Assembly (NCBI RefSeq): GCF_028307215.1 | Contig: NZ_JAQMHV010000001.1 | Span: 682,001 to 746,000 of the forward strand | Source of the DNA: Falsirhodobacter sp. 20TX0035 | GTDB taxonomy: Bacteria; Pseudomonadota; Alphaproteobacteria; Rhodobacterales; Rhodobacteraceae | Length of the DNA stretch: 64,000 bases | Direction of reading: 5' to 3' | In this document: piece after piece, positions 1 through 64,000 of the stretch | Numbering within the stretch: position 1 is the first letter of the stretch | Layout of the letters: each line of letters begins with the position of its first letter | Translations under genes and position numbers: made by a program | Notes under the pieces: model-generated | What the model was told of the DNA's origin: nothing | Databases searched by the model: none | Seen by the model: the letters and a program-made list of their open reading frames with translations, nothing else

Positions 1-173
1 AAATGGTGCAGCGGCAGCAGGCGGTAGACCGCGTTCATCCCCGGATACGCCCCGCGATAGAAGACCGGGTCAAACAGCCCGCTGCGATGCGCCAGAATGC
101 GGTAACGCCATTCGCGGGGGGACAGCGCCAGAACACGCGCCAGGCGGAGGAAACGATCGGCAACGGACGTCAT
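1..173 (-). CDS. N-terminal fragment of a polysaccharide/glycosyltransferase-related protein (partial)
   Basis: Only the first 57 codons are inside the window; the gene continues beyond base 1. The ATG is at 173-171. The fragment carries a FDPVFYRGAYPG segment; similar F-D-x-x-(F/W)-Y...YP-(G/D) stretches occur in rhamnan-synthesis and glycosyltransferase proteins of alphaproteobacterial surface polysaccharide clusters. It runs divergently from the glycosyltransferase pair starting at 321 and shares with it a 147-bp intergenic region holding a CtrA-type box. That context supports a role in surface glycan synthesis, but no catalytic domain is visible in the fragment, so the function is inferred. 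Confidence 0.6.
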   Translation of the reverse strand, partial: MTSVADRFLRLARVLALSPREWRYRILAHRSGLFDPVFYRGAYPGMNAVYRLLPLHH

Positions 174-235
174 TCAGGACCCTTCAAGGCGGACGATTCA
201 GTGGTGTCAGCTTCTCGTTCATAAAGATGAACAAA

Positions 236-254
236 GGTTAAACATAAATTAACC
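236..254. promoter_or_regulatory. CtrA-type box in an inverted repeat
   Basis: GGTTAA, then seven bases, then TTAACC: a perfect TTAA-N7-TTAA CtrA consensus (238-252) inside a perfect 6-bp inverted repeat. It lies in a short AT-rich stretch between the divergent partial gene (start 173) and the glycosyltransferase gene (TTG 321). CtrA is the cell-cycle/motility response regulator of alphaproteobacteria. Binding here is inferred from the match. Confidence 0.6.
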
Positions 255-320
255 AAATCGATCATAGCCTTGCCGCACTCGTCCGCCCCTTGGTGGCTGT
301 CCGATTGCAGGAGTGATGAC

Positions 321-1379
321 TTGACCTTCGACCTCGTGTTCGTCTCGGGAACCTCTCGGCACGAACGCCCCTATTACGATCCGTCCGTACGGTATAGGGC
401 GTTCAACCTTGCGGAACATTTTCGCAAGAAGGGCCACCGGGTCTGCCTGATCTCGCAGGCGAAGTTCGATCAGAACGCCGACAGCTTCACCTCGGCCCGG
501 CTGATCCAGTTCCACCGCCCGCAGGCCACCGAAACGCTGATGCGCTTTGTCATGCGCCAGCGCGGGCGGCAGCGGCTGATAGCGGATTACGACGATCTGG
601 TCTTCGACGTGTCCGCCGTGCATGAGACACCCGCCGTCCATGACCGGGGGGAGGAGGTGCGCACCGTCAGCCGCGCACTGGCGGCCAATGCCGAGGTGGG
701 CGCCATGTTCCGCCTGCGCAGCGCCTCCACCGTCCCCTTGGCCGACGCCGCGACCCGGCTTCTGGGCGGCGACACGGTGGTGGTGCACAACGCGCTGGAC
801 CCCCTTTATCGCGACGTGACGCGGCGGGTGCGCGAACGGGGCGTTTCCCCGCAATACACGGCGGGATACTTCTCGGGCACCGCCTCGCACAATCGGGATC
901 TGGAGATGATCGCCCCGCATCTTGCGGCCCATCTGGCGCAGGATCCGGCCCACACGCTGCTGCTGGTCGGCCCCGTCGCCGTCCCGGTGGCGCTGAGGCC
1001 GTTCGAAAACCGCATCTCGCGCCTGAAGGTCACGGACTTCTACAACATGCCCGAATTGATCGCGAACTGCCGGACCCTTCTGGGCCCCCTGGTAGACAAC
1101 CGCTTCGCCCGCTGCAAGAGCGGCCTGAAATTCTTCGAAGCCGGCCTGCTGGGCGTGAACGTCGCCGCCACCCCCATTCCCGACATCGACCGGTTCGACA
1201 GCCCCCTGCTGCACAAGTGCCGGACCCCCGAGGATTGGAGCACGGCCCTGTCCGCCCCCGCCCTCGACCCCGAAACGCGGAACGCCGCCGTGGCCCGCCT
1301 GGAAGGAGAGGCCAGCCTCGCCCCCCAGATCGCGCGCTGGCAAGCCGCGTTCCTTGACCTGCAGGCGGACGTCCAATGA
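321..1379 (+). CDS. GT-B type glycosyltransferase (GT4-like)
   Basis: Predicted 352-residue cytosolic glycosyltransferase transferring a sugar from an activated donor during surface polysaccharide synthesis. A TTG start is chosen because AGGAG (309-313) sits 7 bases upstream and the product then begins with a Rossmann-like strand (TFDLVFVSG). The N-terminal half has the acceptor-domain pattern. The C-terminal half has GYFSGTASHNRDLE (182-195) and FFEAGLLGV (271-279), which resembles the donor-binding E/G-rich segment of GT-B enzymes. The stop overlaps the next start by 4 bp (ATGA), so the two are translationally coupled. Sugar specificity cannot be read from the sequence. The upstream CtrA box suggests cell-cycle or developmental control. 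Confidence 0.8.
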   Translation: MTFDLVFVSGTSRHERPYYDPSVRYRAFNLAEHFRKKGHRVCLISQAKFDQNADSFTSARLIQFHRPQATETLMRFVMRQRGRQRLIADYDDLVFDVSAVHETPAVHDRGEEVRTVSRALAANAEVGAMFRLRSASTVPLADAATRLLGGDTVVVHNALDPLYRDVTRRVRERGVSPQYTAGYFSGTASHNRDLEMIAPHLAAHLAQDPAHTLLLVGPVAVPVALRPFENRISRLKVTDFYNMPELIANCRTLLGPLVDNRFARCKSGLKFFEAGLLGVNVAATPIPDIDRFDSPLLHKCRTPEDWSTALSAPALDPETRNAAVARLEGEASLAPQIARWQAAFLDLQADVQ

Positions 1380-3220
1380 TCAACCTTCTCTACTATCTCG
1401 AACCCCATCCCTATCGGAACACCTTCACGGAACATGCCGGCGTCATGGCGGTTCTGGAACAGGCGCTGGCCGATGCGGTGGATCGGCAGGACGTGAACCT
1501 GCGCATCTTCTCCAACGGCGAGGTGATCGACGCCCTGATGCAGCAGACGCCGCTTATGGCGCCCTTCCTGCAGCGCCCGACCGGGGCGGAAACGCGGCGC
1601 ATCCGCGCCCTGCACGACCGTTGGGCGGAACCGAAGATCGCGGAATGGCTGCAACTGGTGCGGGGCGAGGGGGAGGTGACCGACTTCTACATCTCCATCC
1701 TGGAGCGCCTGCACCGCGAGGATCCGATCGACGCGATCCTGTGCTGGTCGGAAAACGGGGCCGTGCGGCGCTTCGCCGCCGCCCATGACATTCCCGTCCT
1801 GCACGGCGAACTGGGCCCCACCCGCAGCCCCTTTCCCGAAACCGTCTATTTCGACCCGGCAGGCACCAATGGCCACGCCGCGATGCGCCAGACGATCCGC
1901 GCCCGGCTGGAGGCGGCCGAGGCGGAAGGCATCTGGAACACGTTCGGCACCGCCGCCGGCTGCCTGCCCATGGCCGAGGTGCACAACCCCGCGCCGGAGA
2001 CGAGCCCGACCGTCATCGACCTGTGCGTGACCTGGACGCCCGAAGCCGCCCCCTGGACGCCCGAAGGGCCTTACATCTACGTGGCGCTGCAACTGGCCGA
2101 CGATTTGAACACGCTGTTGCACTCGCGCTTCCCGAATCCGAAGGCGTTCCTCGAACACATCGTCCCCGAGGCGAAGCGGCTTGGCTACGCCGTTGTCGTC
2201 AAGGGTCACCCCGCCGCCGCCGACCGCCCCTTCAACCTGACCCGGGAACTCGAAGCGCTGATCTGGCTGGAGGACGAGCATCCCGACGTCCTCGTCCTGC
2301 CGCGCAAGACGGGCGCGCGGGTGTCCAACCATGTCATGGGGCAGGCGCATTACGTGGCCTGCATCAACAGCTCCCTTGGGTTCGAAGCGATGATCCTGGG
2401 CGTGCCGCCCCTTGTGCTGGGCGACGCCGTCTACGACGCGGACGGCTGGCTGCAGGAACGCATCCCCTTCCTGCCCGCCGGCGCGCCGCGCGATTTCACG
2501 GCCGTGATGGACGCGGTCGTGGGGCTGACGATGCGGGACCACCTGATCCAGCGAACCGCCCTCGCCGATCCCGGGGCGCTGGCGCGCATCCTTGATGGGG
2601 CGATCAGCACGCGTCCCGCCCGCACGACGCCATGGATCCGGCGGTCGGTGCGCGGGATCGACCTCCCGCGCGAGGTGCGGATCGAGGCGGACCGCCTGAT
2701 CGTTTGCCCCGACACGGAGCATGCCTTCACGCTGCCGACCAGCGGGGCCTTCAGCGGTTACATCGACGGCATCACGACCGAGGCGAACGAGGAAATCCTG
2801 CGCGGCTGGGCCATCGACACCCGCCACGCCCGCGCGGCGCGCATCGTCTGGATGATGGTGGACGACCGTCTGGTGAGCGAGCATCGCCTGGTCCGGAAAC
2901 GGCGGGACGTCGCGGACGCCCTGCCCGGGCTTCCGCTGTCCCATTATCTGGGCTTCGCCTTTGCCCTGCCCCCCGGCGTTCCGCCGGAACGGATACGGCT
3001 GGTTTTCCTGTCCCATGACGACCGTGCGCTGGTCTGCCAGCCCAGCCGCGCGCCCGGGCAGTCCATCCTGACCTCGCCGCCGGCGCCCGCTCCGGTCGAA
3101 GCTCCGCCCGCCGCCGCCGAGGTGGCACCGCAGCCGGTCGAAGCGGCCAACGTTTCCGTTCCACCGCCCCCCGCCCCACCGGCGGCAAAGTTCGGCTTCC
3201 TGCGCCGCGTCCGCCGCTGA
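1376..3220 (+). CDS. Capsule-type GT-B glycosyltransferase with accessory C-terminal domain
   Basis: 614 residues. The central part has KGHP (276-279) and NSSLGFEAMILG (331-342), the pattern of capsule polysaccharide (KpsC/KpsS-like) glycosyltransferases in which a lone Ser-rich turn and E-A-x-x-x-G contact the donor nucleotide. Residues about 455-550 form a separate module (GYIDGIT ... GWAID ... VDDRLV). This type of small beta-rich domain is often fused to glycosyltransferases and glycan-associated proteins. Residues about 565-605 are a Pro/Ala/Val-rich linker ending in a basic FGFLRRVRR tail that could contact membrane or partner. It overlaps the upstream glycosyltransferase by 4 bp. Its stop codon abuts the stop of the convergent gene at 3221. 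Acceptor and product are unknown. Confidence 0.75.
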   Translation: MINLLYYLEPHPYRNTFTEHAGVMAVLEQALADAVDRQDVNLRIFSNGEVIDALMQQTPLMAPFLQRPTGAETRRIRALHDRWAEPKIAEWLQLVRGEGEVTDFYISILERLHREDPIDAILCWSENGAVRRFAAAHDIPVLHGELGPTRSPFPETVYFDPAGTNGHAAMRQTIRARLEAAEAEGIWNTFGTAAGCLPMAEVHNPAPETSPTVIDLCVTWTPEAAPWTPEGPYIYVALQLADDLNTLLHSRFPNPKAFLEHIVPEAKRLGYAVVVKGHPAAADRPFNLTRELEALIWLEDEHPDVLVLPRKTGARVSNHVMGQAHYVACINSSLGFEAMILGVPPLVLGDAVYDADGWLQERIPFLPAGAPRDFTAVMDAVVGLTMRDHLIQRTALADPGALARILDGAISTRPARTTPWIRRSVRGIDLPREVRIEADRLIVCPDTEHAFTLPTSGAFSGYIDGITTEANEEILRGWAIDTRHARAARIVWMMVDDRLVSEHRLVRKRRDVADALPGLPLSHYLGFAFALPPGVPPERIRLVFLSHDDRALVCQPSRAPGQSILTSPPAPAPVEAPPAAAEVAPQPVEAANVSVPPPPAPPAAKFGFLRRVRR

Positions 3221-4432
3221 TCAGGCCGGCGCTGCGGCGTGCAGAACGCTCAGCGCCACAAAGGCCAACCCTGCGAAGGTGGGGGCCAGATCGGCCCCCG
3301 CATCCACGAAACCCGCGGCGCGGGGCGCCTTCAGCGCCGCGTCCAGCCAGCGCAGCCCGTCCTGTGCGACCAGTGCGTCCAGATCCTGCACCGCAAGATG
3401 CGCATTCTCAGGATGCCGCCGCGCCACCAGGGTGCGCGCGAAGGCCCCCCACAGCACGCAGTGGGGGCATTCGGCCGTGCCCTCGCCGAGGACGTGTTCC
3501 ACCGCGTCCGTGATTCGCACATGGATCGCGTCCGCTGGCACGGGCTGTCCGGGCAAGACCAGCCCCGCCTTCGCCAGATCCACCAGAACCGCCGCCGACC
3601 ATTGCCGCTGCGCCATGTCCAGCCAGACCGAAGAGCCATGCAGCACCACGGGCCGGGTGGCACGTGCCCGGACCGCCTCCGCCAGCGCATCGCACCATTG
3701 CCCCCAGACCCGCTCGGCCCGCGCCAACGCCTCGGGGAAAGCCTCCCCCCGCATCATGCCGTGCTGCGTCAGGAAGCCCAGTGCCGAGGGGTGCTGGCTG
3801 CGGTCCACCACAAGACGCTGCAGGCGGTCGTTCTGCTTTTCCAGCACGGTGGGGGGCCAGGACAGGGCGGCCAACCGCGGCCGGTCCGACTGCACCCACG
3901 AGGCGTAGGCGGGGTTCTGATACTCCCCGTCCTCCATATAACGCCCTTCCGCGTGGTGGCCGCTGGCATTCATCAGCATCGTCCAGTCGAAGATCATCAG
4001 GTCGCGCCCGAACACGGTGCGCCAGATGGCAAGGGAATCGACCTGATGGCGGTACATCATCGCGTCGATGCGCGGGGTGATCGCCTCTTTGCGGATATGC
4101 GTATGGTCGTTGTAGAACTGGCCGCTGACAAACGGCCCCGCCGCGATACTGTTGCCGAAGCGGAAATCCGGCACGATCAGGAAGATCGGCTGGCCCACCT
4201 CGTGCTGGCGCAGCAGCTGGGCGAAGATGGTCCGGTTCCAGACGGGAAACCCCCCCTCGCCCAGCGCCAGCGTGGTCGCGAAGGGCGCGGGCAGCAGGTC
4301 CAGATCCAGTACATGCCGCCAACGCGCGGCATGCGACGGACCAAGAATGAAGCCGCGCACGGCGCGAGCCGGCAGGGCGTCGGTCAGCAGGTCGCGAAGG
4401 CTCTCAAGGTCCTGTTCGATGGTCGTGGGCAT
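3221..4432 (-). CDS. Uncharacterised protein, possibly polysaccharide-linked
   Basis: 403 residues, no family recognised with confidence. The ATG at 4432 is chosen over an in-frame TTG at 4465; GGAG lies about 13 bases upstream. A GPSHAARW segment near residue 28 looks like the G-D/P-S block of SGNH-fold hydrolases or acyltransferases, but I could not assign the remaining SGNH blocks. A CPHC pair sits near residue 330, and the protein is rich in Trp and His. There is no signal peptide or clear membrane segment. It is convergent with the capsule-type glycosyltransferase (stops abut) and its start overlaps the antiporter 3' end by 29 bp. A role in glycan modification is a guess from position. 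Confidence 0.7.
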   Translation of the reverse strand: MPTTIEQDLESLRDLLTDALPARAVRGFILGPSHAARWRHVLDLDLLPAPFATTLALGEGGFPVWNRTIFAQLLRQHEVGQPIFLIVPDFRFGNSIAAGPFVSGQFYNDHTHIRKEAITPRIDAMMYRHQVDSLAIWRTVFGRDLMIFDWTMLMNASGHHAEGRYMEDGEYQNPAYASWVQSDRPRLAALSWPPTVLEKQNDRLQRLVVDRSQHPSALGFLTQHGMMRGEAFPEALARAERVWGQWCDALAEAVRARATRPVVLHGSSVWLDMAQRQWSAAVLVDLAKAGLVLPGQPVPADAIHVRITDAVEHVLGEGTAECPHCVLWGAFARTLVARRHPENAHLAVQDLDALVAQDGLRWLDAALKAPRAAGFVDAGADLAPTFAGLAFVALSVLHAAAPA

Positions 4433-5837
4433 TCGCGTGGTCTTTCTCCGGCAGGTCCGCGGCAACAGAAGCGGGCCTATAGCACGGAGTGGCGCCAGAG
4501 TGGTTAACGGAGCCTGAAAAAATGACCCGCCGACCCTCTTTCCCCGCCGCCGGCCCCTGCAGTCCGGGCGGCGCCGCGCCCGTGTCGGGGTCGCGGCCGT
4601 GGCTGCGGTCCAGCCAGCGCATGATGGGGGTCACCGTCAGCCCGTGCATCAGGATCGACATCAGAACCACCAGACCGAGGATGGCCCAAAGACGCTCCCC
4701 CTCCCCCGCCGGCATGTGGTTGAGGCCGTAGGCGAGATAATAGATGGACCCCACGCCGCGGATGCCGAAAAAGGCGATGGTCAGGCGTTCGGTCCAGCTG
4801 GCGTTCAGGCCGATCAGGCCGATCAGCCCCGTCACCGGCCGGATCAGCAGCAGGATCACGAAGGCCCCGACCACATCCGTCCAGCGCAGCGCGCCCAGAA
4901 GCCCGTCGGCCAGCGCCCCGCCGAACAGCAGCAGCAGCACCATCATCGCCAGACGCTCGATCTGTTCGGTGACGTCGTGCATCTCGCGATGGAAGTCGTG
5001 GGTGCGGTGGGCGTGGCGGAAGGTCAGCGCCGTCACGAAGACCGACAGGAAGCCGTAGGAGTGGATGATCTCGGTCAGCCCGTAGGACACAAAGGTCGCG
5101 GCCAGCGCGATCAGCCCGTCGCCCGTCTGGGCCAGCTTGGTTTCGGCCGGGATCTTGAAGGTGACCCAGCCAAAGGCGCGGCCGATCAGGTATCCCCCCA
5201 GAACCCCCGCCCCGATTTCCCACAGCACGTTGTAGCTCAGCCATTTCAGCGCCCAAGGCTCTCCGGTGGAGGCCGCGAGCGTCAGTGCGATGGCCAGATG
5301 GACGAAGGGAAACGCCGCGCCGTCGTTCATCCCTGCTTCGGAGGTGAGGCCGAAACGGACCTCGTCCTCCTCGCCGCTGCGGGGCGGGCCGACCTGCACG
5401 TCCGAGGCGAGGACCGGATCGGTCGGCGCCAGCGCCGCCCCCAGCAGCAGCGCCAGCGTCCAGGGCAGCCCCATCCATCCCGCCGCCAGTGCGGTGATGG
5501 CCAGGATGCTGAGCGGCAGCGTGATCAGGATCAGCCGCCACGACACCTGCCACCGGCGCATGCCGAAGACCCGGTCCAGCTTCAGCCCCGCCCCCATCAG
5601 CGCGATGATGACCACGAATTCGGTGAACCGTTCCGTGATCTCGGGATAGGTCATGGGCAGGGGCACCAGCGTCACCTGCGGCAGCGAAAACAGCGCTGCC
5701 CCCAGCGCGATGCAGACGATGGGCAGCGACAAGGGAAGCCGCCGAAGGGCCAGCGGCAACCAGGCCACCAGCGCGATCAGAAGGCCTGCCCCCGTCAGGA
5801 ACAGTATGTAGGGGTCCGGTTCCAGAAACGATGCCAT
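4404..5837 (-). CDS. CPA1-family cation:proton antiporter
   Basis: 477-residue inner-membrane Na+(K+)/H+ exchanger with about 12 hydrophobic segments. The PTDP motif (ALAPTDPVLASDVQVG) and the AGMNDGAAFPF segment carry the paired acidic residues of the ion site typical of CPA1/NhaP proteins. The ATG at 5837 starts just before the first membrane segment. An alternative GTG at 5909 would overlap the rsgA stop (GTGA) and add 24 polar residues, so the start is uncertain. The last roughly 60 residues are polar, Pro/Gly-rich and run over the start of the next gene, an unusual tail that could reflect a lost stop. Likely cotranscribed with rsgA. Confidence 0.85.
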   Translation of the reverse strand: MASFLEPDPYILFLTGAGLLIALVAWLPLALRRLPLSLPIVCIALGAALFSLPQVTLVPLPMTYPEITERFTEFVVIIALMGAGLKLDRVFGMRRWQVSWRLILITLPLSILAITALAAGWMGLPWTLALLLGAALAPTDPVLASDVQVGPPRSGEEDEVRFGLTSEAGMNDGAAFPFVHLAIALTLAASTGEPWALKWLSYNVLWEIGAGVLGGYLIGRAFGWVTFKIPAETKLAQTGDGLIALAATFVSYGLTEIIHSYGFLSVFVTALTFRHAHRTHDFHREMHDVTEQIERLAMMVLLLLFGGALADGLLGALRWTDVVGAFVILLLIRPVTGLIGLIGLNASWTERLTIAFFGIRGVGSIYYLAYGLNHMPAGEGERLWAILGLVVLMSILMHGLTVTPIMRWLDRSHGRDPDTGAAPPGLQGPAAGKEGRRVIFSGSVNHSGATPCYRPASVAADLPEKDHANAHDHRTGP

Positions 5838-5905
5838 GCCGTTCAAACCCACGAAACGGGCTTTTGCTCCACCGCTCGTCGAAGATGGTGCGGAACGGCT
5901 GCGGA

Positions 5906-6937
5906 TCACCGCTTGCCGGGCGTCTTCCGGATCTTGTTGCCGCGGGGGCCGGTGTCCACGGGGGTGTTGCTCCGGTTCTCGTCCACCAGCTTGCGCCAGC
6001 GGTCCAGCCGGGCCGGGTCCAGCTCTCCGGCCGCCACGGCCGCACGGACGGCGCAGCCCGGTTCATGCGCATGGGTGCAGTCGCGGAAGCGGCACAAGGG
6101 CGCCAGCTCCGCGATCTCGGCGAACAGGACGTCGAGGCCGACGGAGATATCGCTGATGTGCAGCGTGCGGATGCCGGGCGTGTCGATCACCCACCCGCCC
6201 CCCGCGATGGGGTGGAGCGAGCGGGACGTGGTGGTGTGCCGGCCCTTGGCGTCGGATTCTCGGATGCTTCCGGTGCGCTGCGCCTCTTCGGGGGCCTTGG
6301 CCGAAAGGGTGTTCAGAAGCGAGGATTTGCCCACCCCCGACGATCCCACCAGCGCCACGGTCTGACCCGGCCCGCACCACGGCGCCAGCGCCACCGCCGC
6401 CTCGGGCACCTGCGCGTTCAGGGTGACGACCTCCAGCCCGCGCTGCAACCCGATCACCTGCTGGCGGTAGGGTTCGGGATCGGCCACCCGGTCGGCCTTG
6501 GTCAGCACGATCACGGGCGTGGTGTCCGCCTCGTTCGCCAAAGCCAGATAGCGTTCCAGACGCGCGGGGTTCAGGTCGTCGTTGCAGGACGACACGATGA
6601 ACAGCGTGTCGACGTTCGCCGCGATCAGCTGCGGCACGCGCGCGCCTTCCGTGTGCCGTTGCAGCACCGTCCGGCGGTCCAGCCGGCGGACCAGCGTCCG
6701 GGTCTCCGCCTCCACCAGCACCCAGTCGCCGACGGCGAAGTCCGAGGTGTTGGTCTGGGGCGGCAGGACCAGCTTTGTGGGGCCGAAGAGGGATTCGGCC
6801 GTCATCCGGGCGCGGTGGACCGTCGCGATGCGCATCGGTGCCAGCTCCGCCTCCTCGGGCCGCAGCTGGTCCTCATGGAAGGCGGACCAGCCAAGGGCCG
6901 CCAGCGTCCGGGGGGGATGATCGGGTGCATGTGTCAC
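5906..6937 (-). CDS. rsgA: Ribosome small-subunit biogenesis GTPase RsgA
   Basis: About 343 residues. RsgA is a circularly permuted GTPase acting late in 30S maturation, releasing RbfA and checking the decoding site. Order seen: OB-fold region, G4 (TKAD), G1 (GSSGVGKSS), G2 region, G3 (DTPG), then a zinc-binding segment CRFRDCTHAHEPGC and a basic C-terminus. The permuted G4-G1-G3 order is diagnostic. The GTG at 6937 is chosen because no ATG is available in frame before conserved sequence (LAALGWSAF); a TTG at 6967 is possible. It is followed by the antiporter on the same strand with an almost overlapping junction. Confidence 0.95.
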   Translation of the reverse strand: MTHAPDHPPRTLAALGWSAFHEDQLRPEEAELAPMRIATVHRARMTAESLFGPTKLVLPPQTNTSDFAVGDWVLVEAETRTLVRRLDRRTVLQRHTEGARVPQLIAANVDTLFIVSSCNDDLNPARLERYLALANEADTTPVIVLTKADRVADPEPYRQQVIGLQRGLEVVTLNAQVPEAAVALAPWCGPGQTVALVGSSGVGKSSLLNTLSAKAPEEAQRTGSIRESDAKGRHTTTSRSLHPIAGGGWVIDTPGIRTLHISDISVGLDVLFAEIAELAPLCRFRDCTHAHEPGCAVRAAVAAGELDPARLDRWRKLVDENRSNTPVDTGPRGNKIRKTPGKR

Positions 6938-6983
6938 CCCAGATGCATGCGCGGGACGGGGCGGCAATGCAAGCCCCGGCGGA

Positions 6984-8138
6984 TCAGTCGCGCGCGGCCT
7001 GCAGCAGATCGTGGATCAGGCGCCGCGTCGCCTCGGCCCGGACGGGGTTGGGGTAGTTCCGGTTCGCCAGCACCACGACGCCGATCCGTTCCGACGGCAC
7101 CATCGCCACATAGGCCCCGAAGCCGTTCGTGGCCCCCGTCTTGTTCAGGAGGCCCTGAAGCGCCTGCGGATCGTGCCGGGTCAGGGGCTGCGGCGTCAGC
7201 GCCATCTCGGGTGCGTTGCCCGCCGCCAGCTGCGCCGGGTCCACCGGCCACGGATAGCCCTCCCAGATCATGCCTTGGGCGAAATGGGCGGTGTCGTAGC
7301 CGGCCACGCGGGTCCGTGCCAAGGCCGCGTCCACCGGTTCCGGCAGATCGAGGTTGCCCAGATGCGCGTCCAGAAACCGCGTCATGTCCGTGACGGTGGA
7401 TCGGATGCCATAGGCTTCGGCGTCCAGCATGCCCGGATTGACGCGCACCGGCGCCCCCGTCCGGGAATAGCCGAAGGCGTAGCGGTCCATCGCCTCCTCC
7501 GGCACGGTCACGAAGGTGCTGTTCAGGCCAAGCGCGGGCAGAAGGTGTTCGGACAGCGCCGTGTCGTAGGAGGCGCCGAACCGGTCCGCGGTGATCCGGC
7601 CCAGAAGGCCGATGCTGACATTGGAATAGGACCGCAGCGTTTGCGGGGGATCGCCCTCCGGCGTCCAGTGGGCCAGATAGTCGTTCAGGCTGGCGTCGTC
7701 GACGATGCCCTCGGGCACCTGAAGCGGCAGGCCGCCCGTCGCATGCGCCGCCAGATCGTTCAGCGTGATCCGGTCGAAGGCGCTGCCCTTCAGGGCGGGG
7801 CGTTCCTGCGACACCGGCGCGTCCAGCGACAGAAGGCCCTCTTCTTCGGCCAGGGCCGCCAGCGCCACGTTGAACAGCTTGCTGACGGACCCAAGTTCGA
7901 ACAGCGTGTCCGCGTCCACCGGGCGACGGGTGTCGCGGTCGGCGAAACCTTCGGCAAAGACGTGCGGCCGGCCGTCTAGCGTCACGCCAATGGCCAGACC
8001 CGGAATGTCCAGCTCCTGCATCAGGGGCCGGAAGATGTCTTCGGCAATGTCGTGGAACTGGTCGTCCGTCAGGTCCCGCGCATGGGCGGGGGCGGCCAGA
8101 AGGGCCAGGGCGAGGCCGAGAATGGGGAACCGCTTCAT
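6984..8138 (-). CDS. ampC: Class C (AmpC-type) serine beta-lactamase
   Basis: 384 residues with an N-terminal signal peptide (MKRFPILGLALALLAAPAHA), hence periplasmic. It has the three hallmark motifs of class C enzymes: S84-V-S-K87 (nucleophile and general base), Y171-S-N173, and K333-T-G335. Length fits the family. The ATG at 8138 has AAGGA 6 bases upstream; a longer in-frame start would bury the signal peptide. No divergent ampR regulator is adjacent, so AmpR-type induction is not indicated here. Related DD-peptidase/esterase families share the fold, but the YSN and KTG motifs together favour a beta-lactamase. Natural substrate range cannot be judged. Confidence 0.9.
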   Translation of the reverse strand: MKRFPILGLALALLAAPAHARDLTDDQFHDIAEDIFRPLMQELDIPGLAIGVTLDGRPHVFAEGFADRDTRRPVDADTLFELGSVSKLFNVALAALAEEEGLLSLDAPVSQERPALKGSAFDRITLNDLAAHATGGLPLQVPEGIVDDASLNDYLAHWTPEGDPPQTLRSYSNVSIGLLGRITADRFGASYDTALSEHLLPALGLNSTFVTVPEEAMDRYAFGYSRTGAPVRVNPGMLDAEAYGIRSTVTDMTRFLDAHLGNLDLPEPVDAALARTRVAGYDTAHFAQGMIWEGYPWPVDPAQLAAGNAPEMALTPQPLTRHDPQALQGLLNKTGATNGFGAYVAMVPSERIGVVVLANRNYPNPVRAEATRRLIHDLLQAARD

Positions 8139-8515
8139 CGTCTTCCTTGCAGGGTCGAGGGCCCGCCGGGCCCGGTTCCCGGTCATCTAGAAGGAAGGGG
8201 GCCGCGACAGCAAACACAAAGGCCGTACATGCGCGACCTCCCCTTATGCGCACCCTTCCGCAGAAACCCCGTTGCCACACGCCGCAGGTATATGCACCAA
8301 TCGCCCTTGGCGGGCCGCGATGGGGGATCGGGCATCCGCCGGGAGGGGGACATGTTGCACGATCCGCGCATCATCATCCGGAGCCCATCCGCCAATCCGG
8401 CGGAGGGACGGCCCTGTTCGACACGTTCACGATCATCCTGCGCCGCTTTGGCCCCGGGAACGGTCCGCGCCGTTCCCCCGGGACCACGCGCCTTTCCTGA
8501 AGGACAGACCAGACG
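8139..8515. other. Intergenic region with two GC-rich hairpins ahead of pyc
   Basis: 377 bp between divergent ampC and pyc with no credible ORF. It holds two inverted repeats on the pyc side: TCCGCC/GGCGGA (8388-8404, loop 5) and CCCGGGAACGG / CCGTTCCCCCGGG (8453-8482, loop of 6, two-base bulge). The second ends 33 bp before the pyc start. Neither is followed by a T-run, so they look more like leader-RNA structures than terminators. No clear promoter hexamers were picked. Confidence 0.45.
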
Positions 8516-11500
8516 ATGAAGCACTTCCAGAAGATCCTCGTGGCCAACCGGGGCGAGATCGCGATCCGGGTGATGCGCGCGGCGACGGAGATGGGCAAGA
8601 AGACGGTGGCCGTCTATGCCGAGGAGGACAAGCTGGGCCTTCACCGCTTCAAGGCCGACGAGGCCTACCGGATCGGCGAGGGGCTGAGCCCCGTGGGTGC
8701 GTATCTGTCCATCCCGGAGATCCTGCGGGTGGCGAAGATGTCGGGCGCGGACGCGATCCATCCGGGCTATGGCCTGTTGTCCGAGAATCCGGATTTCGTG
8801 GACGCCTGCGACGCGGCCGGCATCGCCTTCATCGGGCCCAAGGCCGCGACCATGCGCGCCCTGGGCGACAAGGCCAGCGCGCGCCGCGTGGCGGTGGAGG
8901 CGGGGGTGCCCGTCATCCCCGCCACGGGCGTGCTGGGCGAGGAGTGGGACGCGATCAAGGCCGAGGCGGAGACGATCGGCTATCCGCTGATGCTGAAGGC
9001 CAGCTGGGGCGGCGGCGGGCGCGGAATGCGCCCCGTGACCGGCCCCGGAGAGCTGATCGAGAAGGTGCGGGAAGGCCGCCGCGAGGCGGAAGCCGCCTTC
9101 GGCAACGGCGAAGGTTACCTTGAAAAGATGATCGAGCGCGCCCGGCACGTGGAGGTGCAGATTCTGGGCGACCAGCACGGGGGGATCTATCACCTTTACG
9201 AACGCGACTGCACGGTGCAGCGGCGCAACCAGAAGGTCGTCGAACGCGCGCCCGCCCCCTATCTGACCGACGCCCAGCGGGCCGAGGTGTGCGATCTGGG
9301 CCGCCGCATCTGCGCCCATGTGGGCTACGAATGCGCCGGCACGGTCGAGTTCCTGATGGACATGGACAGCGGCCTGTTCTTCTTCATCGAGGTGAACCCC
9401 CGCGTTCAGGTGGAACACACCGTCACGGAGGAGGTGACGGGCATCGACATCGTGCAGGCCCAGATCCGCATCGCGGAAGGCGCCACGCTGGCCGAGGCGA
9501 CGGGCGCCGCGCGGCAGGAGGACATCGTCCTGCGCGGCCACGCGCTGCAGTGCCGCGTCACGACGGAGGATCCGCAGAACAACTTCATCCCCGACTACGG
9601 CCGCATCACCGCCTATCGCAGCGCCACGGGCAACGGCATCCGGCTGGACGGGGGCACGGCCTATTCGGGTTCGGTCGTGACGCGCTATTACGACTCGCTT
9701 CTGGTGAAGGTCACGGCCTGGGCGCAGACGCCGGACCTGGCCATCGCCCGCATGGACCGCGCGCTGAGGGAGTTCCGAATCCGCGGCGTCAGCACCAACA
9801 TCGACTTCGTCATCAACCTGCTGAAGCACCCGACCTTCCTGTCGGACACCTATACCACCAAGTTCATCGACACCACGCCGGAGCTGTTCCACTTCACCCG
9901 CCGGCAGGACCGGGCGACGAAGATCCTGACCTATATCGCCGACATCACCGTGAACGGCCACCCCGAGACGGCGAACCGCCCCCGCCCCGCGGCCGCCCTG
10001 CGCGCGGCGCGCCCGCCCGAACCCGAAGGCCCGCCGCCGCCCGGCACCCGCACCCTGCTGGAGGCGAAGGGCCCGCAGGCCGTGGCCGACTGGATGCTGG
10101 CGCAGGAACGCCTGCTGATCACCGACACCACCATGCGCGACGGGCACCAGTCGCTTCTGGCCACGCGCATGCGGTCCATCGACATGGTGCGCGTGGCGCC
10201 GGCCTATGCGGCCAACATGGGCGGCCTCTTCAGCGTGGAATGCTGGGGCGGGGCCACCTTCGACGTGGCCTACCGCTTTTTGCAGGAGGATCCGTGGCAG
10301 CGCCTGCGCGACCTGCGCGCGCGCCTGCCCAACGTGATGACGCAGATGCTGCTGCGCGCCTCCAACGGCGTGGGCTACACCAACTATCCCGACAACGTGG
10401 TGCAAAGTTTCGTGGCGCAGGCGGCGGTGGCGGGGGTGGACGTGTTCCGCGTCTTTGACAGCCTGAACTGGGTGGAGAACATGCGCGTCGCGATGGACGC
10501 GGTGATCGAGGCCGGCAAGATCTGCGAAGGCACGCTGTGCTACACCGGCGACATCCTAGACCCGGACCGGGCGAAGTTCGACCTGAACCACTATGTCGGG
10601 CTGGCGCGCGGCCTGCGGGACGCGGGCGCCCACGTGCTGGGCGTGAAGGACATGGCGGGCGTGCTGAAGCCCGCCGCCGCGCGGGTGCTGATAAAGGCGC
10701 TGAAGGAGGAGGTGGGCCTGCCCATCCACTTCCACACCCATGACACCGGGGGCCTTGGCGGCGCCACGATCCTTGCCGCGGCCGAGGCGGGGGTGGACGC
10801 GGTGGACGCCGCGATGGACGCCTTCTCGGGCGGGACCTCGCAGCCGCCGCTGGGATCCATCGTGGAGGCGCTGCGCCACACGCCGCGCGACACGGGCCTC
10901 GACGTGGCCGCGATCCGCGCGATCTCCAACTACTGGGAAGCGGTGCGCGCCCAGTACACGGCCTTCGAATCCGGCCTCGCGGCCCCCGCGTCCGAGGTCT
11001 ACCTGCACGAGATGCCGGGGGGCCAGTTCACCAACCTCAAGGCGCAGGCGCGGTCCATGGGGCTGGAGGAGCGCTGGCACGAGGTGGCCGAAGCCTATGC
11101 CGAGGCCAACCGCATGTTCGGCGACATCGTGAAGGTCACCCCGAGTTCCAAGGTCGTGGGGGACATGGCGCTGATGATGGTGGCGCAGGGCCTGACACGC
11201 GCGCAGGTGGAGGATCCGGCCGTGGAGGTGTCCTTCCCCGACAGCGTGGTGGACATGCTGAAGGGCAACCTCGGCCAGCCCCATGGCGGCTGGCCCCCGG
11301 GGATCACCCGCAAGGTCCTGAAGGGGGCGCAGCCCTCCACCGACCGGCCGGGCGCGCATCTGCCGCCCGTGGATCTGGCGGCGGTGCGCGCCCAGCTTGC
11401 CGCCGATCTTTCGACCGAGGACGAGGCGGTGGTCCCGAGCGACGAGGACCTGAACGGCTACCTGATGTATCCGCAGGTGTTCACCGACTTCTTCCGGCGC

Positions 11501-11968
11501 CAACGGACCTACGGCCCCGTGCGCGTGCTGCCCACCCGCACCTTCTTCTACGGGATGGAGCCGGGCGAGGAGATCGTGGCCGAGATCGACCCCGGCAAGA
11601 CGCTGGAGATCCGCCTGCAGACCGTGGGCGAGACGACCGAGGACGGCGAGGTGCGCGTGTTCTTCGAACTGAACGGCCAGCCCCGCACCATCCGCGTGCC
11701 GAACCGCGCGGCAAAGGCGAGGGTCGCCGCCCGTCCCAAGGCCGAGCCGGGCAACCCCGACCACATCGGCGCCCCCATGCCCGGATCCGTCGCCACCATC
11801 GCCGTCGCCCCCGGGGCCCGCATCCAGCCCGGAGACCTGCTGCTGACCATCGAGGCCATGAAGATGGAAACCGCCCTTCAGGCCGACCGCGCCGCCACCG
11901 TCAAGGCCATCCACGTCACGCAAGGCGCCCAGATCGACGCGAAGGACCTGCTGGTCGAACTGGAGTGA
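8516..11968 (+). CDS. pyc: Pyruvate carboxylase
   Basis: 1150-residue multidomain enzyme making oxaloacetate from pyruvate, bicarbonate and ATP (anaplerosis). Domains in order: biotin carboxylase/ATP-grasp (about 1-460; KILVANRGEIAIR, GGGGRGMR, EVNPRVQVEHT), carboxyltransferase TIM barrel (about 530-830; DTTMRDGHQSL, metal-site HTHDTGG), allosteric/tetramerisation region, and a C-terminal biotinyl domain with AMKM, biotinylated Lys1116. Full length for a single-chain PYC. AAGGA about 12 bases before the ATG is a modest ribosome site. It stands alone in its transcription unit. With malic enzyme (maeB, 41.5-43.7 kb) it forms both directions of the pyruvate/C4 node. Confidence 0.98.
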   Translation: MKHFQKILVANRGEIAIRVMRAATEMGKKTVAVYAEEDKLGLHRFKADEAYRIGEGLSPVGAYLSIPEILRVAKMSGADAIHPGYGLLSENPDFVDACDAAGIAFIGPKAATMRALGDKASARRVAVEAGVPVIPATGVLGEEWDAIKAEAETIGYPLMLKASWGGGGRGMRPVTGPGELIEKVREGRREAEAAFGNGEGYLEKMIERARHVEVQILGDQHGGIYHLYERDCTVQRRNQKVVERAPAPYLTDAQRAEVCDLGRRICAHVGYECAGTVEFLMDMDSGLFFFIEVNPRVQVEHTVTEEVTGIDIVQAQIRIAEGATLAEATGAARQEDIVLRGHALQCRVTTEDPQNNFIPDYGRITAYRSATGNGIRLDGGTAYSGSVVTRYYDSLLVKVTAWAQTPDLAIARMDRALREFRIRGVSTNIDFVINLLKHPTFLSDTYTTKFIDTTPELFHFTRRQDRATKILTYIADITVNGHPETANRPRPAAALRAARPPEPEGPPPPGTRTLLEAKGPQAVADWMLAQERLLITDTTMRDGHQSLLATRMRSIDMVRVAPAYAANMGGLFSVECWGGATFDVAYRFLQEDPWQRLRDLRARLPNVMTQMLLRASNGVGYTNYPDNVVQSFVAQAAVAGVDVFRVFDSLNWVENMRVAMDAVIEAGKICEGTLCYTGDILDPDRAKFDLNHYVGLARGLRDAGAHVLGVKDMAGVLKPAAARVLIKALKEEVGLPIHFHTHDTGGLGGATILAAAEAGVDAVDAAMDAFSGGTSQPPLGSIVEALRHTPRDTGLDVAAIRAISNYWEAVRAQYTAFESGLAAPASEVYLHEMPGGQFTNLKAQARSMGLEERWHEVAEAYAEANRMFGDIVKVTPSSKVVGDMALMMVAQGLTRAQVEDPAVEVSFPDSVVDMLKGNLGQPHGGWPPGITRKVLKGAQPSTDRPGAHLPPVDLAAVRAQLAADLSTEDEAVVPSDEDLNGYLMYPQVFTDFFRRQRTYGPVRVLPTRTFFYGMEPGEEIVAEIDPGKTLEIRLQTVGETTEDGEVRVFFELNGQPRTIRVPNRAAKARVAARPKAEPGNPDHIGAPMPGSVATIAVAPGARIQPGDLLLTIEAMKMETALQADRAATVKAIHVTQGAQIDAKDLLVELE

Positions 11969-12246
11969 AGACGGTGTCCCGCCGTTGCACCCCGGGTGCG
12001 GTCGGGGCACCCCGTTTCGTGATGTCCCGGTCGATGCCGGAGGCGATGTCCGCGTTCTGAAAGAGCCGCAGGAGAACAGGACCTCCTTCGCGATTCTGTC
12101 GGCCCCGGGACCGCCCCCGGGGCCGCCCTTCCCCACAAGCCGGGCTGTGCAGGATGCATCGGCCCGCTCTTGGGTTCGTCCCTCGGGGCCCCGTGCGCGT
12201 CACGCGGCCGATCACCTCCGGGCAGCGGCACAGGCGCAACATGTCA
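11969..12246. other. pyc-phnC intergenic region with two hairpins
   Basis: No credible gene. A 6-bp stem GGGTGC/GCACCC (11994-12012) lies 25 bp after the pyc stop and is followed by a weak CCGTTT. A perfect 9-bp stem GGCCCCGGG/CCCGGGGCC (12102-12125, loop ACCGCC) has no T-run. Either could end or protect the pyc message. The Pho box array follows immediately. Confidence 0.4.
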
Positions 12247-12286
12247 TGTTCATGCCCCTGTCACGACGAAGTCGCGTGTTTGTCAT
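12247..12286 (+). promoter_or_regulatory. Putative Pho box array upstream of phnC
   Basis: Heptamers related to the PhoB half-site CTGTCAT recur at exactly 11-bp steps: TGTTCAT (12247), CTGTCAC (12258), AAGTCGC (12269), TTGTCAT (12280). The second and fourth match best; all keep the central TC. The array ends 38 bp before the phnC start. PhoB control of phosphonate uptake genes is established in other bacteria. Use of this site is inferred. Confidence 0.5.
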
Positions 12287-12324
12287 ACCCCGGGCTTAAG
12301 CACCGCCTCGAACAGGAGTGTCAG

Positions 12325-13158
<834 letters not shown>

Positions 13159-13166
13159 TTTCATCC

Positions 13167-13195
13167 CCCGCAGCCCCCGGCCGCGGGTTTTTTTT
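13167..13195 (+). terminator. Intrinsic terminator between phnC and phnD
   Basis: Stem CCCGC-A-GCC / GGC-C-GCGGG with a CCC loop and one A-C mismatch, directly followed by eight T residues (13188-13195). It ends 13 bp before the phnD ATG and overlaps its ribosome-site region. This is a textbook Rho-independent terminator, placed inside an operon that should be co-expressed. Confidence 0.8.
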
Positions 13196-13208
13196 CATGG
13201 AGACGACG

Positions 13209-14108
13209 ATGAAACGACTTCTGGCTGCCACGCTTGCCACGACGGTGCTTGCCGCCCCGCTGCACGCGCAGGAGATCACGGGCTTCAACATCGGCATCCT
13301 TGGCGGGGAGAACGCGCAGGACCGCCTGTCAAACCAGCAGTGCTATTCCGACAAGATCTCGGAAGCGCTGGGCGTGCCGGTCAAGGTCTTCACCCCTGCC
13401 GACTATGACGGCGTGATCCAGGGCCTTCTGGGCGGCACCATCGACATGGCGTGGCTCGGCGCCTCGGGTTATGCCAAGATCTACCTGACCGACCCCGAGG
13501 CGGTGACGCCCGTGCTGGTCAAGCAGAACCTCGACGGCTCCATCGGCTACTACTCCATCGGGATCGCGCGCAAGGACAGCGGCATCACCTCGATCGAGGA
13601 CATGAAGGGCAAGGTGATGGGCTTCGGCGATCCGAACTCCACCTCCGGCTACCTGATCCCGAACGTGGAACTGTCGCAGGCCGGCATCGACATGACGCCG
13701 GGCAAGTACTTCTCGGACGTGCGCTTCACCGGCGGGCACGAGCAGACCATCGTGGCCGTCACCAACGGCGACATCGACGGCGGCGTGACTTGGGCCGACG
13801 GCCTGGGCAACTGGGAAGACGGCTACAATTCGGGCGCGCTGCGCAAGGCCGCGGATGCGGGCCTCGTGGACATGAACGACCTGGTGCAGATCTGGAAATC
13901 GAAAGAGATCCCGGAAGGCCCGATGGTCGTCCGCAACGCCCTGCCGCAGGACGTCAAGGACAAGGTCATCCAGCTGACCGCCGACCTGTGGGAAGACGAT
14001 CCCGAATGCGCCTATGGCGTGGCCGCGGGCGATGCCAAGGACTTCATCCCCGTCACCCACCAGCAGTACGAATCGATCGTCGAAGCCCGCCGGATGACCG
14101 GCGGCTGA
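13209..14108 (+). CDS. phnD: Phosphonate ABC transporter substrate-binding protein PhnD
   Basis: 299 residues with a signal peptide (MKRLLAATLATTVLAAPLHA-QE), so periplasmic. It captures phosphonates and delivers them to PhnE. The conserved ligand-site pattern of the PhnD family is visible: NIGILGGENAQDR, MAWLGASGYA, DPNSTSGYLIP, FTGGHEQTI and VTWADG. The ATG at 13209 is preceded by GGAG; an upstream ATG at 13197 lies in the ribosome-site region and would misplace the signal peptide. It sits between two strong hairpins, a pattern that can raise or isolate expression of a binding protein relative to the other transporter subunits. Confidence 0.97.
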   Translation: MKRLLAATLATTVLAAPLHAQEITGFNIGILGGENAQDRLSNQQCYSDKISEALGVPVKVFTPADYDGVIQGLLGGTIDMAWLGASGYAKIYLTDPEAVTPVLVKQNLDGSIGYYSIGIARKDSGITSIEDMKGKVMGFGDPNSTSGYLIPNVELSQAGIDMTPGKYFSDVRFTGGHEQTIVAVTNGDIDGGVTWADGLGNWEDGYNSGALRKAADAGLVDMNDLVQIWKSKEIPEGPMVVRNALPQDVKDKVIQLTADLWEDDPECAYGVAAGDAKDFIPVTHQQYESIVEARRMTGG

Positions 14109-14133
14109 TCCCGGACACGTTGTTTCACACCTG

Positions 14134-14162
14134 ATGGCGGGCCCCCGGCCCGCCATTCCTTT
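14134..14162 (+). terminator. Perfect hairpin between phnD and phnE1
   Basis: A perfect 10-bp stem, ATGGCGGGCC/GGCCCGCCAT (14134-14156) with loop CCC, followed by TCCTTT. It lies 25 bp after the phnD stop and 15 bp before phnE1. It may be a partial terminator or a 3' stabiliser of the phnD message. Confidence 0.55.
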
Positions 14163-14176
14163 GCGGGACCCCAAGA

Positions 14177-15019
14177 ATGACCGACGCCACCCTGATCCGC
14201 GACAGCTATCTGGCCCAGATCCGGCGCAAGCGCGCCTATTCCACCGTGATCCTCGTGATCTTCGTGGCGATGATGGCCAGCGGCTTCCAGCTGGCCAATG
14301 GCCGCAACGCCGGCGGCTTTCTGTCCGGCCTGCACCGCATCTTCGACTTTCCGGCCGAACTGATCGCCGAGGCGGTGGACCGGGCCGCGAACCTGCCCGG
14401 GCTGATCTGGTTCTATCTGCCCGCGCTGGTGGAAACGCTGAACATCGCCGCCGCGGCCACGCTTCTGGGCGCGCTCTTTGGCGGGTTCCTGTCGCTGATG
14501 GCCTCGCCCGGCCTTGCCCCCTTCCCCCGGCTGGTGCCGCTGGTGCGCCGGTTTCTGGACATCACCCGCGCGATCCCCGACGTGGTGATCGCGCTGATCC
14601 TGATCTTCATGCTCTCCTCCGGTCCCGTTCCGGCGATGCTGGCCATCGCGTTCCACACGACCGGCGCGCTCGGCAAGCTCTTCTCCGAGGTGAACGAGAA
14701 CGCGGATGTGAAACCGGTCGAAGGGCTGCAATCGGTGGGCGCGGGCTGGTTCCAGCGCATGATCCTGGCGGTGCTGCCGCAGGTCGCGCCGAACTGGCTG
14801 TCCTATGGCCTTTTGCGGTTCGAGATCAACGTGCGCGCCTCCGCCATCCTCGGCTTCGTGGGGGCGGGCGGCATCGGGGCAGAGCTGAAGGTCGCCATCG
14901 GCTGGGGCCAGGGCCGCTATGACGCCGCCGCCGCGATCTTCATCCTGCTGTTCGTCACGATCATGGTCATCGACCAGGTGTCGGGCCACTTCCGCAACGT
15001 TCTCGTGAAGGGCCGCTGA
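14177..15019 (+). CDS. phnE: Phosphonate ABC transporter permease PhnE1
   Basis: 280 residues, inner-membrane permease with about six hydrophobic segments. It has the PhnE-type coupling region (ITRAIPDVVIAL; GALGKLFSEVNENADVKPVEGLQSVGAGWFQ), where the E-A-A-like loop contacts PhnC. It ends one base before the second permease gene starts (TGA, C, ATG), so the two are tightly coupled. Two unequal permease subunits are common in alphaproteobacterial phn loci. Confidence 0.95.
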   Translation: MTDATLIRDSYLAQIRRKRAYSTVILVIFVAMMASGFQLANGRNAGGFLSGLHRIFDFPAELIAEAVDRAANLPGLIWFYLPALVETLNIAAAATLLGALFGGFLSLMASPGLAPFPRLVPLVRRFLDITRAIPDVVIALILIFMLSSGPVPAMLAIAFHTTGALGKLFSEVNENADVKPVEGLQSVGAGWFQRMILAVLPQVAPNWLSYGLLRFEINVRASAILGFVGAGGIGAELKVAIGWGQGRYDAAAAIFILLFVTIMVIDQVSGHFRNVLVKGR

Positions 15020-15020
15020 C

Positions 15021-16331
15021 ATGACCGCCGCCATCTTTGCCGACGCCGAACGCCGCATCAGCCGCCGCCGCTGGACCGCCTTCGGCGTCTTGGGCGCGAT
15101 CGTCGCCTATTTCGTCTACATCTTCTTTGCCTTCGACGTGGGCGGGCTGGCGCAGCGCGTCCGCCTGGACAACGCCGCCGTTCTGCTGCGCGACACCTAC
15201 AGCCACCGCGTGCAGGTCACCCGCGACAACCGCCGGGATGAAACGGTGGTGGCCATCGACGGCGAACGCAACGGCCGCTTCGCCGAAGACCGCTGGCCCG
15301 ACTGGGTGAAGGCCCAGGGCACCTCCACCGAGGTGGACCTGCGCGCCGGGGTGAAGGTGTTCTACGGCCCTGACGACGTGCGGATGGCGATCCCTGATTA
15401 CGGCACCATCACCATCGTGCCGGCCAACAGCGGCATCAACCTGACCACCCCCGACGGCGCGGTTCCCGCCTGGATCAGCGCCTCCGACACCCGCGTCGAC
15501 ATCACCCGGCCCGAGGGGCGGCTGACCGTGACCAAGGCCCGGACCGAGACGTTCCGCTACTTCCTCGGCTGGCCGATGTTCTTCTTCACCACCGAAAGCC
15601 CCTTCTACTACATGGGTTGGGGAGAGCGGGCGGCCGCCCTCTTCTCGGACACGCAGGTGGTGCCGGGCACCTCCAACGCCGCGGCGATGTGGAACGACTT
15701 CTGGCACAACACCGCGTGGCGCCATTCCGACGTGGCCTGGGCCATGTTCGAGACGCTGCTGATGGCCTTCCTGGGCACCATGCTGGCGGCGATCGTGTCG
15801 ATCCCGCTGGCCTTCGTGGCCGCGCGCAACTTCGGGCCGTCGATGCCGCTGGGCTTTGGCATCCGGCGGGTGTTCGATTTCCTGCGGGGGGTAGACGCGC
15901 TGATCTGGACCGTCATCCTGGCCCGCGCTTTCGGGCCGGGGCCGATGACCGGGGCGCTCGCGATCTTCCTGACCGACACCGGCAGCTTCGGCAAGCTGTT
16001 CTCCGAAGCGCTGGAGAACACGGACGACAAGCAGGTGGAAGGGCTCCGCTCCACCGGCGCCAACGCCTTGCAGCGCAGCCGGTTCGGGGTGATCCCGCAG
16101 GTGATGCCGGTGATCTCCAGCCAGATCCTCTACATGCTGGAATCGAACACGCGCGGGGCGACGGTGATCGGTGCCATCGTGGGCGGGGGCATCGGCCTTT
16201 TGCTGACGCAGGCGATCCAGACCCAGAAGGATTGGGAGGATGTGACCTATTACATCATCCTTGTCGTGCTGATGGTGATGCTGATGGACACCGTGTCGGG
16301 CTGGATCCGCCGGCGGCTGATCAAGGGCTAG
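15021..16331 (+). CDS. phnE: Phosphonate ABC transporter permease PhnE2 with large extracytoplasmic insert
   Basis: 436 residues, about 150 longer than PhnE1. The extra part (about residues 41-190, between the first membrane segment and the permease core) is soluble, Asp/Arg/Thr-rich and beta-like (e.g. DYGTITIVPANSGINLTTPDG), so it probably projects into the periplasm. The C-terminal core repeats the PhnE pattern (RRVFDFLRGVDALIW; GSFGKLFSEALENTDDKQVEGLRSTGAN). It is the last gene of phnCDE1E2. Its TAG stop shares CTAG with the stop of the convergent phnF gene. The insert might dock PhnD or sense ligand; this is unproven. Confidence 0.93.
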   Translation: MTAAIFADAERRISRRRWTAFGVLGAIVAYFVYIFFAFDVGGLAQRVRLDNAAVLLRDTYSHRVQVTRDNRRDETVVAIDGERNGRFAEDRWPDWVKAQGTSTEVDLRAGVKVFYGPDDVRMAIPDYGTITIVPANSGINLTTPDGAVPAWISASDTRVDITRPEGRLTVTKARTETFRYFLGWPMFFFTTESPFYYMGWGERAAALFSDTQVVPGTSNAAAMWNDFWHNTAWRHSDVAWAMFETLLMAFLGTMLAAIVSIPLAFVAARNFGPSMPLGFGIRRVFDFLRGVDALIWTVILARAFGPGPMTGALAIFLTDTGSFGKLFSEALENTDDKQVEGLRSTGANALQRSRFGVIPQVMPVISSQILYMLESNTRGATVIGAIVGGGIGLLLTQAIQTQKDWEDVTYYIILVVLMVMLMDTVSGWIRRRLIKG

Positions 16332-17041
16332 TCCGGCGTCACCGTCAGGGTGATCCGGTCGCCCGCGAACCAGGTGTGGCCGTATTCTACCGGCCGCCCC
16401 GCATCGTCCACGTTGACGGAGACGGTGCGCAGGATCGGATCGCCTTCGCGCAGCCGCAGGTGAAGGGCCATCGTCGCGGTGGCCCTTTTCGCCGTCAGAC
16501 GGGTGCCCGCGCGGGTGTAGTCGGCCACCCCCTGACGTCGCAGCGCCTCAGTGATCGACGGCGTGTCCTGCAGGATCGCCAGCATGTCGGGGAAGGGTTC
16601 AGCAGGCAGGACGCTGCGGAACAGGGCGATGGGCAGGCCGTCCGAGGTGCTGATCCCCTCCACCACATGCACCGGCGCGCCGGGCTGCAGGTCCAGCGCC
16701 TCCGCCTCCGCCAGATTGGCGCGGCGCGTTTCCATGAGGTGAACCACGCGCCCGGCCTCCCTCCCCGCGGCGGCAAGGTTTCGCGACAGACGCGTGCGGC
16801 GGCCGATCGGGTAATCCACGGGCCGCCCTTCCTGCACAAAGACGCCCGCGCCGCGCCGCGCATGGACCAGCCCCCGCGCCGCCAGTTCCGCCAGCGCCCG
16901 CCGCACCGTGTGCCGGTTCACGCCGAAACGCTGCGACAGTTCCGCCTCGGACGGAAGCTTGTCGCCGGGGCGGCGCTGCCCGCCCGCGATCTCGGCGGCC
17001 AAAGCCTCGGTGATGGAGGTCCAGAGGGGGGTGCGTGTCAT
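16328..17041 (-). CDS. phnF: Phosphonate operon GntR-family repressor PhnF
   Basis: 237 residues: N-terminal GntR winged helix (about 5-75, with SEAELSQRFGVNRHTVRRAL as recognition region) and C-terminal UTRA effector domain (about 95-235, ending FAGDRITLTV). HutC/PhnF type, a ligand-responsive repressor. The ATG at 17041 is preceded by GGTGA at 8 bases; the open frame upstream crosses the operator region and is not used. Divergent from phnG, with a long dyad in the 93-bp gap that is the probable PhnF operator controlling both directions. The effector is probably a phosphonate-pathway phosphosugar or phosphonate, by family analogy. Confidence 0.93.
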   Translation of the reverse strand: MTRTPLWTSITEALAAEIAGGQRRPGDKLPSEAELSQRFGVNRHTVRRALAELAARGLVHARRGAGVFVQEGRPVDYPIGRRTRLSRNLAAAGREAGRVVHLMETRRANLAEAEALDLQPGAPVHVVEGISTSDGLPIALFRSVLPAEPFPDMLAILQDTPSITEALRRQGVADYTRAGTRLTAKRATATMALHLRLREGDPILRTVSVNVDDAGRPVEYGHTWFAGDRITLTVTPD

Positions 17042-17087
17042 GAAAGGTTCACCGTGAAAGGGCTTGAGCGGATCGGGATCCCCCGCT

Positions 17088-17119
17088 ACTTGTCGAGTTG
17101 TATAGATAACTAGACAAGT
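17088..17119. promoter_or_regulatory. Probable PhnF operator (32-bp dyad)
   Basis: Outer arms ACTTGTC (17088-17094) and GACAAGT (17113-17119) are exact inverted copies. Inner arms AGTT (17096-17099) and AACT (17108-17111) continue the dyad around a TATA-containing core. 13 of 16 paired positions match. It sits 16 bp before phnG and 46 bp before phnF, as expected for a GntR/HutC-family operator. Confidence 0.7.
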
Positions 17120-17134
17120 TGGCAAGGTGTCGAG

Positions 17135-17563
17135 ATGAACCTTACGGAACGGCGGGACTGGATGGGGCTTCTGGCCCGCGCCGCCCCTGCACGGCTGGCG
17201 GAGTTGCTGCGCGACCTGCCCGCCCACGACTTCGCCCGCCGCCCCGAGATTGGGACGGTGATGGTGCGGGCCCGCGCCGGTGGCACCGGCGCCGCCTTCA
17301 ACCTGGGCGAGATGACGGTGACGCGCTGCACCCTGCGCCTGCCCTCGGGCACCGTGGGGCACGCCTATGTGCAAGGCCGCGACAAGGCGCATGCGACCCG
17401 CGCCGCTGTGGTGGACGCGCTGATGCAGGACGATCCGGACACCACGCGGGCGACCATCCTGACCCCGCTCGCGCAGGAGGCCGAGGCACGCACCGCCACC
17501 CGCTGCGCCAAAGCCGCCGCCACCAAGGTGGAATTCTTCACGCTGGTCCGGGGGGACAACTGA
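17135..17563 (+). CDS. phnG: C-P lyase core subunit PhnG
   Basis: 142 residues. PhnG belongs to the PhnGHIJ core complex and, with PhnI, H and L, makes ribose 1-phosphonate 5-triphosphate from ATP and an alkylphosphonate. The family pattern is visible: MGLLARAAPARL, FNLGEMTVTRCTLRL, VGHAYVQGRDKAHA. Length fits. The ribosome site AAGG is 9 bases before the ATG. First gene of phnGHIJKLN, directly behind the PhnF operator; its TGA overlaps the phnH ATG by one base. Confidence 0.95.
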   Translation: MNLTERRDWMGLLARAAPARLAELLRDLPAHDFARRPEIGTVMVRARAGGTGAAFNLGEMTVTRCTLRLPSGTVGHAYVQGRDKAHATRAAVVDALMQDDPDTTRATILTPLAQEAEARTATRCAKAAATKVEFFTLVRGDN

Positions 17564-18108
17564 TGGACGACATCTTCGCCGGCGGGTTCACCGACGCGCC
17601 CCGTCAGTCGGCCGACGCCTTCCGCGCGGCACTGGAGGCCATGGCCCGCCCCGGCACCCGCCATGCCCTTCAGGCGCAAGCGCCCGCCCCCCTGTCGCCC
17701 GCCGCCGCCGCCCTGATCCTGACGCTGACCGACACCGGCACCCCCCTGCATCTGGCGGGCGCGCATGACACCGACGCGGTGCGCCGCTGGATCGGCTTTC
17801 ACACCGGCGCGCCCATCTGCCCGGCCGCCGAGGCGCAGTTCGCCATCGGCACGTGGGACGCGCTGCACCCGCTGGACCGCTTCGCCATGGGCGACGCGGA
17901 ATATCCCGACCGCTCCGCCACCCTGATCGTAGAGATGGCTTTCGGTCGCCCCACCCACCGGCTTACCGGCCCCGGCATCGATGGGCATTTGGACGCCCAC
18001 ATCCCCGGCGACCGTCCGGTGGCCTTCCCGCTGGGCCTCGACCTGTTCCTGACCAGCGGGGGCGAGATGTCCGCCCTGCCCCGCACCACCCGGCTGGAGG
18101 CCCTGTAG
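17563..18108 (+). CDS. phnH: C-P lyase core subunit PhnH
   Basis: 181 residues. Structural subunit of the PhnGHIJ core, with a PLP-transferase-like fold that lost its cofactor site, required for C-P lyase function. Recognisable from GGFTDAPRQSADAFRAALEAMARPG at the N-terminus and GPGI, FPLGLDLFLTSGGEMSALPRTT near the end. It starts at the ATG sharing a base with the phnG stop (TGATG), and ends immediately before phnI with no gap, so it is translationally coupled on both sides. Confidence 0.95.
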   Translation: MDDIFAGGFTDAPRQSADAFRAALEAMARPGTRHALQAQAPAPLSPAAAALILTLTDTGTPLHLAGAHDTDAVRRWIGFHTGAPICPAAEAQFAIGTWDALHPLDRFAMGDAEYPDRSATLIVEMAFGRPTHRLTGPGIDGHLDAHIPGDRPVAFPLGLDLFLTSGGEMSALPRTTRLEAL

Positions 18109-19176
18109 ATGTATGTTGCCGTCAAGGGTGGCGAACGCGCCATCGACAACGCCCATGCCTGGCTGGCCGAGGAGCGCCGCGGCGATCCTGCCATCCCCGA
18201 CCTGACCGTGCCTCAGATCCGCGAACAGATGACGCTGGCCGTGAACCGCGTGATGGCCGAAGGCTCGCTGCATGATCCTGACTTGGCCGCGCTGGCGATC
18301 AAGCAGGCACGGGGGGACCTGATCGAGGCGATCTTCCTGATCCGCGCCTATCGCACCACGCTGCCGCGCTTTGGCGCGTCCGCCCCCGTGGACACGGGCG
18401 CGATGACCGTCAGCCGCCGCATCTCGGCCACGTTCAAGGACGCGCCCGGCGGGCAGATCCTCGGCCCGACCTTTGACTACACCCACCGTCTGCTGGACTT
18501 CGCCCTGATGGCCGAGGGCGAGGTTCCCGCCGCCCCGCAGGCCGAGGCGAATGCGCAGGACACGCCGCACATCCTGTCCTTCCTTGATCAGGACGGGCTG
18601 ATCGAACGGGCCCTACCCGACGACACCCCACCCCGCGACCTGACGCGCGAGCCGCTGGAACTGCCCGCCGACCGCGCCCTGCGCCTTCAATCCCTGACGC
18701 GCGGGGACGAGGGGTTCGTCCTCGGCCTCGCCTATTCGACGCAGCGGGGATACGGGCGCAACCATGCCTTTGTCGGCGAATTGCGGATCGGCACGGTGGA
18801 GGTGGAACTCAACATTCCCGAACTGGGCTTCAGCGTCGAGATCGGGGAGATCGAGCTGACCGAATGCGAAACGGTGAACCAGTTCACCGGATCGAAGACC
18901 GAACCGCCGCAGTTCACCCGCGGCTATGGCCTGACCTTCGGGCAGTGCGAGCGCAAGGCCATCTCCATGGCGCTGGTGGACCGCGCCCTGCGCTGGCAGG
19001 AACTGGGCGAAGACTTCGTCGGCGCCCCCGCGCAGGACGAGGAATTCGTGCTGTCCCACTGCGACAACATCCAGGCGACGGGGTTCCTCGAACACATCAA
19101 GCTGCCCCATTACGTCGATTTCCAGGCGGAGCTGGAGCTGATCCGCCGCCTTCGCACCGCCGCGATGGAGGGCTGA
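18109..19176 (+). CDS. phnI: C-P lyase core subunit PhnI
   Basis: 355 residues. PhnI is the nucleosidase/transferase subunit that displaces adenine from ATP and, with PhnG, H and L, attaches the phosphonate to ribose C1. Family features: MYVAVKGGERAIDNAHAWL at the start, GPTFDYTHRLLDFAL, a AYSTQRGYGRNHPF-like segment (here NHAFVGELRIG), and the Cys-containing SHCDNIQATGFLEHIKLPHYVDFQAEL end. Length is typical. No gap from phnH and 3 bp before phnJ. Confidence 0.97.
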   Translation: MYVAVKGGERAIDNAHAWLAEERRGDPAIPDLTVPQIREQMTLAVNRVMAEGSLHDPDLAALAIKQARGDLIEAIFLIRAYRTTLPRFGASAPVDTGAMTVSRRISATFKDAPGGQILGPTFDYTHRLLDFALMAEGEVPAAPQAEANAQDTPHILSFLDQDGLIERALPDDTPPRDLTREPLELPADRALRLQSLTRGDEGFVLGLAYSTQRGYGRNHAFVGELRIGTVEVELNIPELGFSVEIGEIELTECETVNQFTGSKTEPPQFTRGYGLTFGQCERKAISMALVDRALRWQELGEDFVGAPAQDEEFVLSHCDNIQATGFLEHIKLPHYVDFQAELELIRRLRTAAMEG

Positions 19177-19179
19177 GCC

Positions 19180-20007
19180 ATGGACGACTACAACTTCGCC
19201 TATCTGGACGAGGACACGAAGCGGATGATCCGCCGCGCCCTGCTGAAGGCGGTCGCGATCCCCGGCTATCAGGTGCCGTTCTCCAGCCGCGAGATGCCGA
19301 TGCCCTATGGCTGGGGCACGGGCGGCGTGCAGGTGACCGCCGCCTGCCTGAAACCCGATGACACCCTGAAGGTCATCGACCAAGGGGCCGACGACACCAC
19401 CAACGCCGTGTCCATCCGCAAGTTCTTCCAGCGCACCGCCGAGGTCGCCGTGACGGAACGCACGCAGGACGCCACCATCATCCAGACCCGCCACCGCATC
19501 CCCGAGGCGCCCTTGCAGCCCGGCCAGATCATGGTCTTTCAGGTGCCGATCCCGGAACCGCTGCGTTTCCTCGAACCGCGCGAGACGGAAACCCGCCGCA
19601 TGCATGCGCTGGAGGATTACGGGTTGATGCAGGTGAAACTCTATGAGGACATCGCCCGGCATGGCGAGATCGCGACCGCCTACGCCTATCCGGTGAAGGT
19701 GGAGGACCGCTATGTCATGGACCCCTCCCCCATCCCGAAATTCGACAACCCGAAGATGAACGACAGCCCGGCCCTGATGCTGTTCGGCGCGGGGCGGGAG
19801 CAGCGGATCTATGCCCTGCCGCCGCACACCAAGGTCGAAAGCCTCGACTTCGAGGATTTCCCCTTTGTCGCAGGCAAGGCCGACCATCCCTGCGCCATCT
19901 GCGGGTCCACCGAAAGCTATCTGGACGAGATCATCACCGACGACGCCGGCAGCCGCATGTTCGTCTGCTCCGACACGTCCTATTGCCAGGAAAGGAGCGT
20001 GCAATGA
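19180..20007 (+). CDS. phnJ: C-P lyase PhnJ, radical SAM enzyme
   Basis: 275 residues. PhnJ cleaves the C-P bond of ribose 1-phosphonate 5-phosphate, releasing alkane (methane from methylphosphonate) and the 1,2-cyclic phosphate. Its iron-sulfur ligands are atypical for radical SAM proteins and are present here as C238-x2-C241 and C263-x5-C269, the same spacing as in the E. coli enzyme. Gly29 (IPGYQVPF) corresponds to the glycyl/thiyl radical region. SREMPMPYGWGTGG is also conserved. The TGA overlaps the phnK ATG (ATGA). Confidence 0.97.
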   Translation: MDDYNFAYLDEDTKRMIRRALLKAVAIPGYQVPFSSREMPMPYGWGTGGVQVTAACLKPDDTLKVIDQGADDTTNAVSIRKFFQRTAEVAVTERTQDATIIQTRHRIPEAPLQPGQIMVFQVPIPEPLRFLEPRETETRRMHALEDYGLMQVKLYEDIARHGEIATAYAYPVKVEDRYVMDPSPIPKFDNPKMNDSPALMLFGAGREQRIYALPPHTKVESLDFEDFPFVAGKADHPCAICGSTESYLDEIITDDAGSRMFVCSDTSYCQERSVQ

Positions 20008-20759
20008 CCCCCCTTCTGCAGGTCCGCGGGATCGAGAAACGCTATGGCGGGCGGATCGGCTGCATCGATGTCAGCTTCGACCTCTGGCCGGGCGAGGTGA
20101 TGGGCATCGTCGGCGAAAGCGGCTCGGGCAAGTCGACGCTTCTGTCCTGCCTTGCCGGGCACCAGCCGTCCGACAAGGGCGAGGTGATCTTCCACGGGCG
20201 CGACGTTCTGAAGCTGTCCGAGGCCGAACGCCGCCGTCTGGGCCGCACCGACTGGGCCTTCGTCCACCAGAACCCGCGCGACGGGCTGCGGATGAACGTC
20301 AGTGCGGGGGGCAACGTGGGCGAGCGCCTGATGGCCGTCGGCGAGCGCCATTACGGCAACATCCGCGATACGGCGGAGGATTGGCTGCAACGGGTGGAGA
20401 TCAATGCCGACCGGATCGACGACCGCCCGCGCCAGTTCTCGGGCGGGATGCAGCAGCGGTTGCAGATCGCGCGCAACCTTGTCACCGGGCCGAAGCTGGT
20501 GTTCATGGACGAGCCGACGGGCGGCCTCGACGTGTCGGTTCAGGCGCGGCTGCTGGACCTGTTGCGGGGCCTCGTGCGGCGGATGGGGCTGTCGGCCATC
20601 ATCGTCACGCACGATCTGGCGGTGGTCCGGCTTCTGGCCGACCGGCTGATGGTGATGAAGGGCGGGCATGTGGTGGAACAGGGGCTGACCGACCAGGTGC
20701 TGGACGATCCGCAGCACGCCTATACCCAGCTTCTCGTCTCCTCCGTCCTGCAGGTGTGA
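20004..20759 (+). CDS. phnK: C-P lyase complex ABC-type ATPase PhnK
   Basis: 251 residues. Dimeric ABC ATPase that binds the PhnGHIJ core and couples ATP binding to complex opening; not a transporter. Walker [11 protein letters not shown]-loop [18 protein letters not shown] (PhnK-like), signature FSGGMQQR, Walker [14 protein letters not shown]-loop THD are all intact. The ATG at 20004 overlaps the phnJ stop and has AAGGAG upstream; an earlier in-frame ATG (19983) lies inside phnJ and is less likely. phnL follows after 2 bases. Confidence 0.96.
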
Positions 20760-20761
20760 CC

Positions 20762-21421
20762 ATGATCGAACTTCGCAACGTGTCCAAGACCTTCACCCTG
20801 CACAATCAGGGGTCTGCCGTGATCCCGGTGATGACGGATGTGTCCCTGTTCGTGGGTGCCGGGGAATGCGTCGGGCTGAAAGGCGCCTCGGGCGCCGGAA
20901 AATCCACACTGATGCGGATGATCTGGGGCAACTACCTTGCCGCCAGCGGCTCCATCACCGTGGCGGGCACTGATGTCGCCCGGGCCGAACCGCGCGAGAT
21001 CATCGCCCTGCGGCGCGAGCGGATGGCCTATGTCAGCCAGTTCCTGCGCGTCGTCCCGCGCGTGCCGACGCTGGAGGTGGTGGCCGAACCCCTGATGGCC
21101 TTCGTGCCCGAGGAGGAGGCGCTGGAGGCCGCCCGCAGCCTCCTGACCCGGCTGCGCATTCCCGAACGGCTGTGGGGCCTGTCGCCCACCACCTTCTCGG
21201 GCGGGGAACAGCAGCGGGTGAACATCGCGCGCGGCTTCATCCGGCAGGTGCCGGTGATGCTGCTCGATGAACCGACGGCCAGCCTCGACGCCGCGAACCG
21301 CGAAACCGTCCTGACCCTGATCGAGGAGGCGAAGGCCCGCGGCACCGCCATCGTCGGCATCTTCCACGACGAGGAGGCGCGCGACCGCGTCTGCGACCGC
21401 CTGATCGAGATGGGCGCATGA
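20762..21421 (+). CDS. phnL: C-P lyase pathway ABC-type ATPase PhnL
   Basis: 219 residues, ABC ATPase without a membrane partner, needed with PhnG/H/I for the first pathway step and able to stack on PhnK in the C-P lyase complex. Walker A GASGAGKST, YVSQFLRVVPRV (PhnL-type Q-loop region), signature FSGGEQQR, Walker B VMLLDEPTASLD and FHDEE at the H-loop. It overlaps phnN by 4 bp (ATGA). Confidence 0.96.
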   Translation: MIELRNVSKTFTLHNQGSAVIPVMTDVSLFVGAGECVGLKGASGAGKSTLMRMIWGNYLAASGSITVAGTDVARAEPREIIALRRERMAYVSQFLRVVPRVPTLEVVAEPLMAFVPEEEALEAARSLLTRLRIPERLWGLSPTTFSGGEQQRVNIARGFIRQVPVMLLDEPTASLDAANRETVLTLIEEAKARGTAIVGIFHDEEARDRVCDRLIEMGA

Positions 21422-21933
21422 GGGTTCTTGCCGTTGTCGGCCCTTCGGGCGCAGGAAAGGACACGGTGATCAACGCGGTCCGGGAACGGCGCCCCGACCT
21501 TGCGATCCTGCGCCGCGTCATCACCCGCCCCGAACGCGAAGGCGACGAACCGTTCGAGGGCGTGGACGACGCCACCTTCGACCGCCGCGAACAGGCGGGA
21601 GAGTTCGCGCTGGTCTGGCAGGCGCACGGGCTGCGCTATGCCATCCCGAAGCCCGACCGCAGCCCGGTGATCTTCAACGGTTCCCGCAAGCGGCTGGCCG
21701 ACGCGGCGGAGGCGTTTCCGGGACTGGAGGTGATCCACATCACCTGCGCGCCGGAGATCCGGGCGCAGCGTCTGGCCGCCCGTGGCCGCGAAACAGCTGA
21801 GGATATCGCGCAGCGCCTGACCCGCGACGCCCCCCTGCCCCAAGGGCTGACGGTGCACGAGATCGACAATTGCGGACCGCTGGAGGACGCCGTGGCGGCC
21901 TTCCTCGCGGTCCTTGACCGTCAGATCGGGTAA
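21418..21933 (+). CDS. phnN: Ribose 1,5-bisphosphate phosphokinase PhnN
   Basis: 171 residues. It phosphorylates ribose 1,5-bisphosphate to PRPP, feeding the sugar from phosphonate breakdown into nucleotide synthesis. Guanylate-kinase-like fold with P-loop GPSGAGKD (8-15), RRVITRPER and HEIDNCG. Last gene of phnGHIJKLN. Its 3' end overlaps the convergent DUF1045 gene by 13 bp. Its substrate must come from opening of the 1,2-cyclic phosphate, for which no phnP is present here. Confidence 0.95.
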   Translation: MRVLAVVGPSGAGKDTVINAVRERRPDLAILRRVITRPEREGDEPFEGVDDATFDRREQAGEFALVWQAHGLRYAIPKPDRSPVIFNGSRKRLADAAEAFPGLEVIHITCAPEIRAQRLAARGRETAEDIAQRLTRDAPLPQGLTVHEIDNCGPLEDAVAAFLAVLDRQIG

Positions 21934-22556
21934 CGGCGCAGCAGATGGAACATCCCGTCCTCATCCTCGCCCATCAGGCAGATCTCTGCGATGACGAAAT
22001 CGGCGGGCAGGACGGGGGCAAGGCGCGGTTCCAGCGCCTCCGGCTCCAGATCGCAGGGGCCGGTCAGGGTGATGTGGAAGCGGAACTCCTCCATCACGAA
22101 GGGATAGCCCCAGCGGTTCAGCAGCTCACGCTGGCGCGGCGTCAGGCGCTCGGGCTTGCGGCGGGCGATCTCGGCCTCCGTCAGCGGCGCGCGGAACGGG
22201 TCAAGGGCGGTGACGATCCGGCCCGCCATGGCGTTCAGCGCCGTCGCGTCGCCCTGCGGCACCAGCGCCAGGAAGCGGCCGATCCTCACGACCTTCAACG
22301 GGCCAGGCTGGACGGGCGACAGATCGCGCGCAAGGTCGGCCACGGCCCCCTCCAGATCCTCGCGGTCGCCCGCCAGACGGAACGGCGCCTTCAGCGTGGC
22401 GTGCAGCCCGTACTTGCGCGGTTCGGCCACCAGCGCTTCTTGCGGCGACGGCGCCCCGACGGGGATGCCCGCCTCCGGATCCCAGCCCAGCCATTCGGCC
22501 CCGAAGCGCGCCAGGGGTCCGGGCGGCGGCAGGTAGTAGATCGCGTATCGCTTCAT
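21921..22556 (-). CDS. DUF1045 phosphonate-operon protein, 2H phosphoesterase-like
   Basis: 211 residues, soluble. Matches the DUF1045 family found with C-P lyase genes: YAIYYLPPPG start, RKYGLHATLKAPFRL, RPERLTPRQRELL-like segment, FRFHITLTG. Two HxT motifs (H52-A-T54 and H161-I-T163), about 107 residues apart, fit the 2H phosphoesterase superfamily, whose members open 2',3'- or 1,2-cyclic phosphates. The ATG at 22556 has AAGGAA 7 bases upstream; a longer start is weaker. It is opposite in strand to phnN (13-bp 3' overlap) and divergent from phnM. Inference: it may open the ribose 1,2-cyclic phosphate made by PhnJ in place of PhnP. Confidence 0.85.
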   Translation of the reverse strand: MKRYAIYYLPPPGPLARFGAEWLGWDPEAGIPVGAPSPQEALVAEPRKYGLHATLKAPFRLAGDREDLEGAVADLARDLSPVQPGPLKVVRIGRFLALVPQGDATALNAMAGRIVTALDPFRAPLTEAEIARRKPERLTPRQRELLNRWGYPFVMEEFRFHITLTGPCDLEPEALEPRLAPVLPADFVIAEICLMGEDEDGMFHLLRRYPI

Positions 22557-22594
22557 AGATTTTCCTTCCAATCCCGACCCCTTATCGCACCCAT

Positions 22595-22612
22595 GTCACA
22601 CATTCGTGGCAG
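22595..22612 (-). promoter_or_regulatory. Possible Pho box between the DUF1045 gene and phnM
   Basis: Reading the minus strand, CTGCCAC (22612-22606) and GTGTGAC (22601-22595) are spaced 11 bp and match 11 of 14 positions of a double CTGTCAC. It lies in the 86-bp divergent gap and could serve either gene. Weak on sequence alone; strengthened by the similar array upstream of phnC. Confidence 0.35.
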
Positions 22613-22642
22613 GATGCGCGACCTCACGATCCAGGACAGGAC

Positions 22643-23761
22643 ATGACCGAGACAGTCTTCACGAACGCCAGACTTGTGCTGGAAAACGAGGTGCGCACCG
22701 GCGCGCTGGTCCTGCGGGACGGCCGCATCGCCGAGATCGGGGACACCACCCGCACCGGCATCGATTGCGACGGGGACCTGATCGCGCCGGGCCTGATCGA
22801 ACTGCACACCGACAATCTGGAACGCCACATCCAGCCCCGCCCCGGCGTGGACTGGCCGCATTCCGCCGCCATCGTCGCCCATGACGCGGAACTGGCCGGC
22901 ACGGGCATCACCACCGTATTCGACGCGCTGCGCGTGGGGTCCATCGGCAATTCCACCTATCTGCGCTATGCCCGCGATCTTGCGACCGAGATCATGGGCG
23001 CCCGCCCGCACCTGCGGATCAACCACCTGATCCACCTGCGGGCCGAGGTGTGTTCCGAAACGCTGGCCGAAGAGCTGGACGAGTTCGGGCCGGAGGACGG
23101 CATCGGCATCGTCAGCCTGATGGACCACACGCCGGGCCAGCGCCAGTTCCGCGACATGGAGAAGTTCGCCCAGTATTCCATGGGCAAGCGCGGCATGTCG
23201 CGCGAGGCGTTCGAGGCGCATTGCGCCAACCTGAGCCGCCTGCGCGTCCTGCACGGCGACGCGCACGAGGCCGCGACCGTGGCCGCCGCCAACCGCTGGG
23301 GCGCCGTGCTGGCCAGCCACGACGACACGACGCGGGATCACGTCGCGACCTCCGCCGCCTATGGCATCCGACTGGCGGAATTCCCCACGACTCTGGAAGC
23401 GGCCGAGGCCAACCGCGCGGCGGGCATCCGCAACATCATGGGCGCGCCGAACCTGATCCGCGGCGGATCGCATTCGGGCAACATCGCCGCGCGCGATCTG
23501 GCCGAGGCGGGGCTTCTGGACATCGTCAGCTCGGATTACGTGCCGGCGGCGCTTTTGACCTCGGCCGTGTTTCTGGGCGGGCTTTGGGGCGATCTGGCAC
23601 GGGGCTTCGCCACCGTCACCGCTACCCCCGCCGCCGCCACCGGCCTTGCCGATCGTGGCCGGCTGGCCCCCGGCCTGCGGGCCGACCTGATCCGCTTGGC
23701 GATGCCCGGAACGCAGCCCTTCCTGCGGGAAACCTGGGTCGGCGGGCGCAGGGTCGCGTGA
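22643..23761 (+). CDS. phnM: Alpha-D-ribose 1-methylphosphonate 5-triphosphate diphosphatase PhnM
   Basis: 372 residues, amidohydrolase-fold metal enzyme that removes pyrophosphate from the ribose-phosphonate triphosphate, giving the PhnJ substrate. It starts with a beta-sandwich strand set ([24 protein letters not shown]) and has the PhnM metal site H55-T-D57 in [12 protein letters not shown], then [26 protein letters not shown] and SSDYVP. Full length. Divergent from the DUF1045 gene. Its TGA overlaps the next ATG (GTGATGA region), coupling it to the acyltransferase gene. Confidence 0.97.
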
Positions 23762-24396
23762 TGAAGCTGTCCCCTGCCCCCACGCTGCACCCGACCGTCG
23801 CCATGACGCAGTCCGACCTTGGCACCTATACCGAGGTGGGGGCTGACTGCGTGCTGACCAATGCGGTCCTTGGCGACTATTCCTATTGCGGGGCGCGCTG
23901 CGACATCGCCAACGCCCGCATCGGCAAGTTCGCCAACATCGCGACAAACGTGCGGATCGGGCCGACCGATCATCCGCTGGACCGCGCCAGCCTGCACCAC
24001 TTCATGTACCGCTCCAGCTACTACTGGGACGATGCGGCGGACGATGCGGACTTCTTCGCCGCGCGAGCCACGCGCCTGACCCATATCGGCCATGACACGT
24101 GGATCGGGCATGGCGCGATCATCAAGCCGGGGCTGACCATCGGCAACGGTGCGGTCATTGCCGCCGGCGCGGTGGTCACGCATGACGTGGCGCCCTACAC
24201 CATCGTCGCGGGCCTGCCCGCCGCCCCCCTGCGTCGCCGCCTGCCCGAGGATCTGGCGGCCCGCCTGCAGGCGCTCGCCTGGTGGGACTGGCCGCATGAC
24301 CGCCTGCGTGAGGCGCTGGAGGATTTCCGGTCGCTGTCCGTGACCGACTTCCTGCGCAAGCATGAAGCGGTCGAAGACGGGCCGCGCCCCATCTGA
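23761..24396 (+). CDS. Phosphonate-operon hexapeptide-repeat acyltransferase
   Basis: 211 residues, left-handed beta-helix transferase of the CAT/DapD group: hexapeptide turns around [38 protein letters not shown] and [32 protein letters not shown]. The H-P[17 protein letters not shown] segment is typical of the subfamily found in phn operons. Coupled to phnM by a one-base overlap. It probably acetylates a phosphonate or aminophosphonate, as PhnO (a GNAT enzyme) does in E. coli, but it is not homologous to PhnO and the substrate is unproven. Confidence 0.85.
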
Positions 24397-24401
24397 CAGG
24401 A

Positions 24402-25556
24402 TCAGGTCGGGCGTCCCACCCGGGCAGGGGCGAGCGCCGTCGCGCAAAGCGTGATGAGGAGCGCGGCCCCCGCGATCACCATGAAGGGCAGGCGAAGGGT
24501 CGTTTCATGCGCAACAAGCCCGATAAGGGGCGGGCCCAGCAGCATCGCCCCATAGGCCAGCGTCGCGACGGAGGCGATGGCCTGACCCGCCGGCACCTCC
24601 GGATCGTTGGCGGCGCGGGACACGGCCATGGGGAACACGGCGGCGTAGCCCAGCCCCATCAGGACGAACCCGATCAGCGCCACGGGCAGCAGCCCGGTCG
24701 TGGCGCATAGGGCATAGCCTGCGGCCGCCAGCACGCCGCTGACGCGCGCGACCCGCACCGCACCGAATCGCATGATCAGGCGGTCGACGCTGAGCCGCAT
24801 GACCACCATGGTGATGGAGAAGATGGCATAGCCGAACGTCGCCTGCGCTTCGGGAGCGTATAGGATGTCGCGCAGGAACACCGCGCTCCAGTCCACGGCG
24901 GCGCCTTCGCCAAGGCCGGCCGCCAGCGCCATGACGCCCACCAGCACAAGCGCGCCGCGCGGCAGGGCAAAGACCGGATCATGTGACTGGGCGATGCGCG
25001 TCTCGGACGTCCAAGGGGCCAGAAGGAAGGGCCCGAAGACCGCCGCCGACAGGACGGCCACGACCCCGAACTGCACCCCCGGCGATGTGTCGAGGGTGGT
25101 GGCGACATAGCCCCCGGCGGCGCCAAGACCGGCCCCAAGGCTCCACATCGCGTGGAACGAGGACATGACGGACCGTTTCAGGTGGCGTTCGACCTCGCTC
25201 GCCCAGCTGTTCATCGCCACGTCCATCGCCCCGTGGAACATGCCGAAGGCAAATAGCCCCGCGGCAAGCATCCAGATGGAATGCGAGACGCCCAAGATCA
25301 CGATCGACAGCAGATAGGCCGCCGCGATCCCCCGCGTCAGCCGCACTGCGCCCAGCCGGTCGGACAACCGTCCTGCCAGCGGAAAGGACACGAGCGCGCC
25401 GATCCCCATGGCCAGAAGAAGGACGCCCAGCCGTTGTTCGTCCAGCGCCAGCCGGTCGACGAAAGCGGGGATCCGCGAGGCCCAGGATCCCAGCAGGATG
25501 CCGTTCAGGGCGAAGGCCGCCGCCACGCAGCGCCAAGGGGTTCTTGCGTCACGCAT
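24402..25556 (-). CDS. MFS transporter
   Basis: 384 residues with about 12 membrane segments, no signal peptide; an inner-membrane proton-coupled uptake or efflux protein. MFS loop motif GRLSDRLGAVR follows the second segment, and a second copy (DRLIMRFGAVR) sits in the C-terminal half. The start at 25556 has GGAGG 6 bases upstream, inside the regulator gene, whose end it overlaps by 8 bp, so it is the last gene of a LacI-DeoR-MFS run. Substrate unknown; the adjacent sugar-type regulators suggest a sugar or polyol. Convergent with the phosphonate acyltransferase gene, 5 bp apart. Confidence 0.85.
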   Translation of the reverse strand: MRDARTPWRCVAAAFALNGILLGSWASRIPAFVDRLALDEQRLGVLLLAMGIGALVSFPLAGRLSDRLGAVRLTRGIAAAYLLSIVILGVSHSIWMLAAGLFAFGMFHGAMDVAMNSWASEVERHLKRSVMSSFHAMWSLGAGLGAAGGYVATTLDTSPGVQFGVVAVLSAAVFGPFLLAPWTSETRIAQSHDPVFALPRGALVLVGVMALAAGLGEGAAVDWSAVFLRDILYAPEAQATFGYAIFSITMVVMRLSVDRLIMRFGAVRVARVSGVLAAAGYALCATTGLLPVALIGFVLMGLGYAAVFPMAVSRAANDPEVPAGQAIASVATLAYGAMLLGPPLIGLVAHETTLRLPFMVIAGAALLITLCATALAPARVGRPT

Positions 25557-26289
25557 GGCGCACCTCCAGCCCCTTGGTCGTGAACGGTCGGGTGGCCCGC
25601 GGGGGGGCGTCGGTGATGAGCATGTCCAGATCCTTGAGGGGGAGCACGCGGTGGCGGGCCTTTCGGCCCAGCTTCGGCGCGCTGGTCAGGGCGATGGTCC
25701 GGCCGCTGGCCTGCGCCATGGCCCGCTTTACAAAGGCTTCGTCGGGATCGTCCGCACTGAGCCCGAAGGTCTCCTCCAAGCCGCAGACTCCCAGAAAGGC
25801 GAGGTCCGCCGTCAGGTCCGACAGCGCCGAGACCGTGCCGTGCCCGACGCAGACGGCGCCGAGCGCCGACAAGCGGCCGCCGACCAGATGCGTGGGCACC
25901 CCGGCGGCGAGGCAGGCCAGGGCCACCGCAGGGGCCGGAGTCACCGCCAGCGCATTCGGAAGTGGCGGCAGCGCCTGCGCAAGGGCCAAAACGGTGGACC
26001 CGCCATCAAGGAACAGCACCATCCCATCCTCGATCAGCGAAAGCGCGCAGGCGGCGATGGATTCGTAGCGGGCATCGCCTTCCGCCATGCGCTGCAGGGC
26101 CGGGCGCGCCACGGGCATCGCCCCCCCGCGCACGCAGCGCGCGACACCCTGCATCTCCAGCAGCTTCAGGTCTCGCCGGACGGTGTCGACCGACACGCCG
26201 AACTCCTCGGCAAGGAAGGCCAGCTCCACGGTCTGCCCGCGTTCCAGCCGCGCCCGCAGCACGTCCTGTCGTGCGTCCGGTAGATTCAT
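25549..26289 (-). CDS. DeoR-family transcriptional regulator
   Basis: 246 residues. N-terminal DeoR helix-turn-helix (about 5-55; VSVDTVRRDLKLLEMQGVARCVRGGA) and a C-terminal sugar-phosphate isomerase-like sensor domain (LFLDGGSTVLALAQAL; DLTADLAFLGVCGLEETFGLS). It normally represses sugar catabolic or transport genes until a phosphorylated sugar binds. The ATG has GGGGAG 7 bases upstream. The promoter region carries a 10-bp tandem repeat, a likely autoregulatory operator. It overlaps the MFS gene by 8 bp, so the MFS protein is the probable target. Confidence 0.9.
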   Translation of the reverse strand: MNLPDARQDVLRARLERGQTVELAFLAEEFGVSVDTVRRDLKLLEMQGVARCVRGGAMPVARPALQRMAEGDARYESIAACALSLIEDGMVLFLDGGSTVLALAQALPPLPNALAVTPAPAVALACLAAGVPTHLVGGRLSALGAVCVGHGTVSALSDLTADLAFLGVCGLEETFGLSADDPDEAFVKRAMAQASGRTIALTSAPKLGRKARHRVLPLKDLDMLITDAPPRATRPFTTKGLEVRHA

Positions 26290-26300
26290 TGCCGCTCCCC

Positions 26301-26350
26301 ATGCTGCATTACTGGATTTTATGCAACATCATGCAACATCCTGCAAGAAT
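26301..26350. repeat. 10-bp tandem repeat, probable DeoR operator
   Basis: ATGCAACATC occurs twice head to tail (26321-26340), followed in register by CTGCAAGAAT (26341); ATGCTGCATT lies in the same 10-bp phase at 26301. The array fills the 70-bp gap between the LacI gene stop and the DeoR gene start. It suits cooperative binding of a regulator on one face of the helix. Confidence 0.6.
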
Positions 26351-26359
26351 ATGCGGGCG

Positions 26360-27388
26360 TCAGAAGCTTTCGCAAATCCTGATCTCGATCGGGATTACCG
26401 AGGGCGCGGATCTTTCGCCCAAGCCGTGCAGGGCCGCCTCCTCCATCGCTGAAACCAACTCCTCCACCACCCGGTCCACCGGATGGCTGAGGACCACGTC
26501 GAGAACGCCCTCCTTCAGGCAGCGGTTGATCGCGTCGCTCAGCTCGGTGGCGATGATGGTGATCCGTTGGCGCTGGTCGGGTGTCAGGGCGTCCACGGCC
26601 CCCTCCACCCCGCCGCCTGCCACCACAAGCGCCACGATGTTGTCATGTTTTGCCAATGAGGTGCGCACGATCGCCTGGGCCTTGTCGTCGCGTTCGAAGC
26701 TGGCTTGGGCGGGCAGGATATCCAACCGGCTGCTCGCCTCCTCCAGCGCCGCGCGCAGCCCCCGATCATAGCCGCCATGGGCCAGATAACCGGGGGAGCC
26801 GGTGAGGACGAGGACCTGCCCTTCGGCCGGGGAAAGCTGATGGACAAACCAGCCCGCGCTGCGCCCCATCTTCAGCGCGTCCGACCCGACAAAGCCAGCG
26901 CGCGCGGGCGTCGACAGGTCCGAAAACAACGTCCATACCGGGATGCCCTTGGCGGCCAGACGCTCCACCGCCGCATGAACCAGCGGATGGTCCAGCAGCA
27001 CCGCGCCGATGGCGTCGCACCCGTCGCCCAGCGCCTCCAGCGCCGCCGCCATGGCGACGGGGTCCAGATCCTGCAGGTAGTGAACAACGGCCCGCCCCTG
27101 CACGCGTTGCGAGTCGCGGGTGCGCTGCGCCAACCGCTCTGCCAGCTCGGCGTAAAGCGCCCGGTCATGCGGGTTCAGAAGAAAGCCGAAGGTCTGGACG
27201 GGCATCCCCTGCATCAGGCGCTGCCGGATCACCGGGGCGCCGTGATAGCCGATGCGTTCGGCCGCCGTCAGCACATGCTCGATCGTCGTGCGCTTGACGG
27301 TGCCGCGCCGGTTCACGATCCGGTCCAGGGTTGACAGGCTGACCCCAGCCGCTGCGGCCAGGTCTTCAAGGGTGGGCCGTCCAGGCAC
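26360..27388 (-). CDS. LacI-family transcriptional regulator
   Basis: 342 residues. Helix-turn-helix with hinge (RPTLEDLAAAAGVSLSTLDRIVNRRGTVKRTTIEHV, about 3-40) and a periplasmic-binding-protein-like effector domain from about 65. The GTG at 27388 is preferred because GGGAG lies 7 bases upstream; a GTG at 27409 is possible. LDRIVN in place of VSRVLN is the variant seen in regulators with substrate-binding domains resembling sugar-binding proteins. It lies downstream of the gluconate-dehydrogenase-like genes on the same strand, separated by a probable terminator, and upstream of the DeoR gene. Effector probably a sugar or sugar acid. Confidence 0.88.
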   Translation of the reverse strand: MPGRPTLEDLAAAAGVSLSTLDRIVNRRGTVKRTTIEHVLTAAERIGYHGAPVIRQRLMQGMPVQTFGFLLNPHDRALYAELAERLAQRTRDSQRVQGRAVVHYLQDLDPVAMAAALEALGDGCDAIGAVLLDHPLVHAAVERLAAKGIPVWTLFSDLSTPARAGFVGSDALKMGRSAGWFVHQLSPAEGQVLVLTGSPGYLAHGGYDRGLRAALEEASSRLDILPAQASFERDDKAQAIVRTSLAKHDNIVALVVAGGGVEGAVDALTPDQRQRITIIATELSDAINRCLKEGVLDVVLSHPVDRVVEELVSAMEEAALHGLGERSAPSVIPIEIRICESF

Positions 27389-27442
27389 GCGCTGCTCCCA
27401 TGGTTGCACGGGGCTGTCTTGCCGCAGGGGGGCCGCAAAGGA

Positions 27443-27463
27443 AAGGACCGCCCGAAGGCGGCC
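27443..27463 (-). terminator. Terminator-like UUCG hairpin after the dehydrogenase operon
   Basis: On the minus strand, GGCCGCC-TTCG-GGCGGTC (7 bp with one G-T pair) followed by CTTTCCTTT, about 10 bp after the cytochrome c stop. The cUUCGg tetraloop makes it very stable. The U-tract is imperfect. Confidence 0.55.
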
Positions 27464-27471
27464 CGATCACG

Positions 27472-28767
27472 TCATTGCGGGATGGACAGCTTGTCGCGCG
27501 CGCCACTGTCGGCCCGCATCTTCGCGATGTCCTCCACCTTCACCGGGGGGGCGGCGTTGCCCCAGCTGTTGCGGACGTAATCCAGGATCTCGGCCATCTG
27601 GGCGTCGGTGTATTTCCACGCAAAGGACGGCATCCCCGCCCCCGTGGGATTTTCGTGGGTGGAGGAAGCGCGCCCCCCGACCATGAGCGCATGGCTCAGG
27701 TTCGTGATGTCGGGCGCAAGCATCGCGGCGTTGCCGGCAAAGGCCGGGGCCAGCAGGCCCATCCCCTCGCCCCGCGGACCGTGGCAGGCCGAGCAGCTGA
27801 TCTCGTATTCCAACGCGCCCTGCTTCAGGCTGTCGGCGGCGAGCGGCGGGGGGGCCACCGCATCCGATCCCGGAACCGACTTCAGGTAGGTGGCCATCGC
27901 CGTCAGATCCTCGTCCGAAAGGTATTGCAGCGAATGCTCCACCGCCTCGGCCATGGGGCCTGCGGCCACGGCCACGCCGTCCGTCCCCGTGCGCAGATAC
28001 TGCGCGATGCTCTCCACGGACTGGCCACCCACGCCCAGATACTCGTTCGACGTGATCTCGGGCGCATAGGAGGTGCCGAGGCTGCCGCCCTGAAGATATT
28101 TGCTGGACACCTCGGCCGACAAGAGGTTGCGCGGGCTGTGGCAGGCCGAGCAATGGCCGCCGCCATCCACGATATAGCGGCCGCGATCGGCCACCGGATC
28201 GCCGTCGAAGCCCGTGTTTTCGAAGAACAGCATGTCCCAGCCCGCCATCGCAAGGCGGATGTTGAAGGGGAAGCGCATCCCCGCCGTTTCATCGATGTCG
28301 TTCCGCACCGGGGGCACCGTGGACATGTAGGCCCAAAGGTCGTGCATGTCCCCATCGGTCAGGTTCTTGTAGGCCGTGTAGGGCATGGCCGGATACAAGA
28401 GCCCGTGCTGGCCGATGCCCTGACGCAGCGCGTTGAAGAAGTCCCGTTCGGTCATCGCCCCGATGCCGGTGGCGTCGGGCGTGATGTTCGACGAGACGAG
28501 CACGCCGAAGGGGGTCGCGATCTCATACCCGCCGGCGAAATCGCCCATGCCCTTCGTGTGGCAGGCGGCGCAGTCGCCTGTGCGCATCACGTATTCGCCG
28601 CGGGCGACGGCCTCGGGGTCGGCTTTGAAGTCGGCCAGCGTCACACGGTCATCGGCGACGTCGGAGCGCGACGTCTCCAGCGTGTCGTAGGCCCACCAGC
28701 CCGCGCCCGCCGCGGCGACGGCCGCCACGACAGCCACGCTGCCGCCGATTGCTTTCCAGTTCGCCAT
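27472..28767 (-). CDS. Triheme cytochrome c subunit of a gluconate/alcohol dehydrogenase
   Basis: 431 residues. N-terminal membrane anchor (about 8-27) then three c-type heme motifs: CAACH (66-70), CSACH (206-210), CSACH (325-329). This is the layout of the membrane-bound cytochrome subunit of gluconate 2-dehydrogenase and related GMC dehydrogenases, which passes electrons from the flavoprotein to ubiquinone on the periplasmic face. Four bp after the GMC gene on the same strand; last gene of the three-subunit operon. Confidence 0.92.
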   Translation of the reverse strand: MANWKAIGGSVAVVAAVAAAGAGWWAYDTLETSRSDVADDRVTLADFKADPEAVARGEYVMRTGDCAACHTKGMGDFAGGYEIATPFGVLVSSNITPDATGIGAMTERDFFNALRQGIGQHGLLYPAMPYTAYKNLTDGDMHDLWAYMSTVPPVRNDIDETAGMRFPFNIRLAMAGWDMLFFENTGFDGDPVADRGRYIVDGGGHCSACHSPRNLLSAEVSSKYLQGGSLGTSYAPEITSNEYLGVGGQSVESIAQYLRTGTDGVAVAAGPMAEAVEHSLQYLSDEDLTAMATYLKSVPGSDAVAPPPLAADSLKQGALEYEISCSACHGPRGEGMGLLAPAFAGNAAMLAPDITNLSHALMVGGRASSTHENPTGAGMPSFAWKYTDAQMAEILDYVRNSWGNAAPPVKVEDIAKMRADSGARDKLSIPQ

Positions 28768-28771
28768 CGGA

Positions 28772-30547
28772 TCAGCCCTCCACCAGCGCGCCGGGGTTCT
28801 TCACGTAGGTGTCGGCGATCGCCCGCGCGGTGCGGATCGCCAGCGCGCCCACCGTGCCCGTCGGGTTGTAGCCAGCGTTCGTCGGGAAGGCCGAGGCGCC
28901 CACCACGAACAGGTTGTGGCAGTCCCAGCTTTGCAGATACGGGTTCACGGCCGAGGTGGGGCGGTCCGCCCCCATCGGCACGCCGCCGATCACGTGGTCG
29001 GAGGCGACGATGGCCGTGGTGAACGGCTTGTCGGCGAAGTTGAAGCCGTTGACATGGCTCGCCCCCATCTCGCGCGCGATCTCCAGCGAACGGTCCATGG
29101 TGAACTTCGCCATGTTGCGGTCGCTTTGCGCGTAGTCGTAGGTGAGGCGCAGCAGAGGCACGCCGAACTTGTCCTTGAAGTTCGGATCAAGGTCCATGTA
29201 GCCCGTCTTTGTGGGCATGGAGCAGCCCTGATTGAAGATCGTGGCGTAGTTGCGGTAGTATTTGGCGTAGGACTTCTTGAACTCCGACCCCCAGCGCTGG
29301 GTGCCCGGCGGCAGGGCGTTCGCCTTGGCGATGGGAAGCCCGTCGCGCGACAACGTCAGGATTCCTGCCCCCCCGATGAAGTCCAGATCCGAATGGTCGA
29401 AATTGTCGCCGTTGTAGTCGTCGATCTGGCTGCCCAGCGCGCCCGCCCCGATGAACGGATTGATGTTGTCATCCTCGAACCACATGTCGGTGCCGGACAC
29501 GGTCTGGAAGGTGAAGTTCCGGCCCACGACGCCCGTCTGGTCGCGCGGATCGTAGGGCTTAGAGATGCCCGAATGCAGAAGGATCCGCGTGTTGTCCATC
29601 ATGAAGGCCGTCAGGATCACGATGTCGGCGGGCTGTTCCACCTCGTTGCCCTGTTCGTCCACATAGACGGCGCCGGTGACGGTCTTGCCATCGTTGGCCT
29701 TCGTCAGGCGCGTGACGCAGGATTTCGTCAGCACCGTGAAGTTCGGGCGGCGCATCAGCACGGGGAAGATGCAGGCCTGCGGCGAGGATTTGGAGAAGTT
29801 TCCGCAGCCGAAATAGAGGCAGAACCCGCAATAGGAGCAGGCCCCCATGCTGACGCCCAGCGGGTTCACGTAAGGCTCGGAAAGGTTCGCCGTGGGTATG
29901 GTGAAGGGGTTCAGGCCCATCCGGTTGGTGGCGTCGTTGAACAGCTCCATCGCGCGCAAGGTCTTCAGCGCGGGCGTGGGATAGTCCCGGCTGCGCGACC
30001 CTTCGAACGGGTTGCCCACGCCGGTCTTTTCGCCCTTGATGACGCCGGCGCGGCCGGACACGCCCGCGATCCGTTCCCAGCGGTCGTAGAACGGCTCCAG
30101 CTCGTCATAGGTGACGCCCCAGTCCTGAAGCTGCAGTTCCCCGTCCTCGGCCTTGGCCAGGCCGTAGCGTTCGATGGTCTGCTTGCGCACCTCGAAATCC
30201 CAAGGGGAAAAGCGCCAACCCATGCCGGCCCAGTGGAAGCCCGCGCCGCCCACGCCGCCGCCCAGTTCGAACACGCCCCAGTTCCGGGTCGGGATCGCGG
30301 TCTGGTCCAGCGTGTTGCGGAAAGTGGCCGTGTTGTCGCGCGGCGGCGACAGCAGCTCCTTGCGCTGGCTCCACCGCAGTTCGTCCGGGTCGACCGACGG
30401 GGGCGTGTGGGTGGAGGTGTCGGTCCATGCCCCGCGGTCGATGGCGACCACGTTCAGGCCGGCGCGGGTCAGTTCCTCGGCCATCAGGGCGCCGGACCAG
30501 CCGAGCCCCACGATGACCACATCCGCCTTTTGGCGTTTCGTTGTCAT
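28772..30547 (-). CDS. GMC-family FAD dehydrogenase, gluconate 2-dehydrogenase-like large subunit
   Basis: 591 residues. N-terminal FAD-binding dinucleotide fold (ADVVIVGLGWSGALMAEELTRAGLNVVAIDRG), Cys-rich segment SYCGFCLYFGCGNFSKSSPQAC around 235-255 (iron-sulfur or cofactor region described for some family members), and a C-terminal GMC signature region with the catalytic-type H-N pair (FVVGASAFPTNAGYNPTGTVGALAIRTA). It has no signal peptide of its own. Export with the Tat-type signal of the small subunit is the usual arrangement. Oxidises a sugar acid, sugar or polyol in the periplasm; exact substrate not readable. Confidence 0.9.
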   Translation of the reverse strand: MTTKRQKADVVIVGLGWSGALMAEELTRAGLNVVAIDRGAWTDTSTHTPPSVDPDELRWSQRKELLSPPRDNTATFRNTLDQTAIPTRNWGVFELGGGVGGAGFHWAGMGWRFSPWDFEVRKQTIERYGLAKAEDGELQLQDWGVTYDELEPFYDRWERIAGVSGRAGVIKGEKTGVGNPFEGSRSRDYPTPALKTLRAMELFNDATNRMGLNPFTIPTANLSEPYVNPLGVSMGACSYCGFCLYFGCGNFSKSSPQACIFPVLMRRPNFTVLTKSCVTRLTKANDGKTVTGAVYVDEQGNEVEQPADIVILTAFMMDNTRILLHSGISKPYDPRDQTGVVGRNFTFQTVSGTDMWFEDDNINPFIGAGALGSQIDDYNGDNFDHSDLDFIGGAGILTLSRDGLPIAKANALPPGTQRWGSEFKKSYAKYYRNYATIFNQGCSMPTKTGYMDLDPNFKDKFGVPLLRLTYDYAQSDRNMAKFTMDRSLEIAREMGASHVNGFNFADKPFTTAIVASDHVIGGVPMGADRPTSAVNPYLQSWDCHNLFVVGASAFPTNAGYNPTGTVGALAIRTARAIADTYVKNPGALVEG

Positions 30548-30564
30548 GATATCTTACCTTACGT

Positions 30565-31287
30565 TCAGTCGCGGGGGATCAGGCTGACGGGTTCCAGCCC
30601 CAGATCCTCGCCCGTGCGGTCGGCATAAAGACGGTAGTCGTAGCGGGCGCCGGGGAAGCCGATCATCTTCCAGCCCACCATGTCCTTGTTCCCGCCATAG
30701 ATCGGGTCCGAGAAATACCCCTCGCGGACGTTGATCAGCATCAGTTCGAAGAAGGCTTTGGTGTTCACGTCGGGGCCCAGATCGACGGTCCCGTCCTCCA
30801 TCCCCTTCAGGATCGCGTCCTGACGCGGTTCGGGCAGATCGGCAAAGGAGGCGCCCTCGGTCTTCTGCGCAAAGGCTTCCAGCGCGGCAAGACCGGTGGC
30901 GTAGCGTTCGCGCGGGGTTTCGATGAACTGGGGCGTCTGGGCCAGTTCATCCTCATTCGGCAGCTTGGGGCCCTTACGGTACAGGCTGGCGCCTTCGCCG
31001 AAGGGACCGGCCAGCTGCATGTCCAGAAACTCCACGCAGCCCGCCTCGGAGGCCGAGGCGCCGAGGTCGTCCGCCGGGATCAGCCGGTCGAAGACGGCTG
31101 TCACGGTGCGGCGGTCGATGTCGGCGGTCAGGACCTGGAAGCTGCCGCCATGGATCGCGGGCCGCGGAAGGAAGGCCGGGTCCATCGACATGTCGGTCGG
31201 ATAGCCCTTCATCTCCAGCGCCCGCACAGGCGTGGCGGCCGCCGCGGCCATCGCGCCCAGGGAGAACAGCGCGCCTCTTCGATTCAT
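30565..31287 (-). CDS. Gluconate 2-dehydrogenase subunit 3-like protein
   Basis: 240 residues. Small subunit of the periplasmic FAD dehydrogenase. MNRRGALFSLGAMAAAAATPVRA is a twin-arginine-type signal that probably carries the folded flavoprotein out as a complex. Family features follow: VTAVFDRLIPADDLGASASEAGCVEFLDMQLAGP, and the C-terminal NVREGYFSDPIYGGNKDMVGWKMIGFPGARYDYR segment. The ATG at 31287 is preceded by AAGGA at 7 bases; the long upstream frame is not used. First gene of the three-gene operon, 17 bp before the GMC gene. Confidence 0.92.
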   Translation of the reverse strand: MNRRGALFSLGAMAAAAATPVRALEMKGYPTDMSMDPAFLPRPAIHGGSFQVLTADIDRRTVTAVFDRLIPADDLGASASEAGCVEFLDMQLAGPFGEGASLYRKGPKLPNEDELAQTPQFIETPRERYATGLAALEAFAQKTEGASFADLPEPRQDAILKGMEDGTVDLGPDVNTKAFFELMLINVREGYFSDPIYGGNKDMVGWKMIGFPGARYDYRLYADRTGEDLGLEPVSLIPRD

Positions 31288-31691
31288 GGCTTTTCCTTTC
31301 CGCATGACCCAACGGCATGCGTTGCCTGGCGAGGGGGCAAGGCCCCACCGCTCGGTTGTTCGACCGGGTTCAGATGTTGTGGCGACAGGGCCGGTCCTGC
31401 AGGTCCGGCGCCGTGTCCTTCCCGTTCGGGGGCGACCCGACGGAATTGACGGCACCCTATGGTATGCCGAAATATGCGACAAGCGGTCGCAGCATCTCCG
31501 TCCGGTCGAACCTTCATTTCCCTTCATTTTGAGGGATTGGCGGGAAACGCATCAACCCCCGTGGGCGCGAGTTGCAGATTTGCGGACCATGCCCCCGAGG
31601 GCCAGCATCCCCGATATCACCGCTTGTGCCGAGCCCTCCGCTGCGGATCGGCCATGGCTCTACCCGATCTGCACAACGCCAGCTGTAAATG
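31288..31691. other. Intergenic region, no gene recognised
   Basis: About 400 bp between the dehydrogenase operon start and the tRNA terminator. Short ORFs here have no recognisable product, and no convincing operator was picked. It presumably carries the dehydrogenase promoter, reading leftward. Confidence 0.5.
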
Positions 31692-31716
31692 CAAAAAGCC
31701 GCCCCTCGGGGCGGCT
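31692..31716 (-). terminator. Intrinsic terminator of tRNA-Thr
   Basis: On the minus strand an 8-bp GC-rich inverted repeat, GCCGCCCC/GGGGCGGC, with a 2-4 base loop is followed by TTTTT. It lies about 22 bp past the CCA end of the tRNA. Confidence 0.85.
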
Positions 31717-31737
31717 GGCGTGGTCTCTGGAATATCA

Positions 31738-31813
31738 TGGTGCCGCTGAAGGGACTCGAACCCCCGACCCCATCATTACGAATGACGTGCTCTACCAGCT
31801 GAGCTACAGCGGC
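31738..31813 (-). tRNA. tRNA-Thr (anticodon CGU)
   Basis: 76-nt cloverleaf on the minus strand. Acceptor GCCGCTG pairs CAGCGGC with encoded CCA at 31740-31738. The D arm is GCTC..GAGC. The anticodon arm is CGTCA-TTCGTAA-TGATG (anticodon CGT). The T arm contains GGTTCGAGTCC. Reads ACG codons. Downstream hairpin terminator; hemY lies upstream on the same strand. Confidence 0.97.
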
Positions 31814-31818
31814 CTGGT

Positions 31819-31841
31819 GGCGGGGACTTAGCATCCCCGCC
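31819..31841 (-). other. Hairpin between hemY and tRNA-Thr
   Basis: Perfect 8-bp stem GGCGGGGA/TCCCCGCC with a 7-base loop, between the hemY stop and the 5' end of the tRNA on the same strand. No T-run follows. It may end the hemY message or mark a processing point. Confidence 0.4.
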
Positions 31842-31856
31842 GGGGGGCGTGAAGCC

Positions 31857-33308
31857 CTAATGTGCGGGTTTTTCGCCTTCGGGCACGATTTCCTCGGCCG
31901 GTTCGGGGTTCACCACGCGCGAGGCGGGGTCGGGCGTGCCCACGATCAGCGGCAGAAGCTCCGTCCCGGTGGAGGATGGGCCCGCCGTGTCCGCCGGCTC
32001 ACGCCAGCTGAGGGTGTCGAACCCGCCGCACTGGTCGCAGACCGGCGTCCATTGGGCGTGCACCGTCTGGCACTTGTCGCAGCACCATTGAGGCCCGCGC
32101 GGCGCGGTCAGGGCGCGGGTCAGCCAGCCGCGCACGACGGTGTCATCCGCGCCCTCCCCCCGCTCGATCGCGGCCATGATCGTCAGGGACCGGACCGTGG
32201 GATGTTCCACGGGAAGCTTGCCCAGCGCGCGGCGCGCTTCCGGGAACTCCTCGGCGGCGATGGCCAGTTCGGCCTTCAGCATCATCGCCTCGGGATCATG
32301 CGCGTGCACGTCCGTCAGCGGACCGAAGCGGGTCAGGCGCTGCTGCGGCGTTTCCTCGGGCTCGATCTCGGCAAAGGCCCCGGCGAGGTCGGGATGCGGC
32401 TGCACTTCCCAGGCCTTGCGCAGGATGCGGGACGCGTTGCGCTTGTTGCCCTGCGCGATGTAGCTGCGCGCGGCCAGAACCGCGGCGGGGATCAGGTCCG
32501 GCGACAGCTTGTTGGCCTCGATCGCGGCCTCCCGCGCCTCAATCGAGGCGCCGTCCTGAAGGACGGTCCGCGCCTGCTGCAACGCCAGAACGGCGTCGCG
32601 ACGCTGATAGACGGCCTTGGGCAGCGCGCCCATCTTGCGCTTGGCCTCCAGCGTCTGGCGGGCACCTTCCCAATCCGCAGTCTCGGCCTGCAACTTCAGA
32701 AGGATGTCCTGCGTTTCGGGATGCTTGGGCTTCAGGGCGAAGGCGCGTTCGGCCAGCTTCAGCGCGGTGGTCGTGTCGCCCACGTCCAGCGTCTGGCGCA
32801 GCAACCCGCGGATGCCGACGAAGCGGGTCCGGTTATGGGCCAGAAGCTTCTTCCACGCATCCTCGGCCCGGTCCCGTTCCCCGGCCTGTTCGGCGGTCTG
32901 GGCGATCAGAAGGGTCGTCAGGACGGGATCGTTCAGGAACTTGTGCGCGGCCTCGGCCCGGGTCAGGGCCTGCTTCGGCTCTCCGGACGCCAAGGCGACC
33001 AGGGCGTCCGACACCGCCTCGCGGCCCTTGCGTTCGCGGTTGCGCTGGAAATGACGGCTCAGCGCCGTTTCGTCGCCGTTCAGGAAGCGCACCACCGCAA
33101 CAAGCAGCCCGGCCAGACGCAGCAGCAGCCACAGCGCCAGCATCAGCAGGATCGCCCCGATCAAAAGCTGCACCGGTCCGAGTGTGAATTCCCAGCCCGA
33201 CACGGTCATCCGCACGCCGGTGCCGTTGTCCAGCATCCAGCCGGCCGACAGGCTCAGCACCGCAACGATGCCGATGAAAAGAAGGACCTTGATGAGAGAC
33301 CAGAGCAT
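31857..33308 (-). CDS. hemY: HemY-like TPR membrane protein with zinc-ribbon C-terminus
   Basis: 483 residues. Two N-terminal membrane segments (about 1-28 and 42-75), then a long TPR-like alpha-helical region and a CDKC ... CDQC zinc-ribbon-like motif near residue 420 in an alphaproteobacterial HemY extension. Genetically linked to tetrapyrrole synthesis; the biochemical role is unclear and it is not the protoporphyrinogen oxidase also called HemY in Gram-positives. The ATG shares one base with the mitofilin stop (TGATG). Together with mitofilin and hemD it forms a gene order conserved across alphaproteobacteria. Confidence 0.88.
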   Translation of the reverse strand: MLWSLIKVLLFIGIVAVLSLSAGWMLDNGTGVRMTVSGWEFTLGPVQLLIGAILLMLALWLLLRLAGLLVAVVRFLNGDETALSRHFQRNRERKGREAVSDALVALASGEPKQALTRAEAAHKFLNDPVLTTLLIAQTAEQAGERDRAEDAWKKLLAHNRTRFVGIRGLLRQTLDVGDTTTALKLAERAFALKPKHPETQDILLKLQAETADWEGARQTLEAKRKMGALPKAVYQRRDAVLALQQARTVLQDGASIEAREAAIEANKLSPDLIPAAVLAARSYIAQGNKRNASRILRKAWEVQPHPDLAGAFAEIEPEETPQQRLTRFGPLTDVHAHDPEAMMLKAELAIAAEEFPEARRALGKLPVEHPTVRSLTIMAAIERGEGADDTVVRGWLTRALTAPRGPQWCCDKCQTVHAQWTPVCDQCGGFDTLSWREPADTAGPSSTGTELLPLIVGTPDPASRVVNPEPAEEIVPEGEKPAH

Positions 33309-34360
33309 CAACGCGTCCCCGTGTTCATCTGCGCCAGCGCGTCCACGGCGGCCATGCGGCGTTCGGCCAGGGCGCGCCAGTCCGACAGCGCCGCCTGACC
33401 TTCCAGCGGAAGGTTTCCAATCTCGTCCAGCGCGGCGTTCAGGTTGCCTTCCTGCACGGCGGCCTCGGCGCGCGACAGGATGGCGTCGGGATCGTTGCCT
33501 TCGCGGGGGGCAAGCGAACGGGCGCCGGTCTGCGCCCGCAGGAAGGCGCCCAGACGGTTTCCGATGCCGGTGCCGCCGTCCACCTTCAGCGAGGCGTCCA
33601 GCGCCGCGCGGGAGGCTTCGGGGAACTCCTGCTGAAGGGTGGTCAGGGCGGGCACGCCTTCGGCGCCGTCCACCAGCGGCTGCGGAACCTCAAGACCCGC
33701 CGCGCGGATCTCCTCCACGGCCGAGGTGTAGGGCGTGCCGCTGTCCAGCGCGCCGGCGATCCGCGTCAGCGCCGCCGCCACGAGGGCCTTCTGCGCCGTG
33801 TCCTGCGACTGCTGGCGCAGCGATTCGGCCTGCTTCTGCGCCTCGGCCAGTTCCTGCTGCGTGCGGTCGATCATGCCCTGCAGATCCGCCCCGACGGTGC
33901 CGGAGTTGATCTGGGTGCGCAGTTCCTCGATCTGGGCCTGAAGGTCGGCCGGGGCGACGGGCGGGTTTTCCAGGGCCGACACCCGGCCTTCCAGCGGCGT
34001 CAGGCTGGGAATGGTCAGCGCGCCGATCTGGTCGCGCAGGGCCGTGATTTCCTGCGCCTGGCGCTGAATCTCGGACCGCAGGGGGGCCATGTCCTGCACG
34101 GGCCAACCACCGGGGATCGCACGCGCGAGGCCGAAGCCCAGAAGGGCCGCAAGGACGCCGCCCAAAACCAAGGGCAGAAAGACGGGGCGCGAATGGGTCT
34201 GGGCGGCCGGCGCCTTGACATGGGGTTCGGCCGGCTCCGTCAGGTGCGGCGGCTCGGACGGGCGGTCGTGGTCGACCTCCGCCGCCTCGGGCGTGACGGC
34301 TGACGGGACATCCCTGACCTCGGGCTCCTGGGTCTCGGGGCGGGTGTCTTCGTTTGCCAT
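33308..34360 (-). CDS. Mitofilin (Mic60-like) inner-membrane protein
   Basis: 350 residues: acidic, Pro/Glu-rich cytosolic N-terminus (1-55), one membrane segment (about 58-82), coiled coil (about 90-190), and a C-terminal mitofilin domain. This is the bacterial relative of the crista-shaping protein Mic60, which deforms intracytoplasmic membranes in alphaproteobacteria. The ATG at 34360 has AAAGG about 8 bases upstream. Sits between hemD and hemY, the usual position. It starts 37 bp after the hemD stop. Confidence 0.85.
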   Translation of the reverse strand: MANEDTRPETQEPEVRDVPSAVTPEAAEVDHDRPSEPPHLTEPAEPHVKAPAAQTHSRPVFLPLVLGGVLAALLGFGLARAIPGGWPVQDMAPLRSEIQRQAQEITALRDQIGALTIPSLTPLEGRVSALENPPVAPADLQAQIEELRTQINSGTVGADLQGMIDRTQQELAEAQKQAESLRQQSQDTAQKALVAAALTRIAGALDSGTPYTSAVEEIRAAGLEVPQPLVDGAEGVPALTTLQQEFPEASRAALDASLKVDGGTGIGNRLGAFLRAQTGARSLAPREGNDPDAILSRAEAAVQEGNLNAALDEIGNLPLEGQAALSDWRALAERRMAAVDALAQMNTGTR

Positions 34361-34397
34361 GCCAAACCTTTCGCGAATGCAGCTGTCGCAGGTGAAC

Positions 34398-35081
34398 CTA
34401 GCCCTGCACAGGTGCGGTCTCAAGCCTTTGCAGCAGAGTGACCAGTTCGACCATCGCGTCGGCGTCCGGACGGGCGGCGACATGCCGCACGGCCTTTGGC
34501 GGCAGCACCTCCGCCACGGCCGGGCTGAGGCAGGCGAAGACCGGATGCGCCGCCTTCGCCACCGTCAGGAACCTTCGGGCCGAGGCGGGGGAGAACAAGG
34601 GCACGACGACCGGCCCCTTCAAGAGCGTCCGGGCCTCGGCCGAAAGGGGGCGGGCGGTCATCTCATAGACTACGACCGCGGTCGTGGGGATGCCCGCCGC
34701 CGTCAGCCGCCGCGCCAGATCGCCGCGGCTTTCGCGCCCGCGCGGATGCAGGAGCGGGCCTGTCTCGCCGCTGTCCAGAACAAGGCGGAATAGCGCCTCA
34801 GCGTCGCCTTGGGCCGAACGGGCGTCAAACCCGGCCACGCGCGCCGCCTCTGCCGTGCGGTCGCCCACGCACCAGGCCCGGGGGGCCGGGCGGGCGCCAC
34901 GCAGGGCGGCCACGGCGGTGGCCGAGGTCAGGATCAGACCCTCGGCGGGCGGCAGGGGGGCATCCAAAAACGCCGGTTCGGACAGGGGGGACAGGACGAC
35001 GTGCCCGGTCAGCCGCGCGGCGAAGCGGGCGCTCCCGTCTTCGGGCCGGGTCAGAAGAACGGGCAGGCATTGCCGGGACAT
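34398..35081 (-). CDS. hemD: Uroporphyrinogen-III synthase
   Basis: 227 residues. It closes hydroxymethylbilane to uroporphyrinogen III in heme/siroheme synthesis. The family diverges strongly; recognisable points are [14 protein letters not shown] at the start, [43 protein letters not shown] and VYEMTARPL. The ATG at 35081 is chosen over an earlier in-frame start that would run into the divergent tsaD promoter. Upstream neighbour tsaD is divergent with a 47-bp gap. The next pathway partner gene hemC is not in the window. Confidence 0.85.
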
Positions 35082-35128
35082 GGGCCGCAGGTTACATCTG
35101 GCGCGATTTTCAAGCAACCGGCCGACCC

Positions 35129-36208
35129 ATGACCCTGACCTTTCTTGGCATCGAAAGCAGCTGCGACGACACCGCCGCCGCCGTGGTGCGCGGGGACGGG
35201 ACGATCCTGTCCTCGGTCGTGGAGGGGCAGACGGCGCTGCACGCGGCCTTTGGCGGCGTGGTCCCGGAAATCGCGGCCCGCGCCCATGCCGAACGGCTGG
35301 ACGGCTGCGTGATGCAGGCGCTGGATCAGGCGGGTATGGCGCTGCGCGATCTGGACGGCATCGCGGTGACGGCGGGGCCCGGGCTGATCGGGGGCGTCCT
35401 GTCGGGGGTGATGCTGGCCAAGGGGCTGTCGGCCGCGACGGGCCTGCCCATGGTGGGCGTGAACCATCTGGCGGGCCACGCCCTGACGCCCCGGCTGACG
35501 GACGGGCTGGCCTTTCCTTACCTGATGCTCCTGATCTCGGGCGGGCATTGCCAGTTCCTGATCGTGCGCGGGGCCGAGGATTTCGTGCGGCTGGGCGGCT
35601 CCATCGACGACGCGCCGGGGGAGGCGTTCGACAAGACGGCGAAGCTTCTGGGCCTGCCCCAGCCCGGCGGGCCGGAGGTCAGCCGCGCCGCCGAAGCGGG
35701 CGATCCGAAGCGCTTCGCCCTGCCCCGCCCCCTTCTGGACCGCCCCGGCTGCGACATGAGCTTTTCGGGCCTGAAGACCGCCCTGCTGCGCGAACGCGAC
35801 AAGCTGGTGGCGGCGCAGGGTGGCCTCTACCGTCAGGACCGCGCGGATCTGTGCGCCGCGTTCCAGTTGGCGGTGGCCGATGTGCTGGCGGAAAAGACCC
35901 GCCGCGCGCTGGTTTTGTATCTGGAGGAAGCGCCATCCGCCCCGGCGCTGGCCGTGGCCGGGGGCGTGGCCGCGAACACCCTGATCCGTGCGCGGCTGGA
36001 GGACGTGGCCGCGCAGGCCGGTGCCGCCTTCGTGGCGCCGCCGTTGCGGCTTTGCACGGACAACGCGGCCATGATCGCCTTTGCCGGGATCGAACGGTTC
36101 CGCAACGGGGGCCGCGACGGCATGGACCTGGCCGCCCGCCCCCGCTGGCCGCTGGACCAAAACGCCACCCCCCTTGTCGGCGCGGGCCGCAAGGGCGCCA
36201 AAGCCTGA
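35129..36208 (+). CDS. tsaD: tRNA N6-threonylcarbamoyladenosine transferase TsaD
   Basis: 359 residues. Transfers threonylcarbamoyl from TC-AMP to A37 of ANN-decoding tRNAs, working with TsaB/E/C. ASKHA-fold ATPase: [14 protein letters not shown] at the start, metal ligands H113 and H117 in [50 protein letters not shown] and [17 protein letters not shown], and D in [13 protein letters not shown]. Full length. Followed after 17 bp by the YciI gene on the same strand. Confidence 0.98.
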
Positions 36209-36225
36209 ACCAGAAGGAGAGAACG

Positions 36226-36498
36226 ATGCATGCTGCCCTGATCTGCCGTGACAAGACCGACGCGCTGTCCCTTCGGATGGACACCCGCCAGGCCCATCTG
36301 GACTATGTGGCCCGGACCGGCGTCGTCGAATTCGCCGGACCCTTCCTGAACGACAAGGGGCAGATGTGCGGATCGCTCATCATCCTGCGGGTGGACAGCC
36401 TCGACATCGCGCGGGCCTGGGCGGCCGAGGACCCCTATGCCAAGGCGGGCCTGTTCGAGAGCGTGGAGATCCACGAGTGGAAGAAGGTGATCGGCTGA
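36226..36498 (+). CDS. YciI-family protein
   Basis: 90-residue ferredoxin-like dimeric alpha/beta protein of the YciI/DGPF group. Features: MHAALICRDK, R21-x2-H24 (RQAHLDYV), GPFLNDKGQMCGSLIIL, WAAEDPYAKAGLFESVEIHEW. The His/Asp pair is conserved in the family but the general reaction is not established. AAGGAGAG upstream of the ATG is a strong ribosome site. The stop overlaps the EVE gene start by one base. Confidence 0.85.
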   Translation: MHAALICRDKTDALSLRMDTRQAHLDYVARTGVVEFAGPFLNDKGQMCGSLIILRVDSLDIARAWAAEDPYAKAGLFESVEIHEWKKVIG

Positions 36499-36911
36499 TG
36501 GCCTTCTGGCTGTTCAAGTCCGAGCCCGACACCTGGAGCTGGGACCAGCAGGTCGCCAAGGGTGAGGACGGCGAGGAATGGGGCGGGGTCCGCAACTACC
36601 TGGCGCGCAACAACATGCGCGCGATGAAGGTGGGCGACCGGGGGTTCTTCTACCATTCCAACATCGGGAAACAGATCGTGGGCATCGTCGAGGTGTGCCG
36701 CGAAAGCGAGCCCGACAGCACTGCCGACGATCCGCGCTGGGACTGCGTGATGATCAAGGCCGTGCAGCCGGTGCCTGAGCCCGTGACGCTGGAAGACGTG
36801 AAGGGCGCGCCCGAACTGGCCGACATGGTGCTGGTGAAGAACTCGCGCATGTCCGTCCAGCCGGTGACGGAGCGGGAATGGGCGATCGTGTGCAAGATGG
36901 CGGGGCTCTAG
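36498..36911 (+). CDS. EVE-domain protein
   Basis: 137 residues, almost entirely one EVE domain (PUA-like fold): FWLFKSEPDTWSWDQQ, WGGVRNYLARNNMRAMKVGDRGFFYHSN, IVGIVEV, RWDCVMIKAVQPV, MVLVKNSRMSVQPVTEREW. EVE domains bind modified bases in nucleic acid in studied cases; bacterial single-domain proteins next to tsaD may recognise tRNA modifications, which is inference. Starts on the YciI stop (TGATG). Its 3' end, including the stop codon, lies in a GC hairpin (36899-36920). Confidence 0.88.
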   Translation: MAFWLFKSEPDTWSWDQQVAKGEDGEEWGGVRNYLARNNMRAMKVGDRGFFYHSNIGKQIVGIVEVCRESEPDSTADDPRWDCVMIKAVQPVPEPVTLEDVKGAPELADMVLVKNSRMSVQPVTEREWAIVCKMAGL

Positions 36912-36920
36912 CGCCCCGCC
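36899..36920. other. Hairpin spanning the EVE gene stop codon
   Basis: GGCGGGGC/GCCCCGCC, an 8-bp stem with a TCTAGC loop that contains the TAG stop. It sits between the convergent EVE and ilvA genes (13 bp apart). No T-run follows on either strand. Possibly a bidirectional barrier. Confidence 0.4.
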
Positions 36921-36924
36921 CCCT

Positions 36925-38172
36925 TCAGATCAGGTATTCGCCCAGAAGGGCGTCCTGCGTGATGTCGCGGAAGGCGAAGCCCTCCTCCTCCATCCGGGCG
37001 AACAGGCGCGGGAAGTTCTCCGGCGCCTTCGTCTCGATCCCGATGAGGATGGAGCCGAAGTTGCGGGCGGACTTCTTGAGGTATTCGAAGCGCGCCACGT
37101 CGTCGTCCGGGCCCAGCAGCATCAGGAAGTCGCGCAGCGCGCCGGGGCGCTGCGGCAGGCGCAGAAGCATGTACTTCTTCAGCCCGGTGTAGCGCTGGGC
37201 GCGTTCCTTCACCTCGGGCAGGCGTTCGAAGTCGAAGTTGCCGCCCGAGACGACGCAAACCACCGTTTTTCCCTGAATGGCCGGACCAAGGTCCTGCAGC
37301 GCGGTGATCGGCATGGCGCCCGCAGGCTCCAGCACGACCCCCTCGACGTTCAGCATCTCCACCATGGTGACGCAGATGCGGTCCTCGGGCGTCATCAGCA
37401 CCTGGTCGGGGAAGGCCCAGGACAGGGCCGCGAAGGGCGCGTCGCCGATCCGCGCGACGGCCGCGCCGTCCACGAACCCGTCCACCGTGTCCAGCGCCAT
37501 CGGCCGGCCCGCCAGAAGCGCCGCGCGCAGGGACGCCCCGCCCGCCGGTTCCACGAAGCGGAACTGCGTGTTTGGCGCTTCCGTCCGCAGATATTTCGTG
37601 ACACCGGAGGCCAGTCCGCCCCCGCCCACGGACAAGAGCACCATGTCGGGCGCGCGGCCCAGCTGCTCCAGAATCTCCACCCCGACGCTGGCCTGACCCT
37701 CGATCACGTCCTCGTCGTCGAAGGGGGCGAGGAAGTGCGCGCCTTCGGTTTCGCACCACGCCTTGGCGGCGGCCAGCGTCCGGTCGAAATAGTCGCCGGT
37801 CAGCACGATCTCCACGAACTCCCCCCCAAAGGCGCGGGTCTTGTCGATTTTCTGCTGGGGCGTGGTGATGGGCATGAAGATGGTGCCCTTCACGCCGAAA
37901 TGGCGGCAGGAAAAGGCCATGCCCTGCGCGTGGTTGCCCGCGCTGGCGCAGACGAAGCGGGTCTGGTCGGGAAGCCGTTCGCGCACCTTGCGCATGGCGT
38001 TGAACGCGCCGCGCAGCTTGAAGCTGCGGACCGGCGACAGATCCTCGCGCTTCAGCCAGATGTCGGCCCCGTAGCGGGCCGACAGGTAATCGTTGCGCTG
38101 AAGCGGCGTCTGCGGGAACAGGTCGCGCAGGGCGGCGGTGGCGGTGCGGGCGGCGGAGGTGAAATCGGTCAT
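36925..38172 (-). CDS. ilvA: Threonine ammonia-lyase IlvA
   Basis: 415 residues. PLP enzyme deaminating threonine to 2-oxobutyrate, the first step toward isoleucine. PLP lysine K52 in RSFKLRGA; CASAGNHAQGMAF and SVGGGGLASG (phosphate loop) follow. The C-terminal part (from about 330) is an ACT-like regulatory domain (YLKKSARNFGSILIGIETKAPENFPRLFARMEEEGF) of the single-ACT type, suggesting feedback control. Gene stands alone on the minus strand. Confidence 0.95.
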   Translation of the reverse strand: MTDFTSAARTATAALRDLFPQTPLQRNDYLSARYGADIWLKREDLSPVRSFKLRGAFNAMRKVRERLPDQTRFVCASAGNHAQGMAFSCRHFGVKGTIFMPITTPQQKIDKTRAFGGEFVEIVLTGDYFDRTLAAAKAWCETEGAHFLAPFDDEDVIEGQASVGVEILEQLGRAPDMVLLSVGGGGLASGVTKYLRTEAPNTQFRFVEPAGGASLRAALLAGRPMALDTVDGFVDGAAVARIGDAPFAALSWAFPDQVLMTPEDRICVTMVEMLNVEGVVLEPAGAMPITALQDLGPAIQGKTVVCVVSGGNFDFERLPEVKERAQRYTGLKKYMLLRLPQRPGALRDFLMLLGPDDDVARFEYLKKSARNFGSILIGIETKAPENFPRLFARMEEEGFAFRDITQDALLGEYLI

Positions 38173-38209
38173 GCGACGATTTGATCCGCTTTTCGCGACG
38201 GCGCAAGCG

Positions 38210-38995
38210 TCAGTTGAGGGCGCGGCCTTCCACGTAGTGGCCGTAAAGCGTCGTGAGCACGCTGATGCCCAGAAGGGTCAGGAACCAGTTCATGGCGAAT
38301 CCTAGCACATTGGCGAACACGAACAGTTCCGCCACATGGGCCAGGATGACGGGAAGGCTCAGCACGACCAGCAGGACGCCCATCAGGATAAGGAGCATCA
38401 CCATCGTGCCCGACGTGCCGCGGGTTCGCGCCAGCGCCTGCCGCGGACCAAAGCCTTTTCCGATGGCGGCGGCGGGAAGCATGACGGACAAGCGCATCAT
38501 CATGGCATAGATCCAGAAGCCTACGACCACCCCCATGACGGCACCCAGCGCTGCGATCAGCATCACGGTCAGCGACGGACCCTCCGGGTCGGTGAACAAC
38601 GCGAGGGACATCCCGAGGACCGCGTTCAAAGCCGTGACGGCCAAGAAGACCACCAGCGCCGCCACCATGATGAGAAACCAGATCTGGACCCCGCGCAGCA
38701 GGTAGACGCCCATGCGGCCCCCGCGGGGGCGCAGCGTCGCATGCTCTGCCAGCAGGACATGACGGTGCCAGTTCACGGCCAGCAGCAGCGACGCGGCGGC
38801 CCCGAGGATCATGACAAGAAGCAGGACCGCAGCCGCCCCGGGGGCAAGGCCCTGTTCCTCCGTGGCTGCGGTGGTCGGCAGCATCATCTGCGATGCGGCA
38901 AGGAGAATGACCAGGGGGAGAGACAACATCAGGGCGGCGCGCGGATTGCCGGTGACCTGCTGTATCGAGTGGCGAAGGATGCGGTAGCTTTTCAT
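38210..38995 (-). CDS. Multi-pass membrane protein, unknown function
   Basis: 261 residues with about six hydrophobic segments, basic N-terminus ([19 protein letters not shown]), and no assigned motif. The pattern resembles DUF-type integral membrane proteins of Rhodobacteraceae that sit alone. The ATG at 38995 is chosen because the upstream extension lacks conserved character. Divergent from argG with 125 bp between. No enzyme or transport function can be read from it. Confidence 0.75.
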
Positions 38996-39120
38996 CGAAC
39001 TCTCGAACGCGTGAACATGCCGTGATCTGTGCCAGCCGGGTCCCGGCGGTGGCAAGCTTTACTTGCGGCGCAAGGTCAAAATCGCTAATCGCGGGAAAAT
39101 TGACACGCAGGGAGCCGCCC

Positions 39121-40344
39121 ATGTCCGCGCCGAAGAAAGTCGTCCTCGCCTATTCCGGCGGTCTGGACACCTCCATCATCCTGAAATGGCTGCAAACCGA
39201 ATATGGTTGCGAGGTGGTGACCTTCACCGCCGATCTGGGCCAGGGCGAGGAGCTGGAGCCTGCGCGCGCCAAGGCCGAACTGCTGGGGATCAAGCCGGAC
39301 AACATCTACATCGAGGATGTGCGCGAGGAGTTCGTGCGCGACTTCGTGTTCCCGATGTTCCGCGCCAACGCGCTGTATGAGGGGCTGTATCTGCTGGGCA
39401 CCTCCATCGCCCGTCCCCTGATTTCGAAGCGGCTGGTGGAGATCGCGCGCGAGGTGGGTGCCGACGCCGTGGCGCATGGCGCGACCGGCAAGGGCAACGA
39501 TCAGGTGCGGTTCGAGCTGTCGGCCTATGCCCTGAACCCCGAGATCAAGGTCATCGCCCCCTGGCGCGAATGGGACCTGACCAGCCGCACCAAGCTCTTG
39601 GAATTCGCCGAAGCGAACCAGATCCCGATCGCCAAGGACAAGCGCGGCGAGGCGCCGTTCTCCGTGGACGCGAACCTGCTCCACACCTCCTCCGAAGGCA
39701 AGGCGCTGGAAAACCCCGCCGAGGCCGCGCCCGACTATGTCTATCAGCGCACCGTGAACCCCGAGGACGCGCCGGACACGCCCGAATTCATCGAGGTGTC
39801 GTTCGAGAAGGGCGACGCGGTCGCGATCAACGGCGAGGCGATGTCGCCCGCCACGATCCTGACCAAGCTGAACGAACTTGGCGGCCGTCACGGGATCGGG
39901 CGTCTGGACTTCGTGGAAAACCGCTTCGTCGGCATGAAGTCCCGCGGCATCTACGAGACCCCCGGCGGCACCGTCCTTCTGGAAGCCCATCGCGGGATCG
40001 AGCAGATCACGCTGGATTCGGGTGCGGGCCACCTGAAGGACAGCCTGATGCCCCGCTATGCCGAGCTGATCTACAACGGCTTCTGGTTCTCGCCCGAGCG
40101 TGAGATGCTGCAGGCCCTGATCGACAAGTCGCAGGAGCATGTGACGGGAACAGTGCGCCTGAAGCTTTACAAGGGTCTTGCCACCTGCGTGGGCCGCTGG
40201 TCGGACCATTCGCTGTATTCCGAGGCGCATGTGACGTTCGAGGACGATGCTGGCGCTTACGATCAGAAGGACGCGGCCGGCTTCATCCGCCTGAACGCGC
40301 TGCGCCTGAAACTGCTGGCGACCCGCAACGCCCGTGTGAAGTGA
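39121..40344 (+). CDS. argG: Argininosuccinate synthase
   Basis: 407 residues. It joins citrulline and aspartate using ATP in arginine synthesis. P-loop AYSGGLDTS (9-17) of the N-type ATP pyrophosphatase fold, [14 protein letters not shown], and the [11 protein letters not shown]-like segment (here [14 protein letters not shown]) are present. Typical length. The ATG at 39121 follows CAGGGAG. No operon partners; followed by a 220-bp gap and a strong hairpin terminator. Confidence 0.97.
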
Positions 40345-40562
40345 CGTCGGCGGACCGGCAAGGAAGGCGGGTCCGGACGAACAGCGGGTCCTCAAGGCCG
40401 ACAAAGATTGGGTCCGCTGTGTAAAAGTGCGGGCGCGCAAACGGGGTGCACCTTGATCGGTCTACCTGCGCGCCAAGCGATTCAACAGCATCGGCGCGGC
40501 GGATAGGGTATTCTGGTCGGGGACGCCATCGACCTTCTTCGGAAGTGGTTCGTTGAAACGCG
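40345..40562. other. Gap after argG with repeated GGGTCC and possible RNA structure
   Basis: No credible gene. GGGTCC occurs at 40369, 40386 and 40410; GCGGACC (40350-40356) can pair with GGTCCGC (40411-40417). It may be an argG 3' UTR or a small RNA ending at the 40563-40588 terminator. Nothing more can be supported. Confidence 0.3.
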
Positions 40563-40588
40563 AAAGGCGCCCCGCAGGGCGCCTTTTT
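40563..40588 (+). terminator. Intrinsic terminator, probably bidirectional
   Basis: AGGCGCCC/GGGCGCCT, an 8-bp stem with loop CGCA, followed by TTTTT on the plus strand and preceded by AAA, giving UUU on the minus strand. It lies between argG and the convergent kinase gene and overlaps the kinase stop region. Confidence 0.85.
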
Positions 40589-41427
40589 CACAGCAGGGCG
40601 TCCACTTCGGCGGCGGTTGGCATGGCCCCCGCCGCGCCCGGTCGGGTGACCTGCAAGGCGGCGGCCGCCGCTGCCCGCCGCATGGCTTGGAACGGAGGCA
40701 GCCCCCGATCCAAGGCCGCGGCAAGCGTTCCCGTGAAACAATCGCCGGCGCCTGTCGTGTCCACGGGCGTCACGGGGAAGGCCGGAACGTGCAACGGCTT
40801 TGCGCCGATCCAGTCGGCCCCGTCCGCCCCACGGGTAATCACCATCTCCACCTGCGGCAGCGATCCCATGGCGGCGCGCAGGGCCTCCGCCTCCCCCGCG
40901 TTCATCACGAGGAGCGAGATGTGGGGCAGGATGCGGCGCACCGCCTCGGCCTCGAACGGGGCCGCGGAGTAGATGATCCGGGATCCCGTGAAGGCGCGCG
41001 CCGCTTCCACCTGAAGGGAGGTTTCGTTCTGCAGCAGCAGCGTGTCGCCCGGTCTCGCACCGCCCAGCGCGGCCAGATGCGCCGTATCCAGCGCCCGGTT
41101 CGCGCCGTCGAAGACGACGATGCTGTTTTCGCCCTTCGGATCGACGTTGATGATGGCATGGCCGGTGGGAATGTCACCCACCGTCACATGGGACACGTCC
41201 ACGCCAAAGCCGCGCAGGCTGTCCAGCGCGCCCTGCCCGTCCCGCCCGACCGCGCCCACATGCCGCACATGGGCACCGGCGCGGGCCGCCGCCACGGACT
41301 GGTTCGCGCCCTTGCCGCCCAAGCCCACCTGATAGGACGCAGCGGCCAACGTTTCCCCGGCCGCCACGAAATGCGGCACGCGATACACATGGTCGAGGTT
41401 GATCGACCCGAACGTCCAGATGGCCAC
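40588..41427 (-). CDS. Ribokinase-family (PfkB) carbohydrate kinase
   Basis: 279 residues. PfkB-fold sugar kinase. FGSINLDHVYRVPHFVAAGETL, GGKGANQ (37-43) substrate site, VTRGADGADW, and the ATP/anion-hole signature DTTGAGD (223-229) with catalytic D229. Ribokinase-like in layout, but the sugar is not certain. The GTG at 41427 is preferred (AGGGGC 8 bases upstream; product starts MAIWTFGSINLD); an ATG at 41448 adds seven residues. It lies 49 bp after the malic enzyme stop on the same strand. Confidence 0.85.
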   Translation of the reverse strand: MAIWTFGSINLDHVYRVPHFVAAGETLAAASYQVGLGGKGANQSVAAARAGAHVRHVGAVGRDGQGALDSLRGFGVDVSHVTVGDIPTGHAIINVDPKGENSIVVFDGANRALDTAHLAALGGARPGDTLLLQNETSLQVEAARAFTGSRIIYSAAPFEAEAVRRILPHISLLVMNAGEAEALRAAMGSLPQVEMVITRGADGADWIGAKPLHVPAFPVTPVDTTGAGDCFTGTLAAALDRGLPPFQAMRRAAAAAALQVTRPGAAGAMPTAAEVDALL

Positions 41428-41476
41428 CGCCCTGCCCCTTTTCTGCAACGGGGGCCGGATGGCCCCCGCCTGCCCC

Positions 41477-43732
41477 TTACCCGATCTTGCAGGCCGCCAT
41501 GACGGCCATGTTCAGGATGTCGTTGACGGAAGAAGTGGTGGAGCAGAGCTGGATCGGCTTTTCCACACCCGTCAGGATCGGGCCGATCACCGTCGCGCCC
41601 GCCATCTCCTGCATCAGCTTGACCGAGATGGAGGCCGAATGCCGCGCCGGCACCACGAGGATGTTTGCCGGCCCCGTCAGGCGGCAGAAGGGGTAGGCCT
41701 TCTGCTGAGCAGGGTTCAGGGCCACGTCCACGGTCATCTCACCATCATACTCGAAATCCACGCCGCGCGCGTCCAGCACCTTCGGCGCCTGCGCCAGCTT
41801 TGCCGCACGTTCCGAGGCGGGGGATCCGAAGGTGGAGAAGGACACGAACGCCACGCGCGGCACCAGCCCCAGATCGCGGGCCACACCGGCGGCGCGTTCG
41901 GCGATGGTGGCCAGATCCTCGGGCTCGGGCCATTCGTGGACCAGCGTGTCGGCGATCAGCAGGATCTTGCCCTTGTGCAGCAGCGCGGTGACGCCCACGG
42001 CCCCGTCGCCGGGTTTAGCGTCGAACACGTGGTTGATGGCCGACAGCACATGGGCCGACTTGCGGGTGACGCCCGTCACCAGACCGTCGCCATGCCCATG
42101 CGCCAGCATCAGGGCCGAAAAGACGTGACGGTCCCGTCCGACAAGGCGGCGGATGTCGTGGCTGTCGAAGCCCTGGCGCTGCAGGCGGGCGTAAAGGAAG
42201 TCCTTGTAGGCCTCCAGATGCGGGGAATTGGCAGCGTTCACCACCTCCAGCTCGCTCACCGCGTCGGCAAGGCCGGCGGTTCCGAGTTTCTCGGCCACGT
42301 CGGCCTCACGCCCCACGACCAGCGCCTTGCCCAGACCGGCGCGCTGATAGGCGACGGCGGCGCGCAGCACGCGCGGATCATCCCCTTCGGCAAAGATCAT
42401 GCGCGCCTGCGCGGCCTTGGCCCGGGCGTGAACGCCCTGCAGGATGGACGCCGTCGGGTCCATCCGCGATTTCAGCGCCAGTTCGTAGGCGGCCAGATCG
42501 GCGATCGGGCGGCGGGCGACGCCGGTGTCCATGCCGGCCTTCGCCACCATCGGCGGCACCACGTGGATCAGGCGCGGGTCGAACGGCGTGGGGATGATGT
42601 AGTCGCGGCCGAAGGACAGCTCGCGCCCATAGGCGGCGGCGACCTCGTCCGGCACATCCTCGCGGGCCAGTTTGGCCAGTGCCTCGGCGCAGGCGATCTT
42701 CATCTCGTCGTTAATGGCGCGGGCGTGGATGTCCAGCGCTCCGCGGAAGAGGTACGGGAAGCCGAGGACGTTGTTCACCTGGTTGGGGTAATCCGACCGG
42801 CCCGTGGCGACGATCGCATCCTCGCGCACCGCATGCGCCTCTTCGGGCGTGATCTCGGGGTCCGGGTTCGCCATCGCGAAGATCACGGGGTTCGGGGCCA
42901 TGGACCGCACCATGTCCTGCGTGACCGCCCCCTTGGCGGACACGCCGAGGAACACGTCCGCGCCGTCCATAGCCTCGGCCAGCGTGCGCAGGGAGGTGTT
43001 GGCGGCATGGGCCGACTTCCACTGGTTCATGCCCTCGGTGCGGCCGGCATAGATCACGCCCTTGGTGTCACACATGATGCAGTTGTCGTGCCGCGCGCCC
43101 ATCGACTTCAGGAGTTCCAGGCAGGCGATGCCCGCCGCGCCCGCGCCGTTCAGCACGATGCGCACATCCTCGATCTTCTTGCCCGAGATCGACAGCGCGT
43201 TGATCAGGCCGGCGGCGCAGATCACCGCCGTGCCGTGCTGGTCGTCATGGAACACGGGGATGTCCATGATCTCCTTCAGGCGCTGTTCGATGATGAAGCA
43301 TTCGGGAGCCTTGATGTCCTCAAGGTTGATGCCGCCGAAGGTGGGGCCCATCAGGGACACGGCCTTGATGATCTCCTCCGGGTCCTCGGTGTCCAGCTCG
43401 ATGTCGATGGCGTTCACGTCGGCGAAGCGCTTGAACAGGACCGCCTTGCCTTCCATCACCGGCTTTGACGCCAGCGCGCCGAGGTTGCCCATGCCAAGGA
43501 TCGCCGTCCCGTTGGAGATGACGGCCACCATGTTGCCCTTGACCGTGTAGTCGTAGGCCGTTTCGGGATTGTCCGCGATCGCCTGCACGGGCACCGCCAC
43601 GCCGGGGGAATAGGCCAGCGACAGGTCCCGCTGCGTCGCCATCGGGGTCGAGGCCGTGATCTCGTACTTTCCGGGCGTCGGCTCCAGATGGTAGGCAAGC
43701 GCTTCTTCGGGTGTGATCTTGGTCTTGGACAT
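41477..43732 (-). CDS. maeB: NADP-dependent malic enzyme with phosphotransacetylase-like domain
   Basis: 751 residues. Oxidative decarboxylation of malate to pyruvate, making NADPH. N-terminal malic enzyme domain (about 1-430): SLAYSPGVAVPV, IFAMANPDPEI and NAD-binding LNGAGAAGIACLELL. C-terminal region (about 430-751) is the phosphate acetyltransferase-like domain seen in MaeB, thought to be regulatory (acetyl-CoA) rather than catalytic. The ATG at 43732 has GGGGA 7 bases upstream. Divergent from mutS. Confidence 0.96.
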   Translation of the reverse strand: MSKTKITPEEALAYHLEPTPGKYEITASTPMATQRDLSLAYSPGVAVPVQAIADNPETAYDYTVKGNMVAVISNGTAILGMGNLGALASKPVMEGKAVLFKRFADVNAIDIELDTEDPEEIIKAVSLMGPTFGGINLEDIKAPECFIIEQRLKEIMDIPVFHDDQHGTAVICAAGLINALSISGKKIEDVRIVLNGAGAAGIACLELLKSMGARHDNCIMCDTKGVIYAGRTEGMNQWKSAHAANTSLRTLAEAMDGADVFLGVSAKGAVTQDMVRSMAPNPVIFAMANPDPEITPEEAHAVREDAIVATGRSDYPNQVNNVLGFPYLFRGALDIHARAINDEMKIACAEALAKLAREDVPDEVAAAYGRELSFGRDYIIPTPFDPRLIHVVPPMVAKAGMDTGVARRPIADLAAYELALKSRMDPTASILQGVHARAKAAQARMIFAEGDDPRVLRAAVAYQRAGLGKALVVGREADVAEKLGTAGLADAVSELEVVNAANSPHLEAYKDFLYARLQRQGFDSHDIRRLVGRDRHVFSALMLAHGHGDGLVTGVTRKSAHVLSAINHVFDAKPGDGAVGVTALLHKGKILLIADTLVHEWPEPEDLATIAERAAGVARDLGLVPRVAFVSFSTFGSPASERAAKLAQAPKVLDARGVDFEYDGEMTVDVALNPAQQKAYPFCRLTGPANILVVPARHSASISVKLMQEMAGATVIGPILTGVEKPIQLCSTTSSVNDILNMAVMAACKIG

Positions 43733-43825
43733 GGCGGGATCCCCTTTCAGCCGTGATCCATAGCGGCCCGCTTGCGTTGCGGCAACCGTTCCGGCGTCGT
43801 AAGACGGGCGGCGAAGGAGACCGCG

Positions 43826-46423
43826 ATGACCGAACCCACCCCGATGATGGCGCAATATCTGGAGATCAAGGCGCAGCATCCGGCGGCGCTTCTGTTCTAT
43901 CGCATGGGCGACTTCTACGAGATGTTCTTCGACGACGCCGTTCTGGCGGCCGAGGCGCTGGACATCGCCCTGACCAAGCGCGGCAAGCATCTGGGGGAGG
44001 ACATCGCCATGTGCGGTGTTCCGGCCCATTCGGCCGAGGGCTATTTGCTGGGCCTGATCCGCAAGGGGTTCCGCGTGGCCATCGCCGAGCAGATGGAGGA
44101 CCCGGCCGAGGCGAAGAAGCGCGGCTACAAGTCCGTCGTCCGGCGCGAGGTGGTGCGGCTGGTGACGCCCGGCACCCTGACCGAGGACGCCTTGCTGGAA
44201 GCGCGGCGGCACAACTTCCTTGTGGCCTATGCCCGCATCCGGGACGAAGGCGCGCTGGCCTGGACCGACATCTCAACCGGGGAGTTGCGGGTCATGCCCT
44301 GCCCCCTGCCGCGCCTTCTGCCGGAACTGGCCCGCCTGTCCCCGCGCGAGGTGCTGGTGAGCGACACGCAGGAGGCCGAACTGGCGCCCCTTCTGGCCGA
44401 GGTGGGCACCGCCGTGACGCCGCTGGCGAAATCCAGCTTCGACAGCGCGTCCGCGGAAAGGCGGCTGCGGGATCTGTGGCAGGTGGGATCGCTGGAAGCG
44501 TTCGGGACCTTCGGGCGCTGCGAGGTGGCGGCTCTGGGCGCGGTGGTGGAATATCTGGAACTGACCCAGCGCGGCAAGCTGCCCCTTCTGCGCCCGCCGG
44601 TGCGCGAGGTGCCCGGTGCTGCGATGCAGATCGACGCCTCCACCCGCCGCAACCTCGAGATTTCGCAGGCGCTGTCGGGCGGGCGCGAAGGCTCGCTTCT
44701 GGCGGCAATCGACCGGACGGTGACGGCGTCAGGGGCGCGGCTGCTGGAACGGCGTCTGGCCGCCCCTTCCTGCGATCTGGGCACCATCCGGGCGCGGCTG
44801 GACGGGGTGCGCTTCCTGCTGGACGCGCGGCTGCGGGACGGGCTGCGCGACAGCCTGCGCCGGGTGCCCGACATGGACCGCGCCCTGCAGCGGCTGGCGC
44901 TGGACCGCGCGGGGCCGCGCGACATGACGGCCATCCGCACCGGTCTGGAACAGGCGCGCCGCATCGCCCTGCCCGACGCCCCGCCCCATCTGACCGAGGC
45001 GCTGGCGGCGCTGGCAGGGCATGACGACCTTGTGGCGCGGCTGGACCGGGCGCTGGTGGCCGAACCGCCGCTGCTGGCCCGCGACGGCGGATTCATTGCC
45101 GAAGGGTATGATCCCGGACTGGACGACACCCGCCGCCTGCGCGACGAAGGGCGCGGCGTCATCGCCCGCATGCAGGCCGAATTCATCGACCGCACCGGGG
45201 TGCAAAGCCTGAAGATCAAGCACAACAACGTGCTGGGCTATTTCATCGAGGTGACCTCCACCCACGAGGCGACGCTGCGCGGGGCGGGCTTCATCCACCG
45301 GCAGACGACGGCGAACCAGATCCGGTTCACCACGCCAGAGCTGTCGGAGCTGGAGACGCGCATCCTCAACGCCTCCGGCCACGCGCTGGATCTGGAGCGG
45401 CGGCACTTCGGCGCGCTGCGCGAGGAAATCCTGCGCCATGCGGCGGCCGTCGGCACCGCAGCGCGGGCGCTGGCGGTGCTGGACGTCGCGGCGGCGCTGG
45501 CCGATCTGGCCGCGTCCGAGGATTGGGTGGAACCGAAGATCGACGACAGCCGCGCGTTCCATGTGGAACAAGGCCGCCACCCGGTGGTCGAACGTGCCCT
45601 GCGCCGCAAGGGCGAGGCGTTCGTGGCCAATGACTGCGTGCTGACGCCGGACGCGGCCCCTGCGATCTGGCTGCTGACGGGGCCGAACATGGCGGGGAAA
45701 TCGACCTTCCTGCGCCAGAACGCGCTGATCGCGCTCATGGCACAGGCGGGCAGTTTCGTGCCGGCCCGGTCGGCGCATATCGGAATGGTCAGCCAGCTGT
45801 TTAGCCGCGTGGGGGCAGCCGACGATCTGGCGCGGGGCCGGTCCACCTTCATGGTGGAAATGGTGGAAACCGCCGCCATCCTGAACCAGGCCGACGACCG
45901 CGCTCTGGTGATCCTAGACGAGATCGGGCGCGGCACGGCGACCTATGACGGGCTGTCAATCGCCTGGGCCACGCTGGAGCATCTGCACGACCAGAACCGC
46001 TGCCGCGCCCTGTTCGCCACCCATTACCACGAGATGACGGCCCTGTCGGCGAAGCTTGCGGGCGTGGACAACGCCACGGTCACCGTGCGCGAATGGAACG
46101 GCGATGTGATCTTCCTGCACGAGGTGACGAAGGGCGCCGCCGACCGGTCCTATGGCGTGCAGGTGGCGCGGCTGGCCGGTCTGCCCGCCCCGGTGATCGA
46201 ACGGGCGAAGGCGGTGCTGGAGGCGCTGGAATCGGGCGACCGCGACGGCACCCGCAAGACGGCTCTGATCGACGACCTGCCCTTGTTCCGCGTGCCGCCG
46301 CCCCCCGCGCCCGCGGCCCCGAAACCGTCGGCCGTGGAGGCGCGCCTGCGCGAGGTGCATCCGGACGAGATGACGCCGATGGAGGCGCTGCGCCTGCTCT
46401 ATGACCTGCGCGGGATGCTGTGA
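43826..46423 (+). CDS. mutS: DNA mismatch repair protein MutS
   Basis: 865 residues. Binds mismatches and recruits MutL. Mismatch-recognition F-Y-E in [10 protein letters not shown], connector, core/clamp, then the ABC-type ATPase with Walker [10 protein letters not shown] (about 618-626), [11 protein letters not shown], and Walker [15 protein letters not shown]-terminal tail including [18 protein letters not shown] (the oligomerisation region) is intact. The ATG at 43826 follows GAAGGAGA. Its stop abuts the convergent hemW stop (TGATCA). Confidence 0.98.
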
Positions 46424-47575
46424 TCAGGCGGCCAGCGCGGTGATGACGGCGTTCAGCACGACCCGCCCCTGCGGGGTCGCGCGCAGGCGCTCGCCATCCA
46501 AGGCCACCATGCCAAGGTCCAGCATGTCGGTCAGCCCCCGCTCGCTGATCGCCTTGGGGGCCAGCGCGCGCAGACGGGTCAGGTCCAGGCCTTCGCGCAG
46601 GCGCAGCCCCATGATCAGGTATTCGTCCGCCATCTCGGACGGGGGCACCGCCTCGCGCGGTTCCTCCCCCCGCCCCGCCTCGGCGGCGGCGAGCCAGGCG
46701 CCCGGCATACGCTGCGCGACGGTGGCCCAGCGGGTGCCGTCCAGCGTCAGGCGGCCATGCGCGCCGGGGCCGATGCCCGCATAATCGCCGCCCTGCCAGT
46801 AGATGCGGTTGTGGCGGCTTTCGGCCCCGTCGCGGGCGTGGTTCGAGATTTCGTAGGCGGGCATGCCATGGGCTTCGCACACCTCCTGCGTCAGGGCGTA
46901 CATGTCGGCCCCCAGATCGTCCGAGGGCAGACCCTTCAGCCCGCCCCGCGCGAAACGGTCGCCAAAGGCGGTCCCGTCCTCGATCGTGAGCTGGTACATC
47001 GACAGGTGGTCCACGGCCATGGACAGCGCCTCGCGCAGCTCCGCCTCCCACTGCGGCAGGGTCTGGTCCTGACGGGCGTAAATGAGGTCGAAGCTGACGC
47101 GGTCGAAGGTGGCGCGGGCGATGTCAAAGGCGGCCCGCGCCTCGGCCACGGAATGCAGGCGACCCAGACGCCGCAGGTCGGCGTCGTTCAGCGCCTGCAC
47201 CCCCATGGAGATGCGGTTGACCCCGCCTTCGGCATAGGCGCGGAAACGTCCGGCCTCCACCGAACCGGGATTGGCCTCCAGCGTCACCTCAAGGTCGTTG
47301 GCGACGGTCCATGTGGAGCGGACGCGGTCGAGGATCGCGTGGACGACGTCCGGGTCCATCAGCGACGGGGTACCTCCGCCGAAAAAGACCGTGTTCAGCA
47401 CGCGGCCGGGCGTTTCGCGGCCCAAGCGGTCGATCTCGGCCAGATAGGCCGCCTGCCAGCGGGGCTGGTCGATGCGGGTGGCCACGTGGCTGTTGAAGTC
47501 GCAATACGGGCATTTCGACTGGCAGAACGGCCAGTGCAGGTACAGCCCGAACCCGCCGTTCCGCCAGTCTTCCAT
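46424..47575 (-). CDS. hemW: HemW-like radical SAM heme chaperone
   Basis: 383 residues. Radical SAM [4Fe-4S] ligands C18-x3-C22-x2-C25 (WPFCQSKCPYC), GGGTP motif (FFGGGTPSL), and a C-terminal winged-helix-like domain. The HemN-specific first-Tyr/extra motif is absent and the CxxxCxxC followed by D-F fits HemW, which binds and inserts heme rather than making it. The ATG at 47575 lies 5 bp after the ridA stop on the same strand. Confidence 0.92.
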   Translation of the reverse strand: MEDWRNGGFGLYLHWPFCQSKCPYCDFNSHVATRIDQPRWQAAYLAEIDRLGRETPGRVLNTVFFGGGTPSLMDPDVVHAILDRVRSTWTVANDLEVTLEANPGSVEAGRFRAYAEGGVNRISMGVQALNDADLRRLGRLHSVAEARAAFDIARATFDRVSFDLIYARQDQTLPQWEAELREALSMAVDHLSMYQLTIEDGTAFGDRFARGGLKGLPSDDLGADMYALTQEVCEAHGMPAYEISNHARDGAESRHNRIYWQGGDYAGIGPGAHGRLTLDGTRWATVAQRMPGAWLAAAEAGRGEEPREAVPPSEMADEYLIMGLRLREGLDLTRLRALAPKAISERGLTDMLDLGMVALDGERLRATPQGRVVLNAVITALAA

Positions 47576-47580
47576 GTTCC

Positions 47581-47952
47581 TCAGCCCTTCAGCGCCGTCA
47601 CTTCGATTTCCACCAGCATCTCGGGGCGGATCAGGCCGGCGACGACCATGGTGGCCGCCGGGCGGATGTCGGCGAAGACCTCGCCCAAAGCAGGGATCAG
47701 GTCGTCGACGAGTGCGGCGTCGGTGACGGTGTACTGCACGCGCACGACGTCGGTCATGGCGAAGCCGCCTTCGGCCAGCGCCTTGGCGATCGTGGCAAAG
47801 CAATTGCGCGCCTGATCGGCGACGCCCGCGGGCATCGTGCCGTCCGTGCCGTATCCGGTGGTGCCGGACACGAAGCACCAGTCCCCTTTCACGACCGCGC
47901 GGGAATAGCCCATCTTCGATTCAAACGGCGAGCCGGAGGAAATCAGCTTCAC
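47581..47952 (-). CDS. RidA-family reactive enamine/imine deaminase
   Basis: 123 residues. RidA/YjgF trimer; family members hydrolyse 2-aminoacrylate-type intermediates from PLP enzymes. Conserved points: GYSRAV, FVSGTTGYG, Q-R-like NCFATIAKAL, RPAATMVVAGL and EIEVTALKG. Arg in IRPAAT is the substrate-binding Arg. A GTG at 47952 is preferred (AAAGGA 8 bases upstream and GTGA overlap with the rdgB stop); an ATG at 47961 is possible. Third gene of rph-rdgB-ridA-hemW. Confidence 0.85.
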   Translation of the reverse strand: MKLISSGSPFESKMGYSRAVVKGDWCFVSGTTGYGTDGTMPAGVADQARNCFATIAKALAEGGFAMTDVVRVQYTVTDAALVDDLIPALGEVFADIRPAATMVVAGLIRPEMLVEIEVTALKG

Positions 47953-48557
47953 GAGAAACATCCTTTGACAAGCTTGCGGAACGCGTCCGCGCGGTGGGAA
48001 ATGTCGTTCTTCTGCGCGGCCGACATCTCACCCAAGGTGGTGTCGAAGCCGTCCGGTTGGAAGATGGGGTCGTAGCCGTGACCTTGCGCTCCGCGCATGG
48101 GCCACACGACCTGACCGTCAAGACGGCCGACGAACACCTCGTCATGGCCGTCGGGCCAGGCCAGCACCAGCGTGGCATTGAACTGGGCGGTGCGGGGATA
48201 CCGGGCGTCGATCGCCTCCAGCTTCTCCCACGTTTTGGTCATCGCCATGACGAAGTCGCGGCCGTTTGGTGTTTCGGCCCAGTCGGCGGTATAGACCCCG
48301 GGCGCGCCATCCAGCGCGTCAATGGTGATGCCGCTGTCATCGGACAGGGCCGGCAGGCCGGTGGCCCTGGCGGCCGCGTGCGCCTTGATCCGGGCGTTGC
48401 CGACAAAGGTGGTCTCGGTTTCCGCCGGGTCGGGCAGGTCATGGTCGGCGTTGCTGTCCACGGCGATGCCGTAGGGGGCCAGAAGGGCCCGCATCTCTTC
48501 CAGCTTGCCCTTGTTGCCCGTGGCGAACAGAAGGCGCTTGCCGTCGAACTTCCTCAT
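47949..48557 (-). CDS. rdgB: RdgB/HAM1 non-canonical purine NTP pyrophosphatase
   Basis: 202 residues. Removes ITP, XTP and similar damaged nucleotides before they enter DNA or [15 protein letters not shown] (substrate loop), E-T-x-T-x-x-x-N-A ([14 protein letters not shown]), PALSDDSGI with the metal Asp pair, GHGYDPIF (here [13 protein letters not shown]) and [10 protein letters not shown]. Overlaps rph by 4 bp (ATGA). Confidence 0.96.
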
Positions 48558-49267
48558 GCGATGGCGGCCTTCTGGGCGGCGACCAGACCGTCGACGCCGA
48601 TCTCGGCCAGATCCAAGAGCTCGATCATCTCGGCGCGCGAGAAGGTGGCGCCTTCGGCCGACATCTGCACCTCGATCAGGCGCTTCGCACCGGTCAGGAT
48701 GAAGTTGGCGTCGGTGCCCGCGCTCGAATCCTCGGCGTAGTCCAGATCCAGCACGGGCTGGCCGGCATAGATGCCGCAGGACACCGCGGCCACATGGTCG
48801 ATGATCGGATCGGACACGATCACGCCCGTTTTCAGCAGCTTGTTCACGGCCAGACGCAGGGCCACCCAGCCCCCGGTGATCGACGCGCAGCGGGTGCCGC
48901 CATCCGCCTGGATCACGTCGCAGTCGATGGTGATCTGGCGTTCGCCTAGGGCGCTGCGGTCCACGCCGGCCCGCAGGGCGCGGCCGATAAGGCGCTGGAT
49001 TTCCTGCGTGCGGCCGGACTGCTTGCCGGCCGCCGCCTCGCGCCGCATGCGGGTGTTCGTGGCGCGGGGCAGCATGCCGTATTCGGCCGTGACCCAGCCC
49101 AGACCGGTGTTGCGCAGGAAGGACGGGGGCTTCTCCTCGATCGAGGCGGTGCAGAGCACGTGGGTGTCGCCCATCTTGATCAGGCAGGAGCCTTCGGCAT
49201 GTTTCGTCACGCCGGTCTCGATGACCACGTCGCGCATTTGGTTCAGGGAACGGCCGGAGGGACGCAT
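48554..49267 (-). CDS. rph: RNase PH
   Basis: 237 residues. Phosphorolytic exoribonuclease trimming tRNA 3' ends. [12 protein letters not shown] at the start, [48 protein letters not shown], and D pair [17 protein letters not shown]. Full length, with residues that matter for phosphate and RNA binding present. First gene of rph-rdgB-ridA-hemW, divergent from hrcA (97-bp gap). This rph/hrcA divergence is a common alphaproteobacterial arrangement. Confidence 0.96.
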
Positions 49268-49328
49268 GGAAAGCTCCTTTTCTTGCTGCGGCCAGATACC
49301 GCCCCGGCCGCCTTTTTTGCAAGCCGGA

Positions 49329-49358
49329 TTGACGTTTCGGGCTGCGAACTCCTACATC
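49329..49358 (+). promoter_or_regulatory. Possible hrcA promoter
   Basis: TTGACG (49329-49334), 18 bases, TACATC (49353-49358), ending 6 bases before the hrcA ATG. The -35 is good and the -10 weak. If used, transcription would begin at or next to the start codon. No CIRCE repeat (TTAGCACTC-N9-GAGTGCTAA) was seen. Confidence 0.35.
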
Positions 49359-49364
49359 ACGGGC

Positions 49365-50423
49365 ATGGTCGATACATCCAAACTCCTTGCCGACATGAAC
49401 GACCGCTCGCGCGAGGTGTTTCGGCGGGTGGTGGAAGGCTATCTGGACAGCGGAGAGCCCGTGGGCTCGCGCACCCTGACCCGCGTGATGAACGAAAAGA
49501 TCAGCGCGGCCACCGTGCGCAACGTCATGCAGGATCTGGAGCATCTGGGCCTGCTGGACAGCCCCCACATCTCGGCCGGGCGGGTGCCGACGCATCTTGG
49601 GTTGCGGATGTTCGTGGACGGGCTGCTGGAGGTGGGCACCGTGTCGGCCGCGGACCGCGAACGCATCGACGCCAGTGGCGAGGAGACGGACGTCACCACC
49701 CTTCTGGACCGCGTGGGCAAGACGCTGTCGGGCGTGACGCGGGGGGCCAGTCTAGTGCTGGCGCCCAAGCACGAGGCGCCCATCCGCCATATCGAATTCG
49801 TGAGCCTGGGGGCCGACCGTGCCCTTGTGGTGCTGGTGCTGGCCGACGGGCAGGTGGAGAACCGCGTGTTCACCCCCCCGCCCGGCCAGACCGCCTCCTC
49901 CATGCGGGAGGCGGCGAACTTCCTGAACGCCTTTGCCAGCGGGCGGACCTTGTCCGAACTTCGCCACAGCGTGGTGCAGGACATGCGACAGCGGCGGCGT
50001 GAGATCGACACGCTGGCGCAGGCCCTTGTCGATGCCGGTCTGGCCCTGTGGGAAAACGCGGGCGAGCCGTCGGAGCGCCTGATCGTCCGGGGCCAGGCGA
50101 ACCTGCTGGAGAACGACGCGCAGGATCTGGAACGCATCCGCAGCCTGTTCGAGGATCTGGAGATGAAGCGCGACATCGCGGAATACCTCCATCTGGCGGA
50201 GTCCGGCGACGGCGTGCGCATTTTTATCGGGTCCGAAAACAAGCTTTTCTCACTTTCGGGTTCCTCTCTGGTGGTGTCTCCCTATATGAACGCCGATCGT
50301 AAGATCATTGGTGCGGTGGGGGTCATCGGGCCGACGCGTCTCAACTACGGGCGCATCGTGCCGATTGTCGATTACACGGCCCAACTGGTCGGGCGCCTCG
50401 TCACGCAACGGGGAAAAGGATGA
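49365..50423 (+). CDS. hrcA: Heat-inducible transcription repressor HrcA
   Basis: 352 residues. Represses chaperone genes via CIRCE elements. N-terminal winged helix (NDRSREVFRRVVEGYLDSGEPVGSRTL; AATVRNVMQDLEHLGLL), central dimerisation/GAF-like region, and C-terminal IFIGSENKL ... GAVGVIGPTRLNYGRIVPIVDY. The ATG at 49365 fits family N-termini but has no Shine-Dalgarno; the frame is open upstream to a TTG at 49329. Precedes grpE by 4 bp. Confidence 0.95.
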   Translation: MVDTSKLLADMNDRSREVFRRVVEGYLDSGEPVGSRTLTRVMNEKISAATVRNVMQDLEHLGLLDSPHISAGRVPTHLGLRMFVDGLLEVGTVSAADRERIDASGEETDVTTLLDRVGKTLSGVTRGASLVLAPKHEAPIRHIEFVSLGADRALVVLVLADGQVENRVFTPPPGQTASSMREAANFLNAFASGRTLSELRHSVVQDMRQRRREIDTLAQALVDAGLALWENAGEPSERLIVRGQANLLENDAQDLERIRSLFEDLEMKRDIAEYLHLAESGDGVRIFIGSENKLFSLSGSSLVVSPYMNADRKIIGAVGVIGPTRLNYGRIVPIVDYTAQLVGRLVTQRGKG

Positions 50424-50427
50424 AGAG

Positions 50428-50964
50428 ATGACGGACGAACACAAAGACGACCTGATCGACAACGTGGATCCCATGGACATGGATCTGGCGGGTTCCAGCG
50501 AACTGGACAGCCTGCGGGCGGAGCGCGACGAATACCGCGACCGCTTCATGCGCGCGCTGGCGGATGCGGAAAACGCGCGCAAGCGTGCGGACCGCGATCG
50601 TCGCGAGGCTGAGAACTATGGCGGGACGCGCCTGGCGCGCGATCTGTTGCCGGTGCATGACAACCTGCGCCGCGCGCTCGAAGCCGCCTCGGACGAGCAG
50701 CGGGCCCAGGCGGCCGCCCTGTTCGACGGGGTGGAACTGACGATGCGCGAGCTGCTCAACGTCATGGACAAGCACGGCGTGAAGGCCATCTCGCCCAAGG
50801 TCGGGGATGTCTTCGATCCGCAGAGCCACGAGGCGATGTTCGAAGCGCCCGTTCCCGGAACCGTGGCGGGCCAGATCATCCAGGTGATGACCGAGGGCTT
50901 CATGATCCATGATCGGCTGTTGCGGCCGGCGCAGGTGGGCGTGTCCTCCACCCCCGCCTCCTGA
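50428..50964 (+). CDS. grpE: Nucleotide exchange factor GrpE
   Basis: 178 residues. Releases ADP from DnaK. Acidic disordered start (1-30), long helix (LRAERDEYRDRFMRALADAENARKRADRDRREA) for dimerisation and thermosensing, then the DnaK-binding beta domain (DPQSHEAMFEAPVPGTVAGQIIQVMTEGFMIHDRLLRPAQVGVS). AAGGA of the ribosome site overlaps the hrcA stop. Followed by a strong terminator. Confidence 0.97.
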   Translation: MTDEHKDDLIDNVDPMDMDLAGSSELDSLRAERDEYRDRFMRALADAENARKRADRDRREAENYGGTRLARDLLPVHDNLRRALEAASDEQRAQAAALFDGVELTMRELLNVMDKHGVKAISPKVGDVFDPQSHEAMFEAPVPGTVAGQIIQVMTEGFMIHDRLLRPAQVGVSSTPAS

Positions 50965-50970
50965 ACGGAG

Positions 50971-51001
50971 ACGCCGCGCCCTTGGGCGCGGCGTTTTATT
51001 T
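50971..51001 (+). terminator. Intrinsic terminator after grpE
   Basis: ACGCCGCGCCC/GGGCGCGGCGT, an 11-bp stem with a tight TT/CTTG loop, followed by TTTATTTT on the plus strand, 6 bp past the grpE stop. The distal part overlaps the convergent parB 3' end. Confidence 0.9.
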
Positions 51002-51886
51002 TCGAATGGCCGACAAGGCGCGACACAGATTGTCCAGATCGTCCAGCGTAGAGTAGCGGATCGACAGGACCCCACCCTCCCCACCCGCCAGATGATCGAT
51101 CTGCACTTCCATCCCCAGATTGATGCTCAGATCCGTCTCCAGCGAACGCGTGTCGGCATCCTTGGCCCCGGCCTTGGCGATGCGGGTGCGTTCGCTGCGG
51201 TCCGCCTTGCCCTTTGCCAGACGTTCCGTTTCGCGCACGGACAGCCCACGGTCCACGACCTGACGGGCCAGTGCCGAGGCGTTGTCACTGGTGATGAGGG
51301 CACGGGCATGACCCGCCGAAATCTGCCCTTCCCGCAACAGTGCCTGCACATCTTCAGGAAGATTAAGCAATCTCAACAAGTTGGCGATATGGGGACGGCT
51401 TTTGGACAGGGCTTCGGCCAGTTTTTCCTGCGTGTGGCCGAACCGGTCCATGAGCTGGCGGAAGCCCATGGCCTCCTCGATCGGGTTCAGGTCCGCGCGC
51501 TGGATGTTTTCGATAATCGCGACTTCAAGAACTTCGGTATCGTCGAAATCCCGGACCACAACCGGCACGTCGTGAAGCTGTGCCATCTGAGACGCGCGCC
51601 ACCGACGCTCTCCCGCCACGATCTCATACCGGTCTGTCCCCTCAAGCGGACGGACGATCAGGGGCTGGATCACCCCCTTCTGCCGGATCGACGAGGCGAG
51701 ATCCGCCAGCCCTTCCGACGAAAACTCGCGCCGTGGCTGGTTCGGGTTCGGGACGATCTTTTCAATCGGAAGCGTCATGTCCGCACGCCGAGGCGCGGTT
51801 TCCGAGGGCGCGGAAACATTGATATCCGCCATCAGGGCCGACAGGCCGCGTCCCAACCCACGCCGTTCGGGCTTGCGATCCATCAT
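50996..51886 (-). CDS. parB: Chromosome partitioning protein ParB
   Basis: 296 residues. Binds parS and spreads to form the partition complex. RGLGRGLSALM at the start, CTPase domain with VPNPNQPRREF and GERRWRASQM, helix-turn-helix around GHTQEKLAEALSKSRPHIANLLRLL, and a C-terminal dimer domain ending LDDLDNLCRAL. The ATG overlaps the parA stop (ATGA). Two perfect parS sites lie 1.4 and 3.2 kb upstream. Confidence 0.97.
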   Translation of the reverse strand: MMDRKPERRGLGRGLSALMADINVSAPSETAPRRADMTLPIEKIVPNPNQPRREFSSEGLADLASSIRQKGVIQPLIVRPLEGTDRYEIVAGERRWRASQMAQLHDVPVVVRDFDDTEVLEVAIIENIQRADLNPIEEAMGFRQLMDRFGHTQEKLAEALSKSRPHIANLLRLLNLPEDVQALLREGQISAGHARALITSDNASALARQVVDRGLSVRETERLAKGKADRSERTRIAKAGAKDADTRSLETDLSINLGMEVQIDHLAGGEGGVLSIRYSTLDDLDNLCRALSAIRK

Positions 51887-52677
51887 GCGCTCCTCCTCAT
51901 GGGGGTGCGGTGGGAGGCCGTCATTTCCGCCACCAGCGCCCGATACGCCTCGCTGCCCTTGGAAGAGGAGTCATAGGCCAAGACGGGAACGGAGAAGGAA
52001 GGCGCCTCGCTGACCCGCACATTGCGGGGAATGATCGTGGCGAAAACGAGTTCGCCGAGCGTTTGCCGCGCATCGTTTTCGACCAGTTGCGACAGGTTGT
52101 TGCGCTTGTCGTACATCGTCAACACCACCCCTTCGATGCGCAGCGAGGGGTTTGCCGTCTGGCGAACCTCGCGCACCGTCAGCATCAGCTGTGACAACCC
52201 TTCAAGGGCGAAGAACTCCGCCTGCAGAGGAACAAGCACCGAGTCCGCAGCCACGAGGGCGTTGATGGTCAGCAGGTTCAGCGACGGCGGGCAGTCGATC
52301 AGAATGTAATCGTAGCCGCTGTCGATGTCCTTCAAGGCGTCCTGCAGCAGGAAGGTCCGCCGCTCGTTCGACAGCAACTCCATGTCGGCAGAGGATAAGT
52401 CCGCATTTGCCGGACAGATGTGCAGCCTGTCGAAGGCCGTTGGCCGGGCGATCTCTGCCAGAGGCATCTGTTCGACAAGAAGATCGTATGTGGTAAGGCT
52501 CCGCGCTTCCGGCTCGATCCCCAGCCCCGTGGACGCGTTTCCCTGCGGATCCAGATCGATCAGCAGCGTCTTGCTGCCCTTTTCCGCCAAGGCGGCAGCC
52601 ACGTTGATCGCGGTCGTCGTCTTACCCACCCCACCCTTCTGGTTGGCAATGGCGATGATCCGGGTGTTTTCAGACAT
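51883..52677 (-). CDS. parA: Chromosome partitioning ATPase ParA
   Basis: 264 residues. Deviant Walker A KGGVGKTTT (IIAIANQKGGVGKTTTAINVA), Walker A' DLDPQGNAS and Walker B DYILIDCPPS are intact. The ATG at 52677 is chosen ([13 protein letters not shown]); a longer start would add eight residues. It begins 8 bp inside the rsmG 3' end. Forms parA-parB with a 4-bp overlap. ParA dimers on the nucleoid pull ParB/parS complexes to segregate origins. Confidence 0.97.
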   Translation of the reverse strand: MSENTRIIAIANQKGGVGKTTTAINVAAALAEKGSKTLLIDLDPQGNASTGLGIEPEARSLTTYDLLVEQMPLAEIARPTAFDRLHICPANADLSSADMELLSNERRTFLLQDALKDIDSGYDYILIDCPPSLNLLTINALVAADSVLVPLQAEFFALEGLSQLMLTVREVRQTANPSLRIEGVVLTMYDKRNNLSQLVENDARQTLGELVFATIIPRNVRVSEAPSFSVPVLAYDSSSKGSEAYRALVAEMTASHRTPMRRSA

Positions 52678-53266
52678 GAAACAGCTTTCCGACTTCCACA
52701 ATCACGCCTTCGGAATCGGTTCGACTGGGATGAACAACATGGTCAAATTGCCATGTCTTTCTGGCGTCCGCAATCTCTTCCATGTGACGGACGCCCTTTG
52801 GGAACAGGGCGATGCCTGTCTTCGAACGATGAAGTTGAGTGAAACCAAGAAGTGCGGGAAGTGCCGTCAAAGCTCGCGCAGACAGCACATCCGCCCCTAG
52901 CGGGGGAACCGCTTCGATCCGCGCATTTACCACCTGAGCGTTCAGCTTATGACGGCTTATCATTTCACGCAAAAAGACGCATTTGCGTTGATCCGACTCC
53001 ACCATGGTGACAACACGATCCGGATCGTGCTCCTTAGCCATGATAGCGATCACCAGGCCGGGAAGCCCCCCACCACTCCCTAAGTCCACCCAAGTTTTGC
53101 CTCGGCCGCCAAGCTTGTAAAGCTGCACCGAGTCCGCGACGTGCCGCTGCCAGATGTCCCTCTCGGACGCTTTGGCAATCAGGTTTATCTTCTGCGTCCA
53201 CTTCAACAGCGAGGCAACGTAATCCTCAAGAAGAAGGTGTGTTTCACGTGAAACATCATCCAGCAC
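52670..53266 (-). CDS. rsmG: 16S rRNA (guanine-N7) methyltransferase RsmG
   Basis: 198 residues. Methylates G527 of 16S rRNA (E. coli numbering). SAM-binding motif [17 protein letters not shown]-terminal [27 protein letters not shown], and LFPKGV-like ([13 protein letters not shown]). GTG start at 53266 overlaps the mnmG end by 11 bp. Codons for VSRET (residues 5-9) form a perfect parS palindrome. Base composition is visibly less GC-rich than neighbours. Confidence 0.95.
53240..53255. promoter_or_regulatory. parS site 1
   Basis: Perfect 16-bp palindrome TGTTTCACGTGAAACA, the ParB target in alphaproteobacteria. It lies inside the rsmG coding sequence (residues 4-9) just past its start and 1.4 kb from parB. 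Confidence 0.95.
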
Positions 53267-55127
53267 GTTTCACACCGTCCCGCTTAATCCGCGCCAAGAT
53301 CAGGATAAGCGCGGCCGGCGTCATCCCTTCAATCTGCTTTGCCGCTGCGATGGTAGCAGGCTTATTGCACACGAGCTTTACTACAAGCTCGTTTGAAAGA
53401 CCAGAGATCGACCGGAAGTCGATATCGCTCGGGATCGCCACAGCCTCATCGCGTTGAAGAGCATCGGCGGCCACCTTTTGACGATCCGTATACTGCGCGT
53501 AGACCGCGTCCGTGATGATCTGTTGGCGTATATCCTCAGGCAGCGACGCGAAGGTTGGGGCTAGATCGTCAAGGACGCCTCTTGCCACTCCATCGATAGC
53601 CAAGACCGCCAGACCACTGCGACGTACGCCGTCCTTGCTGATCTTGACTCCGCGCGCTTGAAGTTCCGTCGGCGTAAGCTGAAGGGCGTCAAGGTCGGCC
53701 CTCCCCGCTTCCACGAGCTCCATCTTCCGGTGGTAGGCATGCGCCCTGCCCTCATGAACCAGGCCCAGATCAATACCTGATTGCGTAAGACGTTGGTCCG
53801 CATTGTCCGCCCGAAGCGACAGCCGGAATTCCGCTCGGGAGGTGAACATGCGGTAAGGCTCGGTCACGCCTCGGCTGATCAGGTCCGACGTCATCACACC
53901 AAGATAGCTGTCCGTCCGGCTGAAGGTCTTCGGGCCCCTTCCCTGCACCCGCAGGGCCGCGTTCAACCCCGCAATCACGCCCTGTGCTCCGGCTTCTTCA
54001 TACCCGGTTGTGCCGTTGATCTGACCGGCCATCCAGAAGTTCTGAATGGCACGCAGTTCCAGCGTGTCAGTCAAACCGCGAGGATCAAAGAAGTCATACT
54101 CGATCGCGTATCCGGGCTGGGTGATCTTGACGTTCTCCAACCCGACGATCGTCCGAACGTAGTCTTCCTGAACCTCAGCCGGGAGAGATGTGGAAATGCC
54201 GTTCGGATAAACGGTCGTGTCGTCCAGACCTTCCGGCTCCAGGAAGATTTGATGGGAGTCTTTTTCAGCGAACCGGACGATCTTGTCCTCGATCGAGGGG
54301 CAATAACGCGGTCCTACCCCCTCAATATGTCCGCCATACATGGCCGAACGGGAAAGGTTCGCGCGAACAACCTCGTGCGTTTTCTCGTTGGTATGGGTCA
54401 CGCCGCAGGATACCTGCCGCACTGCAGGGACGCTCGACAGGAAGGACAGCATCACCGGATGTTCATCACCCGCCTGGTGTTCAAGACGATCCCAATTGAT
54501 GGAACGGCCATCCAGACGCGGCGGAGTCCCCGTCTTGAGGCGCCCCCTTTGAAGTCCCAAGTCACCCAGTTGATGCGCCAGACGTACCGACGGCCGGTCG
54601 CCCATGCGCCCGCCGACGTGGCGCTTGTCGCCAATATGGATCACGCCATTCAGGAACGTGCCCGATGTCAGCACCACAGCATCGGCATGAATTTGCACAT
54701 CTCCGGCAAGCTCAACGCCGTAAACCTTCTGATCCTTCACAAGAAGGCCAACAACTTCTCCGGCAAGAAGGTCCAGGTTCTGGGTTGCCTTGAGTGCATC
54801 CTGTACGGCCAACCGGTACAACTTCCGGTCCGCCTGAATACGCGGGCCTTGAACCGCTGCACCTTTTCGGCGGTTCAGCAGGCGATATTGAATGCCAGCC
54901 AAGTCCCCCGCCCGCCCCATGATGCCATCCAAGGCATCGATCTCTCGAACCAGATGCCCCTTACCCAATCCACCGATAGCCGGGTTGCAGGACATCACGC
55001 CGATCTTGTCCGTGTCCAAACTGATCAGCAAAGTTCTAGAACCAAGGCGTGCGGAGGCCGCAGCCGCTTCAACACCCGCATGCCCGCCACCAATCACGAT
55101 CACCGCATAATGTTTCACGTGAAACAC
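53256..55127 (-). CDS. mnmG: tRNA uridine 5-carboxymethylaminomethyl modification enzyme MnmG
   Basis: 623 residues. FAD enzyme working with MnmE to modify U34 of certain tRNAs. FAD fold [44 protein letters not shown], tRNA-binding [17 protein letters not shown]-terminal [19 protein letters not shown] start at 55127 directly follows the mnmE TAG, and codons 1-6 (MFHVKH) contain the second parS palindrome. Lower GC than neighbours. Confidence 0.98.
55111..55126. promoter_or_regulatory. parS site 2
   Basis: Second perfect TGTTTCACGTGAAACA, 1.87 kb from the first. It spans codons 1-6 of mnmG, ending one base inside the GTG start codon, and immediately follows the mnmE stop. Confidence 0.95.
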
Positions 55128-56399
55128 CTACTTCCCGATACAGAAACTTGAAAAGATCTCGCCAAGAAGATCTTCGACATCCACCCGACCAACCAGAAGA
55201 TCGAGTTCAAAGATACCGTGTCGCAGAGCTTCCGCCGCCACTTCATCTTTTGCCTTGGATATTAACTCATCCTGCGCCGATTCTAAATGCGCAATCGCAT
55301 TCGATATGGCCAGACGATGACGTTCTCGAGTAATCGTGCTGGATTGACCGCTGAGGGTTTGCAGATACTTCGTGATGTCCTGAACCAATTGATCCAGACC
55401 TTGGCCTGTCAGGCCTGACACGCCCACTCCCGTTAGATCGGCTTTGGCGCCGACAACAATATCATTCTCGATCGGACCCAAGGAAAGAGGGTTTCCATCA
55501 TCCAGAAACACGCGCAGGTCGGCCTGTTTGGCCCGCTGGACAGCGCGCTCGATGCCCAAGGTTTCGACCGGATCATCGGTGGTGCGGAGGCCGGCGGTGT
55601 CCAGAACAGTGACCGCCAAGCCCCCCATATCCATCCGCACCTCGATGATGTCACGCGTGGTGCCCGCAACGTCCGAGGTAAGCGCTGCATCACGTCCCGC
55701 CAAAGCATTGAGAAGTGTGGACTTTCCGGAGTTCGGCGCACCTACGATGGCCACTTCGAACCCGTCGCGGATACGTTCCGCTGCCCGGCTTCCAGCCACC
55801 TCCTGCCGCAGATCGAGGAGAACGGTGTCAAGAAGCGCATTCACCTCCGGCCGAACATCCACCGGCACGTCCTCATCAGCGAAATCTATGGTTGCTTCGA
55901 TCAGCGCCGCCGCACGGATCAGGTCGCGCCGCCAACCGTCGGCGCGGCGACCGATGGCGCCGGACAGAACCCGCAGCGCCTGGCGCCGTTGGGACTCGGT
56001 CTCCGCATCGATCAGGTCGGCCAGCCCTTCGACCTGCGCCAGATCAAGACACCCGTTTTCCAAGGCGCGGCGGGTGAACTCCCCTGCTTCGGCCAACCGA
56101 CATCCGGGCATCTTCGACAAGGCGCGCAGAACGGCAGAGATCGTGGCGAGGCTGCCATGCACATGCAGCTCGGCCACATCCTCGCCCGTGAAGCTGGCGC
56201 CCTTCTGGAACAGAAGCACAAGTGCATCGTCCAAGGGGCCGGTTTCGTCGCTCAGCCGCCGCAAGGCAGCGCGGCGCGGCTCGGGGAGCGTCTCCACCCC
56301 CAGACCACGAACCGTCTCGAACGCCAAGGGGCCGGAAATCCGCAGGACCGAGACCCCCGCCCTGCCACGGGCGCTGGCAAGGGCGTAGATCGTATCCAT
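55128..56399 (-). CDS. mnmE: tRNA modification GTPase MnmE
   Basis: 423 residues. N-terminal folate-binding domain ([24 protein letters not shown]), helical domain, inserted G domain with G1 [10 protein letters not shown]2 VAGTTRD, G3 DTAGLR, G4-like GAKAD, and the C-terminal FCIGK motif whose Cys is catalytically important. Partner of MnmG, whose gene follows with no gap. The ATG at 56399 lies 18 bp after the rho stop. Confidence 0.97.
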
Positions 56400-56417
56400 A
56401 CGTAACCCCTTGATATA

Positions 56418-57704
56418 TCAGGTATTCATCGAGTCGAAGAATTCCGAGTTCGATTTCGTCTGCTTCAGCTTTGAGATCAGGAACTCGATCGCGTCCGTGG
56501 TTCCCATCGGGTTCAGGATGCGGCGCAGGACATAGGTCTTCTGCAGATCCGACTTGTCGACCAGCAGATCCTCTTTCCGCGTCCCGGACTTGAGGATGTC
56601 CATCGCAGGGAAGACGCGCTTGTCGGCGACCTTGCGGTCCAGCACGATCTCGGAGTTTCCGGTCCCCTTGAACTCCTCGAAGATCACCTCGTCCATGCGG
56701 CTGCCGGTATCGATCAGCGCGGTCGCGATGATGGTCAGCGATCCCCCCTCCTCGATGTTCCGGGCGGCGCCGAAAAAGCGTTTGGGGCGTTGCAGGGCAT
56801 TGGCGTCCACGCCGCCCGTCAGCACCTTGCCCGAAGACGGCACGACCGTGTTGAAGGCCCGCCCCAGGCGCGTGATGCTGTCCAGAAGGATCACCACGTC
56901 GCGCTTGTGCTCCACAAGGCGCTTGGCCTTCTCGATCACCATCTCGGCCACGGCCACGTGGCGCGTCGCGGGCTCGTCGAAGGTCGAGGACACGACCTCG
57001 CCCTTCACGCTCCGCTGCATGTCCGTCACCTCCTCGGGCCGCTCGTCGATCAGCAGCACGATCAGGTAGCATTCCGGGTGGTTCATCTCGATCGAATGGG
57101 CGATGTTCTGCAGAAGAACCGTCTTGCCCGTCCGCGGCGGCGCCACGATCAGGGCGCGCTGCCCCTTTCCGATCGGCGAGACGAGGTCGATGATCCGGGC
57201 CGAACGGTCCTTGATCGTCGGATCCTCGACCTCCATCTTCAGCCGCTCGTCGGGATACAGCGGCGTCAGGTTGTCGAAGTGGACCTTATGGCGCGCGTTC
57301 TCCGGCGTGTCGAAGTTGATCTTCTGCAGGCGCGTCAGGCAGAAGTAGCGCTCGTTCTCGCTCGGCGCCTTGATCACGCCCTCGACCGTGTCGCCGGTGC
57401 GCAGCGAATACTGGCGGATCATCTCGGGCGAGACGTAGATGTCGTCCGGCCCCGACAGGTAGTTGGCCGAGGGCGAGCGCAGGAAGCCGAAGCCGTCCTG
57501 CAGCACTTCCAGGACCCCGTCCCCCCCGATCTCCCAGCCTTCCTCCGCATGCTCCTTCAAAAGCTGGAACATCATCTCGCCCTTGCGCATGGACGGCGCG
57601 TTCTCGATCTCCCACTCCTCGGCCATGGCCAGAAGGTCGGCCGGCGTCTTGGCCTTCAGATCGGAAAGGTTGAGGCGTTCGATGATCTCGGTCGTGTCGG
57701 TCAT
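56418..57704 (-). CDS. rho: Transcription termination factor Rho
   Basis: 428 residues. Hexameric RNA helicase. N-terminal RNA-binding domain ([33 protein letters not shown]), Walker [10 protein letters not shown]-loop region, Walker [18 protein letters not shown]-loop [11 protein letters not shown]. The ATG at 57704 gives the standard N-terminus [13 protein letters not shown]; the upstream extension is dropped. Order rho-mnmE-mnmG-rsmG-parA-parB is the usual alphaproteobacterial one. Confidence 0.98.
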
Positions 57705-57824
57705 GCGGGGAAACTTGTCATTGGGGCGCGGCAAGGCGCGCTCGGGTCACGTCGGAACGGAGAATGCATCGGACCGGACGGTCCTGCTGATGCCGCACAT
57801 ATGCGTCCGGCCCCTTCAAGTCAA

Positions 57825-58262
57825 CTAGAACCGCACGATCACGGACACCACGATCAGGACCATCAGCAGCGTCGGCACCTCGTTCATGATGCGGTAGGTC
57901 CGGCCCGACAGGCGGTTCGTGCCGCGTTCGAAATCCTTGCGCCGGGCGGCCAGCCAGCCGTGAAACCCGCTCATCGCCAGAACGCCCGCGGCCTTGGTCC
58001 AGGGCCAGACCTGCGACCAGTCCACCACCCCCGGCGTGAACACCAGCGCCAGCCCGAAGACCCAGGTGGCGATCATCGCCGGGTTGATGATGGCCCGCAG
58101 CAGCCGGCGCTCCATCGTCTGGAACAGTGCCTCCGGCACCTCGTTCTCCGCGTGATAGACGTAAAGCCTCGGCAGATAGAACAGGCCCGCCATCCAGGCG
58201 ATGACGGCGATCACGTGAAACGCCTTGATCCACGGATAGGCGTTGGTCAGCAGGTCGGACAT
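57825..58262 (-). CDS. hemJ: HemJ-type protoporphyrinogen IX oxidase
   Basis: 145 residues, four predicted membrane helices, with conserved H16 (AFHVIAVIAWMAGLFYLPRLYVYH) and the ERRLLRAIINPAMIATW and WLAARRKDFERG segments typical of HemJ (DUF/UPF0093). Oxidises protoporphyrinogen IX in the late heme pathway. First gene leftward from the origin region. The hemE gene often found beside it in relatives is not here. Confidence 0.92.
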   Translation of the reverse strand: MSDLLTNAYPWIKAFHVIAVIAWMAGLFYLPRLYVYHAENEVPEALFQTMERRLLRAIINPAMIATWVFGLALVFTPGVVDWSQVWPWTKAAGVLAMSGFHGWLAARRKDFERGTNRLSGRTYRIMNEVPTLLMVLIVVSVIVRF

Positions 58263-58678
58263 GACCTCTCCTCTTTTAAAAGAAGAGTTATAAGAAGAAG
58301 AAAGATGATGATGTAAGGGGTGTGGATATCTGAATCATGGATATTCCTCACAACGCTTTTGCACAAGGCGCGGCCTGTGGATGACATCATGGGCGACTCA
58401 GTTTCGAATTGTACCAATCTTGCCGAATAGACCCAGTAAACAAGGGCGTTTCACCACTTGTCAGCACTGTGGATAAGTTTGTGAGTCTTCATGAAGGAAT
58501 CGCGAATATCCCCGATTCGCTCCCAAGCCGTTCTGCATCTTCCACAGGTGGATAAGTTCGGGCCGAATCTTGACACTGGAAGCCGTTCTGCCCATCCCTG
58601 CGTCAAGGGAAATTTTCCCGGAACCGACCCTCGTGATTCGACCCCGATTCCTCCACAGATTCGCCCCGGCCCCTGAAC
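58263..58678. other. Probable chromosomal replication origin (oriC)
   Basis: 416-bp gap between hemJ and maf, more AT-rich than surroundings. An AT/purine-rich stretch (58272-58315, including CTTTTAAAAG) lies at the hemJ side, as expected of an unwinding element. DnaA-type boxes: TGTGGATAA 58468-58476 (perfect), GGTGGATAA 58547-58555, TGTGGATAT 58321-58329, TGTGGATGA 58376-58384, plus weaker TCTTCCACA 58538 and TCCTCCACA near 58648. Nine GANTC sites fall between 58332 and 58662. Position next to hemJ/rho/par genes agrees with alphaproteobacterial origins. Function not shown. Confidence 0.85.
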
Positions 58679-59272
58679 ATGCGCCTTATTCTTGCCACAT
58701 CTTCCGAATCACGCCGCCAGATGATGGCGAAAGCGGGGCTGGTCGCAGAAGCGATTCCCGCCCGCATCGACGAGGAGGCCGTTCGCGCCTCGCTGGACGC
58801 CGAAGGCGCCAAACCCCGCGACGTGGCCGACACCCTGGCCGAGATGAAGGCCCGCAAGATCGCGGAACGCCACCCCGACGCCATCGTCATCGGCGGGGAC
58901 CAGGTGCTGGTGTTCGACGGGCGCATTCACGGCAAGCCCGACACGCCGGATCAGGCGCGCGACCAGCTGCGGTCGATGCGTGGCCAAACACACCAGCTTC
59001 TGTCGGCCGTGGTGGTGTATGAGGAGGCGCGGCCCGTCTGGCGTCACGTAGCCGAGGCGCGGATGGTCATGCGCCCCTTTTCCGACGCTTGGTTGGACGG
59101 TTATCTTCAGCGCAACTGGGACAGCGTCCGCCATTCCGCGGGCGCCTACAAACTGGAGGAGGAAGGCGTGCGCCTGTTCACCGAAGTCAAGGGCGACTGG
59201 TTCACCGTGATGGGCCTTCCCCTGCTGCCGCTTCTGGCCTGGCTGGGAAACCGGGGATTCATCGATGGCTGA
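58679..59272 (+). CDS. maf: Maf-family nucleoside triphosphate pyrophosphatase
   Basis: 197 residues. Maf/YceF house-cleaning pyrophosphatase acting on modified or UTP/dTTP-type nucleotides. N-terminal [18 protein letters not shown] (SxSxxR), central [23 protein letters not shown], and [38 protein letters not shown]. First gene rightward of the origin; its end overlaps aroE by 8 bp. Subtype specificity uncertain. Confidence 0.92.
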
Positions 59273-60095
59273 CCGCATTCCGCTGGCCGGCGTTCTGGGC
59301 CATCCGATCGCCCACAGCCGTTCCCCCCGCCTGCACGGCTACTGGCTGCACCGCTACGGGCTGCCCGGTCACTACATCCCGATGGATGTGGGGGGGCCGG
59401 ATCTGGAACGCGTGATCCGGGCGCTGCCCAAGGCCGGCTTCGTCGGCGTGAACGTCACCCTTCCGCACAAGGAGGCGATGATCGGTCTGGCCGATGTGGT
59501 GACCGACCGGGCCGCTTTGATCGGGGCCGCGAACACCATCACCTTCCTGCCCGATGGCCGGATCTATGCCGACAACACCGACGGCACCGGCTTTCTCGCC
59601 AACCTGCGCCAAGGGGCGCCCGACTGGGACCCGAAGGCCGGCCCCGCCGCCCTGATCGGGGCCGGCGGCGCCGCACGCGCCGTGATCGCCGCCCTGATCG
59701 AAGCGGGCGTGCCCGAGATCCGCCTGGCCAATCGCACCCGTGCGCGGGCCGAGGCGCTGCGCGCCGATTTCGGCCCCCGCGTCCTTGTGCAGGATTGGAT
59801 CCAAGCCGCCAATATGCTGGAGGACGCGATGACGGTGGTGAACACCTCTTCCCTCGGCATGACGGGCAAGCCCGACTTCCGCGTGCCGCTGGACGCCCTG
59901 TCGCCCAAGGCCACCGTCACGGACATCGTCTACACGCCGCTGGAGACGACGCTTCTGGCCGAAGCGCGGGCGATGGGCTGCACGGTGGTGGACGGACTGG
60001 GCATGCTGCTTCATCAGGCCGCCCCCGGGTTCGAGCGCTGGTTCGGCCAGCGCCCCGAGGTGGATCAGGCAACACGCGACTTCGTGCAGGGATGA
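59265..60095 (+). CDS. aroE: Shikimate dehydrogenase
   Basis: 276 residues. NADPH-dependent reduction of 3-dehydroshikimate. Shikimate-binding S18-x-S20 (AHSRSPRLH), catalytic K69 (TLPHKE) and D106 (DNTDGTGF), N90 in GAANTI, then NADP fold [15 protein letters not shown] with NRT motif. Overlaps maf at the 5' end and coaE at the 3' end (ATGA). Confidence 0.96.
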
Positions 60096-60658
60096 TCCGT
60101 CTCGGCCTCACCGGCTCCATCGGGATGGGGAAGTCCACCACGGCGGCCATGTTCGCGGGGGCAGGGGTCCCCGTCTGGGACGCGGACGCCGCCGTGCACC
60201 GCCTGTACGCGCCGGGTGGGGAGGCCGTGGAGCCAATGCGGGCGGCCTTTCCGGCGGCGGTGACGGATCACGTCAGCCGCCCGGCCCTCAAGGCGCTCCT
60301 TGCCGCCGATCCCACCCAGCTTGTCCGCATCGAAGGCATCGTGCATCCCTTGGTGGCCGAGGATCGAGAACGGTTCCAGCCGCAGGCGGATCTGGTCGTC
60401 TTCGACATCCCGCTGCTGTTCGAACGCGACATCGCGATGGACGTCACCCTTCTGGTCACCGCGCCGCACGCCCTGCAACGCACCCGCGTGCTGGCCCGTC
60501 CCGGCATGACGGAGGACACCTTCGACCTGATCCTGTCCCGCCAGATGCCCGACCGCGACAAGCGCGCCCGCGCCGATCACGTGATCGAGACGCTGGAAAT
60601 GGACGCGACCCGCTTGCAGGTCCAGGCCCTGATCCGCTATCTCTGTTCCCATGCGTGA
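60092..60658 (+). CDS. coaE: Dephospho-CoA kinase
   Basis: 188 residues. Last step of CoA synthesis. P-loop [26 protein letters not shown] (substrate Asp), FDIPLLFE and [16 protein letters not shown]. The ATG overlaps the aroE stop by 4 bp; the gene overlaps dnaQ by 8 bp at its 3' end. Confidence 0.96.
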
Positions 60659-61337
60659 AATCGTTCTGGACACCGAGACCACCGGCCTCGACCCCTTCAC
60701 CGGCGACCGGATCGTGGAGATCGGGGGCGTGGAGCTGTTGAACCACATGCCCACGGGCCGCACCTATCACCAGTACATCAACCCCGAACGCAACATGCCC
60801 AAGGAAGCGTTCGACGTGCACGGCATTTCCGAGGAGTTCCTGCGCGACAAGCCGGTCTTTGCCAGCATCGGACAGGAGTTCCTGGATTTCGTGGGCGACG
60901 CGCGGCTGGTCATCCACAATGCCAGCTTCGACATGAAATTCCTGAACTACGAACTCAAACGCATGGGCCTGCCGGAACTGCCCATGACGCAGGCGTTGGA
61001 CTCGCTGGCCATTGCCCGCCGCCGCTTCCCCGGTTCGCCCGCCTCGCTTGATGCGCTGTGCCGGCGGTTCGGGATCGACAACTCCTCCCGCACGAAACAC
61101 GGGGCGCTGCTGGACAGCGAGATTCTGGCGGATGTGTATCTGGAGCTGATCGGCGGCCGTCAGCCCGATCTGGTGCTGACCACGGGCCCGGCGCGCAAGG
61201 ACGGCATCGCCACCGACTGGCGCCCCCGTCCGCGCCCCGTCCCGCTGGCCCCCCGGCTGACCGAAGGGGAAGCCGCCGCCCATGCCGCCTTTGTGGCAAA
61301 GCTGGGCGACGGCGCGATCTGGCGAAAGCGCGGTTAG
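60651..61337 (+). CDS. dnaQ: DNA polymerase III epsilon subunit (proofreading exonuclease)
   Basis: 228 residues. 3'-5' exonuclease with the full DEDDh set: D7 and E9 (LDTETTGLD), D94 (NASFDMKFL), H150 and D155 (KHGALLDSE). Short C-terminal tail (about 185-228) would bind the alpha subunit. Last gene of maf-aroE-coaE-dnaQ, all overlapping. Its TAG stop overlaps the convergent secB TAA stop. Confidence 0.95.
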
Positions 61338-61852
61338 ACCACCGTGTCGGTGGACGGCGCGTTCTGCTGGGCAGCGGCGCGCCGCTGCAGTTCGGCCCGG
61401 TACAGCGCCAGGAAGTCCACGTTGTCCACGTTCAACGAAGGGAAGCCCCCGTCGCGCGTCACGTCCGAGATGATGCGGCGGATGAACGGGAATAGCAGGC
61501 GCGGGCATTCGATCAGCAGGAACGGATGGATCTGGTCCTCGGGCACGCCCTCGATCTGGAACAGCCCACCATAGTCCAGTTCCAGAAGGAACAGCGTTTC
61601 GCCGCCGTTCTTGTTCTTCGACGTCACCTTGAACTTCGTCGTGACCTCGTACTGGTTCGGGGCCGCGCGCTTGCGGCCGTCCAGGCTGACCTGCACCTGG
61701 ATGTCCGGTTGCACGTCCCCGCCCGAGATGCCCTTCTGGGCGACCATGTTCTCGAAGGACAGGTCGCGCACATACTGGGCCAAGGCCTGCATGCGCACCT
61801 GCGGCGGGGCCGAAGGGGTGGCAGACGGGGCGGTGCCGTTCAACTCGGTCAT
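61334..61852 (-). CDS. secB: Protein-export chaperone SecB
   Basis: 172 residues. Tetrameric cytosolic chaperone delivering precursors to SecA. Family core: [77 protein letters not shown]. An Ala/Pro/Thr-rich start and a short Gln/Ala tail flank it. Convergent with dnaQ, 4-bp stop overlap. Confidence 0.97.
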
Positions 61853-61892
61853 GGAAAACTCCTTGATGTCCGGAGGTGTTCTAGCAACACAA

Positions 61893-62348
61893 TCAGTGCC
61901 GGGTCCACGCCGAAGGCGGGCGGTGGGTCACCTTTTCCGTTTCAAGATCGATGAACTCGCCGTCGATGGTCGTGTCGGCCGGGCGCGGGGTGGCGGAACC
62001 CGGACGCTTGATCCGCACCTTGGCCGCGATGCGCCGCATCACCAGCTTGCGCACGGGGGGCAGCATCAGAAGAAGGCCCAGCGTGTCGGTCAGGAAACCG
62101 GGCAGGATCAGCAGGATGCCGGCGGCCACCAGCATCGCCTTGTGGGCCAGCGGCGACAGCGGATCGCCCTTGGCCTGAAACTCGCGCATGCGGGACGTGC
62201 CGCCCTGCGCGCGGATCAGCGCCATGCCCCCCGCGGCCGTGGCTAGGATGATCAGAAGCGTCGCGCCCAGCCCGATGGCCGACCCGATGGTCACGAACAG
62301 GCTGATCTCGATCAGCGGCAAGGCGATGAGCAGGGCAAAAGGCCACAT
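61893..62348 (-). CDS. FxsA-family membrane protein
   Basis: 151 residues. Two N-terminal hydrophobic helices (PFALLIALPLIEISLFVTIGSAIG; LLIILATAAGGMALIRAQG) then GDPLSPLAHKAMLVAAGILLILPGFLTDTLGLLLMLPPVR and a charged tail, the FxsA signature. FxsA relieves phage T7 exclusion in E. coli by binding PifA; its usual role is unknown. The ATG at 62348 has AGGAG 7 bases upstream. Divergent from the Tim44-like gene; upstream of secB on the same strand. Confidence 0.9.
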   Translation of the reverse strand: MWPFALLIALPLIEISLFVTIGSAIGLGATLLIILATAAGGMALIRAQGGTSRMREFQAKGDPLSPLAHKAMLVAAGILLILPGFLTDTLGLLLMLPPVRKLVMRRIAAKVRIKRPGSATPRPADTTIDGEFIDLETEKVTHRPPSAWTRH

Positions 62349-62450
62349 GCAAAGGCTCCTTCTGAATACGGCGGGGCTGTGGACTTGGCCGCGCGCGGTC
62401 CCTACATAAGGGCTTCGGGGCAAATCCCAAACCCCTGACCGAGGTAATGC

Positions 62451-63113
62451 ATGAGTTCGTCGACCGTGATCCAGCTTCTTGTCCTTGCAGCGATTGCCGT
62501 GTTCCTGATCCTGAAACTGCGATCGGTCCTGGGCACGCGCACGGGATATGAAAAGCCGCCCGTGCAGCCGGGCACGGTCGCCCCGGCGGGGCTGCCCCGG
62601 ACGGACGTGGCCGAAGGCGGGCCGGACCGGGACATCACGGACCATGTTCCCGAAACCTCGGACAGCGCGCGCGCCTTTGCCGCGATGAAGCGGGTGGAGC
62701 CGTCCTTCTCGGTCGCCGAATTCCTGACGGGCGCCCGCGGTGCCTACGAGATGATCCTTCTGGCCTTCGACCGCGGCGATCTGGACAGCGTGAAGGGCTT
62801 CATCGCCCCCGAGGTGCACGACGCCTTCGCCCAAGCGGTGGAGGCGCGCCGCGCCCAGGGGCTGACCGTGCATTCCAACATCATCGGCATCCGCGAACTG
62901 GCCGTGAACGAGGCGACCTTCTCGGACACGAGCCGCATCGCCGAAATCACCGTCCGCTTCATGGCCGAGATGACGACGGTCGTGAAGAACGCCGCCGGCG
63001 AGGTCGTCGAGGGCAGCGAAACCGAGACGAAGCGCCAGCGGGACCTGTGGACCTTCCAGCGGGCGATGGGCGCACAGGATCCGAACTGGCGTCTCGTCGC
63101 GACGGGCGAGTGA
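62451..63113 (+). CDS. Tim44/TimA-family membrane-associated protein
   Basis: 220 residues. N-terminal membrane anchor (VIQLLVLAAIAVFLILKLRSVLG), a linker, then a Tim44-like C-terminal domain (FSVAEFLTGARGAYEMILLAFDRGDLDSVKGFI; RDLWTFQRAMGAQDPNWRLVATGE). Bacterial relatives of the mitochondrial import motor component; proposed to act at the Sec or insertion machinery. Next to secB and fxsA in many alphaproteobacteria. Followed by a strong terminator. Confidence 0.9.
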   Translation: MSSSTVIQLLVLAAIAVFLILKLRSVLGTRTGYEKPPVQPGTVAPAGLPRTDVAEGGPDRDITDHVPETSDSARAFAAMKRVEPSFSVAEFLTGARGAYEMILLAFDRGDLDSVKGFIAPEVHDAFAQAVEARRAQGLTVHSNIIGIRELAVNEATFSDTSRIAEITVRFMAEMTTVVKNAAGEVVEGSETETKRQRDLWTFQRAMGAQDPNWRLVATGE

Positions 63114-63133
63114 ACCGGGCGTTGTCCCCTTCA

Positions 63134-63157
63134 GCCGCCGGTCTTCCGGCGGCTTTT
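63134..63157 (+). terminator. Intrinsic terminator after the Tim44-like gene
   Basis: GCCGCCGG-TCTT-CCGGCGGC, perfect 8-bp stem, then TTTT. It lies 20 bp after the Tim44-like stop and 17 bp before the ATG chosen for the Smr gene. Confidence 0.85.
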
Positions 63158-63174
63158 GCATGGCGGGCGGCCTG

Positions 63175-63762
63175 ATGGCCCGGCGTCGCACCCTCCGCCC
63201 CGAGGAGCAGGAGCTGTGGCAGGCGGTCGCCCGCACGGCCCAGGCGATGCACCCGGAACGAAGGACGCCCGCCCCGGTGCCGCCGCCCGAGCCCGTATTG
63301 TCCTCACCCCCCAAGGCCGATCCACGGCCCGTCGGCCCGTTCAGCATGGGCGCCCGAACCTCCACCCGGCCGCATGACATCGCGCCCACCCTGCGGGACC
63401 AGATCGCCGCCCATCCGTTGAAGATGGACGCCAAGCAGTTCGCCCGCATGTCGCGCGGCCGGCTGGCGCCCGAGGCGCGGATCGACCTGCACGGCATGAC
63501 GCTGGCCGAAGCGCATCCCGAGTTGATGCATTTCGTGCTGGACGCGCACCGGCAGGGGATGCGGCTGGTTCTGGTCATCACCGGCAAGGGCAAGGTGCGC
63601 GACGAAGGCGGCCCCATCCCCACCCGCATGGGCGTGCTGCGCCATCAGGTGCCCCAATGGCTGCGCCTGCCACCCTTAGGCCCCGTCGTGCAGCAGGTGG
63701 CCGAGGCGCATCTCAAACATGGCGGCATGGGCGCCTATTACGTCTACCTCCGCCGCCGATAA
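63175..63762 (+). CDS. Smr-domain protein
   Basis: 195 residues from the ATG at 63175 (MARRRTLRPEEQELWQ); an ATG at 63160 in the terminator tail would add five. N-terminal Pro/Ala/Arg linker (to about 95) and a C-terminal small MutS-related domain: RIDLHGMTLAEAH, LVLVITGKGKVRDEGG, GVLRHQVPQWL, GGMGAYYVYLRRR. Smr domains are nickases or RNases in studied cases; here substrate unknown. It starts right after a terminator, so its promoter must lie inside the hairpin region or be supplied by readthrough. Confidence 0.9.
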   Translation: MARRRTLRPEEQELWQAVARTAQAMHPERRTPAPVPPPEPVLSSPPKADPRPVGPFSMGARTSTRPHDIAPTLRDQIAAHPLKMDAKQFARMSRGRLAPEARIDLHGMTLAEAHPELMHFVLDAHRQGMRLVLVITGKGKVRDEGGPIPTRMGVLRHQVPQWLRLPPLGPVVQQVAEAHLKHGGMGAYYVYLRRR

Positions 63763-63814
63763 GGCTTGTCCGGCCGGCACGCCCGGCTAACGTGCCGGTC
63801 AAAGGGAGGGGACC

Positions 63815-64000
63815 ATGACGTTCATCACCGCCAGCCTGATCATCGGCATCATCGCCACGGCCATCTTCGATCTGTGGGGGCTTCTGGTCGCCGTGCTGCG
63901 CCGCCAGCCGCGTCCGCGTTGGGATATGGCAGGCCGCTGGTTCTGGCACATGGCACAGGGCCGTTTCCGGCATGACGACATGGCCGCCCTTCGCCCCGTC
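63815..64000 (+). CDS. DUF2938-family membrane protein (partial)
   Basis: First 62 codons only; continues past the window. First membrane segment FITASLIIGIIATAIFDLWGLLVAVL then GRWFWHMAQGRFRHDDMA, resembling the DUF2938 pattern GRW-x-x-HM-x-x-GRF. Function unknown. GGGAGG before the ATG is a good ribosome site. Confidence 0.7.
   Translation, partial: MTFITASLIIGIIATAIFDLWGLLVAVLRRQPRPRWDMAGRWFWHMAQGRFRHDDMAALRPV

Follow-up and report, generated by a model that had tools for sequence, protein, structure and literature searches.

GANTC arrays in the putative chromosomal origin of Falsirhodobacter sp. 20TX0035 and other Rhodobacteraceae: candidate platforms for CcrM methylation

Introduction

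Does the dense cluster of GANTC sites between hemJ and maf in Falsirhodobacter sp. 20TX0035 lie within the chromosomal origin of replication, and could methylation of these sites by CcrM alter the firing of that origin? The oriC of E. coli has GATC sites, served by Dam and SeqA, and the origin of Caulobacter has TTAA-N7-TTAA CtrA-type sites.

Several GANTC motifs are present in the Caulobacter origin, GANTC sites near that origin stay hemimethylated longest, cells with excess CcrM accumulate extra chromosomes and cells without ccrM control initiation normally (relevant passages of PMC3973325). Caulobacter CcrM is active only in predivisional cells, whereas Dam is active throughout the cycle, and repABC origins have been described as GANTC-rich (both in excerpts of PMC6090056). 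For ori2 of Agrobacterium a Dam/SeqA-like hemimethylation model has already been proposed (in the part of PMC11514494 cited here), and a rise in GANTC around ori, seen in bins of 1% of the chromosome, has been described for four alphaproteobacterial orders including Rhodobacterales (excerpt of PMC9836097). No report of GANTC arrays within the oriC of Rhodobacteraceae, or of their recurrence or conservation, was found in a literature search that covered mostly titles and the openings of abstracts.

A dense cluster of GANTC sites in the hemJ-maf intergenic region

The window, which is the whole 64,000 bp stretch of DNA analysed here, includes the genes for the protoporphyrinogen oxidase HemJ (UPF0093; hemJ, 57825–58262, minus strand) and a maf-like nucleotide pyrophosphatase (maf, 58679–59272, plus strand), both identified by sequence match. 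The 416 bp intergenic region that separates them (58263–58678), the proposed oriC, has a GC content of 50% compared with 67% in the window. All nine GANTC sites that the original prediction had placed in this gap were recovered, namely GAATC at 58332–58336 (site 1), GACTC at 58395–58399 (site 2), GAGTC at 58483–58487 (site 3), GAATC at 58497–58501 (site 4), GATTC at 58514–58518 (site 5), GAATC at 58565–58569 (site 6) and a triple, GATTC-N6-GATTC-N7-GATTC, at 58635–58662 (sites 7–9, starting at 58635, 58646 and 58658 and thus spaced 11 + 12 bp). The tenth predicted site lies within maf at 58706–58710, and the site count of the window added one more in maf, at 58753–58757, that had been overlooked.

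The chance rate of one site per 256 bp assumed in the original prediction is wrong for this genome. The window contains 62 sites in 64,000 bp, compared with 276 expected from dinucleotide shuffles of the window, and a density check over 319,033 bp of contig C11 found 310 sites, or 0.97 per kb. The cluster is therefore more extreme relative to the genome than had been claimed. The hemJ-maf locus was the densest 420 bp window in the 319 kb of contig scanned, with 10 GANTC, and the runner-up had 4. Measured against its own AT-richer makeup the cluster is less extreme, and base composition accounts for part of it: shuffles of the gap that kept its own dinucleotides gave a mean of 2.9 GANTC and reached nine or more in 6 of 5000 cases, so that the enrichment is approximately 22-fold against the contig rate and approximately 3-fold against the composition of the gap. 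Shuffle tests of this kind, drawn from the gaps' own letters, are conservative. Among the 16 gapped palindromes of the form NNxNN, GANTC was the one that most exceeded its window rate within the gap (9 versus 0.4).

The intergenic region is very probably oriC

The sites had been placed in a putative oriC, and the assignment is supported: the hemJ-maf gap is very probably oriC, judging from its DnaA boxes, its AT-rich flank, the nearby parS sites, and a switch in GC skew and in the strand of GGGNAGGG in a sister species. For the DnaA box, parS and CtrA site we searched with what we take to be the consensus words. Four DnaA boxes with no more than one mismatch, all on the minus strand, were found in the 416 bp gap versus three elsewhere in the 64 kb window. 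One of them, at 58468–58476, is a perfect TTATCCACA, of which the genome has six copies, and the others, ATATCCACA at 58321–58329, TCATCCACA at 58376–58384 and TTATCCACC at 58547–58555, have a single mismatch. The AT-richest 60 bp of the gap (58272–58331, GC 32%) is a candidate unwinding element. A GATGAT..GTAGG run beside the AT-rich flank (58263–58320) is conserved across the gaps of the family and could be part of such an element. CtrA-type TTAA-N7-TTAA sites, scored as full sites with no more than one mismatch, were absent from the gap, and two were present in the window, at 238 and 4504.

Two perfect parS-type sites (TGTTTCACGTGAAACA, 53240–53255 and 55111–55126) lie to the left of the gap, at 5.0 and 3.1 kb, and beyond them, as seen from the gap, are parA and parB on the minus strand. 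The parB gene (50996–51886) was identified by sequence match, and the coordinates of parA (51883–52701) are those of the longest open frame, of which a 264-aa form (51883–52677) was scanned. Each parS site (53240 and 55111) overlaps the opening codons of an open frame, so a Par binding site is read here as N-terminal codons. These frames are presumably rsmG- and mnmG-like, as recognised by eye.

The genome of the window (G000) is assembled in 54 contigs and its skew is weak and without a clear switch, and a sister species (G001) was therefore sampled, using 40 samples of 10 kb along its 2.28 Mb contig, where maf is at 1.868 Mb. GC skew was positive in 4 of the 20 samples between 0.72 and 1.84 Mb and negative in 2 of the 19 that start at 1.89 Mb and wrap to 0.67 Mb, and the maf sample was positive. 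Between 0.72 and 1.81 Mb (19 samples) GGGNAGGG was counted 4 times on the plus strand and 42 times on the minus strand; on the 19-sample arc that wraps from 1.89 to 0.67 Mb the corresponding counts were 44 and 2. There is thus an origin-type switch within approximately 60 kb of maf, a resolution coarser than the gap itself, and the opposite switch lies near 0.70 Mb, about half of the contig away from maf. The maf sample also had the highest local GANTC count, with 8 in 420 bp compared with 5 or fewer in each of the other 39.

A hemJ match beside maf was absent (tblastn) in nine of 84 family loci (L007, L011, L022, L041, L050, L065, L066, L069 and L076), and some genera may accordingly have a different left border of the origin; hemJ was found upstream of maf in all eight GANTC-rich genera checked. 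The features used to locate oriC in this family include DnaA boxes, a GC-disparity minimum, a local GC minimum and nearness to parAB (in the part of PMC6699656 cited here), and the hemJ-maf locus fits those of them that were tested.

CcrM and GcrA are encoded in the genome

The original prediction named CcrM as the enzyme that methylates GANTC, and a ccrM gene is indeed present (C11:527252–528349, minus strand), as the sole PF01555 match of the genome. Its product has N6_N4_Mtase and RAMA domains and matches the solved Caulobacter CcrM structure 6pbd over residues 16–365 of 366 (E 9.9e-171), and its NCBIfam CcrM score is 645.7 bits, under the cut-off of 830. GcrA is encoded at C50:79790–80341, with a PF07750 score of 161 bits versus a cut-off of 26.9 and an NCBIfam GcrA score of 157.1 bits, under the cut-off of 280. 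SeqA (PF03925) was not found in this genome, in a search for which only E. coli was positive among 14 control genomes. All 25 genomes tested encode CcrM, GANTC-rich and GANTC-poor origins alike, which rules out the presence of CcrM as the cause of the difference between them. A perfect TTATCCACA, another of the six in the genome, lies at C11:528388–528396, 38 bp past the 5′ end of the ccrM match, and a role of DnaA at the ccrM promoter is therefore conceivable.

GANTC enrichment in Falsirhodobacter and recurrence in other genera

The 420 bp before maf contain 9, 7, 8, 4, 3, 4 and 6 GANTC in the seven Falsirhodobacter genomes, a total of 41 versus 15.4 expected from gap shuffles (n=7). The excess was clear in four of the seven (P <=0.04) and P values for the remaining three (G003, G004 and G006, with 3–4 sites) were 0.10–0.17. 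These seven form one clade in a quick tree of 84 loci (SH-aLRT 100), and loci within one genus are not independent. The 68 other family loci contained 79 GANTC versus 119.6 expected from gap shuffles. This comparison used the 84 loci minus the nine with no hemJ match, one of which is the rich L007; L028 is outside the 84.

One genome from each of 80 further genera was also examined. The set combined the 60 with the most similar maf and 20 chosen manually, out of 181 other genomes with a match, and it partly repeats the named family loci. Seventy of the 80 have 0–3 GANTC before maf, and 53 have none or one. The rich genera were represented by G104 (14 sites), G040 (11), G047 (8), G202 (7) and G023 (7), for which 1.9–3.5 are expected per locus, and three more have 5. 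The total for the 80 genera was 141 versus 148.5 expected, and 150 versus 152.3 over 81 genera (ratio 0.99). GANTC was the most over-dispersed of the 16 gapped palindromes over the 81 loci, with a dispersion of 2.22 and four loci at P <=0.005 versus 0.4 expected. ATNAT was second (1.90, two loci at P <=0.005), and this word may belong to the unwinding element.

The GC content was below 58% in 71 of the 80 upstream stretches and at least one strict DnaA-box-like word was present in 61. The upstream stretch of the rich G023 has no strict DnaA-box-like word and a GC content of 59%. A further locus, that of Xinfangfangia sp. CPCC 101601 (L007), has 6 GANTC and no hemJ match; it comes from a count of named loci that left out L028, L034 and L001–L003, the last three not being oriC loci. 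When rich (six or more sites) and poor states were placed on a quick tree of 118 rows with a weak backbone, from which L028, L034 and L080 were left out, at least seven state changes were needed, or eight at a cut of 5.

Conservation of the GANTC sites

Conservation was followed in Falsirhodobacter and in two other rich lineages, chosen for their richness. The genus of G104 (g99, eight genomes) has 11–14 sites in every member, compared with 0.1–0.5 per 420 bp in the flanks. Of its 19 GANTC columns, nine show no variation among the eight species. The same holds for 1 of 76 columns of the other 15 palindromes (Fisher 7e-7) and for 97 of 1300 columns of 255 other gapped control words. The conserved sites span approximately 290 bp (−320 to −28). 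For sites present in at least half of the rows, pair identity at the four fixed bases was 97%, compared with 74% for the rest; selecting columns by this criterion raises the former figure. The middle base is nearly constant (98%), so freedom of N cannot be read from this genus.

The second lineage (g35, four genomes with 8–11 sites) kept 9 of 15 GANTC columns in a majority of its members versus 10 of 45 palindrome control columns (P 0.009), and the pair identity of the fixed bases, 77%, was little above the 71% of the rest. The Falsirhodobacter genomes kept 4 of 19 GANTC columns in a majority versus 2 of 98 controls (P 0.006), the other 15 of 19 not being majority-kept, and invariance in all seven was not above that of the controls (1 of 19 versus 0 of 98, P 0.16). 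Site 9, the nearest to maf, is kept in all seven, with T as the middle base in three and G in four. Site 1 is kept in five of seven, site 4 reads GACTC in the sister species (G001) in the same alignment columns, and site 6 is shared with that species. Over 77 sites in 10 rich loci the middle base was A in 23, C in 20, G in 19 and T in 15, and the use of all four is what a target defined as GANTC itself would predict. The conservation pattern is the one that selection for a CcrM target would predict, strongly in g99 and modestly elsewhere. Together, the enrichment, the recurrence and the conservation of columns indicate that selected GANTC arrays recur at Rhodobacteraceae oriC.

Arrangement of the GANTC sites

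The GANTC sites of the rich loci were no nearer to TCCACA cores than expected by chance, with 8 versus 9.7 expected at 1 bp or less and 19 versus 21.0 at 10 bp or less. Overlaps of GANTC with DnaA boxes do occur, as GATTC-CTCCACA-GATTC and as TTATCCACA-GAGTC in G003, G006 and G040. They were at chance level in the 10 rich loci and so overlap was not retained as a general feature. The rich loci showed no sign of phasing with the 10.5 bp helical repeat (P 0.50). GANTC gaps of 9–14 bp (15 versus 8.0, P 0.006) and of 21–30 bp (15 versus 9.6, P 0.04) were in excess, in bins that were picked post hoc.

The triple formed by sites 7–9 surrounds a maf-proximal TCCACA element. This TTATCCACA-like element (58646–58657), just before the start of maf, was seen by eye in many of the 84 loci. 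It reads TCCTCCACA with GATTC at its left in five of the seven Falsirhodobacter and is a perfect box in G003 and G006. The maf-proximal 20-mers (58635–58654) of Falsirhodobacter, GATTCGACCCCGATTCCTCC, and of g99, GATTCGATCCCGATTCCTCC (six of eight species; loci L232–L238), are one base apart. The two lineages are far apart in the tree, yet both have three GANTC spaced 11 + 12 bp. A degenerate search for the 20-mer in 394 genomes found four that match, G000 and G004 (both Falsirhodobacter, at oriC), G123, where the match is in a different contig from maf, and G330. It missed G104, the one genome of the sample recognised as g99, in which the spacer is one base shorter. With 4 of 394 genomes matching, a wider element behind the shared 20-mer was unsupported. 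A TTGAC word directly after site 6, together with a CC-rich block downstream (58570–58599, TTGAC ... CCCAT.CCT), is kept in all seven Falsirhodobacter and is possibly the maf promoter.

Discussion

The reading that we favour, with a probability of roughly 0.55, is that the hemJ-maf gap is the chromosomal origin and that the GANTC array is a selected platform of CcrM targets whose methylation state would alter firing. It builds on the array and the oriC features, the ccrM and gcrA genes, the enrichment in the genus, the recurrence elsewhere and the preferential conservation of GANTC, all of them observed. CcrM would methylate both strands of the array late in the cell cycle, as in Caulobacter. 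Departure of the fork would leave all sites of the array hemimethylated at once, and their location at the origin would keep them longest in that state. Until CcrM restored full methylation, firing of the origin would then be altered by a protein that reads the methylated or hemimethylated array, or by m6A acting directly on DnaA or on strand opening. GcrA is the only candidate reader that was looked for and found.

Control of re-initiation by the array is plausible, and modulation of firing by the methylation state of oriC after fork passage, as proposed in the original prediction, appears to be its most likely role. The very probable oriC, the ccrM gene and the enriched, preferentially conserved sites are in line with that proposal. 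Two observations speak against a general rule: Caulobacter without ccrM controls initiation normally, and 70 of the 80 genera have 0–3 sites. Genera that encode CcrM and have few origin sites are the majority, so the array is not needed. Whether CcrM controls the start of chromosome replication in Alphaproteobacteria has been put to the test in Caulobacter, where, in the passages cited above, its methylation proved unnecessary for control of initiation.

The main rival, which we consider unlikely, assigns the GANTC sites to control of the hemJ and maf promoters by CcrM and GcrA and takes their location in oriC as incidental. The gap does separate divergent genes, GcrA is encoded in the genome, the TTGAC word conserved throughout the genus adjoins site 6, the triple lies 21–44 bp before maf, and promoters controlled by GcrA and CcrM are established in Caulobacter (in the part of PMC8116508 cited here). 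However, the conserved sites of g99 extend over approximately 290 bp, beyond what a single promoter would be expected to require, no other 420 bp stretch in 319 kb of the Falsirhodobacter genome exceeds 4 GANTC, and 53 of the 80 other genera have no more than one site before maf. An array that marks the origin for a role other than timing, such as origin segregation or repair, through methylation-dependent binding seems highly improbable, since no test result points to it specifically and the two parS sites have no such array, even though parS and parAB are within 8 kb.

The array might also have arisen by relaxed avoidance and composition, if coding DNA is purged of GANTC and an AT-rich, non-coding origin drifts up. 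Across Alphaproteobacteria, GANTC is scarcer than expected in the genome as a whole and over-represented between genes (again in the excerpts of PMC3973325), the window is likewise depleted, shuffled gaps already lead one to expect about three sites, and the total over 81 genera equals the expectation. The spread between genera is nevertheless too wide for drift, with 14, 11, 8, 7 and 7 sites in genera where 1.9–3.5 are expected, and sites are kept while spacers change. The column-invariance test weakens this explanation further, and we regard it as quite improbable.

Compared with known systems, the Falsirhodobacter locus is like the oriC of E. coli in that target sites of an orphan adenine methyltransferase are crowded into the origin at far more than the background density, and differs in that the target is GANTC, the enzyme is CcrM and SeqA was not found in the genome. 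It resembles Caulobacter crescentus as an alphaproteobacterial origin with several GANTC in a genome with CcrM. Unlike that origin, the gap has no TTAA-N7-TTAA CtrA-type site at one mismatch or fewer, and it has nine GANTC, with 11–14 in g99. The ori2 and repABC replicons of Agrobacterium tumefaciens also have GANTC in and near the origin, but, in the source excerpts cited above, ori2 is RepC-dependent with three GANTC, whereas the Falsirhodobacter gap is very probably a DnaA-type chromosomal origin. The rise in GANTC near ori, as given in the cited excerpt of PMC9836097, is on the scale of 1% bins, whereas the array described here is within oriC, recurs by genus and is conserved.

A more far-reaching version, possible but on balance doubtful, is that several lineages of Rhodobacteraceae independently evolved a Dam/SeqA-like, CcrM-based origin licence, in which a putative reader of hemimethylated arrays would delay re-initiation. 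If this were true, g99, with 11–14 sites, nine of them invariant in eight species, would be the most developed case. Origins with up to 14 CcrM sites beside those of related genera with none provide a natural comparison that makes the initiation question directly testable, and would point towards a new reader protein for hemimethylated GANTC.
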